This document shows positions 1 to 64,000 of a stretch of DNA of 64,000 nucleotides, piece by piece (the first letter of the stretch is position 1; every line of letters begins with the position of its first letter). The stretch covers positions 558,001 through 622,000 of the forward strand of contig NZ_CP089095.1 of the NCBI RefSeq assembly GCF_021172145.1. Reading direction: 5' to 3'. The DNA comes from Flavobacterium cyclinae. Lineage in GTDB: Bacteria > Bacteroidota > Bacteroidia > Flavobacteriales > Flavobacteriaceae. Both the position numbers and the translations under genes were made by a program. The notes below the pieces were generated by a model. That model made no database searches, was not told where the DNA came from, and saw only the letters and a list, made by a program, of their open reading frames with translations.

Positions 1-36
1 GCTAAATCAGCATTAGCCAATAGAAATTACGAATAA
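1..36 (+). CDS. C-terminal end of an upstream gene (partial)
   Basis: The first 36 bases read as an open frame ending in TAA at 34-36 (last residues AKSALANRNYE). It lies 34 bases before the next gene on the same strand, which fits the tail of an upstream operon partner. It is too short to assign to a family and could be a chance open frame. Confidence 0.3.
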   Translation, partial: AKSALANRNYE

Positions 37-70
37 ACAAAAATCATCATTAATTAAAAATCAAACAGTC

Positions 71-1123
71 ATGCAAAAAATTATTTTGTACACAATCGTT
101 ATTGTCTTTAGTTTATTGACTAAAGCCGTTGCGCAAGAAAAAACTTTTGAGCAACAAGCAAAAGAAATTGCTTCAAATATCGAAACAATTACTACTGAAG
201 AAAAAAATGCATTAAAAAAAGAAATCGAAGCAATCGATTTGCAAGTAAAAGAAGGGAAAATATCTGCTGAAAAAGGACAAGAGTTAAAACTAAAAATTGC
301 TGAAGAACGCGCAAAAAATATCGAAACCAAAGTAGCAATTGAAGAAGCAAAATTAGCACAATTGGTACAAGATAAAGTTGAAGGTAGAATTATTTATTCA
401 GATTCAATAATTAAAAAAAAACATTCAATATCGATTCCTGGAGGATATAAAAATAACTATAAAATAAATAACGATGGAGAAAAAAGAACAACCACGCAAT
501 TTGTTTTTGCTACAGGTTTCAATAATTTAGTTACTAATAGTGCTATAGCAAATTCCGATTTTGGTTATTTACGTTCAACTTTTTATGAATGGGGTTTAAC
601 ATTAAATACAAGATTAAGTCAAAATTCTAATTTATTGCATTTAAAATATGGTTTAGGTTTTCAATACAATATGTTGCATGCAACCGGCAATAGAGTTTTT
701 GTAGACACAGGAAGTGAAACGGTTTTAGAAATATATCCAATCGACTTAAAAGATAATCATACTTATTTTAAAAATGTCTATTTTGTTTTACCCCTTCATT
801 TAGAGTTTGATTTTTCAAAAACAGAAGAAAAAGTTGGAAAAAAAATATTCAAATCACATCAAGGTTTTAGATTTGGTTTAGGCGGATTTGCTGGAGTTAA
901 CACAAATTCTAAGCAATTTATTAGATATGAAACTGAAGGAAGAAAAGTGAGAGAAAGAACAAAAGCGGATTTTAATGTAAACGATTTTACTTATGGACTT
1001 AGTGCCTATGTTGGATACAAATCTACCAGCCTATATGTTAAATATGATTTAAATCCAATGTTTAAGAACAATAATATAGATCAAAACAACGTTTCATTAG
1101 GAATACGCTTTGATTTTAATTAA
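71..1123 (+). CDS. Outer-membrane beta-barrel protein with N-terminal coiled coil
   Basis: 350 residues. A signal peptide ends near AVA|QEK (residue 21). Residues ~22-105 are very rich in Glu, Lys and Ala with heptad-like spacing, so a periplasmic coiled coil is likely. From ~150 on, alternating aromatic and polar residues and the end LGIRFDFN are typical of an outer-membrane barrel. It may anchor or span between outer membrane and peptidoglycan, but that is inference. A strong hairpin terminator follows, so it is the last gene of its transcript. I do not recognise a named family. The long antisense frame at 61-330 is a shadow of the A-rich coiled-coil codons. Confidence 0.75.
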   Translation: MQKIILYTIVIVFSLLTKAVAQEKTFEQQAKEIASNIETITTEEKNALKKEIEAIDLQVKEGKISAEKGQELKLKIAEERAKNIETKVAIEEAKLAQLVQDKVEGRIIYSDSIIKKKHSISIPGGYKNNYKINNDGEKRTTTQFVFATGFNNLVTNSAIANSDFGYLRSTFYEWGLTLNTRLSQNSNLLHLKYGLGFQYNMLHATGNRVFVDTGSETVLEIYPIDLKDNHTYFKNVYFVLPLHLEFDFSKTEEKVGKKIFKSHQGFRFGLGGFAGVNTNSKQFIRYETEGRKVRERTKADFNVNDFTYGLSAYVGYKSTSLYVKYDLNPMFKNNNIDQNNVSLGIRFDFN

Positions 1124-1151
1124 ATTTAGGGTTAGGTTAGATTCTCTGTTT

Positions 1152-1187
1152 AAAAAAGCACTTCATTTATTTGAAGTGCTTTTTTTG
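1152..1187 (+). terminator. Rho-independent terminator
   Basis: A 14-bp perfect stem (AAAAAAGCACTTCA with its complement) around a TTTATT loop, followed by a T run ending in TTTTG. The final TTTG (1184-1187) also sits 22 bp before the dnaG -7 box, so terminator tail and dnaG -33 element may be shared. Confidence 0.9.
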
Positions 1188-1209
1188 TTTACGAATGATT
1201 TTTATCGAT

Positions 1210-1225
1210 TAACTTTGTAACTTTG
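1210..1225 (+). promoter_or_regulatory. Two tandem -7 boxes upstream of dnaG
   Basis: TAACTTTG occurs twice back to back (1210-1217 and 1218-1225); each copy matches the Bacteroidota -7 consensus TAnnTTTG exactly. TTTG at 1184-1187 is a plausible -33 element for the first copy. Two start sites 8 bases apart are possible. Confidence 0.65.
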
Positions 1226-1234
1226 AATTCTTTT

Positions 1235-1264
1235 CCAAAATCTGAAAATCCAAAATCTGAAAAT
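1235..1264 (+). repeat. 15-bp tandem repeat, two copies
   Basis: CCAAAATCTGAAAAT is repeated exactly (1235-1249, 1250-1264), directly before the dnaG start codon. It belongs to the low-complexity 'AATCTGAAAATC' type spacer common between genes in this group (from memory). It forms the dnaG leader. Confidence 0.8.
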
Positions 1265-1269
1265 CTAAA

Positions 1270-3246
1270 TTGATATCAAAAGACACCATAGAGAAAGTAT
1301 TTGAAACCGCCCGAGTAGAGGAGGTAATTGGTGATTTTGTTCAGTTAAAACGCGCTGGAAGTAATTTAAAAGGATTGTCGCCATTTGTTAATGAGAAATC
1401 ACCTTCATTTATGGTTTCTCCTGTAAAGCAAATTTGGAAAGATTTTTCTTCTGGAAAAGGTGGAAATGCAGTAACGTTTCTAATGGAGCACGAACATTTT
1501 ACGTATCCAGAAGCCATTAAATACTTAGCCAATAAGTATAATATTGAAATTGAAGAAACGGTTCAAACGGATGAAGATGTTGCACAAGCCAATGAAAAGG
1601 AAAGTATGTATTTGGTTTCTGAATTTGCTCAAAAATATTTTCATCACACCTTATTAGATACTGAAGAAGGAAAAGCTATTGGGTTATCTTATTTTAAAGA
1701 ACGAGGATTTACTTCTGATACGATTAAGAAATTTGGTTTGGGTTATTCTCCTGAATCTTGGGATGCTTTTACTAAAGAAGCTCTGGGTAAAGGTTATAAA
1801 TTAGAATATTTAGAAAAAACAGGTCTTTCTATTGTAAAAGAGGAAAAACAATTCGACCGATTCAAAGGTCGTGTGATGTTCCCAATTCACAGTATGAGTG
1901 GTCGTGTTTTGGGTTTTGGTGGTCGAATTTTAACCAATGATAAAAAAGCGGCAAAATACCTAAATTCACCAGAAAGTGATATTTACCATAAAAGTAAAGT
2001 CTTATACGGAATTTTCCATGCGAAGCAAGCTATCGCTAAGCTAAATAATTGTTATTTAGTTGAAGGTTATACCGATGTCATTCAAATGCATCAAGCTGGA
2101 ATTGAAAATGTTGTAGCTTCTTCAGGAACAGCTTTAACACCTGATCAAATTCGACTAATCAATCGTTTAACGCCAAATATTACCGTGCTTTTTGATGGTG
2201 ATGCTGCAGGACTTCGTGCTTCAATTCGAGGAATTGATTTGATTTTGGAAGCAGGAATGAACGTAAAAGTTTGTACGTTCCCTGATGGAGATGATCCAGA
2301 TAGTTTTGCTCGAAAAACTTCTTATGAAGATCTGTTGTTGTATTTCGAAGAAAATGCTAAAGATTTCATTCAGTTTAAAGCTTCTGTGTTAATGCAAGAA
2401 GCAAAGAATGATCCTATAAAAAAAGCAGATTTGATTCGAGATATGGTGGTGAGTATTTCAAAAATTCCAGATCGAATTAAAAGAGAAGTATACATTAAAG
2501 AGTGTTCCAGAATTATGGATATCTCAGAAGATGTACTTTTTAATACATTAGCGCAATTAGTAAAAAAAGATTTAGCTGAAGCTAATAAACAAAACAAAGA
2601 GGAGCAAAAAGCTTTTGAAGTAGTAAAGAATGATGTTTCGCAACCCACAACTAAAGTTGATATTCAGTATGAGTTAGAACAAAAAATAATTCAGATTTTG
2701 TTATTATATGGTGATAAAGAAACTGAATTTGAAGATACTATTTTAGCGCAAAATGAAGAAGGGGAAATGGTTGAGGTTAAAGAGTTGAATACGTATAAAG
2801 TATATCAACGCATTTATATGAGTTTGCAAGAAGATGAGGTTGAATTAGCAAATCCAATTTTTAAAGCAATTTACAATCATTTAATTGCGTATTTTAATGA
2901 AAACGATACATTTGAACTAGATAAATATTTGATGCAGCTTCCTGAAGAATTAGCACAAGAAGTTACCACAATTCTTATGAATGAAGAACGTGAGGTTTTA
3001 CACAATTGGGAAGTGCAGCAAATTTACGTAAAACAAAAAGAAGCTACTATTAGCCAATATGTAACAGAGACAATAATTACATTGCGCTGGTACTTAGTAA
3101 ATAATATTATAGACGATTTAAAAAATTCTATTTCAACAGATTCAAACTCTGATAATTCAGAAACACTTGAAATGGTTGTAGCGTATTTAGGGTTAACGCA
3201 TATCTTCTCAAAAAACTTAGGTAGGGTATTGTCTAGATATAATTAA
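1270..3246 (+). CDS. dnaG: DNA primase DnaG
   Basis: 658 residues, TTG start at 1270. Makes RNA primers at the replication fork. Domains: N-terminal zinc-finger-like domain (~1-100), catalytic TOPRIM core with E265 (VEGYTD) and D309/D311 (LFDGDAAG), then a helical C-terminal region for helicase contact. Oddity: all four zinc ligands of the CHC2 finger are replaced. Where other DnaG proteins have C-x2-H and C-x2-C, this one has S37, V40, D58 and S61, while the surrounding fold sequence (NEKSPSF, GKGGNAVTFLM) is kept. The gene ends overlapping by 4 bases the end of the converging response regulator, with no terminator between. Promoter and tandem repeats lie just upstream. Confidence 0.97.
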   Translation: MISKDTIEKVFETARVEEVIGDFVQLKRAGSNLKGLSPFVNEKSPSFMVSPVKQIWKDFSSGKGGNAVTFLMEHEHFTYPEAIKYLANKYNIEIEETVQTDEDVAQANEKESMYLVSEFAQKYFHHTLLDTEEGKAIGLSYFKERGFTSDTIKKFGLGYSPESWDAFTKEALGKGYKLEYLEKTGLSIVKEEKQFDRFKGRVMFPIHSMSGRVLGFGGRILTNDKKAAKYLNSPESDIYHKSKVLYGIFHAKQAIAKLNNCYLVEGYTDVIQMHQAGIENVVASSGTALTPDQIRLINRLTPNITVLFDGDAAGLRASIRGIDLILEAGMNVKVCTFPDGDDPDSFARKTSYEDLLLYFEENAKDFIQFKASVLMQEAKNDPIKKADLIRDMVVSISKIPDRIKREVYIKECSRIMDISEDVLFNTLAQLVKKDLAEANKQNKEEQKAFEVVKNDVSQPTTKVDIQYELEQKIIQILLLYGDKETEFEDTILAQNEEGEMVEVKELNTYKVYQRIYMSLQEDEVELANPIFKAIYNHLIAYFNENDTFELDKYLMQLPEELAQEVTTILMNEEREVLHNWEVQQIYVKQKEATISQYVTETIITLRWYLVNNIIDDLKNSISTDSNSDNSETLEMVVAYLGLTHIFSKNLGRVLSRYN

Positions 3247-3872
3247 ATAATATCTAAATCTTTAGCTTTTTTAAGTAAGTCAACCAAGTTTGTAACATTT
3301 AGTTTTGCTAATAATCTCAATTTATAGGTACTAATTGTTTTTTCATCTAAACCTAAAATTTGAGCAATTTCTTTGTTTTTTTTACCATTATTTAGGTAAC
3401 GCAAAACTTCAATTTCTCTTGTAGATAGCTTTTTAAACAATCGTTCAGATTTTTTCCCTTTACTAAGTATTTCCATACTTTTTCTTACGGTTTCACTAAA
3501 TATGACATTGCCATCAACAACTTTTAAAATAGTAGATTCTAAGTCTTTTAATGAACTGTTTTTAGATACATAAGCAGAAACACCTGTTTTAATTGCCGTA
3601 GGGCCATACATTTGTTCTGAAACTCTAGTAAATAAAATAATTTTAATTTCTGGAAAATCCTTTAGTAAATTTTTGATGTCCCTAATACTTGATAATCCAT
3701 CTAATTCAACCTCTAGAATTACAACATTACATCGTTTGTTGTCTAGAATTGTGAGTAGAGATTCTAAATTTTTTGCAGTTCCAATAATTTCTATGTTTGA
3801 GTTATTTTGCAAATAAGATTGCAAGCCCTCAATCACAACAGGGAAACTGTCTGCGATACATACCTTAATCAT
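3243..3872 (-). CDS. NarL/FixJ-type response regulator with Glu at the phosphorylation site
   Basis: 209 residues: receiver domain (~1-120) and LuxR-type helix-turn-helix (~145-209; LSTREIEVLRYL, NKEIAQIL, VSTYK-like TISTYK). The usual phospho-accepting Asp is Glu: the strand reads VVILEVELDG with E54 at the normal D54 position. The acidic pair for Mg binding is reduced too (IADSF instead of ADDH). T82 and the conserved Lys near 104 remain. This suggests a receiver locked in an active-like state or controlled without phosphate. No sensor kinase is adjacent. It lies 73 bp downstream of nadE with its own -7 box. Confidence 0.9.
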   Translation of the reverse strand: MIKVCIADSFPVVIEGLQSYLQNNSNIEIIGTAKNLESLLTILDNKRCNVVILEVELDGLSSIRDIKNLLKDFPEIKIILFTRVSEQMYGPTAIKTGVSAYVSKNSSLKDLESTILKVVDGNVIFSETVRKSMEILSKGKKSERLFKKLSTREIEVLRYLNNGKKNKEIAQILGLDEKTISTYKLRLLAKLNVTNLVDLLKKAKDLDII

Positions 3873-3906
3873 AACTAAACAAGTTTAAATTAAATACTTA
3901 TACTCT

Positions 3907-3914
3907 CAAAGTTA
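3907..3914 (-). promoter_or_regulatory. -7 box of the response regulator gene
   Basis: Minus strand reads TAACTTTG, an exact TAnnTTTG match, about 35 bases before the start codon at 3872. No convincing -33 TTG is visible. Confidence 0.55.
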
Positions 3915-3945
3915 ATAAAAAAAATAGATATTATGTGGATTTTTT

Positions 3946-4779
3946 TTACAAAAATTTTAAATCTTTTGGAAATATTTTTAAATCATTTGGAATTGTACAA
4001 ACTGGAATCGGATTCATTTTATGTTGGTTAATTTCATTTAATCTTTTATAGATTTTAAAAACCTCTGCTTCTCTGCCAGAAAAATTTCCAATGGTTTTTC
4101 CATTCTCCATTTGATACATTGCCCATTCTAATTCATCATAATTTGCACCTATTTGATCTTCATCACTTCTGTCGTCTCCAAATAACCCATCTGTTGGTTT
4201 GGCTTTTAAAATGCTTTCTGGGACTTCTAAATATGTGGCTAGTAAACGAACTTCACTTTTCACTAAATCGGCAATCGGACTAATATCCACGCCTCCATCA
4301 CCATATTTTGTAAAAAAACCAACACCAAAGTCTTCTACTTTATTTCCGGTTCCGGCAACTAAAAATCCATGTAATCCTGCAAAATAGTATAAAGTAGTCA
4401 TACGTAAGCGAGCTCGTGTATTGGCTAATGATAAGTTTAATACTGCTTCATTTTCACTAGAAGGCACTTGATTTTTAAATGATTCAAAAACAGGAGTTAA
4501 ATCAGCTCTTTCACTAAAAACATTAGAAAAACGATTTTTTAATTGGTTAATATGTTCGTTAGCTCTATTTACATGACTTTCAGCTTGATGAATTGGCATT
4601 TCAATACATAATGTAGGTAAACCAGTTTGGGCACATAAGGTAGAAGTTAATGCGCTATCTATTCCTCCTGATATTCCTACAACAAAACCTTTAACTTTTG
4701 CGTTATTAGCATAATCAAGTAACCATTGTACTATATATTGATTGATTTTTTCGGCCTGAAAACTGTTGGAATTTGTCAT
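3946..4779 (-). CDS. nadE: NAD+ synthetase, ammonia-dependent
   Basis: 277 residues from the chosen ATG at 4779 (MTNSNSFQAEKIN); the frame runs 14 codons further upstream but those do not match the family start. Converts nicotinic acid adenine dinucleotide to NAD+ using ATP and ammonia. The PP-loop SGGIDSALTS and the later GTGNKVEDFGVGFFTKYGDGG and KPTDGLFGDDRSDE blocks are diagnostic. No glutaminase domain is present. Divergent from gldB. Confidence 0.95.
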   Translation of the reverse strand: MTNSNSFQAEKINQYIVQWLLDYANNAKVKGFVVGISGGIDSALTSTLCAQTGLPTLCIEMPIHQAESHVNRANEHINQLKNRFSNVFSERADLTPVFESFKNQVPSSENEAVLNLSLANTRARLRMTTLYYFAGLHGFLVAGTGNKVEDFGVGFFTKYGDGGVDISPIADLVKSEVRLLATYLEVPESILKAKPTDGLFGDDRSDEDQIGANYDELEWAMYQMENGKTIGNFSGREAEVFKIYKRLNEINQHKMNPIPVCTIPNDLKIFPKDLKFL

Positions 4780-4810
4780 TTTTTTATGAAAATTTATAAG
4801 TCGATAACTG

Positions 4811-4818
4811 TATATTTG
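4811..4818 (+). promoter_or_regulatory. -7 box upstream of gldB
   Basis: TATATTTG matches TAnnTTTG exactly, 42 bases before the gldB ATG. It lies just upstream of the divergent nadE start. The -33 element is not clear. Confidence 0.55.
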
Positions 4819-4860
4819 CAAATTAATTTTGGTTCCATAAAAGTATAAAAAATACCCTAT

Positions 4861-5823
4861 ATGAAGAAATTATTATTTGTCCTTATTGCTGTTACATTAT
4901 TTTCTTGTAAAGAAGAAAGTAAAGTAGAGGAGGCTGTGGCAAAAATTCCAGTTGAATTCAAAGTAGAACGATTTGATCAAATTTTTTATCAATCCAAACC
5001 TGAAGATTTATCAAAAATTAAAGCGCAATATCCTTTCTTTTTTCCAGAAGGTAATCCAGATTCAGTTTGGGTAAATAAGTTAAAAGATCCATTGCTTAAA
5101 GAATTGTACAAAGAAGTTCAAATAAAATTCCCAACATTAGGTGCTTTAGAAACCGATATGGAGAAAATGTTTGGATATGTACAATATTATTTTCCAAAAT
5201 TTAAAACACCAAGAGTAATTACTTTAATAAATGAAGTAGATACTGAAGCTAAAGCTTTTTATGTTGATACTTTAGCTTTGGTTTCATTGGATTGCTATTT
5301 AGGTAAAGAACATCGATTTTATTCAGATTTTCCAGAATACAAACGCCAAAGTTTAGAGGCTAATCAAATTTTACCCGATTTGGTTTCAACTTTTTGTTAT
5401 GGAAAAATTGCAGCTCCAACAGACAGAACTTTGCTTTCGGCAATGATTTATTATGGTAAAGAATTGTATGTTAAAGACAAATTAATTCCATTTTATTCTG
5501 ATGCTGATAAAATTGGTTATACCGATATACAAATTAAGTTTTGTGAAGAAAATGAATACTATATGTGGAGCAATCTAGTGGAAAATAAATTGTTATTTGA
5601 TTCAAATTCTAAAAACGAATTACGTTTCATAAAACCAGCTCCATTTTCAAAATTCTATTTAGAAATTGATAACCAAACTCCGGGAAGAGTTGGTCAATGG
5701 TTAGGCTGGCAAATCGTAAGAAGTTACATGGAAAACAATGAAGGGGTAACTTTAGAGCAATTATTAGCTATGGATGCAAAAACTATTTTCGATAATTCAA
5801 AATACAAACCAAAGAAGCAATAA
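4861..5823 (+). CDS. gldB: Gliding motility lipoprotein GldB
   Basis: 320 residues. A lipoprotein signal with lipobox LFSC (C16) followed by an acidic, lysine-rich linker indicates membrane anchoring. The body (FKVERFDQIFY, PFFFPEGNPDS, TPRVITLINEVD, GRVGQWLGWQIVRSYMENN) matches GldB as known from Flavobacterium johnsoniae, required for gliding and for stability of other Gld proteins. gldC follows after 5 bases and is surely co-transcribed. GldB/C are motility-associated but separate from the secretion core gldKLMN found at the other end of this window. Confidence 0.93.
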   Translation: MKKLLFVLIAVTLFSCKEESKVEEAVAKIPVEFKVERFDQIFYQSKPEDLSKIKAQYPFFFPEGNPDSVWVNKLKDPLLKELYKEVQIKFPTLGALETDMEKMFGYVQYYFPKFKTPRVITLINEVDTEAKAFYVDTLALVSLDCYLGKEHRFYSDFPEYKRQSLEANQILPDLVSTFCYGKIAAPTDRTLLSAMIYYGKELYVKDKLIPFYSDADKIGYTDIQIKFCEENEYYMWSNLVENKLLFDSNSKNELRFIKPAPFSKFYLEIDNQTPGRVGQWLGWQIVRSYMENNEGVTLEQLLAMDAKTIFDNSKYKPKKQ

Positions 5824-5828
5824 AACAT

Positions 5829-6155
5829 ATGAAAACATCAGATATAAAAATTACCGTAGGATTAGACGAAAATAACGTTCCTGAAAAACTTTTATGGACC
5901 GCGCAAGATGGCGGAGTAGAACAAGAAGAAGCCAAAGCTATGTTGTTATCGGTTTGGGATAGTAAAGCAAAAGAAACACTACGAATCGACTTATGGACAA
6001 AAGATATGCCAGTTGACGAAATGAAACAATTTTTTCATCAAACGTTAGTAGCAATGGCAGATACTTTTCAACGCGCTACTGCCGATGAGAAAATGTCTGA
6101 TACTATGCGCGATTTTTGTGATTATTTCGCCGAAAAGATGGATTTAAAAGCATAA
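5829..6155 (+). CDS. gldC: Gliding motility protein GldC
   Basis: 108 residues, no signal peptide, acidic; probably cytoplasmic. Sequence blocks such as MKTSDIKITVGLD and LWTKDMPVDEMKQFF match GldC. It directly follows gldB, the arrangement known in F. johnsoniae, where GldC makes gliding more efficient. A bidirectional terminator separates it from engB. Confidence 0.92.
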   Translation: MKTSDIKITVGLDENNVPEKLLWTAQDGGVEQEEAKAMLLSVWDSKAKETLRIDLWTKDMPVDEMKQFFHQTLVAMADTFQRATADEKMSDTMRDFCDYFAEKMDLKA

Positions 6156-6156
6156 A

Positions 6157-6184
6157 AAAAAGTCGCTAGTAATAGCGACTTTTT
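6157..6184. terminator. Bidirectional terminator between gldC and engB
   Basis: A 12-bp perfect stem, AAAAAGTCGCTA and its complement, with a GTAA loop and T/A runs on both sides. It serves both converging genes. Confidence 0.9.
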
Positions 6185-6186
6185 GT

Positions 6187-6804
6187 TTAAAAACTTTCGT
6201 TCTTAAAAATATCTTCATTTATCTGATCTATATAGTCTAAAATAGAATCTCTTCCTGTAGCTTCTAGTGAAGAAGTGATGAAATATTGTGGCATCTCCGC
6301 CCAATTATTGGCTAACATTTGTTTTTTGTATGCTGCAATATGAGAAGCTACTTTTGTTTTTCCAATTTTATCAGCTTTCGTAAAAATAATAGCAAACGGA
6401 ATTTCGCTTTCACCTAAATATTCCATGAATTCTAAATCAATTTTTTGAGCTTCTAAACGAATATCGATTAATACAAAAGCGCAAATTAGTTGTTCGCGTC
6501 TTTCAAAATAATCGGTAATAAATTGTTGAAAAACGGCTTTTGTTTTTTTAGAAACTCGAGCATAACCATAACCAGGTAAATCTACTAAAAACCAATTATT
6601 GTTAATTTTAAAGTGATTTATTAACTGGGTTTTACCAGGTTTTGATGAGGTTTTGGCCAAATTTTTATGGTTGGTCAACATGTTGATTAAGGAAGACTTT
6701 CCAACATTAGAACGACCAATAAAAGCGTATTCTGGTAAACGTTCTTTCGGACATTTATCTACTTCTGAATTACTAATAATAAATTCGGCGGTGTTAATTT
6801 TCAT
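6187..6804 (-). CDS. engB: Ribosome biogenesis GTPase EngB (YihA/YsxC)
   Basis: 205 residues, a single small GTPase domain. G1 loop GRSNVGKSS (~30-38), G3 DLPGYGYARVSK and G4 TKADK are clear. It takes part in late assembly of the large ribosomal subunit. It lies 37 bp downstream of the hydrolase gene on the same strand, separated by a GC-rich hairpin, so the two probably share a transcript. Confidence 0.96.
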   Translation of the reverse strand: MKINTAEFIISNSEVDKCPKERLPEYAFIGRSNVGKSSLINMLTNHKNLAKTSSKPGKTQLINHFKINNNWFLVDLPGYGYARVSKKTKAVFQQFITDYFERREQLICAFVLIDIRLEAQKIDLEFMEYLGESEIPFAIIFTKADKIGKTKVASHIAAYKKQMLANNWAEMPQYFITSSLEATGRDSILDYIDQINEDIFKNESF

Positions 6805-6821
6805 ATGCTATAAAATAAAAT

Positions 6822-6839
6822 TCCCCAAAAGAGGGGAAC
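6822..6839. repeat. GC-rich hairpin between hydrolase and engB
   Basis: TTCCCC and GGGGAA face each other around a short loop. It resembles the 16-bp palindrome before murG (17156-17171). Both look like members of a CCCCT...GGGG intergenic repeat family seen in flavobacteria (from memory). There is no T run, so it is not a classical terminator. Confidence 0.6.
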
Positions 6840-6841
6840 CA

Positions 6842-7597
6842 TTATATGTTATTCTTTTGTAACCAATGATATAAAATTTCATTAAATTGGTCTGGATGTT
6901 CCATCATGGCTGCATGTCCGCATTTTTCTATCCAAAACAACTCTGAATTGGGTAATAATTTATCAAATTCTTCGGCTACATTTGGAGGAGTTACTTTGTC
7001 ATTTCTTCCCCAAATAATACAAGTTGGAGTAGCCATTTTCGGTAAATCTTTAGCCATGTTATGACGTATAGCGCTCTTTGCAATTGTTAAAGTTTTAATT
7101 AATTTAATTCTGTCGTTAACAGTTGCAAACACTTCATCAACAATTTCTTTCGTGGCAATTGCAGGATCGTAAAATACATCTTCAGCTTTCTTTTTGATGT
7201 ATTCATAATCACCTCGTTTTGGATAACTTTCGCCCATTCCACTTTCATATAATCCTGAACTTCCTGTAATAACTAAAGCTTTTACTAAATCAGGATACAT
7301 TTTAGTAAAATACAATCCAATATGACCTCCAAGTGAATTTCCAAGTAAAATCACTTTGTCAAATCCTTTAAAAACAACAAAATCTTTAACAAATTTAGAA
7401 AATGCTTTAACGTTTGTTTTTAATATGTTTTGGGTATAAATAGGCAACTCAGGAATAACAACTTTGTAACCTTTTGGTGGAAAAAAATTTGCAACACCGT
7501 CAAAATTACTTAAGCCTCCCATTAATCCATGTAAAATGATAATAGGAGTTCCTTCACCTGCTTCAAAATACGTATATTTCTTTTCTTTTTTTAACAT
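6842..7597 (-). CDS. Alpha/beta hydrolase
   Basis: 251 residues, cytoplasmic, one alpha/beta-hydrolase fold domain. The oxyanion HG motif (ILHGLMGG, ~22-29), nucleophile elbow GNSLGGH with S88, acid D in WGRNDKVTPP and catalytic H in EKCGHAAMMEHP form a complete triad. The substrate is unknown; esterase or thioesterase activity is plausible. It is the first gene of a two-gene unit with engB, with an exact -7 box about 35 bases upstream. Confidence 0.88.
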   Translation of the reverse strand: MLKKEKKYTYFEAGEGTPIIILHGLMGGLSNFDGVANFFPPKGYKVVIPELPIYTQNILKTNVKAFSKFVKDFVVFKGFDKVILLGNSLGGHIGLYFTKMYPDLVKALVITGSSGLYESGMGESYPKRGDYEYIKKKAEDVFYDPAIATKEIVDEVFATVNDRIKLIKTLTIAKSAIRHNMAKDLPKMATPTCIIWGRNDKVTPPNVAEEFDKLLPNSELFWIEKCGHAAMMEHPDQFNEILYHWLQKNNI

Positions 7598-7631
7598 AAA
7601 TGCCGCTTGATGGGTTAATTCTCATGCTCGA

Positions 7632-7639
7632 CAAATATA
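7632..7639 (-). promoter_or_regulatory. -7 box of the hydrolase-engB unit
   Basis: Minus strand reads TATATTTG, an exact TAnnTTTG match, 35 bases upstream of the hydrolase start. It shares the 335-bp divergent gap 7598-7932 with the mraZ promoter; the part between (about 7645-7820) is AT-rich with no further structure I can support. Confidence 0.55.
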
Positions 7640-7864
7640 CTATTTTATTAAAGAATCTAAAGAAAAAAATGACACAGTTATTTTTTGTTACTTGAAAACT
7701 CTAAAATGTTAGTTATCAACAATTTTATTCCTTTTTAAATAAAAATCGTAAAAATCTTAATACTTGATTTTTAAGGTTAAATTCTTCTTGATTCTTGATT
7801 TTGCAAATAATCTTTTGTTAAAAGTGGAAAATCAAGTTTTAAATTCCAAAAACTTATTAACAAA

Positions 7865-7890
7865 GTGGTATTATGTGGTAAAAAGTGGTA
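7865..7890 (+). promoter_or_regulatory. MraZ operator: three GTGGTA boxes at 10-bp spacing
   Basis: GTGGTA occurs at 7865-7870, 7875-7880 and 7885-7890, an exact 10-bp period, with a fourth GTGG at 7824-7827. MraZ is known to bind several GTGG/TGGG-type repeats one helical turn apart upstream of its own gene. Here the boxes end 9 bases before the -7 box, so a bound MraZ would cover the -33 region and repress the whole division cluster. Confidence 0.85.
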
Positions 7891-7899
7891 AAATTTTTC

Positions 7900-7907
7900 T
7901 AAATTTG
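7900..7907 (+). promoter_or_regulatory. -7 box of the mraZ / division cluster promoter
   Basis: TAAATTTG, an exact TAnnTTTG match, 25 bases before the mraZ start and immediately downstream of the MraZ boxes. Confidence 0.7.
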
Positions 7908-7932
7908 TCCATATTCTAATTGAAATAGAAAG

Positions 7933-8403
7933 TTGAAAACATTAATCGGAACATACGAGTGTAAAGTAGATGCCAAAGGAAGGCTGATGCTACCTACGTC
8001 ACTAAAGAAACAATTGGGTTCTTTAGAGGATGGTTTCGTGTTGAAGCGTTCTGTTTTTCAGCCTTGTTTGGAATTGTTTCCAATGGCGGAATGGAATAAA
8101 ATGATGTTAAAAATCAATAAGTTAAATCGTTTCAATAAAAAGAATGACGATTTTATTAGAAGATTTACAGCGGGAGTTAAAATGATAGAGATTGATGCAA
8201 CAGGGCGACTTTTAATTCCAAAAGATTTGGTAGTTTTTGCTCAAATTGAAAAAGATATTGTGTTGAATTCAGCAATCAATATTATCGAAATTTGGGATAA
8301 AGATAAATACGAAAATGCTATAGAAAATGCGGTAGGTGATTTCGCAGATTTGGCAGAAGAAGTAATGGGTAATTTTAATGACGACGAAGATGGAATATCA
8401 TAA
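7933..8403 (+). CDS. mraZ: Transcriptional regulator MraZ
   Basis: 156 residues with a TTG start (MKTLIGTYECKVDAKGRLMLP). Two SpoVT/AbrB-like half-domains, each centred on a DxxGR motif: DAKGRLMLP (~13-21) and DATGRLLIP (~85-93). MraZ forms a ring that binds repeats in its own promoter and represses the division and cell-wall cluster it heads. The operator repeats are visible just upstream. The acidic C-terminus overlaps the start of rsmH. Confidence 0.96.
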   Translation: MKTLIGTYECKVDAKGRLMLPTSLKKQLGSLEDGFVLKRSVFQPCLELFPMAEWNKMMLKINKLNRFNKKNDDFIRRFTAGVKMIEIDATGRLLIPKDLVVFAQIEKDIVLNSAINIIEIWDKDKYENAIENAVGDFADLAEEVMGNFNDDEDGIS

Positions 8404-9286
8404 TCCAGTATTGTTAAAAGAAACAGTTGATGGATTAAATATTCATCCTGATGGTGTGTATGTGGATGTTACTTTTGGTGGAGGTGGTCATTCAAGAGAA
8501 ATCATAAGTCGACTAAATGAAAACGGGAAGTTGTTTGCCTTTGATCAAGATTTAGATGCTTTGAAAAATGCAATTGATGATGAGCGATTTACTTTAATCA
8601 ATGAGAATTTTCGTTACATAAAAAGATTTTTACGTTTCCACGGAATCAAACAAGTAGATGGAATTTTGGCTGATTTAGGCGTTTCATCACACCAATTTGA
8701 TGTAGCAGAGAGAGGTTTTTCAACTCGTTTTGATGCTGAATTGGATATGAGAATGAATCAAAAAGGCGATATCAGTGCATATCACGTGGTGAATGAATAT
8801 GAAGAACAAGATATTGCAAGAGTTTTGTTTGATTACGGCGAATTAAAAAACGCAAGAGCTATGGCAAACGTAATCGTAACCGCTCGAAAAGATAAAGAAA
8901 TTCGAAATTCAGACGAATTAAAAAAGGTGTTAGCAAAATTTTTACCTGGACATAAAAGCAATAAAATTTTAGCTCAAATATACCAAGCCATTCGTATAGA
9001 AGTCAATCAAGAAATGGATGTTTTGAAAGAGTTTTTAGAGCAATCACTTGAGATTCTAAAACCTGGAGGCCGACTGAGTGTAATCTCGTATCACTCATTA
9101 GAAGATAGACTGGTAAAACGTTACATGCGAAACGGCATGTTTGAAGGAGAGCCTGAAAGAGATTTCTTCGGAAATTTTAAAGTTCCTTTCAAAATTATTG
9201 AAAAATTAATTGTTCCTACAGAAGAGGAAATAGCAATAAACAACAGAGCACGAAGTGCAAAACTAAGAGTAGCAGAAAAAATATAG
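8390..9286 (+). CDS. rsmH: 16S rRNA (cytosine-1402-N4) methyltransferase RsmH
   Basis: 298 residues from ATG 8390 (MEYHNPVLLKETV), the usual family start; an in-frame ATG at 8378 would add MTTK. Uses S-adenosylmethionine to methylate C1402 in the ribosomal P site. The AdoMet site VDVTFGGGGHS, GILADLGVSSHQFD, and the tail block ISYHSLEDRLVKR are diagnostic. It overlaps the mraZ end by 14 bases, indicating translational coupling. Confidence 0.96.
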   Translation: MEYHNPVLLKETVDGLNIHPDGVYVDVTFGGGGHSREIISRLNENGKLFAFDQDLDALKNAIDDERFTLINENFRYIKRFLRFHGIKQVDGILADLGVSSHQFDVAERGFSTRFDAELDMRMNQKGDISAYHVVNEYEEQDIARVLFDYGELKNARAMANVIVTARKDKEIRNSDELKKVLAKFLPGHKSNKILAQIYQAIRIEVNQEMDVLKEFLEQSLEILKPGGRLSVISYHSLEDRLVKRYMRNGMFEGEPERDFFGNFKVPFKIIEKLIVPTEEEIAINNRARSAKLRVAEKI

Positions 9287-9292
9287 CAACCT

Positions 9293-9649
9293 ATGAAAAA
9301 CGGAATCTACAGTTTACTAAAAGCAAAATTTCTTATAAGTGATGACGCTCTTAAGAACTGGAAATTCATCGTTTTTTTAGTAATCTTAGGAATGATGGCC
9401 ATTGCTAACAATCATCAATATGATGCCAAAAATTATCGAATTACAGAATTGAATAATCAAGTAAAAGAATTGCGTTCTGAGTTTGTAGATCGTCGTTCAG
9501 AGTTGATGAAATTAAAAATGGAATCTACGGTTGCTAAAAAAATGGAAGTTCGTGAAATATTTCCTTCTGAAGTACCACCAGTTAAGATAATTGTAGAAAA
9601 AAAAGAAACAAAAAAAAGTTTTTGGGATAAATTAAAAATATGGCAGTAG
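9293..9649 (+). CDS. ftsL: FtsL-like cell division protein
   Basis: 118 residues. A short cytoplasmic N-terminus, one membrane helix (~25-42, FIVFLVILGMMAIA) and a periplasmic coiled coil (~48-80) give the FtsL/DivIC architecture. Its place between rsmH and ftsI is the canonical ftsL position. Sequence conservation is low across phyla, so the name rests on topology and position. Its last 10 bases overlap ftsI. Confidence 0.88.
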   Translation: MKNGIYSLLKAKFLISDDALKNWKFIVFLVILGMMAIANNHQYDAKNYRITELNNQVKELRSEFVDRRSELMKLKMESTVAKKMEVREIFPSEVPPVKIIVEKKETKKSFWDKLKIWQ

Positions 9650-11622
9650 AGGATAAAAAAATATCGTACCGCATGTATTTTGTAGCTTTCATGTTTCTCG
9701 TGATGGCTGTTCTTGTATTGATAAAACTTAATAATATTCAATGGGTTGAAGGAGAGTATTACAGAAAGTTAGCTCAAGAAAGAACGGTTAAAAATTTTAC
9801 AATCCCGGCAAACAAAGGAAATGTATATTCAGCGGATGGTAGTTTGTTAGCAACATCAATTCCTGAATATTCAATTTATTTTGATGCTGTAGCGCCTTCA
9901 TCAGAACTTTTTAAAGAAAATATCAAAGCACTTTCAGATTCACTATCTGTTATGTTTGGAAAATCATCCGGACATTATCAAGCAAAATTGCAAAAAGCAA
10001 GAGCTAATAAAAGTCGTTATGTTTTTATAGCAAGAAAATTAAGCTATACAGAACATATGCGAATTAAATCCTTCCCATTATTTAAAAAAGGAGCTAATAA
10101 AGGAGGTTTAATCATTGAACAAAAAATTGTAAGAGAACATCCAATAGGTTTAGTTGCAAAAAGAACTATAGGTTACGAGCGTTCCAATGAAGATGGAAAA
10201 GGTTTAGAATACGCTTTCCGTGATTATTTAAATGGGAAAAATGGCCACAGAATGATGCAAAAAATTGCAAAAAATCAGTGGAAACCTATTAACGATATCA
10301 ACGAAAAAGAACCACAAGATGGTTATGATATTATTTCAACAATAGATGTTTACATTCAAGATATTGCACATCATGCTTTATTAAAACAATTGGAATACTA
10401 TAGCGCCGATCATGGTTGTGTGGTGGTTATGGAAACAAAAACAGGACACATCAAAGCAATTTCAAACTTAGGAAGAGCAGAAGATGGATCTTATTATGAG
10501 ACACAAAATTATGCAATTATGGAATCTCATGAGCCTGGATCTACTTTTAAATTGATAGATTTAATTGCGGTTTTAGATGATAAAAAAGCGGATACCGGAA
10601 CGGTTTATAATTCTTTTGGTGGTGAAATTGAATATTTTAAGAGAAAAGTTAGAGATTCACATAAAGGAGGTTTCGGTAAAATTTCGTTGGCTAGAGGTTT
10701 TGAAGTTTCATCCAATACGGTTTTAGTACAATCGGTTTATGAGAGTTATAAAAACAATCCAAAACAGTTTGTTGATAGAATCAATAGCTATGGTTTAAAT
10801 AAGCCATTAGGGTTGCCAATAAAAGGAGAAGGCATACCTATTATTCCTCAGCCTGGAACTAATCGTTGGTCTGGAGTAGCTTTGCCTTGGATGGCTTTTG
10901 GATATGGTTTGTCAATTACACCACTTCAAACACTAACCTTGTATAACGCTGTTGCAAATAATGGTGTTATGGTAAAACCAATTTTCGTAAGTGAAATCAA
11001 GGAATGGAATAAAACTATTAAAAAGTACGATACTGAAGTAATAAATCCAAAAATTTGTTCACAAGAGACTTTAAATAAAGTGCAAGCAGTACTAAAGAAT
11101 GTGGTGAAAAAAGGTACGGGTTCAAAATTATATTCCAAAGATTTTTCAATGGCGGGAAAAACAGGAACGGCCCAAGTAAATTATAAAGACAAGTCGCAAT
11201 TATACTATGCATCTTCATTTGCAGGATATTTTCCTGCAGATAACCCAAAGTATTCTTGCATAGTAGTTGTTCATAAACCTAATGTAGCTGCTGGATATTA
11301 CGGTGCTGATGTTGCAGGACCGGTTTTTAAAAGAATCGCACAAAAAATATTTACCGATTCGCCTTCCATGAATCACGTAAAAAATATTGATGCTAAAGTA
11401 GTTTCGCAAGAAAAAAACTACTCGGAATACTATAAAAAAGTTGAAAAAGAAGAGCAAATTGTTCCTAATGTAAAAGGAATGGAAGGAATGGATGCTGTAG
11501 CCTTGCTAGAAAATTTAGGTTTAAAAGTTAAGGTTATTGGAGTAGGAAGAGTAAAAAAACAATCATTAACATCTGGGCAAGCTTTTAACAAAAATCAAAC
11601 TATCATAATCGAATTATCGTGA
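9640..11622 (+). CDS. ftsI: Septal peptidoglycan transpeptidase FtsI (PBP3) with PASTA domain
   Basis: 660 residues. N-terminal membrane helix (~12-30), dimerisation domain, transpeptidase domain with S301-TF-K304 (active serine), S357-S-N359 and K507-TG motifs, and one C-terminal PASTA domain (~604-660; VPNVKGM...). Cross-links septal peptidoglycan with FtsW. The PASTA domain is not present in enterobacterial FtsI but is usual in this phylum. Overlaps ftsL at its start and murE at its end. Confidence 0.95.
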   Translation: MAVEDKKISYRMYFVAFMFLVMAVLVLIKLNNIQWVEGEYYRKLAQERTVKNFTIPANKGNVYSADGSLLATSIPEYSIYFDAVAPSSELFKENIKALSDSLSVMFGKSSGHYQAKLQKARANKSRYVFIARKLSYTEHMRIKSFPLFKKGANKGGLIIEQKIVREHPIGLVAKRTIGYERSNEDGKGLEYAFRDYLNGKNGHRMMQKIAKNQWKPINDINEKEPQDGYDIISTIDVYIQDIAHHALLKQLEYYSADHGCVVVMETKTGHIKAISNLGRAEDGSYYETQNYAIMESHEPGSTFKLIDLIAVLDDKKADTGTVYNSFGGEIEYFKRKVRDSHKGGFGKISLARGFEVSSNTVLVQSVYESYKNNPKQFVDRINSYGLNKPLGLPIKGEGIPIIPQPGTNRWSGVALPWMAFGYGLSITPLQTLTLYNAVANNGVMVKPIFVSEIKEWNKTIKKYDTEVINPKICSQETLNKVQAVLKNVVKKGTGSKLYSKDFSMAGKTGTAQVNYKDKSQLYYASSFAGYFPADNPKYSCIVVVHKPNVAAGYYGADVAGPVFKRIAQKIFTDSPSMNHVKNIDAKVVSQEKNYSEYYKKVEKEEQIVPNVKGMEGMDAVALLENLGLKVKVIGVGRVKKQSLTSGQAFNKNQTIIIELS

Positions 11623-13082
11623 AACAATTAAAGGACATATTATATAAAGTACAAATTGAAGCAGTTCATGGCGCTACCGATGTTATTGTTTCTAAAATTG
11701 AATTCGATTCTAGAAAAATTGAGTTAAATGATGTTTTTGTAGCCATCAAAGGAACGCTTTCAGATGGTCATGATTATATAGAAAAAGCCTTAAGTTTGGG
11801 TGCTATAGCAGTAATTTGTGAAGAATTTCCAAATGTTCTAGTTAATGGTGTTACTTACATTAAAGTAAAAGATTCTAATGAAGCGTTAGCCTTTTTGGCA
11901 GCTAATTATTATGATAATCCTTCAGAAAACATAAAATTAGTTGGAGTTACAGGAACGAATGGTAAAACCACTATAGCTTCTTTATTGTACCAATTATTCA
12001 AAAAAGCTGGTTACAAAGTAGGATTGTTATCAACTGTAAAAATTATGGTTGACGAACAAGAATTTAAAGCCACACATACGACTCCCGATTCTTTAACAAT
12101 TAATAGATATTTAGATTTAATGTTGCAAGAGGGTTGTGAATTTTGCTTTATGGAAGTTTCTTCACACGGTGTTCATCAAAAAAGAACCGAAGCTTTACAG
12201 TTTGAAGGTGGCGTTTTTACCAATTTATCTCACGATCATTTAGATTATCATAATTCATTTGCAGAATATCGCGATGTTAAAAAATCATTTTTTGATAGTT
12301 TAACTAAAAGTGCTTTTGCATTGACTAATAGGGATGATAAAAATGGTGCTGTAATGCTTCAAAATACAAAAGCAAGAAAATTAACTTACGCACTAAAATC
12401 ATATGCCGATTACAAAGCCCAAATTTTAGAAAACCAATTATCAGGTTTATTGTTGAAAATTAATGATAATGAAGTTTGGGTAAAATTAATTGGTTCATTT
12501 AATGCTTATAATTTACTAGCTATTTATGGAGTTGCAGTTGAATTAGGAATAGAAAAAATGGAAGCATTACGTTTACTTTCTGAATTAGAAAGTGTTTCAG
12601 GACGTTTCCAATTTATAGTTTCAGATTCTAAAATAACAGCTATTGTAGATTATGCGCATACGCCTGATGCATTAGAAAATGTGTTAAGTACCATAGAAGA
12701 TATTCGCACTAAAAACGAACAATTAATTACCGTTGTAGGATGTGGTGGCGATAGAGACAAAGCGAAAAGACCAATTATGGCCAATATTGCTTCAACCATG
12801 AGCGATAAAGCCATTTTTACGTCTGATAACCCTAGAAGTGAAAATCCGGAAACTATTATTGAAGAAATGGAAAAAGGAGTAGAGCCTCAAAATTTTAAAA
12901 AAACGATTTCCATTTTAGATAGAAAGCAAGCAATTAAAACAGCTTGTCAATTGGCAAATCCAAACGATATAATTCTAATCGCTGGAAAAGGCCATGAAAC
13001 CTATCAAGAAATAAATGGGGTTCGCCATGATTTCGATGATTTAAAAACAGTTACGGAGTTATTACAACAATTGAATAAATAA
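11619..13082 (+). CDS. murE: UDP-MurNAc-tripeptide synthetase MurE (meso-diaminopimelate type)
   Basis: 487 residues with a GTG start inside the ftsI stop (GTGA, 4-base overlap). Adds the third amino acid to UDP-MurNAc-dipeptide. ATP loop TGTNGKTT (111-118), carbamylated-lysine region and the specificity motif DNPR (403-406) are present; DNPR marks meso-diaminopimelate as substrate, so the cell wall should be of DAP type. Confidence 0.97.
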   Translation: MKQLKDILYKVQIEAVHGATDVIVSKIEFDSRKIELNDVFVAIKGTLSDGHDYIEKALSLGAIAVICEEFPNVLVNGVTYIKVKDSNEALAFLAANYYDNPSENIKLVGVTGTNGKTTIASLLYQLFKKAGYKVGLLSTVKIMVDEQEFKATHTTPDSLTINRYLDLMLQEGCEFCFMEVSSHGVHQKRTEALQFEGGVFTNLSHDHLDYHNSFAEYRDVKKSFFDSLTKSAFALTNRDDKNGAVMLQNTKARKLTYALKSYADYKAQILENQLSGLLLKINDNEVWVKLIGSFNAYNLLAIYGVAVELGIEKMEALRLLSELESVSGRFQFIVSDSKITAIVDYAHTPDALENVLSTIEDIRTKNEQLITVVGCGGDRDKAKRPIMANIASTMSDKAIFTSDNPRSENPETIIEEMEKGVEPQNFKKTISILDRKQAIKTACQLANPNDIILIAGKGHETYQEINGVRHDFDDLKTVTELLQQLNK

Positions 13083-13154
13083 TTGTTTCGAGTTCCGAGC
13101 TTCGTGTTTAGTGATAAACCCGCACTTGAAACCAGAAACTAGAAACTTTAAAAT
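13083..13154 (+). repeat. Repeat-like spacer between murE and mraY
   Basis: 72 bases rich in TTCGAG/TTCCGAG and ending in CTTGAAACCAGAAACTAGA-type repeats. The AAACC(A/T)GAAAC core recurs before the yqeY-like gene (24099-24120). It looks like degenerate intergenic repeat material rather than a regulatory site. Confidence 0.5.
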
Positions 13155-14375
13155 ATGTTATATTACATTTTTCAATACTTAGACAAAGCCTTTGATGTTC
13201 CTGGAGCAGGAGTTTTTCAATATATAACCTTTCGCTCGGCATTAGCGTTTATTTTATCGCTATCAATTGCTACCATTTACGGTAAAAAAATTATCAACTA
13301 TTTAAGAAAACAACAAGTTGGGGAAACGGTTCGAGAACTAGGATTAGAAGGGCAAACCCAAAAAGCTGGTACGCCAACAATGGGAGGGATTATTATCATC
13401 TTGGCTACTTTAATTCCGGTTTTATTGTTAGCTAAATTGAATAATATTTACATTATTATGTTGATAGTAACCACCTTATGGATGGGGACTATTGGTTTTA
13501 TAGATGATTACATTAAAATCTTCAAAAAAGACAAACAAGGTTTAAAAGGAATTTTCAAAGTAATTGGTCAGGTAGGTTTAGGATTAATTGTAGGAACAGT
13601 TTTGTATTTGAGTCCAGATGTAACCGTTAGAAAAGATACAATGGCAGCACGTATTAAAATTGAAAATAATATTAAACCTGCTGATTTACAAGAAAAGTCT
13701 ACCGCTACGACTATTCCATTTATGAAAAACAATGAGTTTGATTATGCAGAAGTGTTGTCATTTATGGGAGATGATTACAAAGATTATGCTTGGTTGATTT
13801 TTATTCCAATGGTGATATTAATTATCACAGCCGTTTCAAATGGAGCCAATTTAACAGATGGAATTGATGGATTAGCAGCAGGAACTTCGGCAATTTCAGT
13901 GCTTACGCTTGGAATTTTTACTTTCGTTTCGGGTAATATTATTTTTTCAGATTATTTGAATATTATGTATATCCCTAATTCTGGAGAAATGACAATTTAT
14001 ATTGCAGCATTCGTTGGAGCTTTAGTTGGATTTTTATGGTATAATGCTTATCCAGCATCAGTATTCATGGGAGATACAGGAAGTTTAACTATTGGTGGAA
14101 TCATTGCTGTAATTGCTATTTCAATCCGTAAAGAATTATTAATTCCGGTTATCTGCGGTATTTTCTTAGCCGAAAATTTATCGGTAATGATTCAAGTGAG
14201 TTATTTTAAATATACCAAAAAGAAATTTGGCGAAGGAAGAAGAATTTTTCTTATGTCGCCCTTGCATCACCACTATCAGAAAAAAGGATATCATGAAAGT
14301 AAGATTGTAACTCGTTTTTGGATTGTCGGAATTTTGTTAGCGATTTTCTCATTGGTTTCTTTAAAATTAAGATAA
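13155..14375 (+). CDS. mraY: Phospho-MurNAc-pentapeptide transferase MraY
   Basis: 406 residues, about ten membrane helices. Makes lipid I from UDP-MurNAc-pentapeptide and undecaprenyl phosphate. Diagnostic motifs: [16 protein letters not shown] (active Asp pair), [21 protein letters not shown] and the cytoplasmic HHHYQKKG loop. A ~50-residue insert around residues 155-205 is typical of Bacteroidota MraY. murD follows after one base. Confidence 0.97.
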
Positions 14376-14376
14376 G

Positions 14377-15711
14377 ATGCGACTGGTAGTTTTAGGCGGA
14401 GGCGAAAGTGGAGTAGGAACCGCCATCTTAGGAAAGAAAAAAGGATACGATGTATTCGTGTCAGATTTTGGAAAAATAAAAGAAAATTATAAAGAAGTTC
14501 TTACTATTAATGGAATCGCTTGGGAAGATGAAAAGCATACAGAAGATTTAATTCTAAATGCCGATGTAGTAATGAAAAGCCCTGGAATTCCCGAAAAAGC
14601 ACCGATTGTAAAAAAGTTAATCGAAAAAGGTATTCCAGTAATTTCTGAAATCGAATTTGCTATTCAATTTACAGATGCAACAACGGTTGGAATCACCGGA
14701 AGTAACGGAAAAACAACCACAACGCTTTTGACGTATCATTTGTTAAAACAAGGTGGTTTAAATGTTGGATTAGCGGGTAATATTGGAAAAAGTTTCGCTT
14801 GGCAAGTAGCCGAAAACAAATTCGACATCTATGTTTTAGAATTAAGTAGTTTTCAATTAGATGGTATCATCAATTATAAGCCACATATTGCGATTTTGAC
14901 CAATATTAGTCCAGATCATTTAGATAGATACAATTACGATTATAGTTTGTATATCAATTCAAAATTTAGAATTACAAAAAACCAAACAGAAGCCGATTAT
15001 TTGATTTATGATAATGAAGATGAAGCGATTCAAAATTGGTTAAAAAACAATAAGATAAAAGCAAATAAAGTGCCTTTTTCATTAACAGAAAAACCTGAAA
15101 ATGACGGAGGATTTATAAAAGACAACAACATCAACAGTACTATTAAAAACGAATTATTTACTATGCCAATCAACGAACTAGCACTAGAAGGAAAACACAA
15201 CATTAAAAATGCAATGGCAGCAACAGCTGTGGCGCAATTGTTGAACATTAGAAAACAAACCATCAGAGAAAGTTTGACTAATTTCCAAGGAGTAGAGCAC
15301 CGTTTAGAAAAAGTATTAAAAATTCAAGGAGTGCAATACATTAATGATTCTAAAGCTACGAATGTAAATTCGGTTTTTTATGCTTTAGATAGTATGACTA
15401 CTCCAACCGTATGGATTGTAGGTGGTGTTGATAAAGGAAATGATTACGATGAGTTAATGCCTTTAGTTCGTGAAAAAGTAAAAGCTATCGTTTGCCTAGG
15501 TGTTGATAATACAAAAATTAGCAACGCATTTAATAATGTGGTAGATGTGATGGTAGAAACCACTTCAATGTCTGAAGCAGTTCAACTGGCGCAACGTTTA
15601 GCAGAAAAAGGGGATAGTGTTTTATTATCACCAGCTTGTGCAAGTTTCGATTTATTTGAAAACTACGAAGATAGAGGAAAACAATTCAAACAAGCCGTTC
15701 ATAATTTGTAA
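14377..15711 (+). CDS. murD: UDP-MurNAc-L-alanine--D-glutamate ligase MurD
   Basis: 444 residues. Adds D-Glu to UDP-MurNAc-L-Ala. N-terminal Rossmann-like domain (VVLGGGESG), ATP loop GITGSNGKTTTT (~104-115), NISPDHLDR and the C-terminal SPACASFDLFENYEDRG signature are present. One base separates it from mraY; a 69-base repeat-containing gap follows. Confidence 0.97.
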   Translation: MRLVVLGGGESGVGTAILGKKKGYDVFVSDFGKIKENYKEVLTINGIAWEDEKHTEDLILNADVVMKSPGIPEKAPIVKKLIEKGIPVISEIEFAIQFTDATTVGITGSNGKTTTTLLTYHLLKQGGLNVGLAGNIGKSFAWQVAENKFDIYVLELSSFQLDGIINYKPHIAILTNISPDHLDRYNYDYSLYINSKFRITKNQTEADYLIYDNEDEAIQNWLKNNKIKANKVPFSLTEKPENDGGFIKDNNINSTIKNELFTMPINELALEGKHNIKNAMAATAVAQLLNIRKQTIRESLTNFQGVEHRLEKVLKIQGVQYINDSKATNVNSVFYALDSMTTPTVWIVGGVDKGNDYDELMPLVREKVKAIVCLGVDNTKISNAFNNVVDVMVETTSMSEAVQLAQRLAEKGDSVLLSPACASFDLFENYEDRGKQFKQAVHNL

Positions 15712-15717
15712 ATTTTT

Positions 15718-15747
15718 GATTGTCATTTCGACGTAAGGAGAAATCAA
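15718..15747 (+). repeat. CATTTCGACG...GGAGAAATC intergenic repeat between murD and ftsW
   Basis: The string reads GTCATTTCGACGTAAGGAGA followed by AATC. ATTTC and GAAAT form a short inverted repeat. Near-identical strings are frequent between genes in many flavobacteria (from memory). It sits in one of the four non-overlapping gaps of the division cluster. Confidence 0.55.
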
Positions 15748-15780
15748 ATATCAATTTCATATAAAATTAAAAAATAAGAA

Positions 15781-17136
15781 ATGTTCGATATCATAGGTAA
15801 AATAAGAGGAGATAAAACCATTTGGGCCATAGTTTTTCTGTTGGCTTTAGTTTCTTTTTTGCCTGTGTATAGCGCTAGTACTAACTTAGTTTACGTTATC
15901 GGAAACGGAACAACAATCGGACATTTATTTAAACACGCAGTGCATGTTGGTTTAGGTTTTGGTATTATTTATTGGATTCATAAAATGCCTTATCATTATT
16001 TCAAAGCCTTATCCATTTTTGGTATTCCTTTAGTTGCATTGCTATTGGTTTACACGTTACTCAAAGGAACAGAAATTGGCGGTGCAAATGCCAGTCGTTG
16101 GATTCAAATTCCGTTTGTAGGAGTGAGTTTTCAAACCTCTACTTTGGCATTTATTGTAATAATGGTTTATGTAGCGCGCTATCTAGCAAAAGTTAGCGAT
16201 AAAGTGTATTCATTTAAGGAATCATTTTTAGAATTATGGGTGCCTGTTGGCGCGGTTTTAGTACTGATTTTACCAGCCAATTTTTCAACAACAGCCTTAA
16301 TTTTTGCCATGATTTGCATGCTAATTTTCATCGGACAATATCCTTTAAAATATTTAGGATATGTTTTAGGAATGGGAATTGCTGCACTTTTATTGTTCTT
16401 ATTATTAGCCAAAGCATTTCCAGATAATAAATTCTTCAGCAGGGTAAGTACTTGGGAAAAACGTATTGAGCGTTTTACAAAAGACACGCCAAACGAAGAT
16501 GATTACCAAATTGAAAAAGCAAAAATCGCCATCGCTTCTGGTGGAGTTATTGGATTGGGAGCCGGAAAGAGTGTTCAGAAAAATTTTTTACCACAATCTT
16601 CTTCCGATTTTATTTTCGCCATTATCGTAGAAGAATGGGGATTAGTAGGAGCAGTAACTATCATCGGATTGTATTTGTTATTGTTGATTCGTTTTGTAAT
16701 CAATGCTCAAAAAGCTTCTAGTTTATTCGGAAAATTATTAATCATCGGACTCGGATTCCCAATCATATTTCAAGCTTTTGTGAATATGGGAGTTGCTGTA
16801 GAATTATTACCAGTTACAGGTCAGCCATTACCGTTGATTAGTAGTGGAGGAACTTCTATTTGGATGACATGTATTGCTGTCGGAATCATATTAAGTGTTA
16901 CTAAGAAAGAAGAAGAAGTGGCTTTAGACTTAGAAGAAAAACGCAAACGTGATGAAGCTTTACAGCAAATTATTGATGCGCAAGTGGCTTTGAATGAAGA
17001 GAAAGAAGCCGATGAAAATCAGCAAAAAATAAACGATATTAAAAGTTCGATTAGAGAATCTTTAATTGAAGATGAAAACGGAGATGTGCTTGTAAACGGA
17101 CAAAATCCAATGAACGCAGTTTTAAATAAAAAATAA
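15781..17136 (+). CDS. ftsW: Peptidoglycan glycosyltransferase FtsW
   Basis: 451 residues, SEDS family, ten membrane helices. Polymerises lipid II at the septum together with FtsI. The LPQSSSDFIFAIIVEEWG block, GQPLPLISSGGTS and the location inside the division cluster identify FtsW rather than RodA. After the membrane part there is an unusually long, highly charged, probably helical tail (~385-451, many E/K/Q), likely cytoplasmic and of unknown role. Confidence 0.96.
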   Translation: MFDIIGKIRGDKTIWAIVFLLALVSFLPVYSASTNLVYVIGNGTTIGHLFKHAVHVGLGFGIIYWIHKMPYHYFKALSIFGIPLVALLLVYTLLKGTEIGGANASRWIQIPFVGVSFQTSTLAFIVIMVYVARYLAKVSDKVYSFKESFLELWVPVGAVLVLILPANFSTTALIFAMICMLIFIGQYPLKYLGYVLGMGIAALLLFLLLAKAFPDNKFFSRVSTWEKRIERFTKDTPNEDDYQIEKAKIAIASGGVIGLGAGKSVQKNFLPQSSSDFIFAIIVEEWGLVGAVTIIGLYLLLLIRFVINAQKASSLFGKLLIIGLGFPIIFQAFVNMGVAVELLPVTGQPLPLISSGGTSIWMTCIAVGIILSVTKKEEEVALDLEEKRKRDEALQQIIDAQVALNEEKEADENQQKINDIKSSIRESLIEDENGDVLVNGQNPMNAVLNKK

Positions 17137-17155
17137 AAAGCAAAATCATATAATT

Positions 17156-17171
17156 GTCCCCTCGAGGGGAC
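17156..17171 (+). repeat. Perfect 16-bp GC-rich palindrome before murG
   Basis: GTCCCCTCGAGGGGAC is a perfect palindrome 14 bases before the murG ATG. The sequence after it (ACTTTAGGAGTGTAAG) includes AGGAG at 17175-17179, an apparent Shine-Dalgarno that may merely be part of this repeat family. It could modulate murG translation by folding next to the start. Confidence 0.75.
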
Positions 17172-17185
17172 TTTAGGAGTGTAAG

Positions 17186-18295
17186 ATGAAAAAACCAAGA
17201 TTCATAATAAGCGGAGGCGGAACAGGCGGACATATTTATCCAGCTGTTGCGATTGCAAACGAATTAAAATCTCGTTTCCCAGAAGCAGAGTTTCTTTTTG
17301 TAGGTGCCAAAGATAAAATGGAAATGCAAAAAGTGCCTCAAGCAGGTTACGCCATCAAAGGATTATGGATTTCAGGAATTCAAAGAAAATTAACTTTAGA
17401 TAATGCAATGTTTCCATTGAAATTACTTTCAAGTATGTGGAATTCATTCCGAATTATCAATAGTTTTAAACCTGATGTGGTTATTGGAACTGGTGGTTTT
17501 GCAAGTGGAGCAGTGTTGAAAGCAGCATCAATGTTGAATATACCAACAGTAATTCAAGAGCAAAATTCGTATCCAGGAATCACGAACAAGTTATTAGCTA
17601 AAAAAGCGAATAAAATTTGCGTCGCTTATGAAAATTTGGAACAATTTTTTCCAAAAGATAAAATGATTTTAACTGGAAATCCAGTACGTGAAGATTTGAT
17701 TAACGAAGCAAGTAAAAGTGAAGCAATTGCTTATTTTAAATTAGATGCAAATAAAAAAACACTTTTGGTTTTAGGCGGAAGTTTAGGTGCCAGAAGAATC
17801 AACCAATTGATTGAAAAAGAATTGGATTTTCTATTGAGTCAGAACATTCAAATCATTTGGCAATGCGGAAAATTATATTTCGACGAATATAAAAAATATA
17901 ACTCGGAACAACTCGCAACTCAAAACTCGCAACTCGTAACTGTTTTAGCATTTATTGATAGAATGGATTTAGTTTACGCTGCTGCGGATGTCGTTATTTC
18001 TCGTTCAGGAGCATCGTCGGTTTCAGAATTGTGTATTGTGGGAAAACCTACGATTTTCATTCCGTCACCAAATGTAGCAGAAGATCATCAAACGAAAAAC
18101 GCTAAAGCAATTTCAGATAAAAACGGAGCTATTTTGATTAAAGAATCAGAATTAGAAACGCAATTTGAAACAATATTTTCCGATTTAATTTCTAACGAAA
18201 ATAAACAACTAGAATTAAGTCAAAACATAAAGAAATTAGCACTGCCAAATGCAACAAAAGATATTGTTGAAGAAATAGTGAAGCTAATTAAATAA
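17186..18295 (+). CDS. murG: Lipid II synthase MurG, with a repeat-derived insertion
   Basis: 369 residues, GT28 family. Transfers GlcNAc from UDP-GlcNAc to lipid I at the inner membrane face. [12 protein letters not shown] (N-terminal G loop), [19 protein letters not shown] and [11 protein letters not shown] are diagnostic. Odd: residues ~240-252 ([12 protein letters not shown]) are encoded by 17900-17942, a tract of repeated CAACTCG-like units that resembles intergenic repeat DNA, read in frame. It falls in a loop between the [10 protein letters not shown] strand and FIDRMD. The rest is normal, so activity is expected to be kept. Confidence 0.96.
17900..17942 (+). repeat. Intergenic-type CAACTCG repeat inside murG
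   Basis: About five imperfect copies of (C/G)AACTC(G) occur in 43 bases. The tract is in frame with murG and adds a Gln/Asn/Ser/Leu/Thr-rich loop. Composition differs sharply from the rest of the gene. Confidence 0.75.
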
Positions 18296-18392
18296 TATTT
18301 CAAGAGTAAGTTCAACTACAAGAACAAGCTCAATAAAAAAGTAAATAATCAAAGTTTGAAATTGATTTTTGAACTTGAAATTGAATTTGAAA
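18296..18392 (+). repeat. TTGAA-rich spacer between murG and murC
   Basis: A low-complexity gap with repeated TTGAA(C/T/A) units, densest at 18354-18390. It keeps an open frame into murC from a TTG at 18369, giving the meaningless peptide NLKLNLK; this is repeat sequence, not gene. Confidence 0.6.
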
Positions 18393-19739
18393 ATGAACCT
18401 AAATCAAATACATAACGTTTATTTCATCGGAATCGGAGGTATCGGAATGAGTGCTTTGGCACGCTATTTTCAATACATTGGAAAAAAAGTAGTGGGTTAC
18501 GACAAAACACCTACGCAGTTAACAGATGAATTGCAAGCTATTGGTTTAGAAATTCATTTTGAAGATAATATCAGCTTAATTCCAACCGATTTCTATGTTG
18601 AAAATACATTAGTAATCGTAACGCCAGCTGTTCCAGTTTCGCATTCGGAATGGAATTATTTCATCGAAAGAGGATTTACAATTAAAAAGCGTGCTGAAGT
18701 TTTAGGGATTATTACTAAAGATACCTATTGTTTTGCAGTTGCTGGAACTCATGGAAAAACTACAACTTCAAGTATTTTAGGTCATGTTTTGTATGAAAGT
18801 GGAGTAGATGTAACGGCTTTTTTAGGTGGAATCGTGGAGAATTACAATTCTAACTTAATCGGTTCAGGAAAAATGGTTACAGTGGTGGAAGCGGATGAAT
18901 TTGATCGTTCGTTCTTGCATTTGCATCCTAACGTTTCTTGTGTAACGTCAATGGATGCCGACCATTTAGATATTTATGGTGATGCAGCAAGTATTGAAGA
19001 ATCATTCAGAGAATTCGCAGCTAAAACGACAAGGGAAAATTTATATGTAATCAAAGGATTACCATTAGAAGGAAATACTATCGGAGTTAACAACAATGCT
19101 GATTTTTCAGCTCAAAACATCCGAATTGAAAACGGATTTTATGTTTTCGATGTAAAAACACCAACGGAAGTGGTTCAAAATGTGAAATTTGGTTTGCCAG
19201 GGCATCACAATTTGACAAACGCCTTATTAGCTTTTGCAATGGCAAAATCGTATGGTGTTTCCAATGAGAAAATCATTGCTGCTTTAGCAAGTTTTAAAGG
19301 AGTAAGAAGACGTTTTTCGTTTCAAATTAGAGAAGAAAAATTGGTTTATATTGATGATTATGCACATCATCCAACCGAAATTAACGCGGTGCATCAGGCG
19401 GTTCGTGAATTGTATCCAGGTAAAAAAATCATCGCTGCTTTTCAACCGCATTTGTTCAGTAGAACAAAAGATTTTGTAGATGGTTTTGCAGAAAGTTTAA
19501 GTCAATTCGACGAGATTTTATTGTTGGAAATTTATCCGGCTCGCGAATTGCCAATGGAAGGTGTAAATTCTACTTGGTTGTTGAATAAAATTAACAATCC
19601 GAATAAGAAATTAGTCAGCAAAGAGGAGCTGTTCACGGCTTTTGAAAATTCCGATGCGGATGTGTTTGTAACTATTGGAGCAGGCGACATAGGTGAATTG
19701 GTAAAAGATCTAAAAAAAGCGCTTCATGAGAAGAATTAA
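18393..19739 (+). CDS. murC: UDP-N-acetylmuramate--L-alanine ligase MurC
   Basis: 448 residues from ATG 18393 (MNLNQIHNVYFIGIGGIGMS), chosen over the upstream TTG because that extension is repeat DNA. First amino-acid ligase of muropeptide synthesis. IGIGGIGMSALA (nucleotide fold), AGTHGKTTTSS (ATP loop), VEADEFDRSFL and HHPTEI are present. Its last 14 bases overlap ftsQ. Confidence 0.97.
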   Translation: MNLNQIHNVYFIGIGGIGMSALARYFQYIGKKVVGYDKTPTQLTDELQAIGLEIHFEDNISLIPTDFYVENTLVIVTPAVPVSHSEWNYFIERGFTIKKRAEVLGIITKDTYCFAVAGTHGKTTTSSILGHVLYESGVDVTAFLGGIVENYNSNLIGSGKMVTVVEADEFDRSFLHLHPNVSCVTSMDADHLDIYGDAASIEESFREFAAKTTRENLYVIKGLPLEGNTIGVNNNADFSAQNIRIENGFYVFDVKTPTEVVQNVKFGLPGHHNLTNALLAFAMAKSYGVSNEKIIAALASFKGVRRRFSFQIREEKLVYIDDYAHHPTEINAVHQAVRELYPGKKIIAAFQPHLFSRTKDFVDGFAESLSQFDEILLLEIYPARELPMEGVNSTWLLNKINNPNKKLVSKEELFTAFENSDADVFVTIGAGDIGELVKDLKKALHEKN

Positions 19740-20448
19740 TTGGCATACTATTCGATTGGTGTTAATCATTTTTGCTATGATTTTCTTGTACTCTTTTTCG
19801 TCAAAGCGAAATAGTCAGCGTAAAATCAGTAAGATAGATATCAAATTTGATTCAGAGGAAAACATGTTTTTAACAAATGATATGGTTAATAACTTGTTAA
19901 TACAAAATTTTGGAGGTGCTTCAACAATTCAAAAAGATAAGTTAGATTTGAATACTTTAGAGGCTGTACTCGATGATCACGAGATGATTGAAAAAGCACA
20001 AGTTTTTTCAACAATAGACGGATTTCTAAATACGCGTATTACTCAAAAGACCCCAATCGTAAGAGTTATTACTGATTCAGACAGTTATTACCTTGATTCA
20101 AAAGGAGATAGAATGTCGTTATCGGAAAATTTTTCAGCACGAGTTCCGCTGGTTGTCGGCGCAATAAGTGAAGAAAATTGTAAGCCATATTTGAAATTGT
20201 TTAACGAAATCAAAAAAGATGATTTCTTAAGCAAAAACATTACGGCAGCACAAATTATGCCTTCTGGAAACGTAATTTTAACGAACAGAAGTTATGATTA
20301 TAAAATAGTGTTTGGGAAACCAATGAATGTAGAAAGAAAGTTTAAAAATTATAAAGCTTTTTTTCATCATGCAATAAAAGACACATTGATAAAAAATTAT
20401 AAAGAAATAAACTTGATGTTTATACAACAAGTGGTTTGTAAGAAATAA
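19726..20448 (+). CDS. ftsQ: Cell division protein FtsQ
   Basis: 240 residues. Short cytoplasmic N-terminus, one membrane helix (~8-25), then a periplasmic domain with a POTRA-like start (~32-100; KIDIKFDSEENMFLT, VFSTIDGFLNTRITQKTP). Weakly conserved in sequence; identified by topology, the POTRA-to-beta arrangement and its place between murC and ftsA. Links FtsA/FtsZ to periplasmic division enzymes. Confidence 0.92.
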   Translation: MRRINWHTIRLVLIIFAMIFLYSFSSKRNSQRKISKIDIKFDSEENMFLTNDMVNNLLIQNFGGASTIQKDKLDLNTLEAVLDDHEMIEKAQVFSTIDGFLNTRITQKTPIVRVITDSDSYYLDSKGDRMSLSENFSARVPLVVGAISEENCKPYLKLFNEIKKDDFLSKNITAAQIMPSGNVILTNRSYDYKIVFGKPMNVERKFKNYKAFFHHAIKDTLIKNYKEINLMFIQQVVCKK

Positions 20449-20456
20449 GTATAGTT

Positions 20457-21833
20457 ATGAACAAAGACAACATTGCAGTAGGATTAGATATTGGTACAAC
20501 TAAGATTGTAGCAATGATAGGGAAGAAGAATGAATATGGTAAGCTTGAGATTCTCGGAGTAGGAAAATCAAAAAGCTTAGGTGTTCATCGTGGTGTTGTG
20601 AATAATATTACACAAACTATTCAGTCAATTCAACAAGCGGTTGCTGAAGCTGAAAACGATTCAGGTTACAAAATTAATGATGTTGTAGTCGGTATTGCAG
20701 GTCAGCATATTCGTAGTATCCAACATAGTGATTACATCAGTCGCCCAAATGCAGAAGAAGTAATTGGTGATGCTGATATCGATACGTTAATTGGACAAGT
20801 GCACAAATTAGCAATGTTGCCAGGTGAAGAAATAATTCACGTGTTGCCACAAGAATTCAAAATCGATGGTCAAGCCGAAATTAAAGAACCTATCGGAATG
20901 TACGGTGGAAGATTAGAATCTAGCTTTCATGTGGTAGTTGGTCAAGCAGCTTCGATTCGAAATTTAGGAAGATGTGTTAAAAGTGCTGGTTTAGAATTGT
21001 CGGGATTAACATTAGAGCCATTAGCTTCGGCTGATGCAGTTTTAAGTCAAGAAGAAAAAGAAGCAGGAGTTGCTTTGATAGATATAGGTGGTGGAACAAC
21101 TGATTTAGCCATTTTTAAAGATGGAATCATTCGTCATACAGCAGTAATTCCTTTCGGAGGAAACGTGATTACGGAAGATATTAAAGAAGGATGTTCAATC
21201 ATCGAAAAACAAGCCGAGTTATTAAAAACTCGTTTTGGTTCAGCTTGGCCTGGAGAAAATAAAGATAACGAAATCGTTTCGATTCCTGGATTAAGAGGTA
21301 GAGAACCAAAAGAAATTTCGCTTAAAAACTTGTCTAAAATTATTCACGCTAGAGTTGTGGAAATTATTGAACAAGTATATGCTGAAATCAAATTATACGG
21401 ACACGAAGATCCTAAGAAAAAACTAATTGCAGGTATTGTATTAACAGGTGGTGGAGCACAATTGCAACACATCAAACAGCTAGTGGAATATATTACAGGA
21501 ATGGATACAAGAATTGGTTATCCAAACGAGCATTTAGCAGGAGATTCAGACGAAGAATTGTCAAGTCCATTATATGCTACAGCTGTGGGATTAGTAATGA
21601 ACAGTATTCGAAACAATACAAAAAGTGCTACTCCGTTTGTAGAAATGAAAAAAGAAGAACCAGTAGTGGTTCGCTCTCAAGTAGTGGTTGAAGAGCCAGT
21701 TATTGAGGAAGAAAAAGAGGAGCCAAAAGCAACTCAACCTATCAAACACGAAACAACTGATGATAAAATCAAACGTTCGTTTTTTGATAAATACATTGAT
21801 AAGATTAAAGAATTTTTAGATAACGCAGAATAA
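20457..21833 (+). CDS. ftsA: Cell division protein FtsA
   Basis: 458 residues, actin-like ATPase that tethers FtsZ to the membrane. GLDIGTTKIVAMIG (phosphate 1), LIDIGGGTTDLAIF (phosphate 2), and VLTGGGAQL (adenosine) are clear; the 1C domain lies near 85-165. After an acidic Pro/Glu/Val linker (~390-430) the C-terminus (SFFDKYIDKIKEFLDNAE) is an amphipathic helix, the expected membrane-targeting sequence. ftsZ follows after 11 bases. Confidence 0.97.
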   Translation: MNKDNIAVGLDIGTTKIVAMIGKKNEYGKLEILGVGKSKSLGVHRGVVNNITQTIQSIQQAVAEAENDSGYKINDVVVGIAGQHIRSIQHSDYISRPNAEEVIGDADIDTLIGQVHKLAMLPGEEIIHVLPQEFKIDGQAEIKEPIGMYGGRLESSFHVVVGQAASIRNLGRCVKSAGLELSGLTLEPLASADAVLSQEEKEAGVALIDIGGGTTDLAIFKDGIIRHTAVIPFGGNVITEDIKEGCSIIEKQAELLKTRFGSAWPGENKDNEIVSIPGLRGREPKEISLKNLSKIIHARVVEIIEQVYAEIKLYGHEDPKKKLIAGIVLTGGGAQLQHIKQLVEYITGMDTRIGYPNEHLAGDSDEELSSPLYATAVGLVMNSIRNNTKSATPFVEMKKEEPVVVRSQVVVEEPVIEEEKEEPKATQPIKHETTDDKIKRSFFDKYIDKIKEFLDNAE

Positions 21834-21839
21834 AAGGAG
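21834..21839 (+). promoter_or_regulatory. Strong Shine-Dalgarno before ftsZ
   Basis: AAGGAG ends 5 bases before the ftsZ ATG. Most genes in this window have no such site, as expected for this phylum, so this is unusual. Confidence 0.7.
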
Positions 21840-21844
21840 ATACT

Positions 21845-23833
21845 ATGTCAGAATTTGGAAACATTTCATTCGATTTACCAAAAAACCAATCTAATGTAAT
21901 CAAAGTGATTGGTGTAGGTGGTGGAGGTAGCAATGCCATCAACCACATGTTTAAACAAGGTATTAAAGGTGTTGATTTTGTAGTTTGTAATACTGATTCT
22001 CAGGCATTACAAAACAGTCCTGTGCCAAATAAAATTCAGTTAGGGGTAAGCTTAACAGAAGGTTTAGGTGCTGGTGCTAATCCTGAAGTAGGTCAACAAT
22101 CTGCTATTGAAAGTATTGCCGAAATTGAAAAAATGTTAGACAGCAACACCAAAATGGTTTTCATCACCGCAGGAATGGGTGGAGGAACTGGTACGGGTGC
22201 GGCTCCTGTAATTGCGCAATTAGCAAAAGAACGTGACATTTTAACGGTAGGTATTGTTACGATTCCTTTTCAATTTGAAGGAAAAGTTCGCTCTGAGCAA
22301 GCGTTAGCCGGAGTAGAACGTTTACGTAAACAAGTAGATTCTTTAGTTGTTATCAATAATAATAAATTACGTGAAGTATACGGAAACTTAGGTTTCAAAG
22401 CAGGTTTCTCTAAAGCTGATGAAGTGTTATCTACGGCTTCAAGAGGAATTGCTGAAGTAATTACACACCACTATACTCAAAATATCGACCTTAAAGATGC
22501 TAAAACAGTATTATCAAACAGTGGTACTGCTATTATGGGTTCTGCAACTGCGTCTGGACCTGAAAGAGCAAAACAGGCGATTATGAGTGCTTTAGATTCT
22601 CCTTTATTAAATGATAATAAAATTACAGGTGCTAAAAACGTATTGTTATTAATCGTTTCAGGAACTGACGAAGCTAACGAAATTACAATTGATGAAATCG
22701 GTGAAATCAACGACTTCATTCAGTCGGAAGCAGGTTACAATGCGAACATCATTATGGGAGTTGGTGAAGAAGAAGCTTTAGGAGAAGCTATTTCGGTAAC
22801 TGTTATTGCTACAGGTTTCAATGTAGAGCAACAAGCTGAAATCGTAAACACAGAACCTAAAAAAATTATTCATTCGTTAGAAGATGAGCAAAAAATTGTT
22901 CACGAATTAATGAATAAAACAGCTTCAAATATTACAGTAAATAACCCAATTTTCGAAACTCCAAAAGTAGAAGAAGTTAAAGCGGATATCATCAATCCTA
23001 TTTGTGATGAAGTGGTAGAAGAAAAAATTGTTTTCACTTTAGAGGAAGAAGTTGAAGAACCAAAGTTTGAAATTCACACTCCGGTTGCTCCAGCTATGGA
23101 TTTGGTTCCAACATCTGAATTGATTAAAAATATTGATGTAACATTTGAAGTAATTACACCAAATGTAGCACCAACATTCGAAATCATTACGCCACAAATC
23201 AGAGAAATCGAAGTAAAAGATCCTGAGTTTGTTGTGGCTAAAGAAGAAGAAATTAGTTTTTCATTAGATTTATTTGCTACAAAAGAAGAAGTTAAAGAAG
23301 TAACTCAGCAAGATACAATTGTTTTCGAATTAACTCCAGAAACACGTCAAATGGAAGTGAAAGATCCAATCAACGTGGTTCCGGTTACAGAAGTAAATCA
23401 AAACGGAATAATCAAATATTCATTAGAAGATTATTTAGAAAAAGAAAACGAATTAGTAGCGTCAAAACCTGTGGAAGTGGTTAACGAACCTCTAGATGAA
23501 GAATTAAACTTCACTATGAAAACCAATACTCCAAAAGTTGAAGATACAATTCAATTAGATAATGTTTCTCCAATAGAAATGTCAATCGAAGAGACATTGA
23601 AATTCAGAGCGGAAGAGCGTAAAAGAAAAATGAAAGAATTCAATCATAAATTCAATAACAATGCACAAATTGATGAATTTGAAAGAGTTCCAGCATATAA
23701 AAGAATGGGGTTAGATGTGGCATCACAACCTAACACTGCCAACAATCAATCTAGAATGTCATTAGGAACAGATAGCAACGATGATATCCAACTTCGTTCA
23801 AATAATTCGTTTCTTCACGATAATGTAGATTAA
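21845..23833 (+). CDS. ftsZ: Cell division protein FtsZ with a very long C-terminal linker
   Basis: 662 residues; typical FtsZ is ~380. The GTPase core (~1-325) has [10 protein letters not shown], the tubulin signature [10 protein letters not shown] (~111-120) and the T7 loop region. Residues ~330-600 form an acidic Val/Glu/Pro/Thr-rich linker with internal near-repeats, for example [12 protein letters not shown] and [12 protein letters not shown], and FEVITP / FEIITP. The likely conserved partner-binding peptide is [13 protein letters not shown] near 620-632, followed by a tail of ~30 residues. Long linkers are known in Bacteroidota. Polymerises into the division ring; follows ftsA and ends the cluster at a terminator. 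Confidence 0.97.
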
Positions 23834-23857
23834 TCTATTACAAACTAACCTACCCTC

Positions 23858-23888
23858 AAAACCCGAAGAGCAATTTTCGGGTTTTTTT
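23858..23888 (+). terminator. Terminator of the division cluster
   Basis: AAAACCCGAA pairs with TTCGGGTTTT around an 8-base loop, followed by a T run. It lies 25 bases after the ftsZ stop and closes the ~16-kb cluster. Confidence 0.92.
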
Positions 23889-23890
23889 AT

Positions 23891-23898
23891 TACTTTTG
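23891..23898 (+). promoter_or_regulatory. Orphan -7 box after the ftsZ terminator
   Basis: TACTTTTG matches TAnnTTTG exactly but lies ~245 bases before the next coding start. It would drive transcription of the candidate RNA at about 23905-24090. Confidence 0.5.
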
Positions 23899-23904
23899 CA
23901 TTGG

Positions 23905-24090
23905 ATTTTTTTGAACCTATTTCCAGCTGTTCATTACAAGTTTTTTGATTATCATACCCTTTTTCTACTATTTAAAAAGAGCTTCTTAGGTCGCTTTTTT
24001 AAAAAAGAAAAATGGGCTTCCTAATTCAAAAAAGCTTTCCATTGCCATCTGGGGTAGTAAAGAAAAAAGAGGATAGAGAATAGAAGTTAG
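23905..24090 (+). ncRNA. Candidate small RNA or intergenic repeat element
   Basis: The 310-base gap 23834-24143 holds no coding frame. After the orphan -7 box comes a structured stretch with paired blocks, e.g. AAAAAGAGC near 23975 against GCTTTTTT near 23993, and GGGCTTCC (24014) and GCTTTCC (24033) motifs, then CATCTGGGGTAGTAA. From memory, related strings (ATTTCC.GCT ... TCTGGGGCTA) recur between genes in flavobacterial genomes. It may be a transcribed RNA or a non-autonomous repeat; I cannot decide. The stretch 24091-24143 is low-complexity leader with an AAACCTGAAAC repeat. Confidence 0.3.
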
Positions 24091-24143
24091 ACTAACTTGA
24101 AACCTGAAACAAAAAATAACAATTAAACAATAAACATAAATAT

Positions 24144-24593
24144 ATGAGTTTAGAAGCAAAAATCATGGATCACATGAAAGAAGCCATGAAAGCAAAAGAT
24201 AGCGTAGCTTTAGAAGCGTTAAGAGCAATTAAATCGGCAATTATTTTAGCAAAAACAGAAGCGGGAGCTACAGATACATTAACAGAAGATCAAGAAATTA
24301 AAATGTTACAGCGTTTAGTAAAAATGCGTAAGGATAGTGCGGAAATCTTCACAAAACAAAATCGTGCTGATTTAGCCGAACCAGAATTAGCGCAAATTGC
24401 GGTAATAGAAAAATTCTTACCGGCGCAATTATCAGAAGAAGAAGTAGAAGCAATCGTTGCTAAAATCATTGCAGAAACAGGAGCTTCAGGAATTGCTTCT
24501 ATGGGAAAAGTTATGGGATTAGCAACTGCTCAAATTGGTGGACAAGCAGAAGGAAAAGTAATTTCAGGAATTGTAAAGAAACTTTTAGTGTAA
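24144..24593 (+). CDS. GatB/YqeY-domain protein
   Basis: 149 residues, all-helical YqeY family. MSLEAKIMDHMKEAMKAKD, the MLQRLVKMRKDSAEIF helix and the IASMGKVMGLATAQIGGQAEGK end block are diagnostic. The same domain occurs at the C-terminus of amidotransferase subunit GatB, where it contacts tRNA; the free-standing form may act on tRNA too but its role is not established. A tRNA gene lies 79 bases downstream. Confidence 0.93.
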   Translation: MSLEAKIMDHMKEAMKAKDSVALEALRAIKSAIILAKTEAGATDTLTEDQEIKMLQRLVKMRKDSAEIFTKQNRADLAEPELAQIAVIEKFLPAQLSEEEVEAIVAKIIAETGASGIASMGKVMGLATAQIGGQAEGKVISGIVKKLLV

Positions 24594-24672
24594 AATAAGA
24601 AGGTAGTACAAAGATAAGGGAGGAAAGATGAAGTCTTTCTTCTTTTATCTTTACTCTATTTTCTTTAATAAA

Positions 24673-24746
24673 GGCTTCGTAGCTCAACTGGATAGAGCAC
24701 TGGATTTCGGCTCCAGCGGTTAGGGGTTCGACTCCCTTCGAAGTCA
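24673..24746 (+). tRNA. tRNA-Arg (anticodon TCG)
   Basis: 74 bases fold into a full cloverleaf. Acceptor stem GGCTTCG/CGAAGTC (one G-T pair), D stem GCTC/GAGC, anticodon stem CTGGA/TCCAG with loop TTTCGGC giving anticodon TCG (codon CGA), T stem AGGGG/CCCTT with loop TTCGACT, discriminator A. No CCA is encoded. Confidence 0.96.
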
Positions 24747-24755
24747 CATTATTAC

Positions 24756-24784
24756 AACACCAACATAGCTTGGTGTTTTTTTAT
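24756..24784 (+). terminator. Terminator after tRNA-Arg
   Basis: AACACCAA pairs with TTGGTGTT around a CATAGC loop and is followed by a T run, 9 bases after the tRNA 3' end. Confidence 0.9.
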
Positions 24785-24832
24785 TTCATATAAACATAAT
24801 TTTTACGTTATTTGTAAAATAGTCCCCAAATT

Positions 24833-25687
24833 ATGCAAACGCCACCTATAGAACACGAATTGTTTTTAGCAGATTATATTGCAATGTTTGTAGTTGTTGC
24901 TCCGTTTGCAGCAATCTTTTTTGCATTTGCTTTCTATGTAACTGAGATTGTATATTTACGAAATTATAAAAAGCCTTTAGTTGTTTTTGCTAATGTGAAT
25001 TTTTTAAAATTATCCGATTCCAGAAAGCAAATTTTAGCCGCAAATTTTCAATTTTATAATCGATTAAAGCCTAAATACAAGCGGTATTTTGAACACCGAG
25101 TAGCCAAGTTAATTTTTCATTATAATTTTGAAGGAAGAGATATTATAGTTACTGAGGAAATGAAAGTTACAATTTCTGCTTCTTATGTGATGCTAACTTT
25201 TGGAATGCGCGAATATTTGAATCCTCTGTTTAAACGAATTATTATTTATCCTGATATTTATTATTCTCCTCAAAATGATAATTACCACAAAGGTGAATTC
25301 AATCCGAGAATGGAATGTATTGTTTTTTCGTGGAAACATTTCAAAGAAGGTATTGATATTACGAATGATAATCTGAATTTAGGATTACATGAGTTTACAC
25401 ATGCTTTTCATATCTATGCCTTAAAAAGTGATAAAGCTACTTTTGTATTATTTAATGAATCACTTCAAAATTTATTTCGTGTAGTTTCAAAACCTGAAGT
25501 AAAACAGCGTTTAATTGAATCTGGTTTTTTACGCGATTATGCTTATGAAAACCAATTTGAATTTGTAGCTGTATTGTTAGAATATTTCTTTGAATCTCCA
25601 GAAGAATTTAAACAAAAATTCCCTTCTATCTTTCTGAAAGTGAAGCACATGATTAATTTTAATGAAAAATATTTCATTTCAGAATAG
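24833..25687 (+). CDS. Membrane-anchored zinc peptidase of the MtfA (M90) family
   Basis: 284 residues. N-terminal membrane helix (~15-40), then a soluble domain with the zinc motif H186-EFT-H190 (GLHEFTHAFHIY) and a downstream Glu (QFEFVAVLLEYFFE) as probable third ligand. The pattern is that of the M90 family, whose E. coli member MtfA binds the Mlc repressor; a membrane helix at the start is an addition relative to MtfA. Substrate is unknown. It stands alone between the tRNA and the CBS gene. Confidence 0.85.
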   Translation: MQTPPIEHELFLADYIAMFVVVAPFAAIFFAFAFYVTEIVYLRNYKKPLVVFANVNFLKLSDSRKQILAANFQFYNRLKPKYKRYFEHRVAKLIFHYNFEGRDIIVTEEMKVTISASYVMLTFGMREYLNPLFKRIIIYPDIYYSPQNDNYHKGEFNPRMECIVFSWKHFKEGIDITNDNLNLGLHEFTHAFHIYALKSDKATFVLFNESLQNLFRVVSKPEVKQRLIESGFLRDYAYENQFEFVAVLLEYFFESPEEFKQKFPSIFLKVKHMINFNEKYFISE

Positions 25688-25699
25688 TCTTTTGTTTTC

Positions 25700-25711
25700 T
25701 GATATATATCA
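25700..25711. repeat. 12-bp palindrome in the gap before the CBS gene
   Basis: TGATATATATCA is perfectly palindromic. Further on, ATGAAG and CTTCAT form a hairpin near 25764-25778. Either could be a regulator site for the CBS gene, but AT-rich palindromes arise by chance. Confidence 0.35.
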
Positions 25712-25853
25712 TGTTTTGATGCTTAATTATTGAGTAACTTTATGTCAATATAAACTCAAGGTCATGAAGTCGCTTCATAATCAATTTTAATTTTTAAATT
25801 CTTTTACAGAAAAGCGATAACATAAGTGACATTAACATTTAAAACTTACACTT

Positions 25854-26270
25854 ATGAAACAAAAGGTTCCTGTGTCAACAATAATGACAAAAAACGTAGT
25901 AAAGTTAAATTTATCAGATGATTTAACTAAAGCCGAAATGCTATTTAAAAAGCATCACATACGACACATTCCTGTTGTTTATAGTAACAAAATTGTAGGG
26001 ATGTTAAGTTATACCGATCTTTTACGAATCTCTTTTGCTGATGCAATTGACGACGAAGATGATGTAGATACAACAGTTTATAATATGTTTACCGTAGAAC
26101 AAGTTATGGCAAAAAAACTAGTATCTATTCCTCCAGATGCCACTATTAAAGAAGCAGCGCAAATTTTAGCCACAAAAGAGTTTCATGCTTTGCCTGTATG
26201 TGAAGGAGATTTATTAGTTGGGATTATTACCACAACCGATTTAATAAAATACTTAATTGATCAATATTAA
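25854..26270 (+). CDS. Two-CBS-domain protein
   Basis: 138 residues, nearly all CBS: first domain ~1-58 (STIMTKNVVKL, HHIRHIPVVYSNKIVGMLSYTDLL), second ~78-138 (VEQVMAKKLVSIPPDATIKEAAQILATKEFHALPVCEGDLLVGIITTTDL). Such stand-alone CBS pairs bind adenine nucleotides and act as energy sensors; the partner is not apparent here. A bidirectional terminator separates it from rpe. Confidence 0.93.
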   Translation: MKQKVPVSTIMTKNVVKLNLSDDLTKAEMLFKKHHIRHIPVVYSNKIVGMLSYTDLLRISFADAIDDEDDVDTTVYNMFTVEQVMAKKLVSIPPDATIKEAAQILATKEFHALPVCEGDLLVGIITTTDLIKYLIDQY

Positions 26271-26277
26271 ATAAATG

Positions 26278-26312
26278 AAAAAGCCTAACATTTTAAAGTG
26301 TTAGGCTTTTTT
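26278..26312. terminator. Bidirectional terminator between the CBS gene and rpe
   Basis: AAAAAGCCTAACA pairs with TGTTAGGCTTTTT around a short AT loop, with A and T runs on both sides. Confidence 0.92.
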
Positions 26313-26315
26313 GAA

Positions 26316-26975
26316 TTACTTCGTAATATTTTTTAAATCTGCTATAGTTGCAATTGGGTCTTGAGCTCCAAAAACATAGCTTCCTGCTACTAAAATATCA
26401 GCACCGGCATCAGCTAATTTTTTTGCGTTTTTATTGGTAACACCACCATCTATTTCAATAATAGTTGCTGCATTTTTTCTATTGATTAATGCTTTTAATT
26501 TTTCAACTTTTGAATAGGTGTTTTCGATAAAAGATTGTCCTCCAAAACCTGGATTTACACTCATAATACAAACCAAATCAATATCTTGAATCACATCTTC
26601 TAACAAGTCAACATTTGTATGCGGATTCAAGGCAACTCCAGCTTTCATACCTTCTGCTTTTATAGCTTGAAGCGTTCTGTGTAAATGAGTACATGCTTCA
26701 TAATGAACCGTTAAAACATCAGCTCCTAATTTTTTAAAAGTTGCAATGTATCTATCAGGATCAACAATCATTAAGTGAACATCGATGGTTTTTTTAGCAT
26801 GTTTGTTGATGGCATCTAAAACAGGCATTCCAAAAGAAATATTAGGTACAAAAACGCCATCCATAATATCAATGTGAAACCAATCCGCTTCACTAACATT
26901 AATCATTTCGATGTCGCGCTGTAAGTTAGCAAAATCAGCTGCAAGTACTGATGGAGCAATAAGTGTGTTTTTCAT
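26316..26975 (-). CDS. rpe: Ribulose-phosphate 3-epimerase
   Basis: 219 residues, TIM barrel. Interconverts ribulose-5-phosphate and xylulose-5-phosphate in the pentose phosphate pathway. IAPSVLAADFANL, DIMDGVFVPNISFG (metal-binding Asp/His region), HLMIVDPDRYI, MSVNPGFGGQSFI and EIDGGV are diagnostic. A -7 box and an A/C-rich leader lie upstream. Confidence 0.97.
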   Translation of the reverse strand: MKNTLIAPSVLAADFANLQRDIEMINVSEADWFHIDIMDGVFVPNISFGMPVLDAINKHAKKTIDVHLMIVDPDRYIATFKKLGADVLTVHYEACTHLHRTLQAIKAEGMKAGVALNPHTNVDLLEDVIQDIDLVCIMSVNPGFGGQSFIENTYSKVEKLKALINRKNAATIIEIDGGVTNKNAKKLADAGADILVAGSYVFGAQDPIATIADLKNITK

Positions 26976-27003
26976 AAAATCGTTAAGTGTGTGTTGTTGT
27001 GTA

Positions 27004-27011
27004 CAAAGATA
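27004..27011 (-). promoter_or_regulatory. -7 box of rpe
   Basis: Minus strand reads TATCTTTG, an exact match, followed by a CACAACAACACACAC leader and the start codon at 26975. Confidence 0.6.
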
Positions 27012-27078
27012 GCTTTTAGTTTAAAAGTTTAAAAGTATTGTCGACTAAAAGATTTATCTCATTTAAGGTTGTGGCTAA

Positions 27079-27110
27079 AAAACAAAACTCCGGTAATCAG
27101 CCGGAGTTTC
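27079..27110 (-). terminator. Terminator of rpoD
   Basis: AAACTCCGG and its complement form a 9-bp stem with a 7-base loop; on the minus strand it is followed by TTTTGTTTTTT, about 55 bases after the rpoD stop. Confidence 0.85.
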
Positions 27111-27164
27111 AATCATCAATCAAAAAACGAACAGTCTTAGACTGTTGTTATTGTAATTTAGGAA

Positions 27165-28028
27165 TTAACCTAAATATGTTTTTAATATTTTACTTCTAGA
27201 AGTATGTTTTAATCTTCTAATCGCTTTTTCTTTAATTTGGCGAACACGCTCACGAGTTAAATCGAAAGTTTCTCCAATTTCTTCTAAAGTCATTGGGTGT
27301 TGATCACCTAAACCAAAATACAAACGAACTACATCTGCCTCTCTTGGAGTTAAGGTTTCTAATGCTCTTTCGATTTCTGTTTGTAATGATTCGTGGATTA
27401 ATTCTCTATCTGGATTTGGAGATTCACCAGAACGTAATACGTCGTATAAGTTTGAATCTTCACCTTCTACTAAAGGAGCATCCATTGATAAATGACGACC
27501 TGAGTTTTTCATGGACTCTTTAACGTCATTTACTGTCATATCTAACTCTTTTGCAATTTCTTCTGCAGAAGGAGCGCGCTCATTAGATTGCTCTAATAAG
27601 GCATACATTTTGTTGATTTTATTGATAGAACCAATTTTATTCAACGGTAAACGTACAATACGAGATTGCTCTGCTAAAGCTTGAAGAATCGATTGACGAA
27701 TCCACCAAACAGCATATGAAATGAATTTAAAACCACGTGTTTCATCGAAACGTTGTGCGGCTTTAATTAATCCTAAATTTCCTTCGTTAATTAAATCAGG
27801 AAGTGTAAGTCCTTGATTTTGATATTGTTTTGCTACTGATACTACGAAACGTAAATTTGCTTTTGTAAGTTTTTCTAAAGCTCTTTGATCACCAGCTTTA
27901 ATTCTTTGTGCTAATTCTACTTCTTCATCTGCAGTAATAAGGTCAACTTTTCCAATTTCTTGTAGGTACTTGTCTAAGGAAGCAGTTTCACGATTGGTAA
28001 CCTGCTTCGTAATTTTAAGTTGTCTCAT
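27165..28028 (-). CDS. rpoD: Primary RNA polymerase sigma factor (RpoD/SigA)
   Basis: 287 residues, much shorter than E. coli RpoD because region 1.1 and the non-conserved insert are missing, as is usual in Bacteroidota. Region 1.2 (~16-50), region 2 ([34 protein letters not shown]...[10 protein letters not shown]), region 3 and region 4 ([26 protein letters not shown]) are all present. This class of sigma recognises the TTTG / TAnnTTTG promoters seen throughout the window. A strong Shine-Dalgarno lies before the start, which is exceptional here. Confidence 0.97.
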
Positions 28029-28036
28029 CTAAATTT

Positions 28037-28042
28037 CTCCTT
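28037..28042 (-). promoter_or_regulatory. Strong Shine-Dalgarno before rpoD
   Basis: Minus strand reads AAGGAG with 8 bases to the ATG. In flavobacterial ribosomes the anti-Shine-Dalgarno is largely masked by bS21, bS18 and bS6, so such a site stands out and could make rpoD translation depend on ribosome composition. Confidence 0.75.
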
Positions 28043-28108
28043 ACTTTTTTAAAAGTTCTAGTTGTTATACGTATAAGTTTTAAAAAAGTTACAAAAGTTT
28101 GAAAAAAA

Positions 28109-29059
28109 TTATTCCATTACATAGTTTTCAATTTTTATCCTATAAAATTCAATTTTTTGATGCATTCTATTGAAGAATATTTTTCTATCTTTTTTTCCTG
28201 ATAAATTCAATGATTTTGAATTTTTTAATTGATTTTTCATGTAATCTAGTTGCTCTTCACAAACTTTTTTATCTGATGTTACATAATATCCTAATGCATT
28301 ATAAGGAAGAAAAAAAGCCGAGATGTCAGGTGAAGAAAATAGCGCGCTATTGTTTAGTATTAATAATTCATTAAAGTAAAGTTGAAAATTATCTGAAGTG
28401 GTTTCACACTTTTTTTCTATATTTTTTATTATGGCTGTTACATCATCTAATATGTATAGTGCATTTTGATAGTGGATTAATCCGGCTTCAAAAAAATAGA
28501 TTAATTGTTGCAAAGTACTGTTAATTGTTGTGTCATTCCAAATCTCAATTCTGTTAGATTTTTCAAAAAACATTTTTAAATAATCATTGTTTTCAACAAC
28601 ACGTTCTTCGAAAATAAAATCCTCAAATCGGGCTATTTCTTCTTTGTTAAGTAAATTGTACCAAATGAAAAATTTAAACTTTGAAAACAAAGTTCCTGAT
28701 ACGGCATAATTCATGGGAATATCTTTAGCGGCGTAATAAATTGTAGTCACCTCAGGTTTAAATTTTTCAATAATTTGATTCGTCTTTTTAAAGTAATCTC
28801 TAAAGTCAGATAGCGTACTTATTTTTTTTGTTTTTTCTACCACTAATTGATCTGTGGCATTAAATAAAGCATCCATTGATATTTTATAATGCCTACAAAG
28901 TATAATGGTTTCTTCAATTGAAAATTTACTTTTTAATGATATTCTTCTATGAGCAGCATCGTAACTAATATCTAAAACTTTGGCTATTTCGTCAATCAAC
29001 GAATTGTTTTTTGATATCTGTTTTCTAATAGTGTTTAGTAATATTTCTTGATGTGTCAT
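28109..29059 (-). CDS. Helix-turn-helix regulator, function unknown
   Basis: 316 residues from ATG 29059 (MTHQEILLNTIRKQ). N-terminal helix-turn-helix (~15-60; IDEIAKVLDISYDAAHRRI, FSIEETIILCRHYKIS), then a ~250-residue helical domain rich in Lys, Asn, Phe and Tyr without recognised motifs. An ATG five codons upstream (29074) is rejected because it would lie in the -7 box. A perfect inverted repeat lies directly before the start, suggesting autoregulation and control of the divergent envelope genes. Confidence 0.7.
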   Translation of the reverse strand: MTHQEILLNTIRKQISKNNSLIDEIAKVLDISYDAAHRRISLKSKFSIEETIILCRHYKISMDALFNATDQLVVEKTKKISTLSDFRDYFKKTNQIIEKFKPEVTTIYYAAKDIPMNYAVSGTLFSKFKFFIWYNLLNKEEIARFEDFIFEERVVENNDYLKMFFEKSNRIEIWNDTTINSTLQQLIYFFEAGLIHYQNALYILDDVTAIIKNIEKKCETTSDNFQLYFNELLILNNSALFSSPDISAFFLPYNALGYYVTSDKKVCEEQLDYMKNQLKNSKSLNLSGKKDRKIFFNRMHQKIEFYRIKIENYVME

Positions 29060-29060
29060 A

Positions 29061-29077
29061 TTTGTGATTTTCACAAA
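29061..29077. promoter_or_regulatory. Operator-like inverted repeat at the HTH gene start
   Basis: TTTGTGA and TCACAAA flank a 3-base centre. It overlaps the -7 box/start-site region of the HTH gene, a typical autorepressor position. Confidence 0.55.
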
Positions 29078-29081
29078 AATA
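29074..29081 (-). promoter_or_regulatory. -7 box of the HTH gene
   Basis: Minus strand reads TATTTTTG, an exact match, 14 bases upstream of the chosen start at 29059. Confidence 0.55.
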
Positions 29082-29101
29082 CAATTAATTATTATTATAA
29101 A

Positions 29102-29119
29102 TCACATTTTATTTTGTGA
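29102..29119. promoter_or_regulatory. Second operator-like inverted repeat in the divergent gap
   Basis: TCACA and TGTGA flank an 8-base centre, using the same half-sites as the repeat at 29061-29077. It lies 10 bases upstream of the -7 box of the lipoprotein gene. Confidence 0.45.
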
Positions 29120-29128
29120 AATATGAAA

Positions 29129-29136
29129 TAGTTTTG
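29129..29136 (+). promoter_or_regulatory. -7 box of the envelope gene pair
   Basis: TAGTTTTG, an exact TAnnTTTG match, 18 bases before the ATG at 29154. Confidence 0.55.
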
Positions 29137-29153
29137 GGTTGAAATTATAGCAT

Positions 29154-29759
29154 ATGAAAAAAATATTCAGTGAAAGTTTAGCTTCTTTTCGGGAGAAAGA
29201 TCTAAAGCAATATTCAAGAATTGTAAATCAATATTTTAAGAGAAAGTGGCGATTTGTTTTTGTGTTTTTTTTGGTTTCCTGTAGTGTGCAAAATGTAATT
29301 GTGCAAGATGAATATAAAAAAAATCCCAAACAGATGTCGGTTCGTTTTTATGACAAATTAGATACGATTCAACACCAATATGGTAATCAATTTTTCACCA
29401 GAAGTTTTATGAATGAATTTACCGATAAAAAGAATATCGATTTTAGTGTGCCTATCGAATTACAACTTCTGAAAGACGATTTGTATATTAAATTTCAGGA
29501 TGATTTCAAAAAGCAATTTGTAATTAAAGTGAGTGGAAAAAGAAAAAGAAAACGATTTGTTTTTTATCTCAACTATCAGACGGTTTCTTTTCCTATAATC
29601 TTTATTTCAAAGCAAATGATTCGGTATACTATTGAGTTTCCAAAAGATGATGAAGTAATGATTCGCAGAAACTCTACTAATGAAGGAATGTTGTTGTTTT
29701 TAGGTGGCGGAAGTTCGTCAGAAAATGAATATATATTTAAAATAGTAAAAGATGAATAA
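29154..29759 (+). CDS. Putative lipoprotein, function unknown
   Basis: 201 residues. A basic N-terminus of ~34 residues precedes a hydrophobic stretch and a lipobox-like LVSC (C43: FVFVFFLVSC|SVQ). The long N-terminus is odd for a lipoprotein and the true start may be a TTG or GTG closer to the hydrophobic part. The rest is basic and beta-rich (ELQLLKDDLYIKFQDDFKK). No family recognised. Its end overlaps the next gene by 8 bases, so the two are co-translated. Confidence 0.6.
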   Translation: MKKIFSESLASFREKDLKQYSRIVNQYFKRKWRFVFVFFLVSCSVQNVIVQDEYKKNPKQMSVRFYDKLDTIQHQYGNQFFTRSFMNEFTDKKNIDFSVPIELQLLKDDLYIKFQDDFKKQFVIKVSGKRKRKRFVFYLNYQTVSFPIIFISKQMIRYTIEFPKDDEVMIRRNSTNEGMLLFLGGGSSSENEYIFKIVKDE

Positions 29760-30366
29760 GGTATTAATATTTGTTTTGTTTGCTTTCCAATTACAAGCTC
29801 AAGACACAATCGTTTTCCCAAAAGTAGATGTCTTTAAAAGAAATATTTTAGAAGTTAGTTATGGACAACCGCTTGGTAAATTATCAGATAAATATGAGAA
29901 TTCAATAACCACTGCTTTTTACATGCGAACAAAAATTGCAAAACGTCAGTTTATTGATTTTGGGTTAGAATTAAGTGGCATTATTAAAGGTAAGAATGTT
30001 GAATATACTGTTGGAGATGAGGTAATACTATTAGACGGAAGTAAATCAGCTTTTTTCTTAGGTTTACGATATACAAGATTTTTGCTACAGTCTAAAAGTG
30101 AAAATTTCCATATTGAATCAAATACTGGAATAGGTTGGAAATATCTTCATTATTCTAAACCAGAAGAGGAACGGTATGAAGATTTGGATTTTCAGCCTAC
30201 ACTGAATACAATTGGAGTTAGTCAAGGAATAAAAGTAGTGTTATACGGCTTTGGGTTGCATTGTACTTATCAATATGCGCCTTATGATTTGTTTAATACT
30301 AAAGTTGAAGGAAATTTTGGAGGATCGTCATTGCAATACGGTGTTTCAGGAAGTTGGAATTTTTAG
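29752..30366 (+). CDS. Outer-membrane beta-barrel protein, function unknown
   Basis: 204 residues. A signal peptide ends near LQAQ|DTI (~17). The remainder alternates aromatic and polar residues with Gly turns (EVSYGQPLGKL, FIDFGLELSG, SLQYGVSGSWNF), and ends in Phe, as expected for a small outer-membrane barrel. Overlaps the lipoprotein gene and shares its regulation with the divergent HTH gene. Confidence 0.7.
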   Translation: MNKVLIFVLFAFQLQAQDTIVFPKVDVFKRNILEVSYGQPLGKLSDKYENSITTAFYMRTKIAKRQFIDFGLELSGIIKGKNVEYTVGDEVILLDGSKSAFFLGLRYTRFLLQSKSENFHIESNTGIGWKYLHYSKPEEERYEDLDFQPTLNTIGVSQGIKVVLYGFGLHCTYQYAPYDLFNTKVEGNFGGSSLQYGVSGSWNF

Positions 30367-30374
30367 TTATAAAT

Positions 30375-30413
30375 AAAAGCACCGATTTTAATAACTAAAA
30401 TCGGTGCTTTTTA
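30375..30413. terminator. Bidirectional terminator before pnp
   Basis: A 16-bp perfect stem, AAAAGCACCGATTTTA and its complement, with an ATAAC loop; serves the barrel gene and pnp. Confidence 0.92.
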
Positions 30414-30431
30414 TGAATTAACTTAACTTAA

Positions 30432-32600
30432 TTAACCTTGAGGTTTATCTTTTTTCTCGATAGGTTTCTCTTCTCTAGGAGGTCGAGGTAAAAGTGCTTT
30501 TCTTGACACTTTTTCTTTTCGTGTTTTAGGATCAATACCTAAGTATTTTACCATAAATACATCTCCCATATTTACTACATCAGTAACGTTTTCAGTTCTT
30601 TCCCAAGCTAATTCTGAAACGTGTAATAAAACTTCGTTTCCAGGTGCTTTAGTATATTCTACTACAGCCCCAAAATCTAACATTTTAATTACTTTAACTT
30701 CGTATGCTTCACCCATTTCTGGTTTGAAAATTATAGAATCAATTTTCGCTAATACCGCATCGATTCCTTCTTGGTTAGTTCCTAAGATTTCAACCACTCC
30801 TTGCTCGTCAACTTCGTTAATTACGATAGTAGTTCCAGTAGCTTTTTGTAATTCTTGAATTACTTTTCCACCTGGCCCAATTAAAGCACCAATGAAGTTT
30901 CCAGGAATTGTTCTAGTAATGATTTTAGGAGCTTTTGGTTTAACTGTTGGACGAGGTTGTGCAATAGTTTCAGTGATTTTTCCTAAAATATGCATTCTAC
31001 CTTCTCTAGCTTGACCTAAAGCTTGCTCCATAATATCGTAACGTAAACCATCAATTTTGATATCCATCTGACAAGCAGTAATACCATCTGCAGTTCCTGT
31101 TACTTTGAAGTCCATATCTCCTAAGTGATCTTCATCTCCTAAGATATCTGATAATACTGCGAATTTTTCTCCGTCAGTAATTAATCCCATTGCAATACCA
31201 GAAACTGGTTTTACCATCTGAACTCCAGAATCCATTAATGCCATTGTTCCAGCACAAACAGTAGCCATAGAAGAAGAACCGTTAGATTCTAATACTTCAG
31301 AAACTACACGAATTGTATAAGGACAATCAGCAGGAATCATATTTTTTAATGCTCTTTGAGCTAAGTTACCATGTCCAACTTCTCTTCTTGAAGTTCCTCT
31401 TAAAGGTTTTGCTTCACCAGTTGAGAAAGGAGGGAAGTTGTAATGTAAATAGAATTTCTCTTCCCCTTGTTCTGATGGAGAATCAATTACATTTGCCTCT
31501 CTTGAAGTTCCTAATGTAACAGTAGCTAAAGCTTGAGTTTCCCCACGAGTAAAAATAGATGAACCATGAACTGATGGTAAATAATCAACTTCACACCAAA
31601 TTGGACGAATATCTGTTGTTTTTCTACCGTCTAAACGAATTCCTTTTTCTAAAATTACGTTACGAACTGCTGTTTTTTGAACTTTATAGTTGTATTTGCT
31701 TACTAATTCTGCTAAATCTGGATTTTCTGCATATTCTTCTTCTGTGAATAATGCTTTAACTTCTTCTTTAACAACAGCAAATTTTTCTCCTCTTTCGCTT
31801 TTTGCAGATGCTTCTTGAGCAATTGCATAATATTTATCGTAAGAAGCCGCTTTTACTTTTGCATAAACGCTTTCGTCTTCTTTTTCTGGTTCATATTCTC
31901 TGTAAGCTGGTGAACCAACTGCTGCTCTCAATCTTTCTTGAGCTTCAATTTGGATTTTGATAGCTTCATGAGCAAACTTAATTGCTTCAACCATTTCAGC
32001 TTCTGAAATTTCTTTCATTTCACCTTCCACCATGGCAACAGAATCTTTAGAAGCACCAATCATCATATCGATATCTGATTGTTCTAATTCTTCTCTGCTT
32101 GGATTAATTACAAATTTTCCGTTAACACGTGCTACACGTACTTCAGAAATTAGATTGTAAAATGGAATATCAGAAACTGCTAATGCTGCAGAAGCTGCTA
32201 ATCCAGCTAAAGCATCTGGCATAACATTATCGTCATGACTCATTAATTGAATCATAACTTGCGTTTCAGCATGATAGTCATCTGGGAAAAGCGGACGTAA
32301 TACACGGTCAACTAATCTCATAGTTAATACTTCACTATCACTTGGACGTGCTTCTCTTTTGAAGAAACCTCCAGGAAAACGACCAGCTGCTGCGAATTTT
32401 TCGCGGTAATCTACTGTTAAAGGTAAAAAATCTACCCCAGGATTGGCAGTACGGGCTGATACAGCAGTAGCTAATAACATGGCATCGCCCATACGAACCA
32501 CGACAGAACCATCTGCTTGTTTGGCTAATTTTCCAGTTTCGATTGAAATGCTTCTTCCATCTCCTAAATCGATTGTTTCTTGGAATACTTTTGGAATCAT
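30432..32600 (-). CDS. pnp: Polyribonucleotide nucleotidyltransferase
   Basis: 722 residues. Phosphorolytic 3'-5' RNA exonuclease. Two RNase PH domains (~1-230 and ~315-550), a helical linker, a KH domain (~558-618; [20 protein letters not shown]) and an S1 domain (~625-700; [25 protein letters not shown]). Catalytic-domain motifs [21 protein letters not shown] and [15 protein letters not shown] are intact. It lies downstream of rpsO, the classical rpsO-pnp order, but a terminator lies between. Confidence 0.97.
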
Positions 32601-32708
32601 AAAATTTTAATTCTTAATTAAACAAAGGGTCAGTTGTGTTGTTGTTGTGTGTAGTTGTTTGTAACCCAATGAAAAACCAAACTTTTTCTGTCAATATAAA
32701 CAAAACAA

Positions 32709-32729
32709 AAAGGGGCACAAAGCCCCTTT
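32709..32729 (-). terminator. Terminator or attenuator between rpsO and pnp
   Basis: AAAGGGGC pairs with GCCCCTTT around a 5-base loop; on the minus strand T-rich sequence follows, 7 bases after the rpsO stop. Confidence 0.85.
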
Positions 32730-32735
32730 AGTTGA

Positions 32736-33005
32736 TTATTTTCTAATACCTAATTCTTTAATAATCTCACGATATCTGTTGATATCTTTCTTTTTTAAGT
32801 AGTCAAGAAGACTTCTTCTTTTACCTACTAATTTCACTAACGAACGCTCTGTGTTGAAATCATGACGATTTGCTTTTAAGTGTCCAGTTAAGTGGTTAAT
32901 TCTAAATGTAAACAAAGCGATTTGCCCTTCAGCAGATCCAGTGTTTTCTGCTTTTCCTCCGTGTTTAGCGAAGATTTCTGATTTAACTTCTTTAGTTAAG
33001 TACAT
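32736..33005 (-). CDS. rpsO: 30S ribosomal protein S15
   Basis: 89 residues, full length. Primary binding protein of the 16S rRNA central domain. FAKHGGKAENTGSAEGQIALFTFRINHLT, HDFNTERSLVKLVGKRRSLLDYLKKKD are diagnostic blocks (given in part). The leader carries a -33/-7 promoter pair and a 6-bp hairpin that could be an autoregulatory site. Confidence 0.97.
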   Translation of the reverse strand: MYLTKEVKSEIFAKHGGKAENTGSAEGQIALFTFRINHLTGHLKANRHDFNTERSLVKLVGKRRSLLDYLKKKDINRYREIIKELGIRK

Positions 33006-33036
33006 GCTAATATTGTATTAAATGATTATTATGTAT

Positions 33037-33054
33037 GAATTGCTTCTACAATTC
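33037..33054 (-). promoter_or_regulatory. Hairpin in the rpsO leader
   Basis: GAATTG and CAATTC form a 6-bp stem with a 6-base loop, between the -7 box and the rpsO start. S15 represses its own translation through leader structures in several bacteria; whether this one does is inference. Confidence 0.45.
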
Positions 33055-33059
33055 GGTTG

Positions 33060-33089
33060 CAAAGGTACTCTTATTTTTTTAATACACAA
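33060..33089 (-). promoter_or_regulatory. rpsO promoter
   Basis: Minus strand has TTG (33087-33089), 19 bases, then TACCTTTG (33060-33067): both elements of the Bacteroidota promoter at proper spacing. Confidence 0.75.
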
Positions 33090-33093
33090 GTCT

Positions 33094-33552
33094 TTATATA
33101 AATAACTTGGCAACTTGTTCATTTACAAACTCTAAAAAGCGTTCATCTGCTTCAGTAAACGGATTTAATACATGGGAATCAATGTCGATTTGCCCTATAT
33201 TTATTCCATTAACAAATAATGGAATTACAATTTCTGATTTCACAGTAAAACTACATGCAATGTAATTATCTTGTGCTTTTACATCAGGAACTACAAAATT
33301 AGCATTAGATTCAGCAACCTGACCACATATTCCTTTTCCAAACGGAATAACGGTATGATCAGTTTCGGCTCCTACATATGGGCCTAAATGTAAAGTCTTT
33401 GCTTCATGATTAGCAAAATAAAAACCTACCCAATTGTAATAACTAATGTGGTCAGTCAATAGTTGGCAAATTTCTTTTAGCTTTTCATCTCGCGTAGCAT
33501 TTTCTTTTTCAATTATGTTGCTAACATGCGGTTTTAATTCTTCAAATGTCAT
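33094..33552 (-). CDS. GAF-domain protein, free methionine-(R)-sulfoxide reductase-like
   Basis: 152 residues, a single GAF domain. GKGICGQVAE with C76 and NYIACSFTVKSEIVIPL with C100 match two of the three redox cysteines of free Met-R-SO reductase; the third (equivalent to E. coli C84) is H66 here. Reduction of free methionine sulfoxide is the likely function, with a two-cysteine mechanism, but a ligand-binding role is possible. Divergent from xrtF. Confidence 0.8.
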   Translation of the reverse strand: MTFEELKPHVSNIIEKENATRDEKLKEICQLLTDHISYYNWVGFYFANHEAKTLHLGPYVGAETDHTVIPFGKGICGQVAESNANFVVPDVKAQDNYIACSFTVKSEIVIPLFVNGINIGQIDIDSHVLNPFTEADERFLEFVNEQVAKLFI

Positions 33553-33567
33553 AGTTGTTATTTTTTA

Positions 33568-33575
33568 CAAAAGTA
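33568..33575 (-). promoter_or_regulatory. -7 box of the GAF gene
   Basis: Minus strand reads TACTTTTG, an exact match, 16 bases upstream of the start codon. Confidence 0.55.
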
Positions 33576-33601
33576 TTTATTCCTTCCAATTAAAAAATCT
33601 A

Positions 33602-33609
33602 TATTTTTG
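33602..33609 (+). promoter_or_regulatory. -7 box of xrtF
   Basis: TATTTTTG, an exact match. Its position rules out the upstream TTG at 33607 as start codon and supports the TTG at 33625. Confidence 0.55.
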
Positions 33610-33624
33610 TTAAAAATCTATAAT

Positions 33625-34176
33625 TTGAAAAACACTTTTAGTCAATATAAACCTTTTTTTGCTTTTTTAACCAAGTTTATTGTTTTTTATTTGGTATTTG
33701 CGTTTGTATATAAAATGTATTTAAACCAATACAATGCTGAAAATAAGGAGGTGGATTATTTTACAGAAATTGTTGCAAAACAAACAGTTGAAGTGTTGAA
33801 TTTGTTTGCTGGTGAATCTCAATATCTTCCTCATCCAAAAGAAGCTTCTTTAAAAGTATATCTTAAAGAAAAATATTTGGCAAGGGTTGTTGAAGGTTGT
33901 AATGCGATTAGTATTATGATTTTATTTGGAGCCTTTATTTTTGCTTTTTCAAACAAATGGAAAAAGACAATTCTCTATATTGTAATAGGAATAGGTATTA
34001 TTCATTTACTAAATGTTTTACGAATTGCATTGCTAACCTATGCATTGTACTATTATCCTGAACACGAAGAATTATTACACGGAACAATTTTTCCGCTTGT
34101 GATTTATGGAGTGGTTTTTGTTTTATGGATAATGTGGATAACTAAATTTTCGGGCTATGTTAAAAAGAATTCTTAG
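33625..34176 (+). CDS. xrtF: Exosortase family protein XrtF
   Basis: 183 residues from TTG 33625 (no ATG is available before the first membrane helix). Four to five membrane helices. The exosortase/archaeosortase catalytic triad is present: C92 (VEGCNAIS), R133 (NVLRIALL) and H152 (ELLHGTIFP). Exosortases are membrane transpeptidases that process C-terminal sorting signals; XrtF is the Bacteroidota type with unclear substrates. The partner gene follows with a 20-base overlap. No obvious substrate gene lies nearby. Confidence 0.9.
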   Translation: MKNTFSQYKPFFAFLTKFIVFYLVFAFVYKMYLNQYNAENKEVDYFTEIVAKQTVEVLNLFAGESQYLPHPKEASLKVYLKEKYLARVVEGCNAISIMILFGAFIFAFSNKWKKTILYIVIGIGIIHLLNVLRIALLTYALYYYPEHEELLHGTIFPLVIYGVVFVLWIMWITKFSGYVKKNS

Positions 34177-34600
34177 AAACAAGAAAAGAATTTTCTTAAT
34201 AGGATTAGCTTTTTTGGGACTAATTTTAATTAGAGTCTTTGAGGATAATTTGTTTTATGATCCTTTTTTGTCATTTTATAAATCAGAGTATTTAAACAAA
34301 CCTTTACCCGTTTTTAATGGTGTCTTGTTGTTTGTAAACCTGTTTTTTAGATATTTTGTTAATACACTTTTTTCTTTAAGTATTATTTGGTTGCTTTTTT
34401 TTGATAAGACAATAGTAAAATTTTCTGCTAATCTTTTTGTGTTCTTTTTTGTGGTATTAGTTCTAGCGTTTTTTGGAATTTTGTTCCTTTCAAATAATCC
34501 AGATTATTTAATTTTATTTTACGTACGCAGGTTTTTAATCCAACCTTTATTTTTAGTTCTGTTTATTCCAGCCTTTTATTATCAGAAGATTTCTCGATAA
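34157..34600 (+). CDS. Exosortase F system-associated protein
   Basis: 147 residues, about four membrane helices and little polar sequence. ENLFYDPFL and the position overlapping the end of xrtF identify it as the family regularly encoded with XrtF. Function unknown; presumably an accessory of the protease or its substrates. Confidence 0.85.
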   Translation: MLKRILRNKKRIFLIGLAFLGLILIRVFEDNLFYDPFLSFYKSEYLNKPLPVFNGVLLFVNLFFRYFVNTLFSLSIIWLLFFDKTIVKFSANLFVFFFVVLVLAFFGILFLSNNPDYLILFYVRRFLIQPLFLVLFIPAFYYQKISR

Positions 34601-34633
34601 ATTTTCGTAACTTTATAGAATAATCATTTGATT

Positions 34634-35458
34634 ATGAAAGTTACAAAATATTCGGGCGAACTAGTTCATTACGATGAACAAAAACTAATCAATTCTTTAC
34701 GTAAATCAGGAGCTGATCAATCCGTAGCGGAAACTATTGTTAAAGAAATTGAAAGTGAATTATATGAAGGTATACCTTCAAAAAAAATTTACAAACGTGC
34801 TTACCAATTGTTAAAAAACATTTCAAATGTTCATGCAGCACGCTATAATTTAAGGACTGCATTGCTAGGATTAGGACCTGCTGGATTTTTCTTTGAAAAG
34901 TTTATAGCAAAATTAATGCAAGAATTAGGTTATCAAACTAAGATAAATACCTTCCTTCAAGGTAAATGTATTTCACATGAAATCGATATTTTACTTCTTA
35001 AAAACGATTTAGTTACCTTGGTTGAATGTAAATTCCATTCGGGACAAGATGCAAAAAGTGATGTAAAAGTGCCGATGTATATTTTGTCTCGATTTAATGA
35101 TGTGAAAGATAGAAAATACGATTTGTTTTCTGCTAAGCGAAATATATCCAAGTGTACTATCGTAACTAATAACAGATTTACTTCTGATGCTATTCAATTT
35201 GGTGAATGTTCGGGTATGAATATGTTGAGTTGGGATTATCCTCAAAAAAATGGTATTAAAGAATTGGTTGATACCTACAAAGTATATCCAATAACTTGTT
35301 TGACTACTTTAACAAAAGCAGAGAAAGAAAAACTGTTAATTCTTGAGTGTATTACTGTAGAAGATTTAATTCTGCATCCCAATAATTTGAAAAACATAGA
35401 GTTAAGTCGTAATCGAATTAAAAATGTGTTGAAAGAAGCCAATCAATTAATCAATTAA
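34634..35458 (+). CDS. ATP-cone / PD-(D/E)XK nuclease fusion protein
   Basis: 274 residues from ATG 34634. Residues ~1-88 form an ATP-cone (VTKYSGELVHYDEQKLINSLRKSGA), the nucleotide-sensing domain of ribonucleotide reductases and NrdR. Residues ~85-200 form a restriction-endonuclease-like fold of Mrr type with E88, D118 (SHEIDIL) and E131-x-K133 (VECKF). The C-terminus (~235-274; TVEDLILHP...LSRNRIKNVLKEA) resembles a helix-hairpin-helix DNA-binding unit. A nuclease gated by ATP/dATP is a reasonable inference. No methylase is nearby, so it is not a usual restriction system. The RNase-like gene follows after 11 bases. Confidence 0.85.
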   Translation: MKVTKYSGELVHYDEQKLINSLRKSGADQSVAETIVKEIESELYEGIPSKKIYKRAYQLLKNISNVHAARYNLRTALLGLGPAGFFFEKFIAKLMQELGYQTKINTFLQGKCISHEIDILLLKNDLVTLVECKFHSGQDAKSDVKVPMYILSRFNDVKDRKYDLFSAKRNISKCTIVTNNRFTSDAIQFGECSGMNMLSWDYPQKNGIKELVDTYKVYPITCLTTLTKAEKEKLLILECITVEDLILHPNNLKNIELSRNRIKNVLKEANQLIN

Positions 35459-35469
35459 AAGCAAAAATC

Positions 35470-36825
35470 ATGAAAATTCATTTTTTGGGCGGAGCAGGAA
35501 CTGTGACAGGTTCTAAAACATTAATCGAACATAGTAATCTTCGAATTCTGATTGATTGTGGTATGTTTCAAGGCATCAAATCATTGCGCGAATTAAATCG
35601 GGAACCGCTTTCAATTTTGCCAGAAACAATAGATTTTGTTATTCTTACTCACGGACATTTAGATCACTGTGGTTGGTTGCCCAAATTGGTAAATGAGGGT
35701 TTCAATGGAAAAATTTTCTGTACACGACCCACGAAAGAAATTTCGCGATTGATTTTATATGATAGTGCGAAAATTCAGGAAGAAGAAGCTAAAAGAGCCA
35801 ATGAAGAGCATTTCTCAAAACACGATCCAGCCGAACCTTTGTATACAGAATCCGATGTAGATGCTGTAATTTCTATGTTTCGAGTGGTAGATAAAGATTT
35901 GGACGTGAAACTCGATGATGCTATTTCGTTCAAATTCTTTTATGCAAGTCATATTTTAGGCGCTTGCTCGATTGAATTAACGATTGACGGAAAAGTTTTG
36001 GTGTTTTCAGGTGATATTGGTCAAGACGAAGATGTACTTATGTTTCCGCCTCAAAAACCGAAGAAAGCAGATTATGTTTTTTTGGAAAGTACCTACGGAA
36101 ATCGTCTTCATCCTCAAACCGATGCTTTATTTGAATTAGAAACCATTATCAATAATACGTTCAACCGAGGTGGAACGGTTGTAATTCCAAGTTTTGCAGT
36201 GGAACGTGTACAATCCATGATGTATTTGATTTGGCAATTGAAAAAAGAAGAACGTATTCCAAATATGCATTATATTATAGATACACCAATGGGGATTAGT
36301 GTTTTAGATGTTTTTAAAGACAATAGCACTTGGCACAAAATTTCTTTTGAAGATTGCGATGAAATGTGCAAAGTTTTTACTTTAATTTCTGATTACAAAG
36401 ATAGTATGAATGCCGTTTTCGATAAACAACCAAAAGTAGTCATCGCAGCAAGTGGAATGATTACAGGAGGAAGAGTTTTGTCTTATTTGGAAAGATTAAT
36501 CGATAAACCAGAAACTACTATAACATTGGTAGGTTATCAAGCGGAAGGAACTCGAGGTAGAAAATTATTAGAAGGTGCTCAAGAAATTAAAATTTACGGA
36601 AAATATTATCCAGTACGAGCTAATATTATGTTAATCGAAAGTTTATCGGCACATGGCGACCAAAAAGATTTACTGAATTGGCTATCCGAATTGGAAACCA
36701 AACCTAAAAAAGTATTCTTAGTTCACGGTGAAAATGAAGCAGCTGATGAGTTGAGATTAAAGATTCAAGACCATTATAATTTTGAAGTTCAAGTCCCTTT
36801 TTTAGGTCAAGTCATTGAAATTTAG
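35470..36825 (+). CDS. MBL-fold beta-CASP ribonuclease
   Basis: 451 residues. Metallo-beta-lactamase motif H61-G-H63-LD65-H66 (LTHGHLDHCGWL), further ligands in FYASHILGACS and FSGDIG, then beta-CASP (~200-330; PSFAVERVQ) and the RNA-specificity region (SGMITGGRVLSYL, SLSAHGDQKDLL, VFLVHGE). These are CPSF73-like RNases acting on RNA. Two metal-dependent nucleic-acid enzymes side by side (with the ATP-cone fusion) may work together; this is inference. Confidence 0.93.
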   Translation: MKIHFLGGAGTVTGSKTLIEHSNLRILIDCGMFQGIKSLRELNREPLSILPETIDFVILTHGHLDHCGWLPKLVNEGFNGKIFCTRPTKEISRLILYDSAKIQEEEAKRANEEHFSKHDPAEPLYTESDVDAVISMFRVVDKDLDVKLDDAISFKFFYASHILGACSIELTIDGKVLVFSGDIGQDEDVLMFPPQKPKKADYVFLESTYGNRLHPQTDALFELETIINNTFNRGGTVVIPSFAVERVQSMMYLIWQLKKEERIPNMHYIIDTPMGISVLDVFKDNSTWHKISFEDCDEMCKVFTLISDYKDSMNAVFDKQPKVVIAASGMITGGRVLSYLERLIDKPETTITLVGYQAEGTRGRKLLEGAQEIKIYGKYYPVRANIMLIESLSAHGDQKDLLNWLSELETKPKKVFLVHGENEAADELRLKIQDHYNFEVQVPFLGQVIEI

Positions 36826-36858
36826 AATAAAATTAACTCAAATTAAAATTCAATTTGC

Positions 36859-36866
36859 TAATTTTG
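36859..36866 (+). promoter_or_regulatory. -7 box of the copper-type cluster, almost touching the ATG
   Basis: TAATTTTG, an exact match, followed by only 5 bases before the ATG at 36872. The transcript would be leaderless or nearly so. Confidence 0.55.
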
Positions 36867-36871
36867 CACCG

Positions 36872-37279
36872 ATGAATCTCAGAAAACAAATAAGTATCGT
36901 TTTAGCTTCTCTTATATTGCTTGCCAATTTAGGATTGAGTTTTTCTGTGCATTATTGTAAAGATGAAATTGCTTCGGTTTCTTTTCAATATCAAGAAGAT
37001 GAACCTTGTGTTGAGGAGATAAAATCATGTTGTGCAAAAGAAGATTCTCACGATTCTTGTTGTTCTAATAAATTAATTAAAGTTGAAAAAAAGACCGATG
37101 ATATATTGGTTAAAACCTTTCAATTAGATTTAGAACCAACAGTTTTTGCTGCTGATTGGAAGCCAAACTTTGTTGCACTTGAATCAGAAAATACTATTTC
37201 AAATGAAGTGGCGTATTATTGCGATTCTCATGCACCACCACTCTACAAACTCTATTGTCAATTGGTTTTTTACGCATAA
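36872..37279 (+). CDS. HYC_CC_PP family small exported protein
   Basis: 135 residues from ATG 36872; the frame opens 19 codons earlier but those lie in the promoter. Signal-like helix (~7-24) followed by H27-Y-C29, two CC pairs (53-54, 63-64) and the tail HAPPLYKLYCQLVFYA, the three hallmarks that name the family. It is the first gene of a cluster with a TonB receptor and an HMA protein. Cysteine/histidine content suggests copper contact. By analogy with copper-sensing upstream ORFs before copper receptors it may act as a nascent-chain sensor rather than as a stable protein (inference). Confidence 0.88.
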   Translation: MNLRKQISIVLASLILLANLGLSFSVHYCKDEIASVSFQYQEDEPCVEEIKSCCAKEDSHDSCCSNKLIKVEKKTDDILVKTFQLDLEPTVFAADWKPNFVALESENTISNEVAYYCDSHAPPLYKLYCQLVFYA

Positions 37280-37280
37280 G

Positions 37281-37325
37281 TTTATTGTTTTTTATTCTGT
37301 AAATCAAAGAATTAATAACAATAAA
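37281..37325 (+). promoter_or_regulatory. Nested inverted repeats between the HYC_CC_PP gene and the receptor gene
   Basis: Outer arms TTTATTGTT (37281-37289) and AACAATAAA (37317-37325); inner arms ATTCT (37294-37298) and AGAAT (37308-37312). The structure starts 2 bases after the upstream stop and ends 10 bases before the receptor ATG. It could control receptor translation or transcription. Confidence 0.5.
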
Positions 37326-37335
37326 TAACTTTATT

Positions 37336-39621
37336 ATGTTTAAAAATATAGCGTTTTTGCTATTCTTTGTTTCTCAATTTATTTATTCGCAAGAAACTAT
37401 AAAAGGAACAGTTAAAGACGAAAATAATCAACCTTTATTAGGTGCTAATGTGTTTTGGTTTAATACTGCAGTAGGCACCACAACAGATGAAAACGGAAAT
37501 TTTTCCATTAAAAAATCACTGGAATCTAATTTTTTAGTGGTAAGCTACGTTGGATTTGAAACAAAAAAAATTGAAGTAACTTCAACTACAATTTCTATAG
37601 TTTTAAAAGAAGTAAATACTCTTAAAGAAGTAGTTGTTTCAAAAACGAAAAAAGGAACAGAACACTCGTTATACAAAGTTCAAAATGTTCAAGTAATGGG
37701 ACAAAAAGAGTTGCTAAAAGCAGCTTGTTGTAATTTGTCTGAGAGTTTTAGTACGAATCCTTCTATTGATGTAAATTTTTCGGATGCCGTAACAGGAAAT
37801 CGTCAGATTAAAATGTTGGGTTTAACAAGTCCGTATATTTTGATTGCGGAAGAGAATATACCTTCGGTTCGTGGTGCTTCACAAGCGTATGGTTTATCTT
37901 TTGTGCCTGGAACTTGGGTGGAAAGTATTCAAATTACAAAAGGAGCAGGAAGTGTAATTAATGGTTATGAAAGTATTTCGGGCCAAATCAATTATGAAGT
38001 TTTGAAACCGGTTAATGATATTCCATTTTTCTTAAATGTTTATGGTTCTCAAGATAGTCGTTATGAAATAAATACGCATTTCAATAACAAGTTTTCTGAT
38101 AAATTGAGTTCAACTTTGTTTCTACATGGCAATACCAGACAAAACAGAAACGATATGAACAACGACGGATTTTTAGATGGTCCGATTGGAAAACAAGTCA
38201 ATATATTAAACCGTTGGCAATTTAACGATGCTGAAAATGGAATTGTAAGTTTTTTAAATGTTCGTTACATGAATGATGAAAAGCAAGCGGGAGAGATGGA
38301 TTTCAATCCAGATACGGATAGATTAACTACAAACGCTTGGGGAAGTGAAATTAACACTGAAAAAATTGAAATTTCAAACAAAACGGGTTATGTTTTTCCT
38401 GAAATGCCCTATCAAAGTTTTGGATTTCAAAATTCATTTCAATCACATAAGCAAGAATCGTATTTTGGCTTAAGTCAGTATGACATGCATCAAAAAAGTT
38501 TTTATTCCAACTTATTATTCAATTCGATAATTAATAACACTAAAAATAAATTTACTACGGGATTAAATTTCTCTTACGATGATTATAATGAATTCGTAGC
38601 GGTAAATTTTAGTCGCGATTTTTCTAGAATTGATAATTCAGTTGGTGCTTTTTTTGAATATACTTTTGATAATTTAGATAATTTCAGTTTGGTTGCAGGA
38701 GCAAGAGTTGATAATCACAATCGTTTAGGAACTTTTGTTACCCCAAGATTACATATAAGATACAATCCTTGGAAAGATGCAGTAATTAGAGCTTCGGCTG
38801 GAAGAGGTAAACGTGCCGCTAATATTTTTGCTGAAAACCAACAATTATTTGCATCCAACAGAAATTTCTCAATTTTTAATACGAATGGAAAATTGTACGG
38901 ATTAAATCCAGAAATTGCTTGGAATTATGGATTAAGTTTCATTCAAAAATTCAAGTTAGCTGGAAAAGATGCTGAGGTGATTTTGGATTATTACAGAACC
39001 GATTTTCAAAATCAAGCAGTTGTAGATGTAGACCATTCACCACAAGAAGTTTTGTTTTATAATTTAGAAGGAAAGAGTTTTGCGAATTCATTACAAGCAG
39101 AATTTTCTATTGATTTGATGACGCATTTAACGTTTAAAACGGCATATAAATATTATGATGTTCAATCACAATTTACAAGAGGACAACTTGAGCGTCCTTT
39201 ACAAGCAAAACATCGTGTTTTTGGGAATTTAGCCTACGAAACACACATCAAAGACAAAGGGCAACAATGGAAGTTTGATATAACGTATAATTGGCTAGGT
39301 GAACAACGTTTGCCTTATACGCAATCAAATCCAGTACCATACCGTTTAGATGAATATGCTCCTGCTTTCGGAACATTGAATGCTCAAATTACAAGAACGT
39401 TTTCAAGTGTTTTTGAAGTGTATGTTGGTGGAGAAAACATGGGTAATTATAAACAAATGAATGGAATTATTCAAAATGATAATCCTTTTGGTACTTATTT
39501 TGATAGTAGTATGATATACGGACCTACTTTTGGAGCTATGTATTATGCTGGATTACGATTTAAAATTAAAGATAAAAAAGAAAATCAAAAAATTGAAGTG
39601 CTAACTCCTGAAGAAGAATAA
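37336..39621 (+). CDS. TonB-dependent receptor, probable copper transporter
   Basis: 761 residues. Signal peptide (~1-18), carboxypeptidase-like regulatory domain (~21-92; ETIKGTVKDENNQPLLGANV), plug domain (~95-215) and 22-strand barrel. The plug carries an adjacent cysteine pair, C131-C132 (KAACCNLSESFSTNPS), a form typical of Bacteroidota receptors next to copper genes. The flanking HYC_CC_PP and HMA genes support copper as cargo. Imports its ligand across the outer membrane using TonB energy. Confidence 0.92.
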   Translation: MFKNIAFLLFFVSQFIYSQETIKGTVKDENNQPLLGANVFWFNTAVGTTTDENGNFSIKKSLESNFLVVSYVGFETKKIEVTSTTISIVLKEVNTLKEVVVSKTKKGTEHSLYKVQNVQVMGQKELLKAACCNLSESFSTNPSIDVNFSDAVTGNRQIKMLGLTSPYILIAEENIPSVRGASQAYGLSFVPGTWVESIQITKGAGSVINGYESISGQINYEVLKPVNDIPFFLNVYGSQDSRYEINTHFNNKFSDKLSSTLFLHGNTRQNRNDMNNDGFLDGPIGKQVNILNRWQFNDAENGIVSFLNVRYMNDEKQAGEMDFNPDTDRLTTNAWGSEINTEKIEISNKTGYVFPEMPYQSFGFQNSFQSHKQESYFGLSQYDMHQKSFYSNLLFNSIINNTKNKFTTGLNFSYDDYNEFVAVNFSRDFSRIDNSVGAFFEYTFDNLDNFSLVAGARVDNHNRLGTFVTPRLHIRYNPWKDAVIRASAGRGKRAANIFAENQQLFASNRNFSIFNTNGKLYGLNPEIAWNYGLSFIQKFKLAGKDAEVILDYYRTDFQNQAVVDVDHSPQEVLFYNLEGKSFANSLQAEFSIDLMTHLTFKTAYKYYDVQSQFTRGQLERPLQAKHRVFGNLAYETHIKDKGQQWKFDITYNWLGEQRLPYTQSNPVPYRLDEYAPAFGTLNAQITRTFSSVFEVYVGGENMGNYKQMNGIIQNDNPFGTYFDSSMIYGPTFGAMYYAGLRFKIKDKKENQKIEVLTPEEE

Positions 39622-39645
39622 GCACATAACCTAAAATTACAAAAC

Positions 39646-39990
39646 ATGAAAAGAATCGTTTTATTGCTATTAGTTGGTCTTTTTTCATTAACTATGGTAG
39701 CTCAAGAAAAGAAAAGTAAAAACAAAAAAGTAGAATTTAAAGTAGCAGGAAATTGTGAAATGTGCGAAAAACGAATTGAAAAAGCTGCTTTTTCTGTGAA
39801 AGGTGTTAAAAGTGCAGAATGGCATGCTGACCATAATGTAATCCATCTTGTAATAGATGAAACAAAATGTTCAAAAGAAGATGTGGCTAAATCAATTGCT
39901 GCAGTAGGGCATGATACAGAATTTGTAAAAGCCAATGATGAGGTTTATAATGAATTACATGGATGTTGTTTGTATGAACGAATAAATTAA
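39646..39990 (+). CDS. Periplasmic heavy-metal-associated (HMA) domain protein
   Basis: 114 residues. Signal peptide ending near MVAQ|EKK (~20), then a ferredoxin-like HMA domain with the metal site C37-EM-C40 (GNCEMCEKRIEKA). The C-terminus has a further CC pair (HGCCLYERIN). A copper carrier in the periplasm that could receive metal from the receptor encoded 24 bases upstream. Last gene of the cluster. Confidence 0.92.
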   Translation: MKRIVLLLLVGLFSLTMVAQEKKSKNKKVEFKVAGNCEMCEKRIEKAAFSVKGVKSAEWHADHNVIHLVIDETKCSKEDVAKSIAAVGHDTEFVKANDEVYNELHGCCLYERIN

Positions 39991-40014
39991 ATAATTAAAT
40001 TTCTCTATTATCAT

Positions 40015-40047
40015 AAAACCGATTAGATTTTACTAATCGGTTTTTTT
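40015..40047 (+). terminator. Terminator of the copper-type cluster
   Basis: AAAACCGATTAG pairs with CTAATCGGTTTT around an ATTTTA loop, followed by T residues. Confidence 0.92.
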
Positions 40048-40091
40048 GTTAAAATTATGTGATTATTAATTTTTTAATCTAAAATAAAATA

Positions 40092-40099
40092 TAAATTTG
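40092..40099 (+). promoter_or_regulatory. -7 box of the inorganic-carbon cluster
   Basis: TAAATTTG, an exact match, 30 bases before the TTG start. The short leader also folds: TCACTT (40103-40108) pairs with AAGTGA (40117-40122). Confidence 0.6.
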
Positions 40100-40129
40100 T
40101 ACTCACTTTAGGTAGCAAGTGAATTCAAT

Positions 40130-40498
40130 TTGAAAAGATTATTACATTTATTTCCTGTATTTATGCTCACATTTTTTATGTGGGCTATTGGTGTTTCGTA
40201 TAACGCATCAATAGTAGGAGTATCTGGAAATCAAGTTGAAATCAATCAAGATTACAAAGACTTGCATTTTTCTCATTTCCAAACAGTTGAAGTAGAGGAA
40301 GGTGAGTTTTTAATTGTTGAGTCAGAACCAGAGTTTGAAGTGGAATTGGATTGGTTTTCAATTCCTACAAAATCTTTTAACATTTTACAATCATCGTTAA
40401 AAGATTCCACAACTTCATATATATCCTCTTTATTTTCTTCAAAAGAAACCATTCCACTTTACGATTTATATTGTAATTGGAAGTTTCACCTTTCTTAA
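40130..40498 (+). CDS. Small exported protein heading the DAB cluster
   Basis: 122 residues, TTG start. Signal-like or anchoring helix (~4-24), a very acidic middle (FQTVEVEEGEFLIVESEPEFEVELDW) and the tail IPLYDLYCNWKFHLS with the only cysteine. The tail shares PLYxLYCxxxF with the HYC_CC_PP protein 3 kb upstream, which also heads a transport cluster. No named family recognised. It may be a leader-type regulatory ORF for dabA/dabB or a small secreted component. Confidence 0.7.
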   Translation: MKRLLHLFPVFMLTFFMWAIGVSYNASIVGVSGNQVEINQDYKDLHFSHFQTVEVEEGEFLIVESEPEFEVELDWFSIPTKSFNILQSSLKDSTTSYISSLFSSKETIPLYDLYCNWKFHLS

Positions 40499-40553
40499 TA
40501 CACATTTATTTTTTTACATCATTTTTTGATTGTGAATGTTCACTGTGTATTAA
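40495..40553 (+). promoter_or_regulatory. Nested inverted repeats between the small protein and dabA
   Basis: Outer arms TTAATACACA (40495-40504, including the upstream stop codon) and TGTGTATTAA (40544-40553) pair perfectly over 10 bp. Inside lies GTGAATGTTCAC (40532-40543), a 5-bp hairpin that abuts the right arm. The structure ends 16 bases before the dabA ATG, where it could affect translation coupling or termination. Confidence 0.6.
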
Positions 40554-40569
40554 TTTATTTCATTAATCA

Positions 40570-43065
40570 ATGAAAACACATATTGTTAGTTTTGATGAAC
40601 ACGAAGTTCTTCATCACTTAACCCATTATTTACCAGCACAAAATCCGTTGAAAGACTTTGTGCATCATAATACTTTGCATGCTTTTCAAAGTAAAAAATT
40701 TCACGATGCACTATTAGAAGCTTCTACCATTTTTGGTTATAAAACCTATTTGTCAATAACCGATTTTAGACAACGATTTGCTAATAAAGAAATCAATGAA
40801 GCGGTTTTAGATGCCATCATTATAAGAGCAAAAGGAGTTGCAAATCTTCAAACTTGGAAAGACAAATTATTAAAAACCAATTATGATGAATCCGTATCTC
40901 CAAGAATAGGAAGTTTACGTTCTAATTGGAAAAAATACTATGCTATAAATCTTGAAAAATCAACACATAGTTTGCTATTTCGTGTGCTATGTAGTTACTT
41001 AGATCAAGGTGTTGCCATTTGGAATTTCCCTGTACATGATAAAGGATTTTTAGCTTCTATTCGAGAGTTAGAAAAAAATACCTTTAAAGGAATATTTTCT
41101 TCTGATAGAGCAAAAAAATTATTACAAGAAAACGCTTCTATTACCCAATTATTAGAATTAATTGTAGGAAAAGAAGAATTATTCGAACAATATTTATTTG
41201 ACCAACAATTTGGGCATCCTGGTTGGAGCGGCATGATTGCTACTATCGAAAATAATCCAAGTTCTTTATTAGATTCTAAACAAATCACCTTAGAAGAATT
41301 AATAAAATTTGAATTGCTTTTAGAGATTGATACTTTAGATACAAAGTTCAATGATATTTGGGCACCACTTGGTTTTAAAATTGAAGACGAAGAATTTCAG
41401 CTATTTGAAAAAGTCGCATACAATGAACTTTTCGATGTTTTATCACTTTGGCAACAAGCATTTGAATGGAGTTTTTACGATGCTGTTTTGTCTAATGTAC
41501 AAAATGTGAAAGAAGAGAAGTTGGAGCAAATACCAAGTTTTCAAGGTATGTTTTGTATGGACGATAGAGAATGTTCGTTCAGAAGACATATTGAACACAT
41601 TGATAAAAATGCCTCTACTTATGGAACAGCTGCATTTTTTAATTTTGAATTCTTTTACCAACCGGTTAATGGAAAATTTTATACCAAATTATGTCCTGCT
41701 CCAGTAACTCCAAAGTTTTTAATAAAAGAAGAGCATAGAAAGAAAAAACATGCTAAAGATTTGCATTATCACAAGCAATCTCATTCGTTGTTTTTCGGTT
41801 GGATTATTAGTCAAACCTTAGGTTTTTCATCGGCTTTAAAATTGTTTTTGAATATTTTTAAACCTTCAATGTCACCAGCTACAACGGCTTCTTTTAAGCA
41901 TTTACATAAAAAATCCAAATTAGTTATCGAGAATAAAGATGTTAATCACAGAGAAGGTGACTTGCAAATTGGTTTTTCAGTAGAAGAAATGGCTAATAGA
42001 GTAGAAGGTTTACTAAAAAGTATCGGATTAGTTTCGAATTTTTCGCCGATAGTTTATGTTGTTGGGCACGGAGCAACTAGTATTAATAACACGCATTATG
42101 CAGGATATGATTGCGGTGCTTGTTCTGGTAGACCAAGTTCAGTAAATGCAAAAGTAGCCTCATTTGCAGCTAATCATCCAGAAGTAAGAGCCATTTTGAA
42201 AGAAAGAGGAATTGATATTCCTACTTCAACGCAATTTTTGCCTGCTTTACATGATACGACTCGAGATGAAATTGCTTTTTATGATGAAGATACGTTGTCT
42301 GCTGATAATAAAATTTTACATCAACATAACTTGATTACGTTTTCCAAAGCTTTAGATAACAATGCAAAAGAGCGTTCAAGACGTTTTGATACGATTGATA
42401 CTTCAGATACTTTAGAAAAAGTACATGAAAAAGTAAAACGTCGTTCTTTATCTTTATTTGAGCCACGTCCCGAATTAAATCACGCTACTAATGCGATGTG
42501 TATTGTAGGAAGAAGAAGTTTGTCAAAACAATTGTTCTTAGACAGACGTTCGTTTTTGAATTCGTATGACTATAAAGTCGATCCTTCCGGAGATTATTTA
42601 GCCATTATTTTAGGCGCAGTTGCTCCGGTGGGTGGGGGAATTAATTTAGAATATTATTTCTCAAGAGTTGATAATCAAAAACTAGGAGCTGGCTCTAAAC
42701 TACCTCATAACGTAATGGGATTAATTGGAGTTGCGAATGGAATCGACGGCGATTTACGTCCAGGTTTACCAAGTCAAATGATTGAGGTTCATGATCCAGT
42801 TCGTTTGTTAGTCATTGCCGAACATTTTCCAGAAAAGGTAATTTATGCAATTTCTAAAAATCTAGCTACTTACGAATGGTTTAAAAACGATTGGGTAAAA
42901 TTAGTGGCAGTTCAACCTGAAACTAAAGAGCTTTTTGTTTTTGAAGACGAAAAGTTTGTTCCCTATCAACCTATTCAAACTGTGAATTTCATTAAAGATG
43001 AAATGCAGTTAGTTGAAACCACAAAAGAGAATCTTCCGGTAGGAATAATTACAAATACATTTTAA
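40570..43065 (+). CDS. dabA: Inorganic carbon transporter subunit DabA (DUF2309)
   Basis: 831 residues, full family length. DabA is a zinc, carbonic-anhydrase-like subunit that with DabB drives one-way hydration of CO2 to bicarbonate. The zinc/active residues are all found: C329-x-D331 (GMFCMDDREC), H500 (VVGHGATS) and C515 (YDCGACSG), with the same spacing of 15 between the latter two as in Halothiobacillus DabA. Cytoplasmic, peripheral on the membrane. dabB follows after 3 bases. In a heterotroph it probably supplies bicarbonate for carboxylations at air levels of CO2. Confidence 0.95.
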   Translation: MKTHIVSFDEHEVLHHLTHYLPAQNPLKDFVHHNTLHAFQSKKFHDALLEASTIFGYKTYLSITDFRQRFANKEINEAVLDAIIIRAKGVANLQTWKDKLLKTNYDESVSPRIGSLRSNWKKYYAINLEKSTHSLLFRVLCSYLDQGVAIWNFPVHDKGFLASIRELEKNTFKGIFSSDRAKKLLQENASITQLLELIVGKEELFEQYLFDQQFGHPGWSGMIATIENNPSSLLDSKQITLEELIKFELLLEIDTLDTKFNDIWAPLGFKIEDEEFQLFEKVAYNELFDVLSLWQQAFEWSFYDAVLSNVQNVKEEKLEQIPSFQGMFCMDDRECSFRRHIEHIDKNASTYGTAAFFNFEFFYQPVNGKFYTKLCPAPVTPKFLIKEEHRKKKHAKDLHYHKQSHSLFFGWIISQTLGFSSALKLFLNIFKPSMSPATTASFKHLHKKSKLVIENKDVNHREGDLQIGFSVEEMANRVEGLLKSIGLVSNFSPIVYVVGHGATSINNTHYAGYDCGACSGRPSSVNAKVASFAANHPEVRAILKERGIDIPTSTQFLPALHDTTRDEIAFYDEDTLSADNKILHQHNLITFSKALDNNAKERSRRFDTIDTSDTLEKVHEKVKRRSLSLFEPRPELNHATNAMCIVGRRSLSKQLFLDRRSFLNSYDYKVDPSGDYLAIILGAVAPVGGGINLEYYFSRVDNQKLGAGSKLPHNVMGLIGVANGIDGDLRPGLPSQMIEVHDPVRLLVIAEHFPEKVIYAISKNLATYEWFKNDWVKLVAVQPETKELFVFEDEKFVPYQPIQTVNFIKDEMQLVETTKENLPVGIITNTF

Positions 43066-43068
43066 GTC

Positions 43069-44937
43069 ATGAACGAGTTATTGCAATATTTTATACTGTT
43101 ACCGTTTTTAGGCTTTATCATTAGTTTGTTTTTGCCTGAATCTAAAGAAAAAGCCATCTCATGGACAGCTTTTGGGACGGTTTTTTTACAATTAGTAGGA
43201 TTAGTTGTGTTTATCATTTTTTGGATAATTGACGGTGCTAAAGATTTGAATTTAGTAGAATTATCAATATTAAAAACAGCTCATTATGAGTTTTTTATCG
43301 ATTTCTATTTTGATCAAATTTCAGCCGTTTATTTATTCATTGGAGCCTTATTAACTTCTATGATAACTACATATAGTCGCTATTACTTACATAGAGAAAA
43401 AGGATACAAACGTTTTTTTAATACGGTTTTGTTTTTCTTTTTCGGATATAACTTAGCTATTTTATCAGGAAATTTTGAAACCTTATTCATTGGTTGGGAA
43501 ATCATTGGAATTTCATCTTTCCTTTTAATTGCATTTTATAGAGAACGTTATTTACCCGTTAAAAATGCTTTCAAAGTATTTTCAATTTATAGAATTGGCG
43601 ATGTCGGATTGTTATTAGCGATGTGGGCAAGTCACCATTTATTTCATGAAAATATTACCTTCATGAAGTTGAATAATTACGAATTGGTAAATGAGCATTT
43701 GCAAAATCATTCCATAATCGGAATATTCATCGCACTTTGTTTGGCATGTGCTGCTGCGGCAAAATCGGCTCAGATTCCGTTTTCGTCTTGGTTGCCAAGA
43801 GCTATGGAAGGTCCAACACCTTCGAGTGCTATTTTCTACGGTTCGTTATCAGTGCATTTAGGAGTTTTCTTAATGTTGAGAACATTTCCATTTTGGGAAC
43901 ATCAAACCACCATGAGATTTGCCATTGGATTAATGGGATTAACTACTAGTTTGGCAGCTTCTGTTATGGCGAGAGTTCAATCGTCTGTGAAGAGCCAGGT
44001 GGCGTATAGCTCTATTTCTCAAATTGGAATTATTTTTATTGAAATTGCTTTAGGTTTTGAAACTTTAGCATTAATTCACTTTGCTGGAAATGCATTTTTG
44101 AGAACGTATCAATTATTGGTTTCGCCATCAGTAGTGAGTTACTTAATTCGCGACCAATTTTACAATTTCAAACCAAGAGAAAAAGCTATCGAAGATTCTT
44201 ATCCAAAGAAAATAGAATACACACTTTACATTTTAGCTTTGAAAGAATTCAATTTGGAAGGATTTCTAAATATGGTATTATGGAAACCATTGAAAATTAT
44301 TGGTAAATCGTTAGATTTCTTGAATATCAAGAGAATTTATTTCTTCTTTATTCCAATTTATTTATTAGGATTCATAACCTATAAATTCAAGTTGCATTTG
44401 CCTTATCAGTTGACGAATATTCTTCCAGAATTGTTTGCTTTTATCGGATTGGTATTCGTTTTCAAATCATTTTCAGAACGAAGAAGTCCGTTTTTAGCAT
44501 GGATTTTAATCGTAATGAATCATTTTTGGATAGCATTAGCCATCGTATTTAATGACAAAGTTAGTGTAAGTGAAATTGCTTACTACTTAGCTGGAATCAT
44601 TGTTGCAGGAATCATCGGTTATGTAGCTTTATTACAGTTGCAAAAATTAGAAAGAAGAATTTTAATAAATCAGTATTTAGGTCATGTTTACGAACATCCT
44701 AAGTTTGCTTTCTTTTTCTTGTTAGCTACTTTGGGAATTACAGGTTTTCCAATTACAACAACTTTCATTGGAGAAGATTTGATTTTTAGTCATATCGATA
44801 GTAATCAACTTTTCTTAGCCTTTTTTGTAGCATCAAGTTTTGTGGTTTCAGGTATTGCTGGAATCCGAATTTATGCTCGTCTTTTCTTAGGTCCTCATGT
44901 TAAAACGTATCATGAGTTGCCTTACAAATCATCTTAA
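43069..44937 (+). CDS. dabB: Proton-channel subunit DabB (NuoL/MrpA-like)
   Basis: 622 residues, about 15 membrane helices. The proton-conducting antiporter core is clear (SGNFETLFIGWEIIGISSFLLIAFYRER, KSAQIPFSSWLPRAMEGPTPSSAI, given in part). Conserved Glu and Lys residues of the proton path are in these blocks. Not part of a respiratory complex I operon; its partner is DabA encoded just upstream. Couples cation flux to DabA. Confidence 0.94.
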   Translation: MNELLQYFILLPFLGFIISLFLPESKEKAISWTAFGTVFLQLVGLVVFIIFWIIDGAKDLNLVELSILKTAHYEFFIDFYFDQISAVYLFIGALLTSMITTYSRYYLHREKGYKRFFNTVLFFFFGYNLAILSGNFETLFIGWEIIGISSFLLIAFYRERYLPVKNAFKVFSIYRIGDVGLLLAMWASHHLFHENITFMKLNNYELVNEHLQNHSIIGIFIALCLACAAAAKSAQIPFSSWLPRAMEGPTPSSAIFYGSLSVHLGVFLMLRTFPFWEHQTTMRFAIGLMGLTTSLAASVMARVQSSVKSQVAYSSISQIGIIFIEIALGFETLALIHFAGNAFLRTYQLLVSPSVVSYLIRDQFYNFKPREKAIEDSYPKKIEYTLYILALKEFNLEGFLNMVLWKPLKIIGKSLDFLNIKRIYFFFIPIYLLGFITYKFKLHLPYQLTNILPELFAFIGLVFVFKSFSERRSPFLAWILIVMNHFWIALAIVFNDKVSVSEIAYYLAGIIVAGIIGYVALLQLQKLERRILINQYLGHVYEHPKFAFFFLLATLGITGFPITTTFIGEDLIFSHIDSNQLFLAFFVASSFVVSGIAGIRIYARLFLGPHVKTYHELPYKSS

Positions 44938-44952
44938 TTTATTCGAAAATAT

Positions 44953-46554
44953 ATGAACGCAAATATAAAAAAATACATTCCTGCTGATGGTTTAGCAGGT
45001 TTAAAAGAGAATTTTAAAACCGATGCCATTTCTGGTTTTATCGTGTTTTTATTAGCATTGCCTTTGAGTTTAGGAATCGCAAAAGCTTCTGATTTTCCTC
45101 CTATTATGGGATTAATTACTGCAATTATTGGAGGAATCGTCGTTTCGTTTTTCATGGGCTCTCGCTTAACAATTAAAGGACCAGCAGCAGGATTAATTGT
45201 AATCGTAGCAGGTGCAGTAGCTGAATTTGGTCAAGGGAATAATGAATTAGGTTGGAAATTAGCTCTAGGAGCAATGGTTGTGGCAGGAATAATTCAAATT
45301 CTATTTGGAGTTTTGAAATTAGGAAAATTAGCTGATTTCTTCCCACTTTCTGCTATTCATGGAATGTTAGCAGCTATTGGAATTATTATTATTGCTAAAC
45401 AAATACCGGTTTTGTTGAATGATGATCCAACATTAGCAAAAGGAATGGGGCCTATTGAATTATTGCTTACTATTCCAAAATTCATTATTAATTTAGATAC
45501 AAAAGCGTCAATTATTGGAGTAGTAAGTTTGTTGATAATGTTAGGTTGGCCTTATATTAAAAACAAATCAATTAAAATGATTCCTGCACCACTAGTAGTT
45601 TTGTTGTTTGCTATTCCATGTGAATTATATATGGATTTTGCTCACACTGAGCCTCCATATGCTTTAGTTAAAATTGGAAATTTAGTAGATAATATTAATT
45701 GGAATGTCGATTTTTCAGGAATTAGTCAAACAGGATTATTTATTAAATATGTGATTATGTTTGCTTTAGTAGGAACTTTAGAATCGTTATTAACGGTAAA
45801 AGCTATCGATTTGTTAGATCCATTTAAAAGAAAATCCAATACAAATAAAGATTTAATTGCTGTTGGTGTAGGAAATACTTTAGCTGCAATTTTAGGAGGT
45901 TTACCCATGATTTCCGAAGTGGCTCGTTCTTCTTCAAATGTAAATAATGGTGCTAAAACGCGTTGGGCTAACTTCTTTCACGGATTTTTCATTTTAGTTT
46001 TTGTGTTGCTTGCATCACCATTGTTAGAGATGATTCCTAATGCAGCTCTTGCAGCCATGTTAATTAGTGTGGGGATTAAATTAGCACATCCAAAAGAGTT
46101 TCTTCATATGTTACATATTGGTAAAGAGCAATTGTTCATTTTTACTGTAACAGTATTGGTAACTTTATTCGAAGATTTATTATTAGGAATTTTTGCAGGA
46201 ATGTTAGTAAAAATGATAATTCATGTTGCGAATGGCACACCAATTTCATCATTCTTTAAAGCTCCAACAGTTGTTTCATTTGTTAATAACGAATACAAAG
46301 TAGAAATTAGTAAAGCAGCTATTTTTTCTAATTATTTAGGAATTAAAAGAAAATTAGAGGAAATTCCACCAGGATATCAAGTAAGTGTTTGTTTGAAAAA
46401 AACCAAATTAGTAGACCATTCCGTAATGGAAAATTTAGAACATTTTAAACACGACTATGAGGCTCATGATGATGGAGGTACAGTTACAATAATTGGTTTA
46501 GAAGATCACAAACCTCTTTCAAGTCATCCATTGTCTTCAAGAAAAGCAAAATAA
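44953..46554 (+). CDS. SulP family anion transporter, probable bicarbonate carrier
   Basis: 533 residues. Around 12-14 membrane helices (LPLSLGIAKASDFPPIMGL, GPAAGLIVIVAGAVAEFG, LPMISEVARSSSNVNNGAKTRWANF in part) and a short C-terminal STAS-like region with VDHSVMENLEHF. SulP carriers move sulfate or bicarbonate (BicA type). Location 15 bases after dabB supports bicarbonate, which would give two independent inorganic-carbon uptake routes in one operon. Confidence 0.9.
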   Translation: MNANIKKYIPADGLAGLKENFKTDAISGFIVFLLALPLSLGIAKASDFPPIMGLITAIIGGIVVSFFMGSRLTIKGPAAGLIVIVAGAVAEFGQGNNELGWKLALGAMVVAGIIQILFGVLKLGKLADFFPLSAIHGMLAAIGIIIIAKQIPVLLNDDPTLAKGMGPIELLLTIPKFIINLDTKASIIGVVSLLIMLGWPYIKNKSIKMIPAPLVVLLFAIPCELYMDFAHTEPPYALVKIGNLVDNINWNVDFSGISQTGLFIKYVIMFALVGTLESLLTVKAIDLLDPFKRKSNTNKDLIAVGVGNTLAAILGGLPMISEVARSSSNVNNGAKTRWANFFHGFFILVFVLLASPLLEMIPNAALAAMLISVGIKLAHPKEFLHMLHIGKEQLFIFTVTVLVTLFEDLLLGIFAGMLVKMIIHVANGTPISSFFKAPTVVSFVNNEYKVEISKAAIFSNYLGIKRKLEEIPPGYQVSVCLKKTKLVDHSVMENLEHFKHDYEAHDDGGTVTIIGLEDHKPLSSHPLSSRKAK

Positions 46555-46581
46555 ATCATATAAAATTTTTGAATAATAATT

Positions 46582-46611
46582 GGAAACCTTTATTTCTCGA
46601 TAGAGGTTTCC
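46582..46611 (+). promoter_or_regulatory. Hairpin between the SulP and DUF2490 genes
   Basis: GGAAACCT (46582-46589) pairs with AGGTTTCC (46604-46611) across a 14-base loop, 20 bases before the DUF2490 start. No T run follows directly, so it is more likely an attenuation or processing element than a terminator. Confidence 0.45.
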
Positions 46612-46631
46612 CTAATATTTTATGGAATAAA

Positions 46632-47378
46632 ATGAAAAACATTTTTAAACTTATAGCAGTAGTTATTGTATGTCTTAGTTTTCAAGCTAGCTCTGCTCAA
46701 AATGAAACAATTTTAAATGACAATACCAATACTTGGTTTACCATGTTAAATAGAATTAATTTGAACACAAAATGGAGTGTTTCTAATGAAATTCACGAGC
46801 GATTTGGTGCTTTTTTAAATGAACAAGGAACCTTTTTATGGCGTCCTTCTGTAGACTATCATGTAAATAGTAGTGTTGAATTTAGTTTTGGATATTCGTA
46901 TATTAATAACAAACCCAATGATCCAAATCCAAAAATTGGAGTTGTAGAAAATAATATTTGGGAACAAGTTTTATTAAAACATGATATATCGAAAGTGCAT
47001 TTTCAACACCGTTTTAGACAAGAAAATAGATGGTTTGATACTGTAGGACAAAATTTGGATGGTTCCTATTCAAAAACCGGTACAGATTACGGTAATAGAT
47101 TTAGATACCGATTGACAATCAATACGACTTTAAAAAAATTATCAAACAATGATGAGTTATTTTTTCAAGGTTTTGATGAAATTTGGTTCTCTCAAACGGA
47201 TAAATTAGCTCCTAAAGCATTTAATAGAAATTGGTTGTATTTAGGCCTTGGATATAAATTTAATTCTAAATCGAATTTACAGCTTGGATATATGAATCAA
47301 TGGGATGTGTTAAGTAATAATACTTTTGTATCAACTCCCATTATACAAACAACATTCGTTAGAAATTTTGATCTTTAA
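46632..47378 (+). CDS. DUF2490 family outer-membrane protein
   Basis: 248 residues from ATG 46632; the frame opens 21 codons earlier but the signal peptide starts here (KNIFKLIAVVIVCLSFQASSAQ). DUF2490 pattern: WFTMLNRINLNTKWSVSNEIHERFG, HRFRQENRWF, RFRYRLTIN (in part), with barrel-like aromatic alternation to the end TTFVRNFDL. Function unknown; the end position in the DAB-SulP cluster suggests an outer-membrane partner for anion passage. Confidence 0.88.
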   Translation: MKNIFKLIAVVIVCLSFQASSAQNETILNDNTNTWFTMLNRINLNTKWSVSNEIHERFGAFLNEQGTFLWRPSVDYHVNSSVEFSFGYSYINNKPNDPNPKIGVVENNIWEQVLLKHDISKVHFQHRFRQENRWFDTVGQNLDGSYSKTGTDYGNRFRYRLTINTTLKKLSNNDELFFQGFDEIWFSQTDKLAPKAFNRNWLYLGLGYKFNSKSNLQLGYMNQWDVLSNNTFVSTPIIQTTFVRNFDL

Positions 47379-47382
47379 ATAA

Positions 47383-47417
47383 AAAAACCGATTTGATGTA
47401 AATTCAAATCGGTTTTT
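47383..47417. terminator. Bidirectional terminator between the DUF2490 gene and groEL
   Basis: AAAAACCGATTTGA pairs with TCAAATCGGTTTTT around a 7-base loop, with T runs on both strands. Confidence 0.92.
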
Positions 47418-47438
47418 AATTTTATTGTTTGTGTGATA

Positions 47439-49076
<1,638 letters not shown>

Positions 49077-49120
49077 TTAAATGTTTAACGTTTAAATGTT
49101 TAAAAGTTGTTGTTATACGA

Positions 49121-49396
49121 TTAAAGAACTGCGTATATTTCGTCTTCTCTCATAATTAGGTAATCTTTACCTTCGTATTTAAACTCTGTTCCAGAGTATT
49201 TCCCATAAAGAACTACATCGCCAACTTTAACTGTCATGGTATAATCTTTTTTACCATTTCCTACGGCTACTACAGTTCCTTTTTGAGGTTTTTCTTTTGC
49301 AGTGTCTGGAATAATAATTCCTGAAGCGGTTGTAGTTTCAGCTGCTAAAGGCTCAATAACTACTCGATCTGAAATTGGTTTAATGTTTAATGACAT
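49121..49396 (-). CDS. groES: Co-chaperonin GroES
   Basis: 91 residues, full length. [34 protein letters not shown] (in part) contains the mobile loop that binds GroEL. No CIRCE element is visible upstream; instead a sigma-54-like or other specialised promoter may be present. Confidence 0.98.
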
Positions 49397-49442
49397 AGTT
49401 TATATATTTTAATGTTATAATTAAATTGTTGCTAGCAATATT

Positions 49443-49458
49443 TCAGAAATTATGCCAA
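49443..49458 (-). promoter_or_regulatory. Candidate -24/-12 type promoter before groES
   Basis: Minus strand reads TTGGCATAATTTCTGA: TTGGCA then, ten bases after GG, G again, as in sigma-54 promoters (the final C is A). A TGTCAG half-site lies 10 bases further upstream (49468-49473). The ~47 bases to the start are AT-rich and contain TTGCTAGCAA (49429-49438). Confidence 0.35.
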
Positions 49459-49489
49459 ATCATTTTTCTGACAATTTTTCGGTAAAAAA

Positions 49490-49516
49490 AATGCCAGCAC
49501 TGACATGCTGGCATTT
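49490..49516 (-). terminator. Terminator of the miaB...secG gene group
   Basis: AATGCCAGCA pairs with TGCTGGCATT around CTGACA; on the minus strand a run of T follows, about 20 bases after the secG stop. Confidence 0.92.
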
Positions 49517-49536
49517 ATATTGGTTGTATTCAATTC

Positions 49537-49896
49537 TTATTTTGCAGAATCAGCAGCTGTTGGTGCTGGAGTTGCAGGAGCAGCTTGTTGAGTAGCTTCT
49601 GGTGTTGTAGGAACTGTAGTTGTAGGAACAGCAGTTTCATCTTCACCTAACACTTTAGAACCCGATGCAGTTCCATTAAAACTTAAACTTGAAAGTAAAA
49701 TTAAAGCAATTAAAACACCTCCAAGTGTCCAAGTACTTTTATCTAAGAAATCAGTTGTTTTTTGTACACCACCTAATTGTTGAGAACCACCAAATGAAGA
49801 AGATAATCCTCCACCTTTAGGGTTTTGAACCATGATAGCTAAGATTAATAAAAAACATACAATTGTTATTGCAACTAAAAATCCTGTGAATCCCAT
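49537..49896 (-). CDS. secG: Preprotein translocase subunit SecG
   Basis: 119 residues. Two membrane helices (~5-24 and ~55-75) with the conserved loop MVQNPKGGGLSSSFGG between them, then a Pro/Thr/Ala-rich tail (~85-119), unusual in enterobacterial SecG but common here. Stimulates SecYEG transport. Two bases separate it from the TPR gene. Confidence 0.95.
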   Translation of the reverse strand: MGFTGFLVAITIVCFLLILAIMVQNPKGGGLSSSFGGSQQLGGVQKTTDFLDKSTWTLGGVLIALILLSSLSFNGTASGSKVLGEDETAVPTTTVPTTPEATQQAAPATPAPTAADSAK

Positions 49897-49898
49897 AA

Positions 49899-50678
49899 TT
49901 AATTATTATTTTGTTGTAAATTTTTGATTTCATTTATTCGGTCTGCAAAGAAACTACTTTTTTCTGGATATTTCAAAATTAATATTTCATAAGCTTGTAT
50001 GGCTTTTGTATATTTTTTTTGTTCCAAATATACTTTTGCTAAAGTTTCTGTCATTAAATGCGTAGGTTCTTCAACGCTTTTGCTAATATTTGCAGGTGTT
50101 TTCGTGTTTTCTTTTACTGGAGCAATTTTTGGATTTGCTTCAATAAATTTATCTATAATTTGTAGTTTTTTCTGCTTTTCAACATCAATTTGAGGTGTTA
50201 TTTCTTCTTTTTCTCTCTGAATAGGTGCTATTTTAGTTAATTGCAACCATTCTTGAAAGGAATGTTTTTCACTAGAAGTAAATAGTAAAGGCTTTCCAAT
50301 TTCTAGTTTTTCTTCTGAAGTTGCTTCCGAATTGTTTGGGACTTCAATTTCTGGTTTAACAATTACTTCTTCGATATGATGAACTTCGATATCTAATAAA
50401 GATTTTTGAATTTCATCAATTTTTTCTTGTTGGATTGCCGTGAAATTATCTGAAGTAATAAATTCAAATAAAATGGTTCTATCAGTGGTGTAAGCAGCGG
50501 TTTTTTTTAATTCGTAGTTGTATCTAAAACTTTCTTGATTATATAGTCCTTTTAAATGTAAAGCCCTTGCTGCTTGAAAATACGGAAACTGTAAAACTAC
50601 ATTCTCTAAAGCAATGGTCTGCTTTTCGTTTATAGTTTCGGGCTTATTTAAAAGATATGTTAAATCAGAAATATTCAA
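49899..50678 (-). CDS. TPR-containing protein, function unknown
   Basis: 259 residues, no signal peptide. N-terminal helical part (LTYLLNKPETINEKQTIALENVV in part), an acidic/Pro-rich middle (~95-200) and a C-terminal TPR-like pair (ETLAKVYLEQKKYTKAIQAYEILILKYPEKS in part). It is consistently placed between lptE and secG in flavobacteria as far as I recall, hinting at a link to envelope export. No enzyme motif. Confidence 0.8.
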   Translation of the reverse strand: MNISDLTYLLNKPETINEKQTIALENVVLQFPYFQAARALHLKGLYNQESFRYNYELKKTAAYTTDRTILFEFITSDNFTAIQQEKIDEIQKSLLDIEVHHIEEVIVKPEIEVPNNSEATSEEKLEIGKPLLFTSSEKHSFQEWLQLTKIAPIQREKEEITPQIDVEKQKKLQIIDKFIEANPKIAPVKENTKTPANISKSVEEPTHLMTETLAKVYLEQKKYTKAIQAYEILILKYPEKSSFFADRINEIKNLQQNNN

Positions 50679-50692
50679 AATTTACAAATTAA

Positions 50693-51196
50693 TTACCATT
50701 TAGCTAATGATTCGTTGAAAATGTCTTGAGTAATTCGCTCAAAAATAACATCTAATGCCGTTGTTAATTGCGAACCAACTAATTGCTGATTGGCATCGAA
50801 ATCATAGAAAAAAGAAAAGCGTTTTTCAAAATTGTCATCTTCTTTATTCCTATTGGTAAATCTTACATTAACTGTAATTGTCAAACGGTTTTGTGCTGCT
50901 CTTTGATCTGCAGTTGCAGTCATAGGAGTTATTCGATAATCAACGATTTCTCCTTCATAAATTAATTCACCACCTTGAGAAACTAGATTTAGATTGGTTT
51001 GACTTTGAATGATGTCTTGCAACTCTAAAGTAAAAGTTCTTTCAATTCCAGGTTCTATTAAAGGAGCATTGTTTTGAAAGTAATTTACTTGAAAGGTTTT
51101 AGCATCCACAGGTTTTGCTCCTGTGAAATTATAAACACCACAACTAGTTAATAGAAAGGAAAAAGTTATAGTTATTGCTATGATGAAATATCTCAT
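50693..51196 (-). CDS. lptE: LPS-assembly lipoprotein LptE
   Basis: 167 residues. Lipobox LTSC (C19) in MRYFIIAITITFSFLLTSC (residues 1-19). The LptE-type body includes GIERTFTLELQDIIQSQTNL and a DYRITPMTATADQRAAQNRLTI stretch (in part). Would plug the LptD barrel in the outer membrane. Its start codon overlaps the stop of the sigma-54 activator by one base (TAATG), showing tight translational coupling. Confidence 0.88.
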   Translation of the reverse strand: MRYFIIAITITFSFLLTSCGVYNFTGAKPVDAKTFQVNYFQNNAPLIEPGIERTFTLELQDIIQSQTNLNLVSQGGELIYEGEIVDYRITPMTATADQRAAQNRLTITVNVRFTNRNKEDDNFEKRFSFFYDFDANQQLVGSQLTTALDVIFERITQDIFNESLAKW

Positions 51197-52449
51197 TATA
51201 AATCGTATTGTTTAATTTTTCTGTATAATGTGCGTTCTGAAATTCCTAATTCGTCAGCAGCCGCTTTCCGTTTTCCTTTGTTTCGTTCTAACGATTTTTT
51301 GATTAATTCTATTTCTTTGGCTTCTAAACTCAAAGTTTCTTCTTCATCAACAGTTTCAGCAAATAAATAATTTTCATCATCATCAAACTCTTCTTGAATC
51401 AGATTGTTTTGATTTGGAAGCATTTCTACTCTTGGTTCTTCTTCAAAAATAGCATTTTCTTCGGGTTTGCCATAAATTTTTTGAATTAATCCTTTATTTG
51501 CTTCTTGAACTTTAGAACTTCCGTTTTGCATTAACTCTAACGTTAGTTTCTTCAAATCGTTCAAATCGCTCTTCATATCAAAAAGAACTTTGTACAAAAT
51601 TTCTCTTTCGTTACTAAAATCACTTTCCGATTTTGGTGTCCCAATAACCGATGGTAAATTCGGATTTTCCATTGGTAAATAGGAGAGAAGTGTTTGTGAT
51701 GAAATCTCGCGTTTTGTTTCTAAAACCGAAATTTGTTCGGCTACATTTCTTAATTGACGAATGTTTCCGCTCCAACGATATTTTAAAAGTAATTCAACAG
51801 CGCTGTCATCTAATTTGATAGCAGGCATTTTATATTTATGAGCAAAATCAGAAGCAAATTTTCTAAACAACAAATGAATATCGTCTTTGCGTTCACGAAG
51901 CGGTGGCAATGCAATTTCAACCGTACTCAAGCGATAATATAAATCCTCACGGAATTTTCCTTTTTCAATTGCATCAAACATATTCACATTCGTAGCCGCT
52001 ACGATTCTAACATTCGTTTTTTGTACTTGCGATGAACCTACTTTGATAAATTCACCATTTTCCAAAACACGTAATAAACGTACTTGAGTAGTTAAAGGTA
52101 ATTCGCCGACTTCATCTAAAAATATAGTTCCGCCATCGGCAACTTCAAAATAACCTTCACGCGTATTAGTTGCACCAGTAAACGAACCTTTTTCATGTCC
52201 AAAAAGTTCACTATCAATGGTTCCTTCTGGAATAGCACCGCAGTTTACCGCAATATATTTTCCATGTTTTCTGTGCGAAAGCGCGTGAATAATTTTTGGA
52301 ATACTTTCTTTTCCAACACCACTTTCACCTGTTACCAATACCGAAATATCCGTTGGAGCAACCTGAATGGCTTTCTCCACGGCACGATTGAGTTTTGGGT
52401 CGTTCCCAATAATTTCAAATCGTTGTTTTATAGCTTGTACTGATTCCAT
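51196..52449 (-). CDS. Sigma-54-dependent transcriptional activator without receiver domain
   Basis: 417 residues. AAA+ domain starts almost at the N-terminus: Walker A GESGVGKES (~40-48), the sigma-54 contact loop GSFTGA (~88-93, canonical GAFTGA), Walker B GTIFLDEVGEL, arginine-finger region. Then an acidic linker (~290-370) and a Fis-type helix-turn-helix (KRKAAADELGISERTLYRKIKQ). No receiver or other sensor precedes the AAA+ domain, so its control is unclear. Coupled to lptE and secG, suggesting an envelope role. Confidence 0.93.
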   Translation of the reverse strand: MESVQAIKQRFEIIGNDPKLNRAVEKAIQVAPTDISVLVTGESGVGKESIPKIIHALSHRKHGKYIAVNCGAIPEGTIDSELFGHEKGSFTGATNTREGYFEVADGGTIFLDEVGELPLTTQVRLLRVLENGEFIKVGSSQVQKTNVRIVAATNVNMFDAIEKGKFREDLYYRLSTVEIALPPLRERKDDIHLLFRKFASDFAHKYKMPAIKLDDSAVELLLKYRWSGNIRQLRNVAEQISVLETKREISSQTLLSYLPMENPNLPSVIGTPKSESDFSNEREILYKVLFDMKSDLNDLKKLTLELMQNGSSKVQEANKGLIQKIYGKPEENAIFEEEPRVEMLPNQNNLIQEEFDDDENYLFAETVDEEETLSLEAKEIELIKKSLERNKGKRKAAADELGISERTLYRKIKQYDL

Positions 52450-52464
52450 TTTTTTATTTTTTTT

Positions 52465-52494
52465 GCCACGGATTAAAGGATTTTCACGGATTAA
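52465..52494 (+). repeat. Left inverted repeat of the GxxExxY cassette
   Basis: Contains CACGGATTAA twice (52467-52476 and 52485-52494). Matches the right repeat in reverse complement at 25 of 28 positions. Confidence 0.85.
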
Positions 52495-52866
52495 TTAAAA
52501 TACTAATCTTTTATGTTGTAGTGATTTGTTTTGAAAATTCACCAATAATCCAATTTCTGATTCTGAAAGTTTCATATAATTCAATACTTGTGCAGTATGT
52601 TCTCCTGAAAATTCTTTTACTGCTTTCACTTCTAAAACAATATCTTCATTTACAATGAAATCAGCATAAAATTTATGTGGTAATATAACTCCTTTATATT
52701 CGATTGAAAATTCTTTTTCTCTCTCAAAAGGAAGATTATTTGCTTTAAATTCTATCTCTAACGCATCTTTATAAACTACTTCAAGTAATCCTGGACCAAG
52801 ATTTCTGTGAACTTCCATACAAATACCAATAATTTTAAAAGTTTCTTCTTCTCTATAAAGTCCCAT
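52495..52866 (-). CDS. GxxExxY protein (PD-(D/E)XK nuclease fold)
   Basis: 123 residues. The naming motif is G26-LLE29-VVY32 (GPGLLEVVY), followed by D69 (YADFIV) and E79-V-K81 (VLEVKAV), the catalytic pattern of the PD-(D/E)XK superfamily. H20 and the KRLVF end are also family features. No known function; members are often multi-copy in a genome (from memory). Here it interrupts the run miaB-activator-lptE-secG and is enclosed by inverted repeats. Confidence 0.9.
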   Translation of the reverse strand: MGLYREEETFKIIGICMEVHRNLGPGLLEVVYKDALEIEFKANNLPFEREKEFSIEYKGVILPHKFYADFIVNEDIVLEVKAVKEFSGEHTAQVLNYMKLSESEIGLLVNFQNKSLQHKRLVF

Positions 52867-52870
52867 ATTG

Positions 52871-52899
52871 AAATCCGTGTTAATCTTTTAATCCGTGGC
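52871..52899 (-). repeat. Right inverted repeat of the GxxExxY cassette
   Basis: AAATCCGTGTTAATC followed by TTTTAATCCGTGGC: reverse complement of the left repeat with three differences. It lies 9 bases from the miaB stop. Confidence 0.85.
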
Positions 52900-52907
52900 T
52901 TATATTT

Positions 52908-54371
52908 TTAGTTCATTACAGTTGAGTAACCAACCGCTTCTCCAATTAATGTTGCAGCGGTACAATCTGTGATTTTTACCATTACGAATTCGCCTACTTT
53001 GTAGTTTTCTTTTGGAAAAACCACCACAGTATTTTGAGAATTTCTTCCGCTCCAATGAGCATCCGAACGTTTTGATTCTTTTTCAATCAATACTTCTACT
53101 TCTTGTCCAATGAAACGTTGTGTTCTTTCTAAACCAATTCTTTGTTGTAAGTCTATGATTTCATTTAAACGTCTTTTCTTCACTTCTTCTGGAACGTCAT
53201 CTTCCATTTTTCTAGCCGCTAAAGTTCCTGGACGTTCTGAATACGCAAACATAAATCCGAAATCATATTTTACATATTCCATCAAACTCAACGTATCTTG
53301 ATGATCTTCCTCAGTTTCTGTTGGGAAACCTGCAATCATGTCTTGTGATAATGAAATATCTGGAATAATCGAGTATATTTTGTCAATCAATGCCATGTAT
53401 TCTTCACGTGTGTGTTGACGATTCATTTCTTTTAAAATTCTTGTACTTCCACTTTGAACAGGTAGGTGAATGTATTTGCAAATGTTATGGTGCTTCGCCA
53501 TAGTTTCAATTACTTCCACATGCATATCTTGCGGATTAGAAGTCGAGAATCTAAAACGCATTTTTGGGAACAACGTAGCGCATTTGTCTAACAATTGAGC
53601 AAAATCAACTGCAGTCGCTTTTTGCATTTCAGTTGCTTTGTCGAAATCTTTTTTCAAACCACCACCATACCAAAGGTAACTGTCTACGTTTTGTCCTAAT
53701 AAAGTTACTTCTTTGAAACCTCTATCGTATAAATCTTGAATTTCGTCATAAATACTTTGTGGTTCACGACTACGCTCACGACCACGTGTAAAAGGAACAA
53801 CGCAGAAGGTACACATATTATCACAACCTCTTGTAATCGAAACAAAAGCATTTACTCCGTTGCTATTCAAACGAACAGGAGCAATATCCCCATACGTTTC
53901 TTCTTTCGATAGAATTACGTTGATGGCTTCTCTTCCTTCTTCTACTTCCGCTAATAAATTCGGTAAATCTTTGTAAGCATCGGGTCCAACCACCATGTCT
54001 ACAATTTTCTCTTCTTCTAAAAACTGACTTTTCAAACGTTCTGCCATACAACCTAAAACTCCAACTTTCATTGAAGGATTGATTTTCTTAACCGCATTGT
54101 ATTTTTCCAATCGTTTACGAATGGTTTGCTCCGCTTTATCGCGAATAGAGCAAGTGTTAACCAGAACCAAATCAGCATCTTCCAGATTTTGAGTAGTATT
54201 ATATCCGTTTTCATACAGAATAGACGCCACAATTTCGCTGTCCGAAAAATTCATTTGGCAACCATAACTCTCTATAAAAAGCTTTTTAGTATTTCCTACT
54301 TTTTGGTCAAGAACTAAACTTTGACCTTGTTTGTTTTCATCAATTACCTTTTCCATATCAAAGATTTCCAT
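52908..54371 (-). CDS. miaB: tRNA methylthiotransferase MiaB
   Basis: 487 residues; an alternative ATG at 54356 ([10 protein letters not shown]) may be the true start. Adds a methylthio group to i6A37 of tRNAs. N-terminal domain with the first cluster cysteines ([33 protein letters not shown]), radical SAM cysteines CxxxCxxC in [21 protein letters not shown] (in part), and a C-terminal TRAM domain (~420-487). Oxygen-sensitive iron-sulfur enzyme, cytoplasmic. Confidence 0.97.
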
Positions 54372-54377
54372 TAATCA

Positions 54378-54403
54378 TTCCGATGTTTCGGAACGCAAAG
54401 ATA
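54378..54403 (-). promoter_or_regulatory. miaB -7 box and 5' leader hairpin
   Basis: Minus strand reads TATCTTTG (54396-54403), an exact match. Directly downstream TTCCGA and TCGGAA (54378-54393) form a 6-bp stem with a 4-base loop, ending 6 bases before the ATG at 54371. The hairpin would sit at the very 5' end of the transcript. Confidence 0.55.
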
Positions 54404-54495
54404 ATACTAAATTATAAAATCTGACAAGATGGCAGAAAAGGTTTAACAGGATTTTTTAAATTATTTTTTTTAAATTATTTTTTAGTGTCTTTTAC

Positions 54496-54511
54496 ACCTA
54501 TATATATAGGT
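54496..54511. repeat. 16-bp AT-rich palindrome between miaB and topA
   Basis: ACCTATATATATAGGT is perfectly palindromic, about 75 bases before the topA -7 box. Preceded by a short tandem repeat of TTTTTTAAATTATT (54451-54482). Possibly a regulator or supercoiling-responsive site; chance is not excluded. Confidence 0.45.
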
Positions 54512-54583
54512 ATAATAGGATTGTTTTTTGATTTAATTAGAGGTAAAATAATTTTCAAGATGTTAAAATTTAAAAAAAACCTA

Positions 54584-54591
54584 TACTTTTG
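54584..54591 (+). promoter_or_regulatory. -7 box of topA
   Basis: TACTTTTG, an exact match, 19 bases before the ATG at 54611. It shows that the longer open frame from 54485 is not translated. Confidence 0.6.
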
Positions 54592-54610
54592 CGGTTCAAA
54601 AAAACATGAA

Positions 54611-57112
54611 ATGGCAAAGAATTTAGTAATCGTTGAGTCACCAGCAAAGGCAAAAACCATCGAAAAATTTCTAGGAAGTGAGTATCAAGTTGAGTCGAGT
54701 TATGGGCATATTGCTGACTTACCTTCAAGAGAAATTGGAGTAGATGTAGAAAATGGTTTTAAACCTAAATACGAAGTTTCGTCTGACAAAAAAGCTTTGG
54801 TGACCAAATTAAAAGGATTAGCTAAAAATGCCGAAATGGTTTGGTTGGCTTCCGATGAGGACCGTGAGGGAGAAGCGATTTCTTGGCACCTAGCAGAAGA
54901 GTTAAAATTAAAACCAGAAAAAACAAAACGTATCGTTTTTCACGAGATTACTAAATCAGCTATTCAAAAAGCTATCGAAAATCCGAGAGGAATTGATTAC
55001 AACTTAGTAAACGCTCAGCAAGCCCGTAGAGTTTTAGATCGATTAGTAGGTTATGAATTATCGCCAGTACTTTGGAAAAAAGTAAAAGGAGGATTATCGG
55101 CTGGTCGTGTACAATCGGTTTCGGTTCGTTTGATTGTGGAACGTGAAAGAGAAATTCAAGATTTCAAACCAGAAGCTTCTTACAGCATTACAGCCGAATT
55201 CAAAAACGAAGCGGGAAAAACTTTCAAAGCAAAATTACCTAAGAACTTCGCAACTAAAAAGGAAGCGGAAGATTTCTTAACTAAAAATATGGGTTCTACA
55301 TACAAAGTAGGCGATTTAGAAACCAAACCAACAAAGAAATCACCAGCAGCACCATTTACTACTTCAACGTTGCAACAAGAAGCAGCTAGAAAATTGTATT
55401 TACCTGTTGGGATTACCATGCAAATTGCGCAACGTTTATACGAAGCCGGACTTATTACTTATATGAGAACGGATAGCGTGAATTTATCACAAGAAGCAAT
55501 GGCGGCAGCTCAAGCTGAAATTACAAGTTACTACGGAAAGGAATTTTCTAAACCTAGAAATTTCAATACCAAATCAAAAGGAGCGCAAGAGGCGCACGAA
55601 GCGATTCGTCCAACGGATATGTCAAGACATACTGTTGATATTGATAGAGATCAAGCGCGTTTGTACGAATTGATTTGGAAAAGAACATTAGCTTCTCAAA
55701 TGAGCGATGCGGAATTAGAGAGAACTAATGTAAAAATTGAAGCAAGCAATCATTCGGAAACTTTTACTGCAACAGGAGAAGTAATCAAATTTGAAGGTTT
55801 CTTAAAAGTATATTTAGAAGGACATGATGATGATGAAGAGGAACAAGAAGGAATGTTGCCAGCGTTAAAAGTAAACGAAAAGCTTACGAATAATTATATC
55901 ACGGCAACGGAACGTTTTTCACGTCCGCCAAGTCGTTACACAGAAGCTTCTTTGGTAAAGAAATTAGAAGAATTAGGAATTGGTCGTCCATCAACGTATG
56001 CACCAACTATTTCTACGATTATCGCTAGAACTTACGTAGAGAAAGGAAGTTTCGAAGGTCAAGAAAGAAAATACAACCAGTTGATGTTAAAAGGAGGAGA
56101 AGTAAAATCTCAAGTTTTAACTGAAAATGTGGGGTCAGATAAAGGAAAATTAGTTCCAACCGATATCGGAATTATCGTGAACGATTTCTTGGTAAAGAAC
56201 TTCAACACGATTTTAGATTACAATTTCACTGCTAAAGTGGAGCAAGATTTCGACGAAATTGCTGAAGGAAAAGTAGATTGGGCTAAAATGATGAACGATT
56301 TCTACAATCACTTTCATCCAAACGTAGTTGATGTTGAAAAAAATGCCGATAGAGAAAGTGGTGAACGTATTTTAGGAATTCATCCAGTTTCTGGAAAACA
56401 AGTTTCGGTTCGTTTAGGAAAATATGGAGCTATGGCTCAAATTGGTGATGCTGATGATGAAAACAAACAGTTTGCCAGTTTACGCCAAGATCAAAATATT
56501 GGAAATATCACTTTAGAAGAAGTATTGAATTTGTTCTTACTGCCAAAACAATTAGGAACTTACAAAGGAGAAGAAATTGAAGTGAACAATGGTCGTTTTG
56601 GACCTTATGTTCGTTTTGGTTCTCAATTTATTTCGTTACCAAAAGGAATGGATCCAATGGATGTTACCATAGAAGTCGCTCAAGGTTTAATTGATGAGAA
56701 AGTTCAAGCGGATGCTCCAATTGGAACTTATGATGGATTGCCGATTCAAAAAGGTGTTGGGCGTTTTGGACCTTTCATCAAATGGAATGGTATGTTTATC
56801 AATGTAAATAAAAAATACAACTTCGATAATTTATCACAAGCCGATTTGAATGAGTTAATCGAAGAAAAACAACAAAAAGACATTGATAAAGTAATTCACG
56901 ATTGGAAGGAAGAAGGCATCAAAGTGGAAAAAGCACGTTGGGGTCGTTCTGTAATTACAAAAGGGAAAATCAAAATTGAATTGAGTAAAGATGTTGACGC
57001 AAGTAAACTGACTTTGGCTCAAGTTCAAGAGATGATAGAAAAGAAAGCGCCAGTAAAAAAGACTGCTGCTAAAAAAACCACTGCAAAAAAATCAACTACA
57101 AAAAAGAAATAG
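54611..57112 (+). CDS. topA: DNA topoisomerase I
   Basis: 833 residues from ATG 54611 (MAKNLVIVESPAKAKTIEKFLG in part). Relaxes negative supercoils. TOPRIM domain (~1-140; ESPAKAKTI, ASDEDREGEAISWHL), active Tyr in YEAGLITYMRTDSVNLS, and SRPPSRYTEASLVKKLEELGIGRPSTYA (in part). Instead of cysteine zinc fingers the C-terminus has glycine-rich repeat domains (VSVRLGKYGAMAQIG, NNGRFGPYVRFG, GVGRFGPFIKWNG) and ends with a histone-H1-like Lys/Ala/Thr tail (last ~20 residues). The ureohydrolase-fold gene follows after 3 bases. Confidence 0.97.
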   Translation: MAKNLVIVESPAKAKTIEKFLGSEYQVESSYGHIADLPSREIGVDVENGFKPKYEVSSDKKALVTKLKGLAKNAEMVWLASDEDREGEAISWHLAEELKLKPEKTKRIVFHEITKSAIQKAIENPRGIDYNLVNAQQARRVLDRLVGYELSPVLWKKVKGGLSAGRVQSVSVRLIVEREREIQDFKPEASYSITAEFKNEAGKTFKAKLPKNFATKKEAEDFLTKNMGSTYKVGDLETKPTKKSPAAPFTTSTLQQEAARKLYLPVGITMQIAQRLYEAGLITYMRTDSVNLSQEAMAAAQAEITSYYGKEFSKPRNFNTKSKGAQEAHEAIRPTDMSRHTVDIDRDQARLYELIWKRTLASQMSDAELERTNVKIEASNHSETFTATGEVIKFEGFLKVYLEGHDDDEEEQEGMLPALKVNEKLTNNYITATERFSRPPSRYTEASLVKKLEELGIGRPSTYAPTISTIIARTYVEKGSFEGQERKYNQLMLKGGEVKSQVLTENVGSDKGKLVPTDIGIIVNDFLVKNFNTILDYNFTAKVEQDFDEIAEGKVDWAKMMNDFYNHFHPNVVDVEKNADRESGERILGIHPVSGKQVSVRLGKYGAMAQIGDADDENKQFASLRQDQNIGNITLEEVLNLFLLPKQLGTYKGEEIEVNNGRFGPYVRFGSQFISLPKGMDPMDVTIEVAQGLIDEKVQADAPIGTYDGLPIQKGVGRFGPFIKWNGMFINVNKKYNFDNLSQADLNELIEEKQQKDIDKVIHDWKEEGIKVEKARWGRSVITKGKIKIELSKDVDASKLTLAQVQEMIEKKAPVKKTAAKKTTAKKSTTKKK

Positions 57113-57115
57113 TAA

Positions 57116-58264
57116 ATGGTTTTTGATTTTTTACAACCAATCTCAACTTCTGTAGAAGAATTTGTTGCAACATTATCCAATCAAACATTGGGGAAAAAAG
57201 TGGTGTTTCATACTCAAACTGATTTTCCGGTTTTAGATAATATTGCAATTGCGATTTTTACGGTGAATGAATATAGAGGAAATAATAAAAATAATTCGGA
57301 TTTTTCATTCGATAATTTTAGAAAGAATTTTTACAGTTTATATCCGGGAAATTGGAATGCCTCAATCGTTGATTTAGGTACTATTGAAGCAGGTGCTAGT
57401 GTTGAAGATACCTATTTTGTTGTAAAGAGCTTAGTAGCTGAACTGATTAAAAAAGGTATTATTCCAATTGTTGTTGGTGGTAGTCAAGATGTAACGTATC
57501 CTATGTATCGTGCTTATGATACTTTAGATCAAATGGTAAATGTGGTGTCTGTTGATAATAGATTTGATTTTTCTAAAGAAGATAAAGTAGCATCAGATTC
57601 ATATCTATCTAAAATTATAGTGGAAGAGCCTAACAATCTATTTAACTTTAGTAATATTGGTTATCAAACCTATTTTAATTCGCAAGAAGAGATTGATTTA
57701 ATTGAAAAATTATATTTCGAAGCGTATCGTTTAGGAGAAGTTTCAAATAATTTATCAATTGCAGAACCAGTATTCAGAGATGCTGATTTAGTTAGTGTTG
57801 ATATGACTTCTGTGCAATCATCCTATTCTGGTAATTTTAAAACCTTTAATCCAAATGGTTTTACGGGAAAAGAGATATGTGCTCTAACGCGTTATGCAGG
57901 AATAAGCGATAAAGTAACTTCTTTTGGGATTTTTAATTTTAATCCAAATGAAAATGAAGTTGTTTTAACAGCTCAAATGTTGTGGTATTTTATTGAAGGA
58001 TTTTGTTTTCGTTCTAACGAATATCCATTTGGTACAAAAGAAAGTTATTTAAAGTACATTGTTCCAATTGAAGATGAAGAATTGATCTTTTATAAGAGTA
58101 ATAAAACAGAAAGATGGTGGATAGAAATACCTTTTTTAACAAATGTTAACAATAAATTAAAAAGAAATACGTTATTACCTTGCACACATGAAGATTATTT
58201 AGCAGCTTGCGAGCAAGAAATTCCTGAAAGATGGTGGAAGGCTCAAAGAAGGAATATTTTATAA
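57116..58264 (+). CDS. Ureohydrolase-fold protein with degenerate metal site (annotated class: formimidoylglutamase)
   Basis: 382 residues. Arginase/formiminoglutamase-like fold, usually annotated formimidoylglutamase in this phylum. The manganese motifs are altered: GGSQD (121-125) in place of GGDHS, so His becomes Q124; VDNRFD (146-151) in place of DAHxD, so His becomes R149; VDMTSV (228-233) in place of DxD, so Asp becomes T231. Three of six metal ligands are lost; D147, D151 and D229 remain. Enzymatic activity of the usual kind is doubtful. Co-transcribed with topA, and directly upstream of gldKLMN, a neighbourhood I recall as conserved. Confidence 0.85.
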   Translation: MVFDFLQPISTSVEEFVATLSNQTLGKKVVFHTQTDFPVLDNIAIAIFTVNEYRGNNKNNSDFSFDNFRKNFYSLYPGNWNASIVDLGTIEAGASVEDTYFVVKSLVAELIKKGIIPIVVGGSQDVTYPMYRAYDTLDQMVNVVSVDNRFDFSKEDKVASDSYLSKIIVEEPNNLFNFSNIGYQTYFNSQEEIDLIEKLYFEAYRLGEVSNNLSIAEPVFRDADLVSVDMTSVQSSYSGNFKTFNPNGFTGKEICALTRYAGISDKVTSFGIFNFNPNENEVVLTAQMLWYFIEGFCFRSNEYPFGTKESYLKYIVPIEDEELIFYKSNKTERWWIEIPFLTNVNNKLKRNTLLPCTHEDYLAACEQEIPERWWKAQRRNIL

Positions 58265-58282
58265 AAGTTGTTATTTTTCAAA

Positions 58283-58301
58283 GTGTTAAAGCAGTGTTAA
58301 A
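58283..58301 (+). repeat. GTGTTAAA direct repeats upstream of gldK
   Basis: GTGTTAAA occurs at 58283-58290 and 58294-58301, an 11-bp period (one helical turn), 75 bases before the gldK -7 box. A possible activator site. Confidence 0.4.
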
Positions 58302-58352
58302 ACAAGTATGGTGTAATATTTCAATATTTTTTTTACGTTTTTTAAAAAAATG

Positions 58353-58383
58353 TTGTTTTTTTCAAAATTATTGAATAGGTTTA
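58353..58383 (+). promoter_or_regulatory. Probable gldK promoter
   Basis: TTG (58353-58355), 20 bases, then TAGGTTTA (58376-58383), one mismatch from TAnnTTTG. It lies 37 bases before the gldK ATG and would start the gldK-L-M-N transcript. Confidence 0.5.
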
Positions 58384-58420
58384 CGCCCTTAAATAGAAAT
58401 TACATTTAACCCAAGTTTAT

Positions 58421-59803
58421 ATGAAGAAGTTTGTTGCATTTTCAGCAATTTTGTCATTATTTATCAGTTGTGGTAAAGGCGATAAAGGAGAATTAGTAGG
58501 AGTTAAAGGGAGAAAATGGCATCCCGAGAAACCTTACGGTATGACGTTAATCCCTGGAGGAGCTTTTATTATGGGTAAAGCCGATGATGATTTAGCTAAC
58601 ATTCAAGACGCACCTACTAAAACCGTTACTGTTCGTTCTTTCTACATGGATGAAACAGAAATTACTAATAGTGAGTACCGCCAGTTTGTTGAATGGGTAA
58701 AAGATTCAACTATTAGAACTCGTTTAGCGATACTTGCAGATGAGCAAGGTCAAAAACCAGGTTCTGGTGGAGGAAAAGGTGGAAGTATTGGAGATTTTGC
58801 CTTTGCAGATGTAGATCCTGAAAAAATGACTCCGTATGATAAATACATGTATGAGAACTACTACAGTGTAGGTACTGATGATGATATTTATGCAGGAAGA
58901 AAATTAAATAAGAAAATTAAACTTATTAAAGAACCTTCTAAATATCCAGATGAGTACTATGTAGAAGTAATGGATTCAATGTACCTACCTGAATCTGAAT
59001 CGTATAATGGTTTAAAAACTATTGATGTTTCTAAATTAAAATTCAAGTACAATCAAGTTGATTTGAATAAGGCTGTTAAGAAAAAAGGTCGTAAAAACTT
59101 TTATGAAGATGCACCGCCAATTGAAATCTATCCTGATACTACAGCTTGGATCAAAGACTTTGCTTATTCATACAATGAGCCAATGCACAACGATTATTTT
59201 TGGCATCAAGCTTATGGAGAATATCCAGTAGTGGGTGTTTCTTGGAATCAAGCTAAAGCTTTTTGTGCTTGGAGAACTATGTACAAAAATGCATATATCA
59301 AAAAGAAAAAAGGAAGAGATCAAGTAAATTCATTCCGTTTACCTACTGAAGCAGAATGGGAATATGCTGCTAGAGGAGGAATCGAAGGAGCTACGTATCC
59401 TTGGGGTGGTCCTTATGCTAAAAATGACAGAGGTTGTTTTATGGCTAACTTTAAACCTAATCGTGGGGATTACGCAGCTGATGGTGCTCTTTATACAGTA
59501 GAGGCTAAATCATATGAGCCAAATGATTACAATTTGTATAATATGGCTGGAAACGTTTCTGAGTGGACAGAGTCTTCTTACTACGCTGAAGCATATGAGT
59601 TTGTTTCTACAATGAATCCACATGTTGCTGATAAGAAAAATCAAAGAAAAGTTGTACGTGGCGGTTCTTGGAAAGACGTTGCTTACTTCTTACAAGTTTC
59701 TACTCGTGATTATGAGTATGCTGATTCAGCAAGAAGTTACATTGGTTTCAGAACTGTACAAGATTACATGGGTACAGCTGCAACAGGTAACAGACCAAAA
59801 TAG
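58421..59803 (+). CDS. gldK: Type IX secretion lipoprotein GldK
   Basis: 460 residues. Lipobox LFISC (C17), then a formylglycine-generating-enzyme-like (SUMF1) fold: LIPGGAFIMG (~48), PVVGVSWNQAKAFCAW, FRLPTEAEWEYAARGG, MAGNVSEWTES, VVRGGSWKD (listed in part). No catalytic cysteine role is expected; GldK/PorK with GldN/PorN forms the periplasmic ring of the type IX secretion system under the outer membrane. A ~100-residue insert rich in Tyr/Asp/Lys (~110-225) separates the halves of the fold. Confidence 0.96.
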   Translation: MKKFVAFSAILSLFISCGKGDKGELVGVKGRKWHPEKPYGMTLIPGGAFIMGKADDDLANIQDAPTKTVTVRSFYMDETEITNSEYRQFVEWVKDSTIRTRLAILADEQGQKPGSGGGKGGSIGDFAFADVDPEKMTPYDKYMYENYYSVGTDDDIYAGRKLNKKIKLIKEPSKYPDEYYVEVMDSMYLPESESYNGLKTIDVSKLKFKYNQVDLNKAVKKKGRKNFYEDAPPIEIYPDTTAWIKDFAYSYNEPMHNDYFWHQAYGEYPVVGVSWNQAKAFCAWRTMYKNAYIKKKKGRDQVNSFRLPTEAEWEYAARGGIEGATYPWGGPYAKNDRGCFMANFKPNRGDYAADGALYTVEAKSYEPNDYNLYNMAGNVSEWTESSYYAEAYEFVSTMNPHVADKKNQRKVVRGGSWKDVAYFLQVSTRDYEYADSARSYIGFRTVQDYMGTAATGNRPK

Positions 59804-59854
59804 TATTAAAACCAATTTTATATAATTAACTTAACTAACTAAAATTTATTTATT

Positions 59855-60487
59855 ATGGCAATTTTAAGCAAAAAAGTGATGGGATTCCTTTACGGAATGG
59901 GAGCGGCAGTAGTAATCGTTGGAGCATTATTTAAATTGATGCACTGGCCAGGTGCAGGTCCAATGCTTATTGTTGGATTATTAACAGAGGCAGCAATCTT
60001 TGCTTTGTCTGCTTTTGAACCGGTAGAACACGAATTAGATTGGTCTTTAGTTTACCCTGAATTAGCAGGTGGTGAAGCTAAGCCAAAAGACAAAAAAGAA
60101 AATCCAGCTGATGCTCAAGGCTTATTATCTCAAAAATTAGATAACATGTTAAAAGAAGCTAAAATTGACGGTGAGTTAATGGCTAGCTTAGGTAACAGTA
60201 TCAAAAATTTTGAAGGTGCAGCTAAATCAATTTCTCCAACTGTTGATGCAATGGCTGGTCAAAAGAAATATGCTGAAGAAATGTCTACAGCAGCAGCTCA
60301 AATGGAAGCTTTAAACAATTTATACAAATTACAATTAGATAGCGCATCTAGAAATGCAGCTGCTAATCAAGAAATTGCTGACAACGCAGCTAAATTAAAA
60401 GAGCAAATGCAGTCTATGACTTCAAACATTGCTTCTTTAAATGCAGTTTACGGTGGTATGCTTTCTGCTATGAATAACAGAGGATAA
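59855..60487 (+). CDS. gldL: Type IX secretion motor protein GldL
   Basis: 210 residues. Two membrane helices (~8-27 and ~34-53) around KLMHWPGAGPM, with the conserved Glu in the second helix (LLTEAAIFALSAFEPVEHE), which in GldL is proposed to carry protons. The rest (~75-210) is a cytoplasmic helical region rich in Ala, Gln and Met. GldL and GldM form the inner-membrane rotary motor driving secretion and gliding. Confidence 0.97.
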   Translation: MAILSKKVMGFLYGMGAAVVIVGALFKLMHWPGAGPMLIVGLLTEAAIFALSAFEPVEHELDWSLVYPELAGGEAKPKDKKENPADAQGLLSQKLDNMLKEAKIDGELMASLGNSIKNFEGAAKSISPTVDAMAGQKKYAEEMSTAAAQMEALNNLYKLQLDSASRNAAANQEIADNAAKLKEQMQSMTSNIASLNAVYGGMLSAMNNRG

Positions 60488-60540
60488 TTAGTTTTATCAA
60501 TAAGAAAACAATTTTATTAATTAAAAACTAATTTTAAAAA

Positions 60541-62094
60541 ATGGCAGGAGGAAAATTAACCCCTAGACAGAAGATGATTAACCTTATGTACTTGGTTTTC
60601 ATCGCAATGTTGGCATTAAACATGTCAAAAGAAGTATTATCAGCGTTTGGATTAATGAATGAAAAATTTGAAGTTATTAATTCTGATGCGAAACAAGCTA
60701 ATGCAGCAATTTTTGATCAATTAAAATCTAAAGCAGAAGATGCACCTGCTCAATTTAAAGGTCCTTATGATATTGCTGTTAAAGTAAAACCTTTAGCTGA
60801 AAACTTCTTTAATTATATTGAATCAATCAAAAAAGATATCAATAAAGATTTCCCATTAGAAGATAGTGGTGCTAATAAAGGTAAGTTACCTTATGAAGCA
60901 ATGGATAAAAGTACTATTGACGAGGTTTGGTTTCAAGGTGACGGTTATTCAGCAAAAGGTAAAGAAATTGTTGGTAAAATCGACGAGTTTAGAAATAGCG
61001 TAAAAGCTGTTTTTGGAAATGACGTTAAGTACAAAGTTTTCTTAGACAAATTTGAAAAAACTTTCAACACTAATGATGTTGTTGATGGTGAAAATGTTAA
61101 AAAGAAATATTTAGACTATCATTTTAAAGGTTTCCCAGCTATTGCTACTGTTTCTAAGTTAACAGCTATGCAAAATGATGTTAAAAAAGCAGAGCAAGAT
61201 ATTTACAATTTATTATTAGGAAACACTATGGAGGCTGCAATCTCTATGAAAAAATACAAAGCTATTGTAGTTTTCGATAAAAATGTAGTGTTCCAAGGTG
61301 AAGAAGTTACAGGTAGAGTTGTATTAGGTAAATATGATGATTCTACTGTTCCTACATCTTTCACTGTTAATGGTGCTTCTTCTAAGATTGAAAATGGACA
61401 AGCTGTATTCAAAACTGTAGGTGGAGCTGTTGGTGAGAAAGATATCAAAGGTCAATTCGTGTTTACTGAAGATAGTAAGCCAGTGCCAATTGAATTCGAA
61501 GGTCAGTACGTTGTAGTGCCTAAACCAAATCAAGCAATTATTTCAGCTGATAAAATGAATGTAGTTTACCGTGGTGTGCCTAACCCAATTTCAGTTTCTG
61601 TACCTGGTATTTCATCTGATAAAGTTAAAGCAAGTGCTCCAGGTATGTCAGCTGCTGGTAAACCTGGTCAATATATATTAAAACCTGGTTCTGGTAGTGA
61701 TGTTACTATTAATGTTACTGCTACAATGCCTGATGGTAAATCTTTCGGAAGTAAACAAACTTTCCGTATTAAAGGTTTACCTGCGCCAACTGGAAAAGTT
61801 GGAGGTCTTGATAAAAACAAAGGACCAAAAAGTAACTTAGAAGTTTGTTCTGTTACTGCAGTTATGGAAGATTTTGATTTCCCAGTAACTGTTAATGTAA
61901 CTCAATTTAACATCAAAGTTCCTGGACAACCTACAATTGTTGTTAATGGAAGTAAAATGGATTCACGTGCTAGAGCTGCAATTGCAAAAGCTTCTAAAGG
62001 TGATGTTGTTATTATCAATGAAATTAAAGCTAATTTCGTAGGAATTGATCAAGTTGCAAAACGAGTTTCAGCTTGTACATACGAAATACAATAA
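60541..62094 (+). CDS. gldM: Type IX secretion motor protein GldM
   Basis: 517 residues. Short N-terminus (MAGGKLTPRQKMINLMYLVF), one membrane helix (~14-35), then four periplasmic domains spanning to the outer-membrane-associated ring: a helical D1 (~40-220) and three Ig-like domains (~225-315, ~320-400, ~405-517). Transmits rotation from the GldL/GldM motor to GldK/GldN. 53 bases after gldL. Confidence 0.97.
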   Translation: MAGGKLTPRQKMINLMYLVFIAMLALNMSKEVLSAFGLMNEKFEVINSDAKQANAAIFDQLKSKAEDAPAQFKGPYDIAVKVKPLAENFFNYIESIKKDINKDFPLEDSGANKGKLPYEAMDKSTIDEVWFQGDGYSAKGKEIVGKIDEFRNSVKAVFGNDVKYKVFLDKFEKTFNTNDVVDGENVKKKYLDYHFKGFPAIATVSKLTAMQNDVKKAEQDIYNLLLGNTMEAAISMKKYKAIVVFDKNVVFQGEEVTGRVVLGKYDDSTVPTSFTVNGASSKIENGQAVFKTVGGAVGEKDIKGQFVFTEDSKPVPIEFEGQYVVVPKPNQAIISADKMNVVYRGVPNPISVSVPGISSDKVKASAPGMSAAGKPGQYILKPGSGSDVTINVTATMPDGKSFGSKQTFRIKGLPAPTGKVGGLDKNKGPKSNLEVCSVTAVMEDFDFPVTVNVTQFNIKVPGQPTIVVNGSKMDSRARAAIAKASKGDVVIINEIKANFVGIDQVAKRVSACTYEIQ

Positions 62095-62134
62095 TTTAAA
62101 TTAATTTGAGTTTATATAATAAACCAAATAAAAA

Positions 62135-63058
62135 ATGAATAAAATGAATTGGAGAAATAGTATAGCAATTTTAGTATTTGTTTTTAGTACATCTACATTT
62201 GCTCAATCAAACTTATTAAATGCTAAGACACCTGATCAAATCGGGAAAAAAACGGAAGCTGAATTAAGTGCAGATAATGACAAACCACTTCCATATGGTT
62301 ATGTTCATGATAGAGATATCTTAATGGGTAAACGTATTTGGGAATTTATTGATCTCGATGAAAGAGTAAATTTCCCTTTATATTTCCCTGTTGAGGGTGA
62401 TGTTATGTCTTCACCAGATAGAAGACCTTTATATAACGTTTTAATTAACGGAATTAAAGAAGGAACTATCACAGAGGTTTACGATTCTAGTTATTTTACA
62501 ACTAAGAAAACTTTGAAAGATATTGAAGCTTCATTGTTTAAAGTTGATACAACTGACGTGGGTCGTGAGCAAATGAATGAGGATATTGATGCTTATAGAA
62601 ATGGTACAAAAACCATTTCTGAAGAATATATCAGAAAAACGGAAATCCAACCTTATGATGTTAATGCATATAAAATCGTTGGATATTGGTATTTCGATAA
62701 AAGACAAGGTGAATTAAAATACAGATTATTAGGTATTTGTCCTGTTGTTCCAGACGTTTATACTATGGACAACGTAGAAAAAGACTATATCGAATTATTC
62801 TGGATTTATTTCCCATCTGCTAGAGATGTATTACATGGAGCTACAGCTTTCAATAATAGAAACTCTGCAATGCCTTTCACTTTTGATCATATGTTAAATG
62901 CTCGTCGTTTTAGCGGAATGATTTATTTAGAAGAAAACGTATACGGTGATCGTAAAATTTCTGAATACATGAAAGAAAATGCACAAATGCAATTGTTAGA
63001 ATCTGATCGCGTTAAAGAAAAGATTCGTGACTTTGAACAAGATATGTGGAATTATTAA
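62135..63058 (+). CDS. gldN: Type IX secretion ring protein GldN
   Basis: 307 residues. Signal peptide ending near TFAQ|SNL (~24). Matches GldN in YGYVHDRDILMGKRIWEFIDLDERVNFPLYFP (in part), VVGYWYFDKRQGEL-like VGYWYFDKRQGELKYRL and IELFWIYFPSARDVL. Periplasmic partner of GldK. In F. johnsoniae a paralogue gldO follows; here a terminator and an unrelated FAD enzyme follow instead. Confidence 0.96.
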   Translation: MNKMNWRNSIAILVFVFSTSTFAQSNLLNAKTPDQIGKKTEAELSADNDKPLPYGYVHDRDILMGKRIWEFIDLDERVNFPLYFPVEGDVMSSPDRRPLYNVLINGIKEGTITEVYDSSYFTTKKTLKDIEASLFKVDTTDVGREQMNEDIDAYRNGTKTISEEYIRKTEIQPYDVNAYKIVGYWYFDKRQGELKYRLLGICPVVPDVYTMDNVEKDYIELFWIYFPSARDVLHGATAFNNRNSAMPFTFDHMLNARRFSGMIYLEENVYGDRKISEYMKENAQMQLLESDRVKEKIRDFEQDMWNY

Positions 63059-63080
63059 TAGTATTTCTCCAATTTCATTT

Positions 63081-63112
63081 AAAAAACTCTTACCAAATGG
63101 TAAGAGTTTTTT
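63081..63112 (+). terminator. Terminator of gldKLMN
   Basis: AAAAAACTCTTACCA and its exact complement with only AA between: a 32-base near-perfect palindrome ending in T residues, 22 bases after the gldN stop. Confidence 0.93.
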
Positions 63113-63119
63113 AATTTTA
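63112..63119 (+). promoter_or_regulatory. Possible -7 box of the FAD oxidoreductase gene
   Basis: TAATTTTA, one mismatch from TAnnTTTG, directly abutting the gldN terminator and only 4 bases before the ATG at 63124; if used, the mRNA would be leaderless. Confidence 0.35.
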
Positions 63120-63123
63120 CACC

Positions 63124-64000
63124 ATGATAGATTATTTAATCGTAGGAAGTGGTTTAGCTGGAATTTCTTTTGCTGAAATTGCATTGCAAAACAATAAATC
63201 AATTTTGGTTTTTGATAATGATTCGCAACCTTCATCAAGAATTGCGGGTGGTTTGTATAATCCAGTTGTATTGAAACGTTTCAGTGAAGTTTGGAAAGCT
63301 AAAGAGCAATTAGAATTTGCTTTTCCACTATATCATAATATTCAAAAGAAACTAAATGTGGTTTTTGATTTTCAAATACCAATACTTAGAAAATTAGCTT
63401 CAATTGAAGAGCAGAATAATTGGTTTCAAGCTGCAGATAAACCAAATTTGGCTCCCTTTTTAGAATCTAAATTAGTTACAACTTCTTTCGAAAGTATTGC
63501 TTCTCCATTTCACTATGGTAAAGTAAATTATACTGGTTATTTAGAAATTTCAACTTTAATTGAAGCTTACACTAAATATTTACAAGTTCTAAATTGCTTT
63601 TCTAATGAAGGTTTTAACCATAATGAAATTGAATTTTTAGAAGACGGAATTCAGTATAAAAATTCAAAAGCCAAGCATATAATTTTTGCCGAAGGATTTG
63701 GTTTACATGCTAATCCATTTTTTAATGATTTGCCATTGGATGGGACTAAAGGTGAATTATTAATTATTAGTGCACCTGATTTAGAATTAGATGTTGTCAT
63801 TAAATCTAGTGTGTTTATTCTTCCAATTGGAAATGATTTGTACAAAGTGGGAGCTACTTATGACTGGATAGACAAAACAAATATTCCAACAGAACAAGGA
63901 AAACAAGAATTGGTTGAAAAACTAAAAGAAATTATTTCATGTGATTTTGAAATTGTTAAACATTTTGGAGGAGTTCGCCCAACAGTCAAAGACAGAAGAC
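63124..64000 (+). CDS. FAD-dependent oxidoreductase (3' end outside the window)
   Basis: At least 292 residues, cut by the window edge. Dinucleotide-binding motif at the very start (DYLIVGSGLAGISFAEIAL in part, GxGxxG), then FDND and SRIAGGLYNP, as in the D-amino-acid oxidase / glycine oxidase-like family. A later GGVRPTVKDRR fits the FAD-binding closing motif of that family. Substrate unknown. Separated from gldN by a terminator, so not part of the secretion operon. Confidence 0.85.
   Translation, partial: MIDYLIVGSGLAGISFAEIALQNNKSILVFDNDSQPSSRIAGGLYNPVVLKRFSEVWKAKEQLEFAFPLYHNIQKKLNVVFDFQIPILRKLASIEEQNNWFQAADKPNLAPFLESKLVTTSFESIASPFHYGKVNYTGYLEISTLIEAYTKYLQVLNCFSNEGFNHNEIEFLEDGIQYKNSKAKHIIFAEGFGLHANPFFNDLPLDGTKGELLIISAPDLELDVVIKSSVFILPIGNDLYKVGATYDWIDKTNIPTEQGKQELVEKLKEIISCDFEIVKHFGGVRPTVKDRR

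Follow-up and report, generated by a model that had tools for sequence, protein, structure and literature searches.

Comparison of loci across Bacteroidota showed that, where a gene for an HYC_CC_PP protein precedes a TonB receptor or RND pump gene, a predicted RNA stem begins at its stop codon or a few nucleotides from it and is closed by the segment before the downstream ATG, with the two arms coevolving. On balance, we favor the interpretation that HYC_CC_PP is a cis-acting, termination-coupled nascent-chain leader ORF, which would resemble CutF and CruR and would act at the stop codon rather than at its PPLY codons. The locus was analyzed in a window of 64,000 nucleotides of Flavobacterium cyclinae (contig NZ_CP089095.1), together with loci from the genus and the phylum.

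The HYC_CC_PP ORF and its genomic setting

The leader ORF starts with ATG and ends with TAA at 37277–37279 (Table 1). A sequence-only reading had described its product as a small Cys-bearing protein with HYC, two CC pairs and a PPLY tail before a TonB receptor, and the protein was indeed found to be a member of NF047658 (149.7 bits vs. a curated cut-off of 28 bits), a family whose name describes the motif only. No paper using the name HYC_CC_PP was found in a literature search for that name, and the window protein had no Pfam match at E ≤ 1. Identity with DUF2946 was dropped since no match to this Pfam model was seen, DUF2946 being absent from the 25 of 33 Pfam families listed for 50 members at E ≤ 1. 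The CxxC or CxxxC motif with a RAPP or Pro-rich end that goes with DUF2946 was likewise not found in the leader, which carries HYC, C and CC pairs. Its hydrophobic start and predicted N-terminal helix suggest that the protein is probably exported. The AlphaFold model was weak (mean pLDDT 60, pTM 0.32) and had no fold from residue 71 to the tail; PDB fold matches at E ≤ 0.001 were absent, and the sequence search of the PDB gave matches at E 0.31 and 0.52 only.

Table 1. Features of the locus (window positions; residues are those of the leader protein; conservation refers to 50 aligned members of the 112 phylum loci unless stated otherwise).
Feature	Position	Strand	Evidence or remark
-7 box TAATTTTG	36859..36866	+	5 nt upstream of ATG; near-leaderless transcript predicted
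HYC_CC_PP leader ORF, 135 aa, probably exported	36872..37279	+	NF047658, E 5.9e-44; N-terminal hydrophobic helix, AlphaFold helix 3-19
HYC codons, residues 27-29	36950..36958	+	C29 invariant, H27 at least 90%
First CC pair, residues 53-54	37028..37033	+	C54 invariant
Second CC pair, residues 63-64	37058..37063	+	C63 and C64 invariant; 73 residues from C-terminus
C-terminal tail PPLYKLYCQLVFYA	37235..37276	+	92 of 105 genus loci with PP at -14; L-9 and Y-8 invariant in their 89 distinct sequences
Leader stop codon and 5' arm of closing stem	37277..37298	+	Arm pairing from 37280; gap folding and genus duplexes
3' arm of closing stem	37308..37326	+	9 nt from receptor ATG; arms coevolve
TonB-dependent receptor, predicted target	37336..39621	+	Pfam CarboxypepD_reg, Plug, TonB_dep_Rec_b-barrel
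HMA-like metal-binding protein	39646..39990	+	HMA 18.5 bits, under Pfam cut-off 24.8; weak CopZ and MerP matches under cut-offs
Second leader ORF, before dabA	40130-40498		Stop-anchored layout; gap pairing ranked 1st in window

The leader is followed by a TonB receptor containing an 'AACCNL' stretch and by a protein described earlier as an HMA protein and here called HMA-like, its score being below the Pfam cut-off. Of 101 distinct upstream regions in the genus, 97 carried the motif TAnnTTTG at most 45 nt from the ATG chosen by script (6.5% in mononucleotide shuffles), most commonly 4 nt before it (68 of these regions). The -7 box has been placed at -12 to -5 (PMC9723704), and the leader mRNA is predicted to be near-leaderless.

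NF047658 was found in 179 of 199 genomes of the genus and in 91 of 296 sampled Bacteroidota genomes. The phylum set comprised 112 loci (85 genomes, 57 genera); of 123 listed matches, 11 were left out, all of them below the family cut-off. The genus set comprised 105 loci, mostly the better-scoring among the matches listed, in which weaker second copies are under-represented; 104 of these 105 have a TonB receptor downstream. A position before a TonB receptor is thus the rule in the genus set, but not in the phylum. With downstream starts and gene classes chosen by script, and one of the 112 loci lacking a downstream protein, the Pfam tally of the next gene (n = 111) gave ACR_tran 31, Plug 28 and HMA 21, the commonest next genes across Bacteroidota being those for a heavy-metal RND pump, a TonB receptor and an HMA protein. 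Since an RND pump follows as often as a receptor phylum-wide, a role restricted to receptors was rejected, while the earlier proposal was supported in so far as the ORF is built like an upstream leader.

Pairing between the leader stop and the next start

In the window, the gap between the leader and the receptor gene (56 nt) is filled by a stem, in agreement with the sequence-only reading: the gap region folded at −16.6 kcal/mol (z −3.65), with 1 of 200 shuffles equally good. Among 20 same-strand window gaps of 30–205 nt picked by script, the leader gap ranked second for pairing of the stop region with the pre-start segment (7 of 300 shuffles as good), and the gap behind the leader of dabA ranked first (1 of 300). 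At E ≤ 5, an Rfam search of window positions 36500–40700 gave two matches; these lay outside the gap and scored far below their gathering thresholds, and a known riboswitch or other Rfam element was rejected as there was no family above threshold. RNAalifold found no pairs in a MAFFT alignment of 68 gaps, which we read as misalignment of the A/T-rich arms, and arm permutations were used instead.

Within the genus, 102 distinct gaps were retained after removal of one gap longer than 140 nt and two duplicates, with a median duplex value of −13.75. AU, UA, GC and CG pairs were exchanged along +4 to +10, and the second base of the stop codon was G paired with C (48) or U (11), A paired with U (25), or unpaired (18). 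Arms within the genus are alike, and only 52 of the 102 native pairs were within the best 5% of arm swaps.

Across the phylum, where the stem tests left out 20 of the 112 loci with gaps longer than 205 nt (including 6 of 31 TonB and 1 of 24 RND loci), the arm sequences differ while complementarity is kept. The native mean over 92 loci was −10.78 vs. −6.23 kcal/mol for permuted arms, reached in 0 of 20,000 permutations, and the same count of zero was obtained with one locus per genus (48 loci, z −12.4) and one per family (20 loci, z −7.1). For individual pairs, 42 of 92 were in the best 5% of swaps. Ordinary gaps also showed a weak excess of pairing (−7.1 vs. −6.18; 49 of 20,000). Divided by next gene, the signal was present before TonB genes (9 genera, z −5.4), RND genes (16 genera, z −7.8) and genes for small proteins (15 genera, z −4.3, 1 of 20,000); it was not significant before small HMA genes (9) and absent before OEP genes (5). 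In the position test (n = 91, one further locus with a gap under 45 nt left out), the pairing partner started at most 8 nt from the end of the stop codon in 57 loci, namely 22 of 25 before TonB genes, 21 of 23 before RND genes and 5 of 5 in the class 'other', and less commonly before small (7 of 24), HMA (2 of 9) and OEP (0 of 5) genes. The stop-anchored layout is therefore not universal, as OEP and small HMA genes lack both a significant signal and, mostly, a partner at the stop. Likewise, a stem shielding the downstream start, as in CutF, was found in the window and its relatives, but not before OEP or small HMA genes.

When a ribosome was modelled at the leader stop, opening the next start cost on average 3.6 instead of 9.8 kcal/mol in the genus, and it was eased by at least 3 kcal/mol in 93 of the 102 distinct gaps. 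A ribosome modelled on the PP codons, which all 102 loci possess, left the cost at 9.8 kcal/mol and affected none of the gaps, because these codons lie too far upstream to disturb the stem. The earlier idea that pausing on the PPLY codons decides whether the stem forms was abandoned on this geometry.

C-terminal tail, linker length and stop codon

Because PP at −14 was the selection criterion for the 89 tail sequences of the genus, its invariance there follows from selection. L-9 and Y-8 of these sequences are encoded by all their synonymous codons; judged from codon usage, the leader tail is kept as a peptide, with synonymous codons free. In the window leader, PP occupies residues 122–123, starting 14 residues before the end, and RAPP is absent. 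Over the phylum, PP was present in the last 35 residues at 101 of 112 loci, mostly 17–18 residues before the end (59 of 112) and starting at most 15 residues from it in 18, and the 11 loci without PP still showed the family pattern in their last residues. The C-termini were mostly FLI, YLI, FRI, LLI or FY[AS].

The distance from the last CC pair to the C-terminus was nearly constant (median 73, IQR 72–74, sd 2.1 over 112 loci; 73 in the window), while the spacing from HxC to CC was more variable (sd 5.3). Compensation between the CC-to-PP and PP-to-end spacings was significant over 101 loci but disappeared when each genus was represented once (6278 of 20,000), so that the view of the ruler as ending at the stop instead of at PP depends on a single clade. 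TGA was the stop codon of 64 of 112 leaders vs. 70 of 398 neighbors, an enrichment that was weak where pairing was weak (E above −8; 11 of 29 vs. 23 of 125, p 0.044). UGA is not needed for the layout, because all 40 dabA-type leaders stop with TAA.

Proposed mechanism, alternatives and related leaders

In the mechanism that we favor, the HYC_CC_PP ORF would be the first gene of a near-leaderless mRNA, and the exported nascent chain, once its HYC, C and CC have cleared SecYEG, would use them to bind a metal (copper being the likeliest), while the fixed-length linker and the C-terminal tail would still be inside the translocon and the ribosome tunnel. Metal binding would alter the dwell of the ribosome at the last codons or the stop and in this way set translation of the receptor or efflux gene; in the model, placing a ribosome so that its A site holds the stop codon unwinds the 5' arm and leaves the downstream start accessible, and a long stay there would be the ON state. 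Our guess is that with metal the stay becomes shorter where a TonB receptor follows, lowering uptake, and longer where an RND pump follows; a literature search on copper and TonB receptors in Flavobacterium gave nothing usable on the sign of regulation.

Plain translational coupling, in which the stem ties the receptor to leader translation and HYC_CC_PP is a periplasmic metal-binding protein without nascent-chain sensing, would account for the stem and its coevolution, which require just a terminating ribosome, and the invariant Cys residues would suit an ordinary metallochaperone beside HMA, RND and TonB genes. However, a chaperone needs neither the peptide-level conservation of the tail nor the near-fixed length of an apparently unfolded linker nor the TGA skew, and we regard this explanation as rather unlikely. 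Still less probable is a switch of the CruR kind, in which the ribosome would arrest on the PPLY codons until relieved by copper, with the stem or Rho passing the effect on to the receptor. The frequency of PP near the leader end agrees with it, as does CruR, which acts on a TonB receptor gene through copper and RAPP (PMC9426467), but modelling a ribosome on PP disturbed the stem in none of the 102 genus gaps, leaders without PP keep the family pattern, and the window tail has no RAPP; a route through Rho is conceivable. We give very little credence to a stem that works regardless of leader translation, be it by attenuating transcription or by acting in RNA processing or stability. A run of at least five T in the 12 nt upstream of the ATG, seen in 36 of 102 genus gaps, would fit an attenuator, but 66 gaps have no such run and the helix is rich in A+U, with a median GC of 0.18, on which grounds a terminator role was rejected; Rfam gave no match above threshold, and anchoring to the stop codon is unneeded for such a role.

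The stop-codon leader proposed here has published relatives. CutF of Rhodobacter capsulatus (DUF2946) precedes a stem that shields the cutO ribosome-binding site and that a paused ribosome has been suggested to open. CutF-like proteins of Bacteroidota have been reported in bulk, and these, as well as such proteins before efflux or TonB-like genes, have been described in general terms (PMC9973294). HYC_CC_PP resembles CutF in being a small exported (here predicted) Cys protein, first in a metal operon, with a Pro-containing C-terminus and a stem over the next start. It differs in having CC pairs instead of CxxxC and no DUF2946 match seen, in the position of PP, which is followed by a conserved hydrophobic, stop-anchored tail, in the start of its stem at the stop codon, and in its targets, namely CusA/CzcA-type pumps, TonB receptors and HMA proteins. 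CruR of Bordetella pertussis (DUF2946) likewise precedes a TonB receptor gene, bfrG, and has a Cys motif at a conserved distance from a C-terminal motif; in contrast to the 56-nt gap and coevolving stop-to-start stem found here, its RAPP lies three residues from the end, the gap is 162 nt and Rho termination is involved (PMC9426467). A precedent for the proposed arrest comes from peptides of the same phylum with NSP-stop or NAP-stop ends, on which, according to toeprinting, ribosomes halt when the stop codon has entered the A site (PMC10987492); HYC_CC_PP has other ends and belongs to metal genes rather than protein-localisation genes.

A 2025 survey of RAPP/RGPP upstream ORFs reported the copper-gene class as missing from some groups, e.g., Bacteroidota, and the TonB-related class as present throughout Gram-negatives (PMC12992588). 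HYC_CC_PP, with its different tail, may fill this gap, and a motif-named family without function is thereby given a cis-regulatory role that can be tested, ahead of heavy-metal pumps and metal receptors across many Bacteroidota. As flavobacteria have been described as lacking Shine-Dalgarno sequences (PMC9723704), a stop-codon stem would be a simple route from a nascent-chain signal to the next gene in such bacteria.

The leader before dabA suggests that the stop-anchored layout reaches beyond metals. We tentatively envisage, as a possibility that we hold in some doubt, a general Bacteroidota class of exported 'termination sensors'. Its members would be small secreted ORFs that combine exchangeable sensing parts with a short tail anchored at the stop, and a ribosome held or released at the stop would open a stem starting there. 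HYC_CC_PP would be the version for metals, controlling uptake as well as efflux, and the dabA leader a second version for inorganic carbon or envelope energy state. Homology between the HYC tail and the dabA-leader tail (PLYDL[YF]CNWKFHLS) was rejected, the profile comparison over 16 tail columns not being significant (probability 3%, E 0.013). A narrow DNA pattern for the latter tail was found in 2 of 296 phylum genomes, and the named dabA-type loci found belong to Flavobacteriaceae or other Flavobacteriia/Flavobacteriales.

Setting and distribution of the leader family

The gene order read from the sequence alone, with a HYC_CC_PP gene first before a TonB receptor and an HMA-like protein, was borne out by a full-profile match to NF047658 and by the ORFs of the window (coordinates in the table below); a Pfam search with the leader protein at E ≤ 1 returned no family. 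Upstream, at 33607–34600, lie two membrane-protein ORFs whose products resemble an exosortase and its partner.

Leader, stem and downstream features of the window
Feature	Position	Strand	Remarks
HYC_CC_PP leader	36872-37279	+	135 aa; NF047658, 149.7 bits (cut-off 28), full profile covered
Leader stem arms	37277-37298 and 37308-37326		stop-region 5' arm, pre-start 3' arm
TonB-dependent receptor	37336-39621	+	starts 56 nt past the leader ORF
HMA-like protein	39646-39990	+	downstream of the TonB-dependent receptor
Second leader ORF	40130-40498		TTG start; exported-looking; no Cys cluster; tail IPLYDLYCNWKFHLS
Second leader stem arms	40495-40504 and 40544-40553		stop-anchored
dabA	start 40570		PF10070; 71 nt after the second leader; probable inorganic carbon transporter subunit

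Matches to NF047658 at E ≤ 0.001 were found in 91 of 296 Bacteroidota genomes drawn evenly across the phylum (above the cut-off in 84), and the genus Flavobacterium had matches in 179 of 199 genomes; 112 of the 123 matches listed for the phylum were analyzed. Pfam assignment of 111 first downstream proteins, using their first 260 residues and overlapping classes, gave ACR_tran in 31, Plug in 28, HMA in 21, HMBD in 6, OEP in 5 and DUF3347 in 4, and all four RND proteins scanned at full length passed the CusA/CzcA heavy-metal model. Within the genus, the next gene encoded a TonB receptor in 104 of 105 fetched loci, mostly the better-scoring among the matches listed, and an RND pump in one. By this tally and the genus loci, the family heads operons for metal transport and is not confined to receptors: the proposed placement directly before receptors held for the genus and not as an exclusive rule across the phylum.

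Of 101 distinct upstream regions from the genus, 97 had a TAnnTTTG box no farther than 45 nt ahead of the ATG chosen by script, and in 68 of them it lay 4 nt before that ATG. A mapped flavobacterium has this box at −12 to −5, and only 5.5% of its mRNAs are leaderless (PMC9723704). From this placement, the HYC_CC_PP gene is probably leaderless or almost so, and probably comes first in its transcript.

Pairing between leader stop and downstream start

The nested stem noticed in the leader–receptor gap was recovered on folding (−16.6 kcal/mol, z −3.65; 1 of 200 shuffles equally good), and the gap matched no Rfam family above threshold. Because the duplex program, restricted to canonical pairs, always returns some duplex, permutations rather than pair counts carry the argument for the stem. 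Among 92 phylum loci with gaps of 33–205 nt, pairing of the stop region with the pre-start segment averaged −10.78 kcal/mol, vs. −6.23 kcal/mol when 3' arms were permuted among loci, and none of 20,000 permutations reached the native value. Thinning the set to a single locus for each genus (48, z −12.4) or each family (20, z −7.1) left the excess in place. Divided by a script according to the next gene, the signal was found ahead of TonB (9 genera, z −5.4) and RND genes (16 genera, z −7.8), was lower ahead of small proteins (15 genera, z −4.3, 1/20,000) and in the remaining "other" class (5, z −3.1), and failed the test for OEP (5) and small HMA genes (9). The expected conservation of stems was supported for TonB and RND gaps and not for the last two classes. 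Control gaps of the same loci (62) showed a weak excess only (−7.1 vs. −6.18, 49/20,000); z fell below −2 against shuffles in 49 of 92 leader gaps and 8 of 62 control gaps.

The pre-start partner began at most 8 nt from the end of the stop codon in 57 of 91 loci, although only 1526 of the 15653 available positions are of this kind; by class this was 22/25 for TonB, 21/23 for RND, 5/5 for other, 7/24 for small, 2/9 for HMA and 0/5 for OEP. RNAalifold returned no structure for 68 gaps aligned with MAFFT. Comparison at the sequence level shows the leader position, a coevolving stop-to-start stem ahead of TonB and RND genes, and a conserved peptide tail and spacing.

Within Flavobacterium, the best duplexes of 102 distinct gaps had a median of −13.75 kcal/mol (range −6.7 to −19.2), and 90 of them reached −10 or lower; stop bases 1, 2 and 3 were paired in 67, 84 and 90 gaps. 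The second stop base covaried with its partner (G-C 48, G-U 11, A-U 25, unpaired 18), and exchanges among UA, AU, GC and CG were seen across +4 to +10. The reported 3' stem end, counting one unpaired base, mostly lay 5–7 nt upstream of ATG (77/102). Genus arms are alike, and only 52 of 102 native pairs fell in the best 5% of arm swaps. Eleven genus leaders (L013, L150, L151, L154, L157, L159, L160, L161, L166, L168 and L188) were extended by a few codons, ending in DKL, DKF, DQF and similar; their stop falls within the old 5' arm, and the helix is kept.

By eye, four RND loci (L017, L018, L023 and L024) had gaps of about 107–128 nt with two extra inner hairpins within the closing stem, one being TTCGGTNTTTT..AANACCAA. 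Also by eye, the closing stem was slight or absent in L051, L055, L056 and L063, which have in common a local hairpin downstream of the stop codon and, beyond it, GGCATTTC or GCATTTC; this is perhaps another switch.

Ribosome position, leader peptide and known copper leaders

Start-opening costs were modelled with an assumed footprint of about 15 nt on each side of the P site, with either the stop codon in the A site or the first proline of PP in the P site. A ribosome at the stop lowered the cost in most genus gaps, and one at PP left the genus mean unchanged (0/102 dropping by at least 3 kcal/mol; 0/18 dropping among RND loci with PP), which speaks against the PPLY codons as the switch point that had been proposed.

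Modelled mean start-opening cost (kcal/mol; single value for the window)
Set	Free	Stop	PP	Drop at stop (genus: at least 3 kcal/mol)
Window	11.8	3.5	12.2	
Genus	9.8	3.6	9.8	93/102
TonB outside genus	9.6	4.4	9.7	5/8
RND	9.8	6.0	10.4	14/23
Small	7.5	4.0	7.4	13/25
HMA	8.7	6.4	8.5	4/9
OEP	6.6	6.6	6.4	0/5

In the proposed mechanism, the nascent chain would bind metal on export and thereby alter how long a ribosome lingers at the ORF's end, and a ribosome at the leader stop would, in the model, open the next start. In the respective studies, copper is activating in CutF, where it prolongs a stalling-like state (PMC9973294), and repressing in CruR, where it relieves arrest (PMC9426467). Because one leader family precedes both uptake and efflux genes, both regulatory signs may exist in HYC_CC_PP.

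An alignment of 50 of the 112 members showed C29, C54, C63 and C64 to be invariant and H27, P122 and P123 to be at least 90% conserved. The distance from the last CC to the C-terminus was narrow (median 73 residues, IQR 72–74, range 67–80, sd 2.1; 112 loci), and that from HxC to CC varied more (sd 5.3; 105 loci). AlphaFold placed no strand or helix in residues 71 to 122 (block pLDDT 44–58), weak evidence for an unstructured stretch since mean pLDDT was 60 and pTM 0.32. PP stood at −14 in 92 of 105 genus loci; in the 89 distinct sequences of this kind L-9 and Y-8 were invariant, most other tail positions nearly so, and every synonymous codon of L, Y and P was in use. Shifts of PP were compensated, keeping CC-to-end constant (0/20,000 over 101 loci); as the effect vanished with one locus per genus (6278/20,000), the compensation is, judging from these sequences, a single clade's history.

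TGA ended 64 of 112 leaders vs. 70 of 398 genes in their neighbourhood (with a single locus from each genus, 32/57 vs. 41/206; OEP, small and HMA classes pooled, 28/51 vs. 41/233), and only 11 of 29 vs. 23 of 125 where measured pairing was weak (p 0.044). Much of this skew may be due to TGA pairing with TCA; that the remainder reflects release-factor-2-dependent arrest is a guess.

PMC9973294 reports 5,334 CutF-like proteins, with Bacteroidota at 19% before and 40% after normalisation, those bearing Cys being mostly ahead of copper genes, including RND, TonB-like and PCuAC. Since that list includes Bacteroidota, the general idea of counterparts in the phylum, which the sequence-only reading had put forward for HYC_CC_PP, is already published. 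The survey required PP among the 15 C-terminal residues; applied by itself, this criterion would pass only 18 of 112 family members, the window's included. The word "covariation" is absent from its main text, a search on the name HYC_CC_PP retrieved no paper, and the papers listed by literature searches included none on such leaders in Bacteroidota besides those cited. Within the scope of these searches, what is new comprises the assignment to the family, a coevolving stem anchored at the stop codon, the case against PP as switch point, the bias in stop codons and a promoter that predicts a near-leaderless transcript.

A second leader ahead of dabA

Ranked by stop-region vs. pre-start pairing among 20 gaps of the window, the HYC_CC_PP leader gap was second and the dabA-leader gap first. 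Named records with relatives of the second leader were nearly all Flavobacterium or Flavobacteriaceae. In 18 aligned relatives E70, P109, L110, Y111, L113, C115, W117 and K118 were invariant and the middle diverged; the tail resembles that of HYC_CC_PP (PLYxLYC), and a profile comparison of the two tails was not significant. In 32 of 40 distinct loci dabA came next, 31 of them with gaps of 30–205 nt, and in these 31 none of 20,000 permutations matched the pairing of the native arms (−9.7 vs. −7.4 when permuted), with TTAATACAC pairing with GTGTATTAA and, in L246, TTAACAGTT with AACTGTTAA. All 40 leaders ended in TAA. No downstream gene was found in six loci, and two (L204 and L206) preceded other genes whose starts resemble, by eye, RND membrane-fusion lipoproteins. 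The small ORFs of L204 and L206 carried the same PLYxL[YF]CxWKFH tail.
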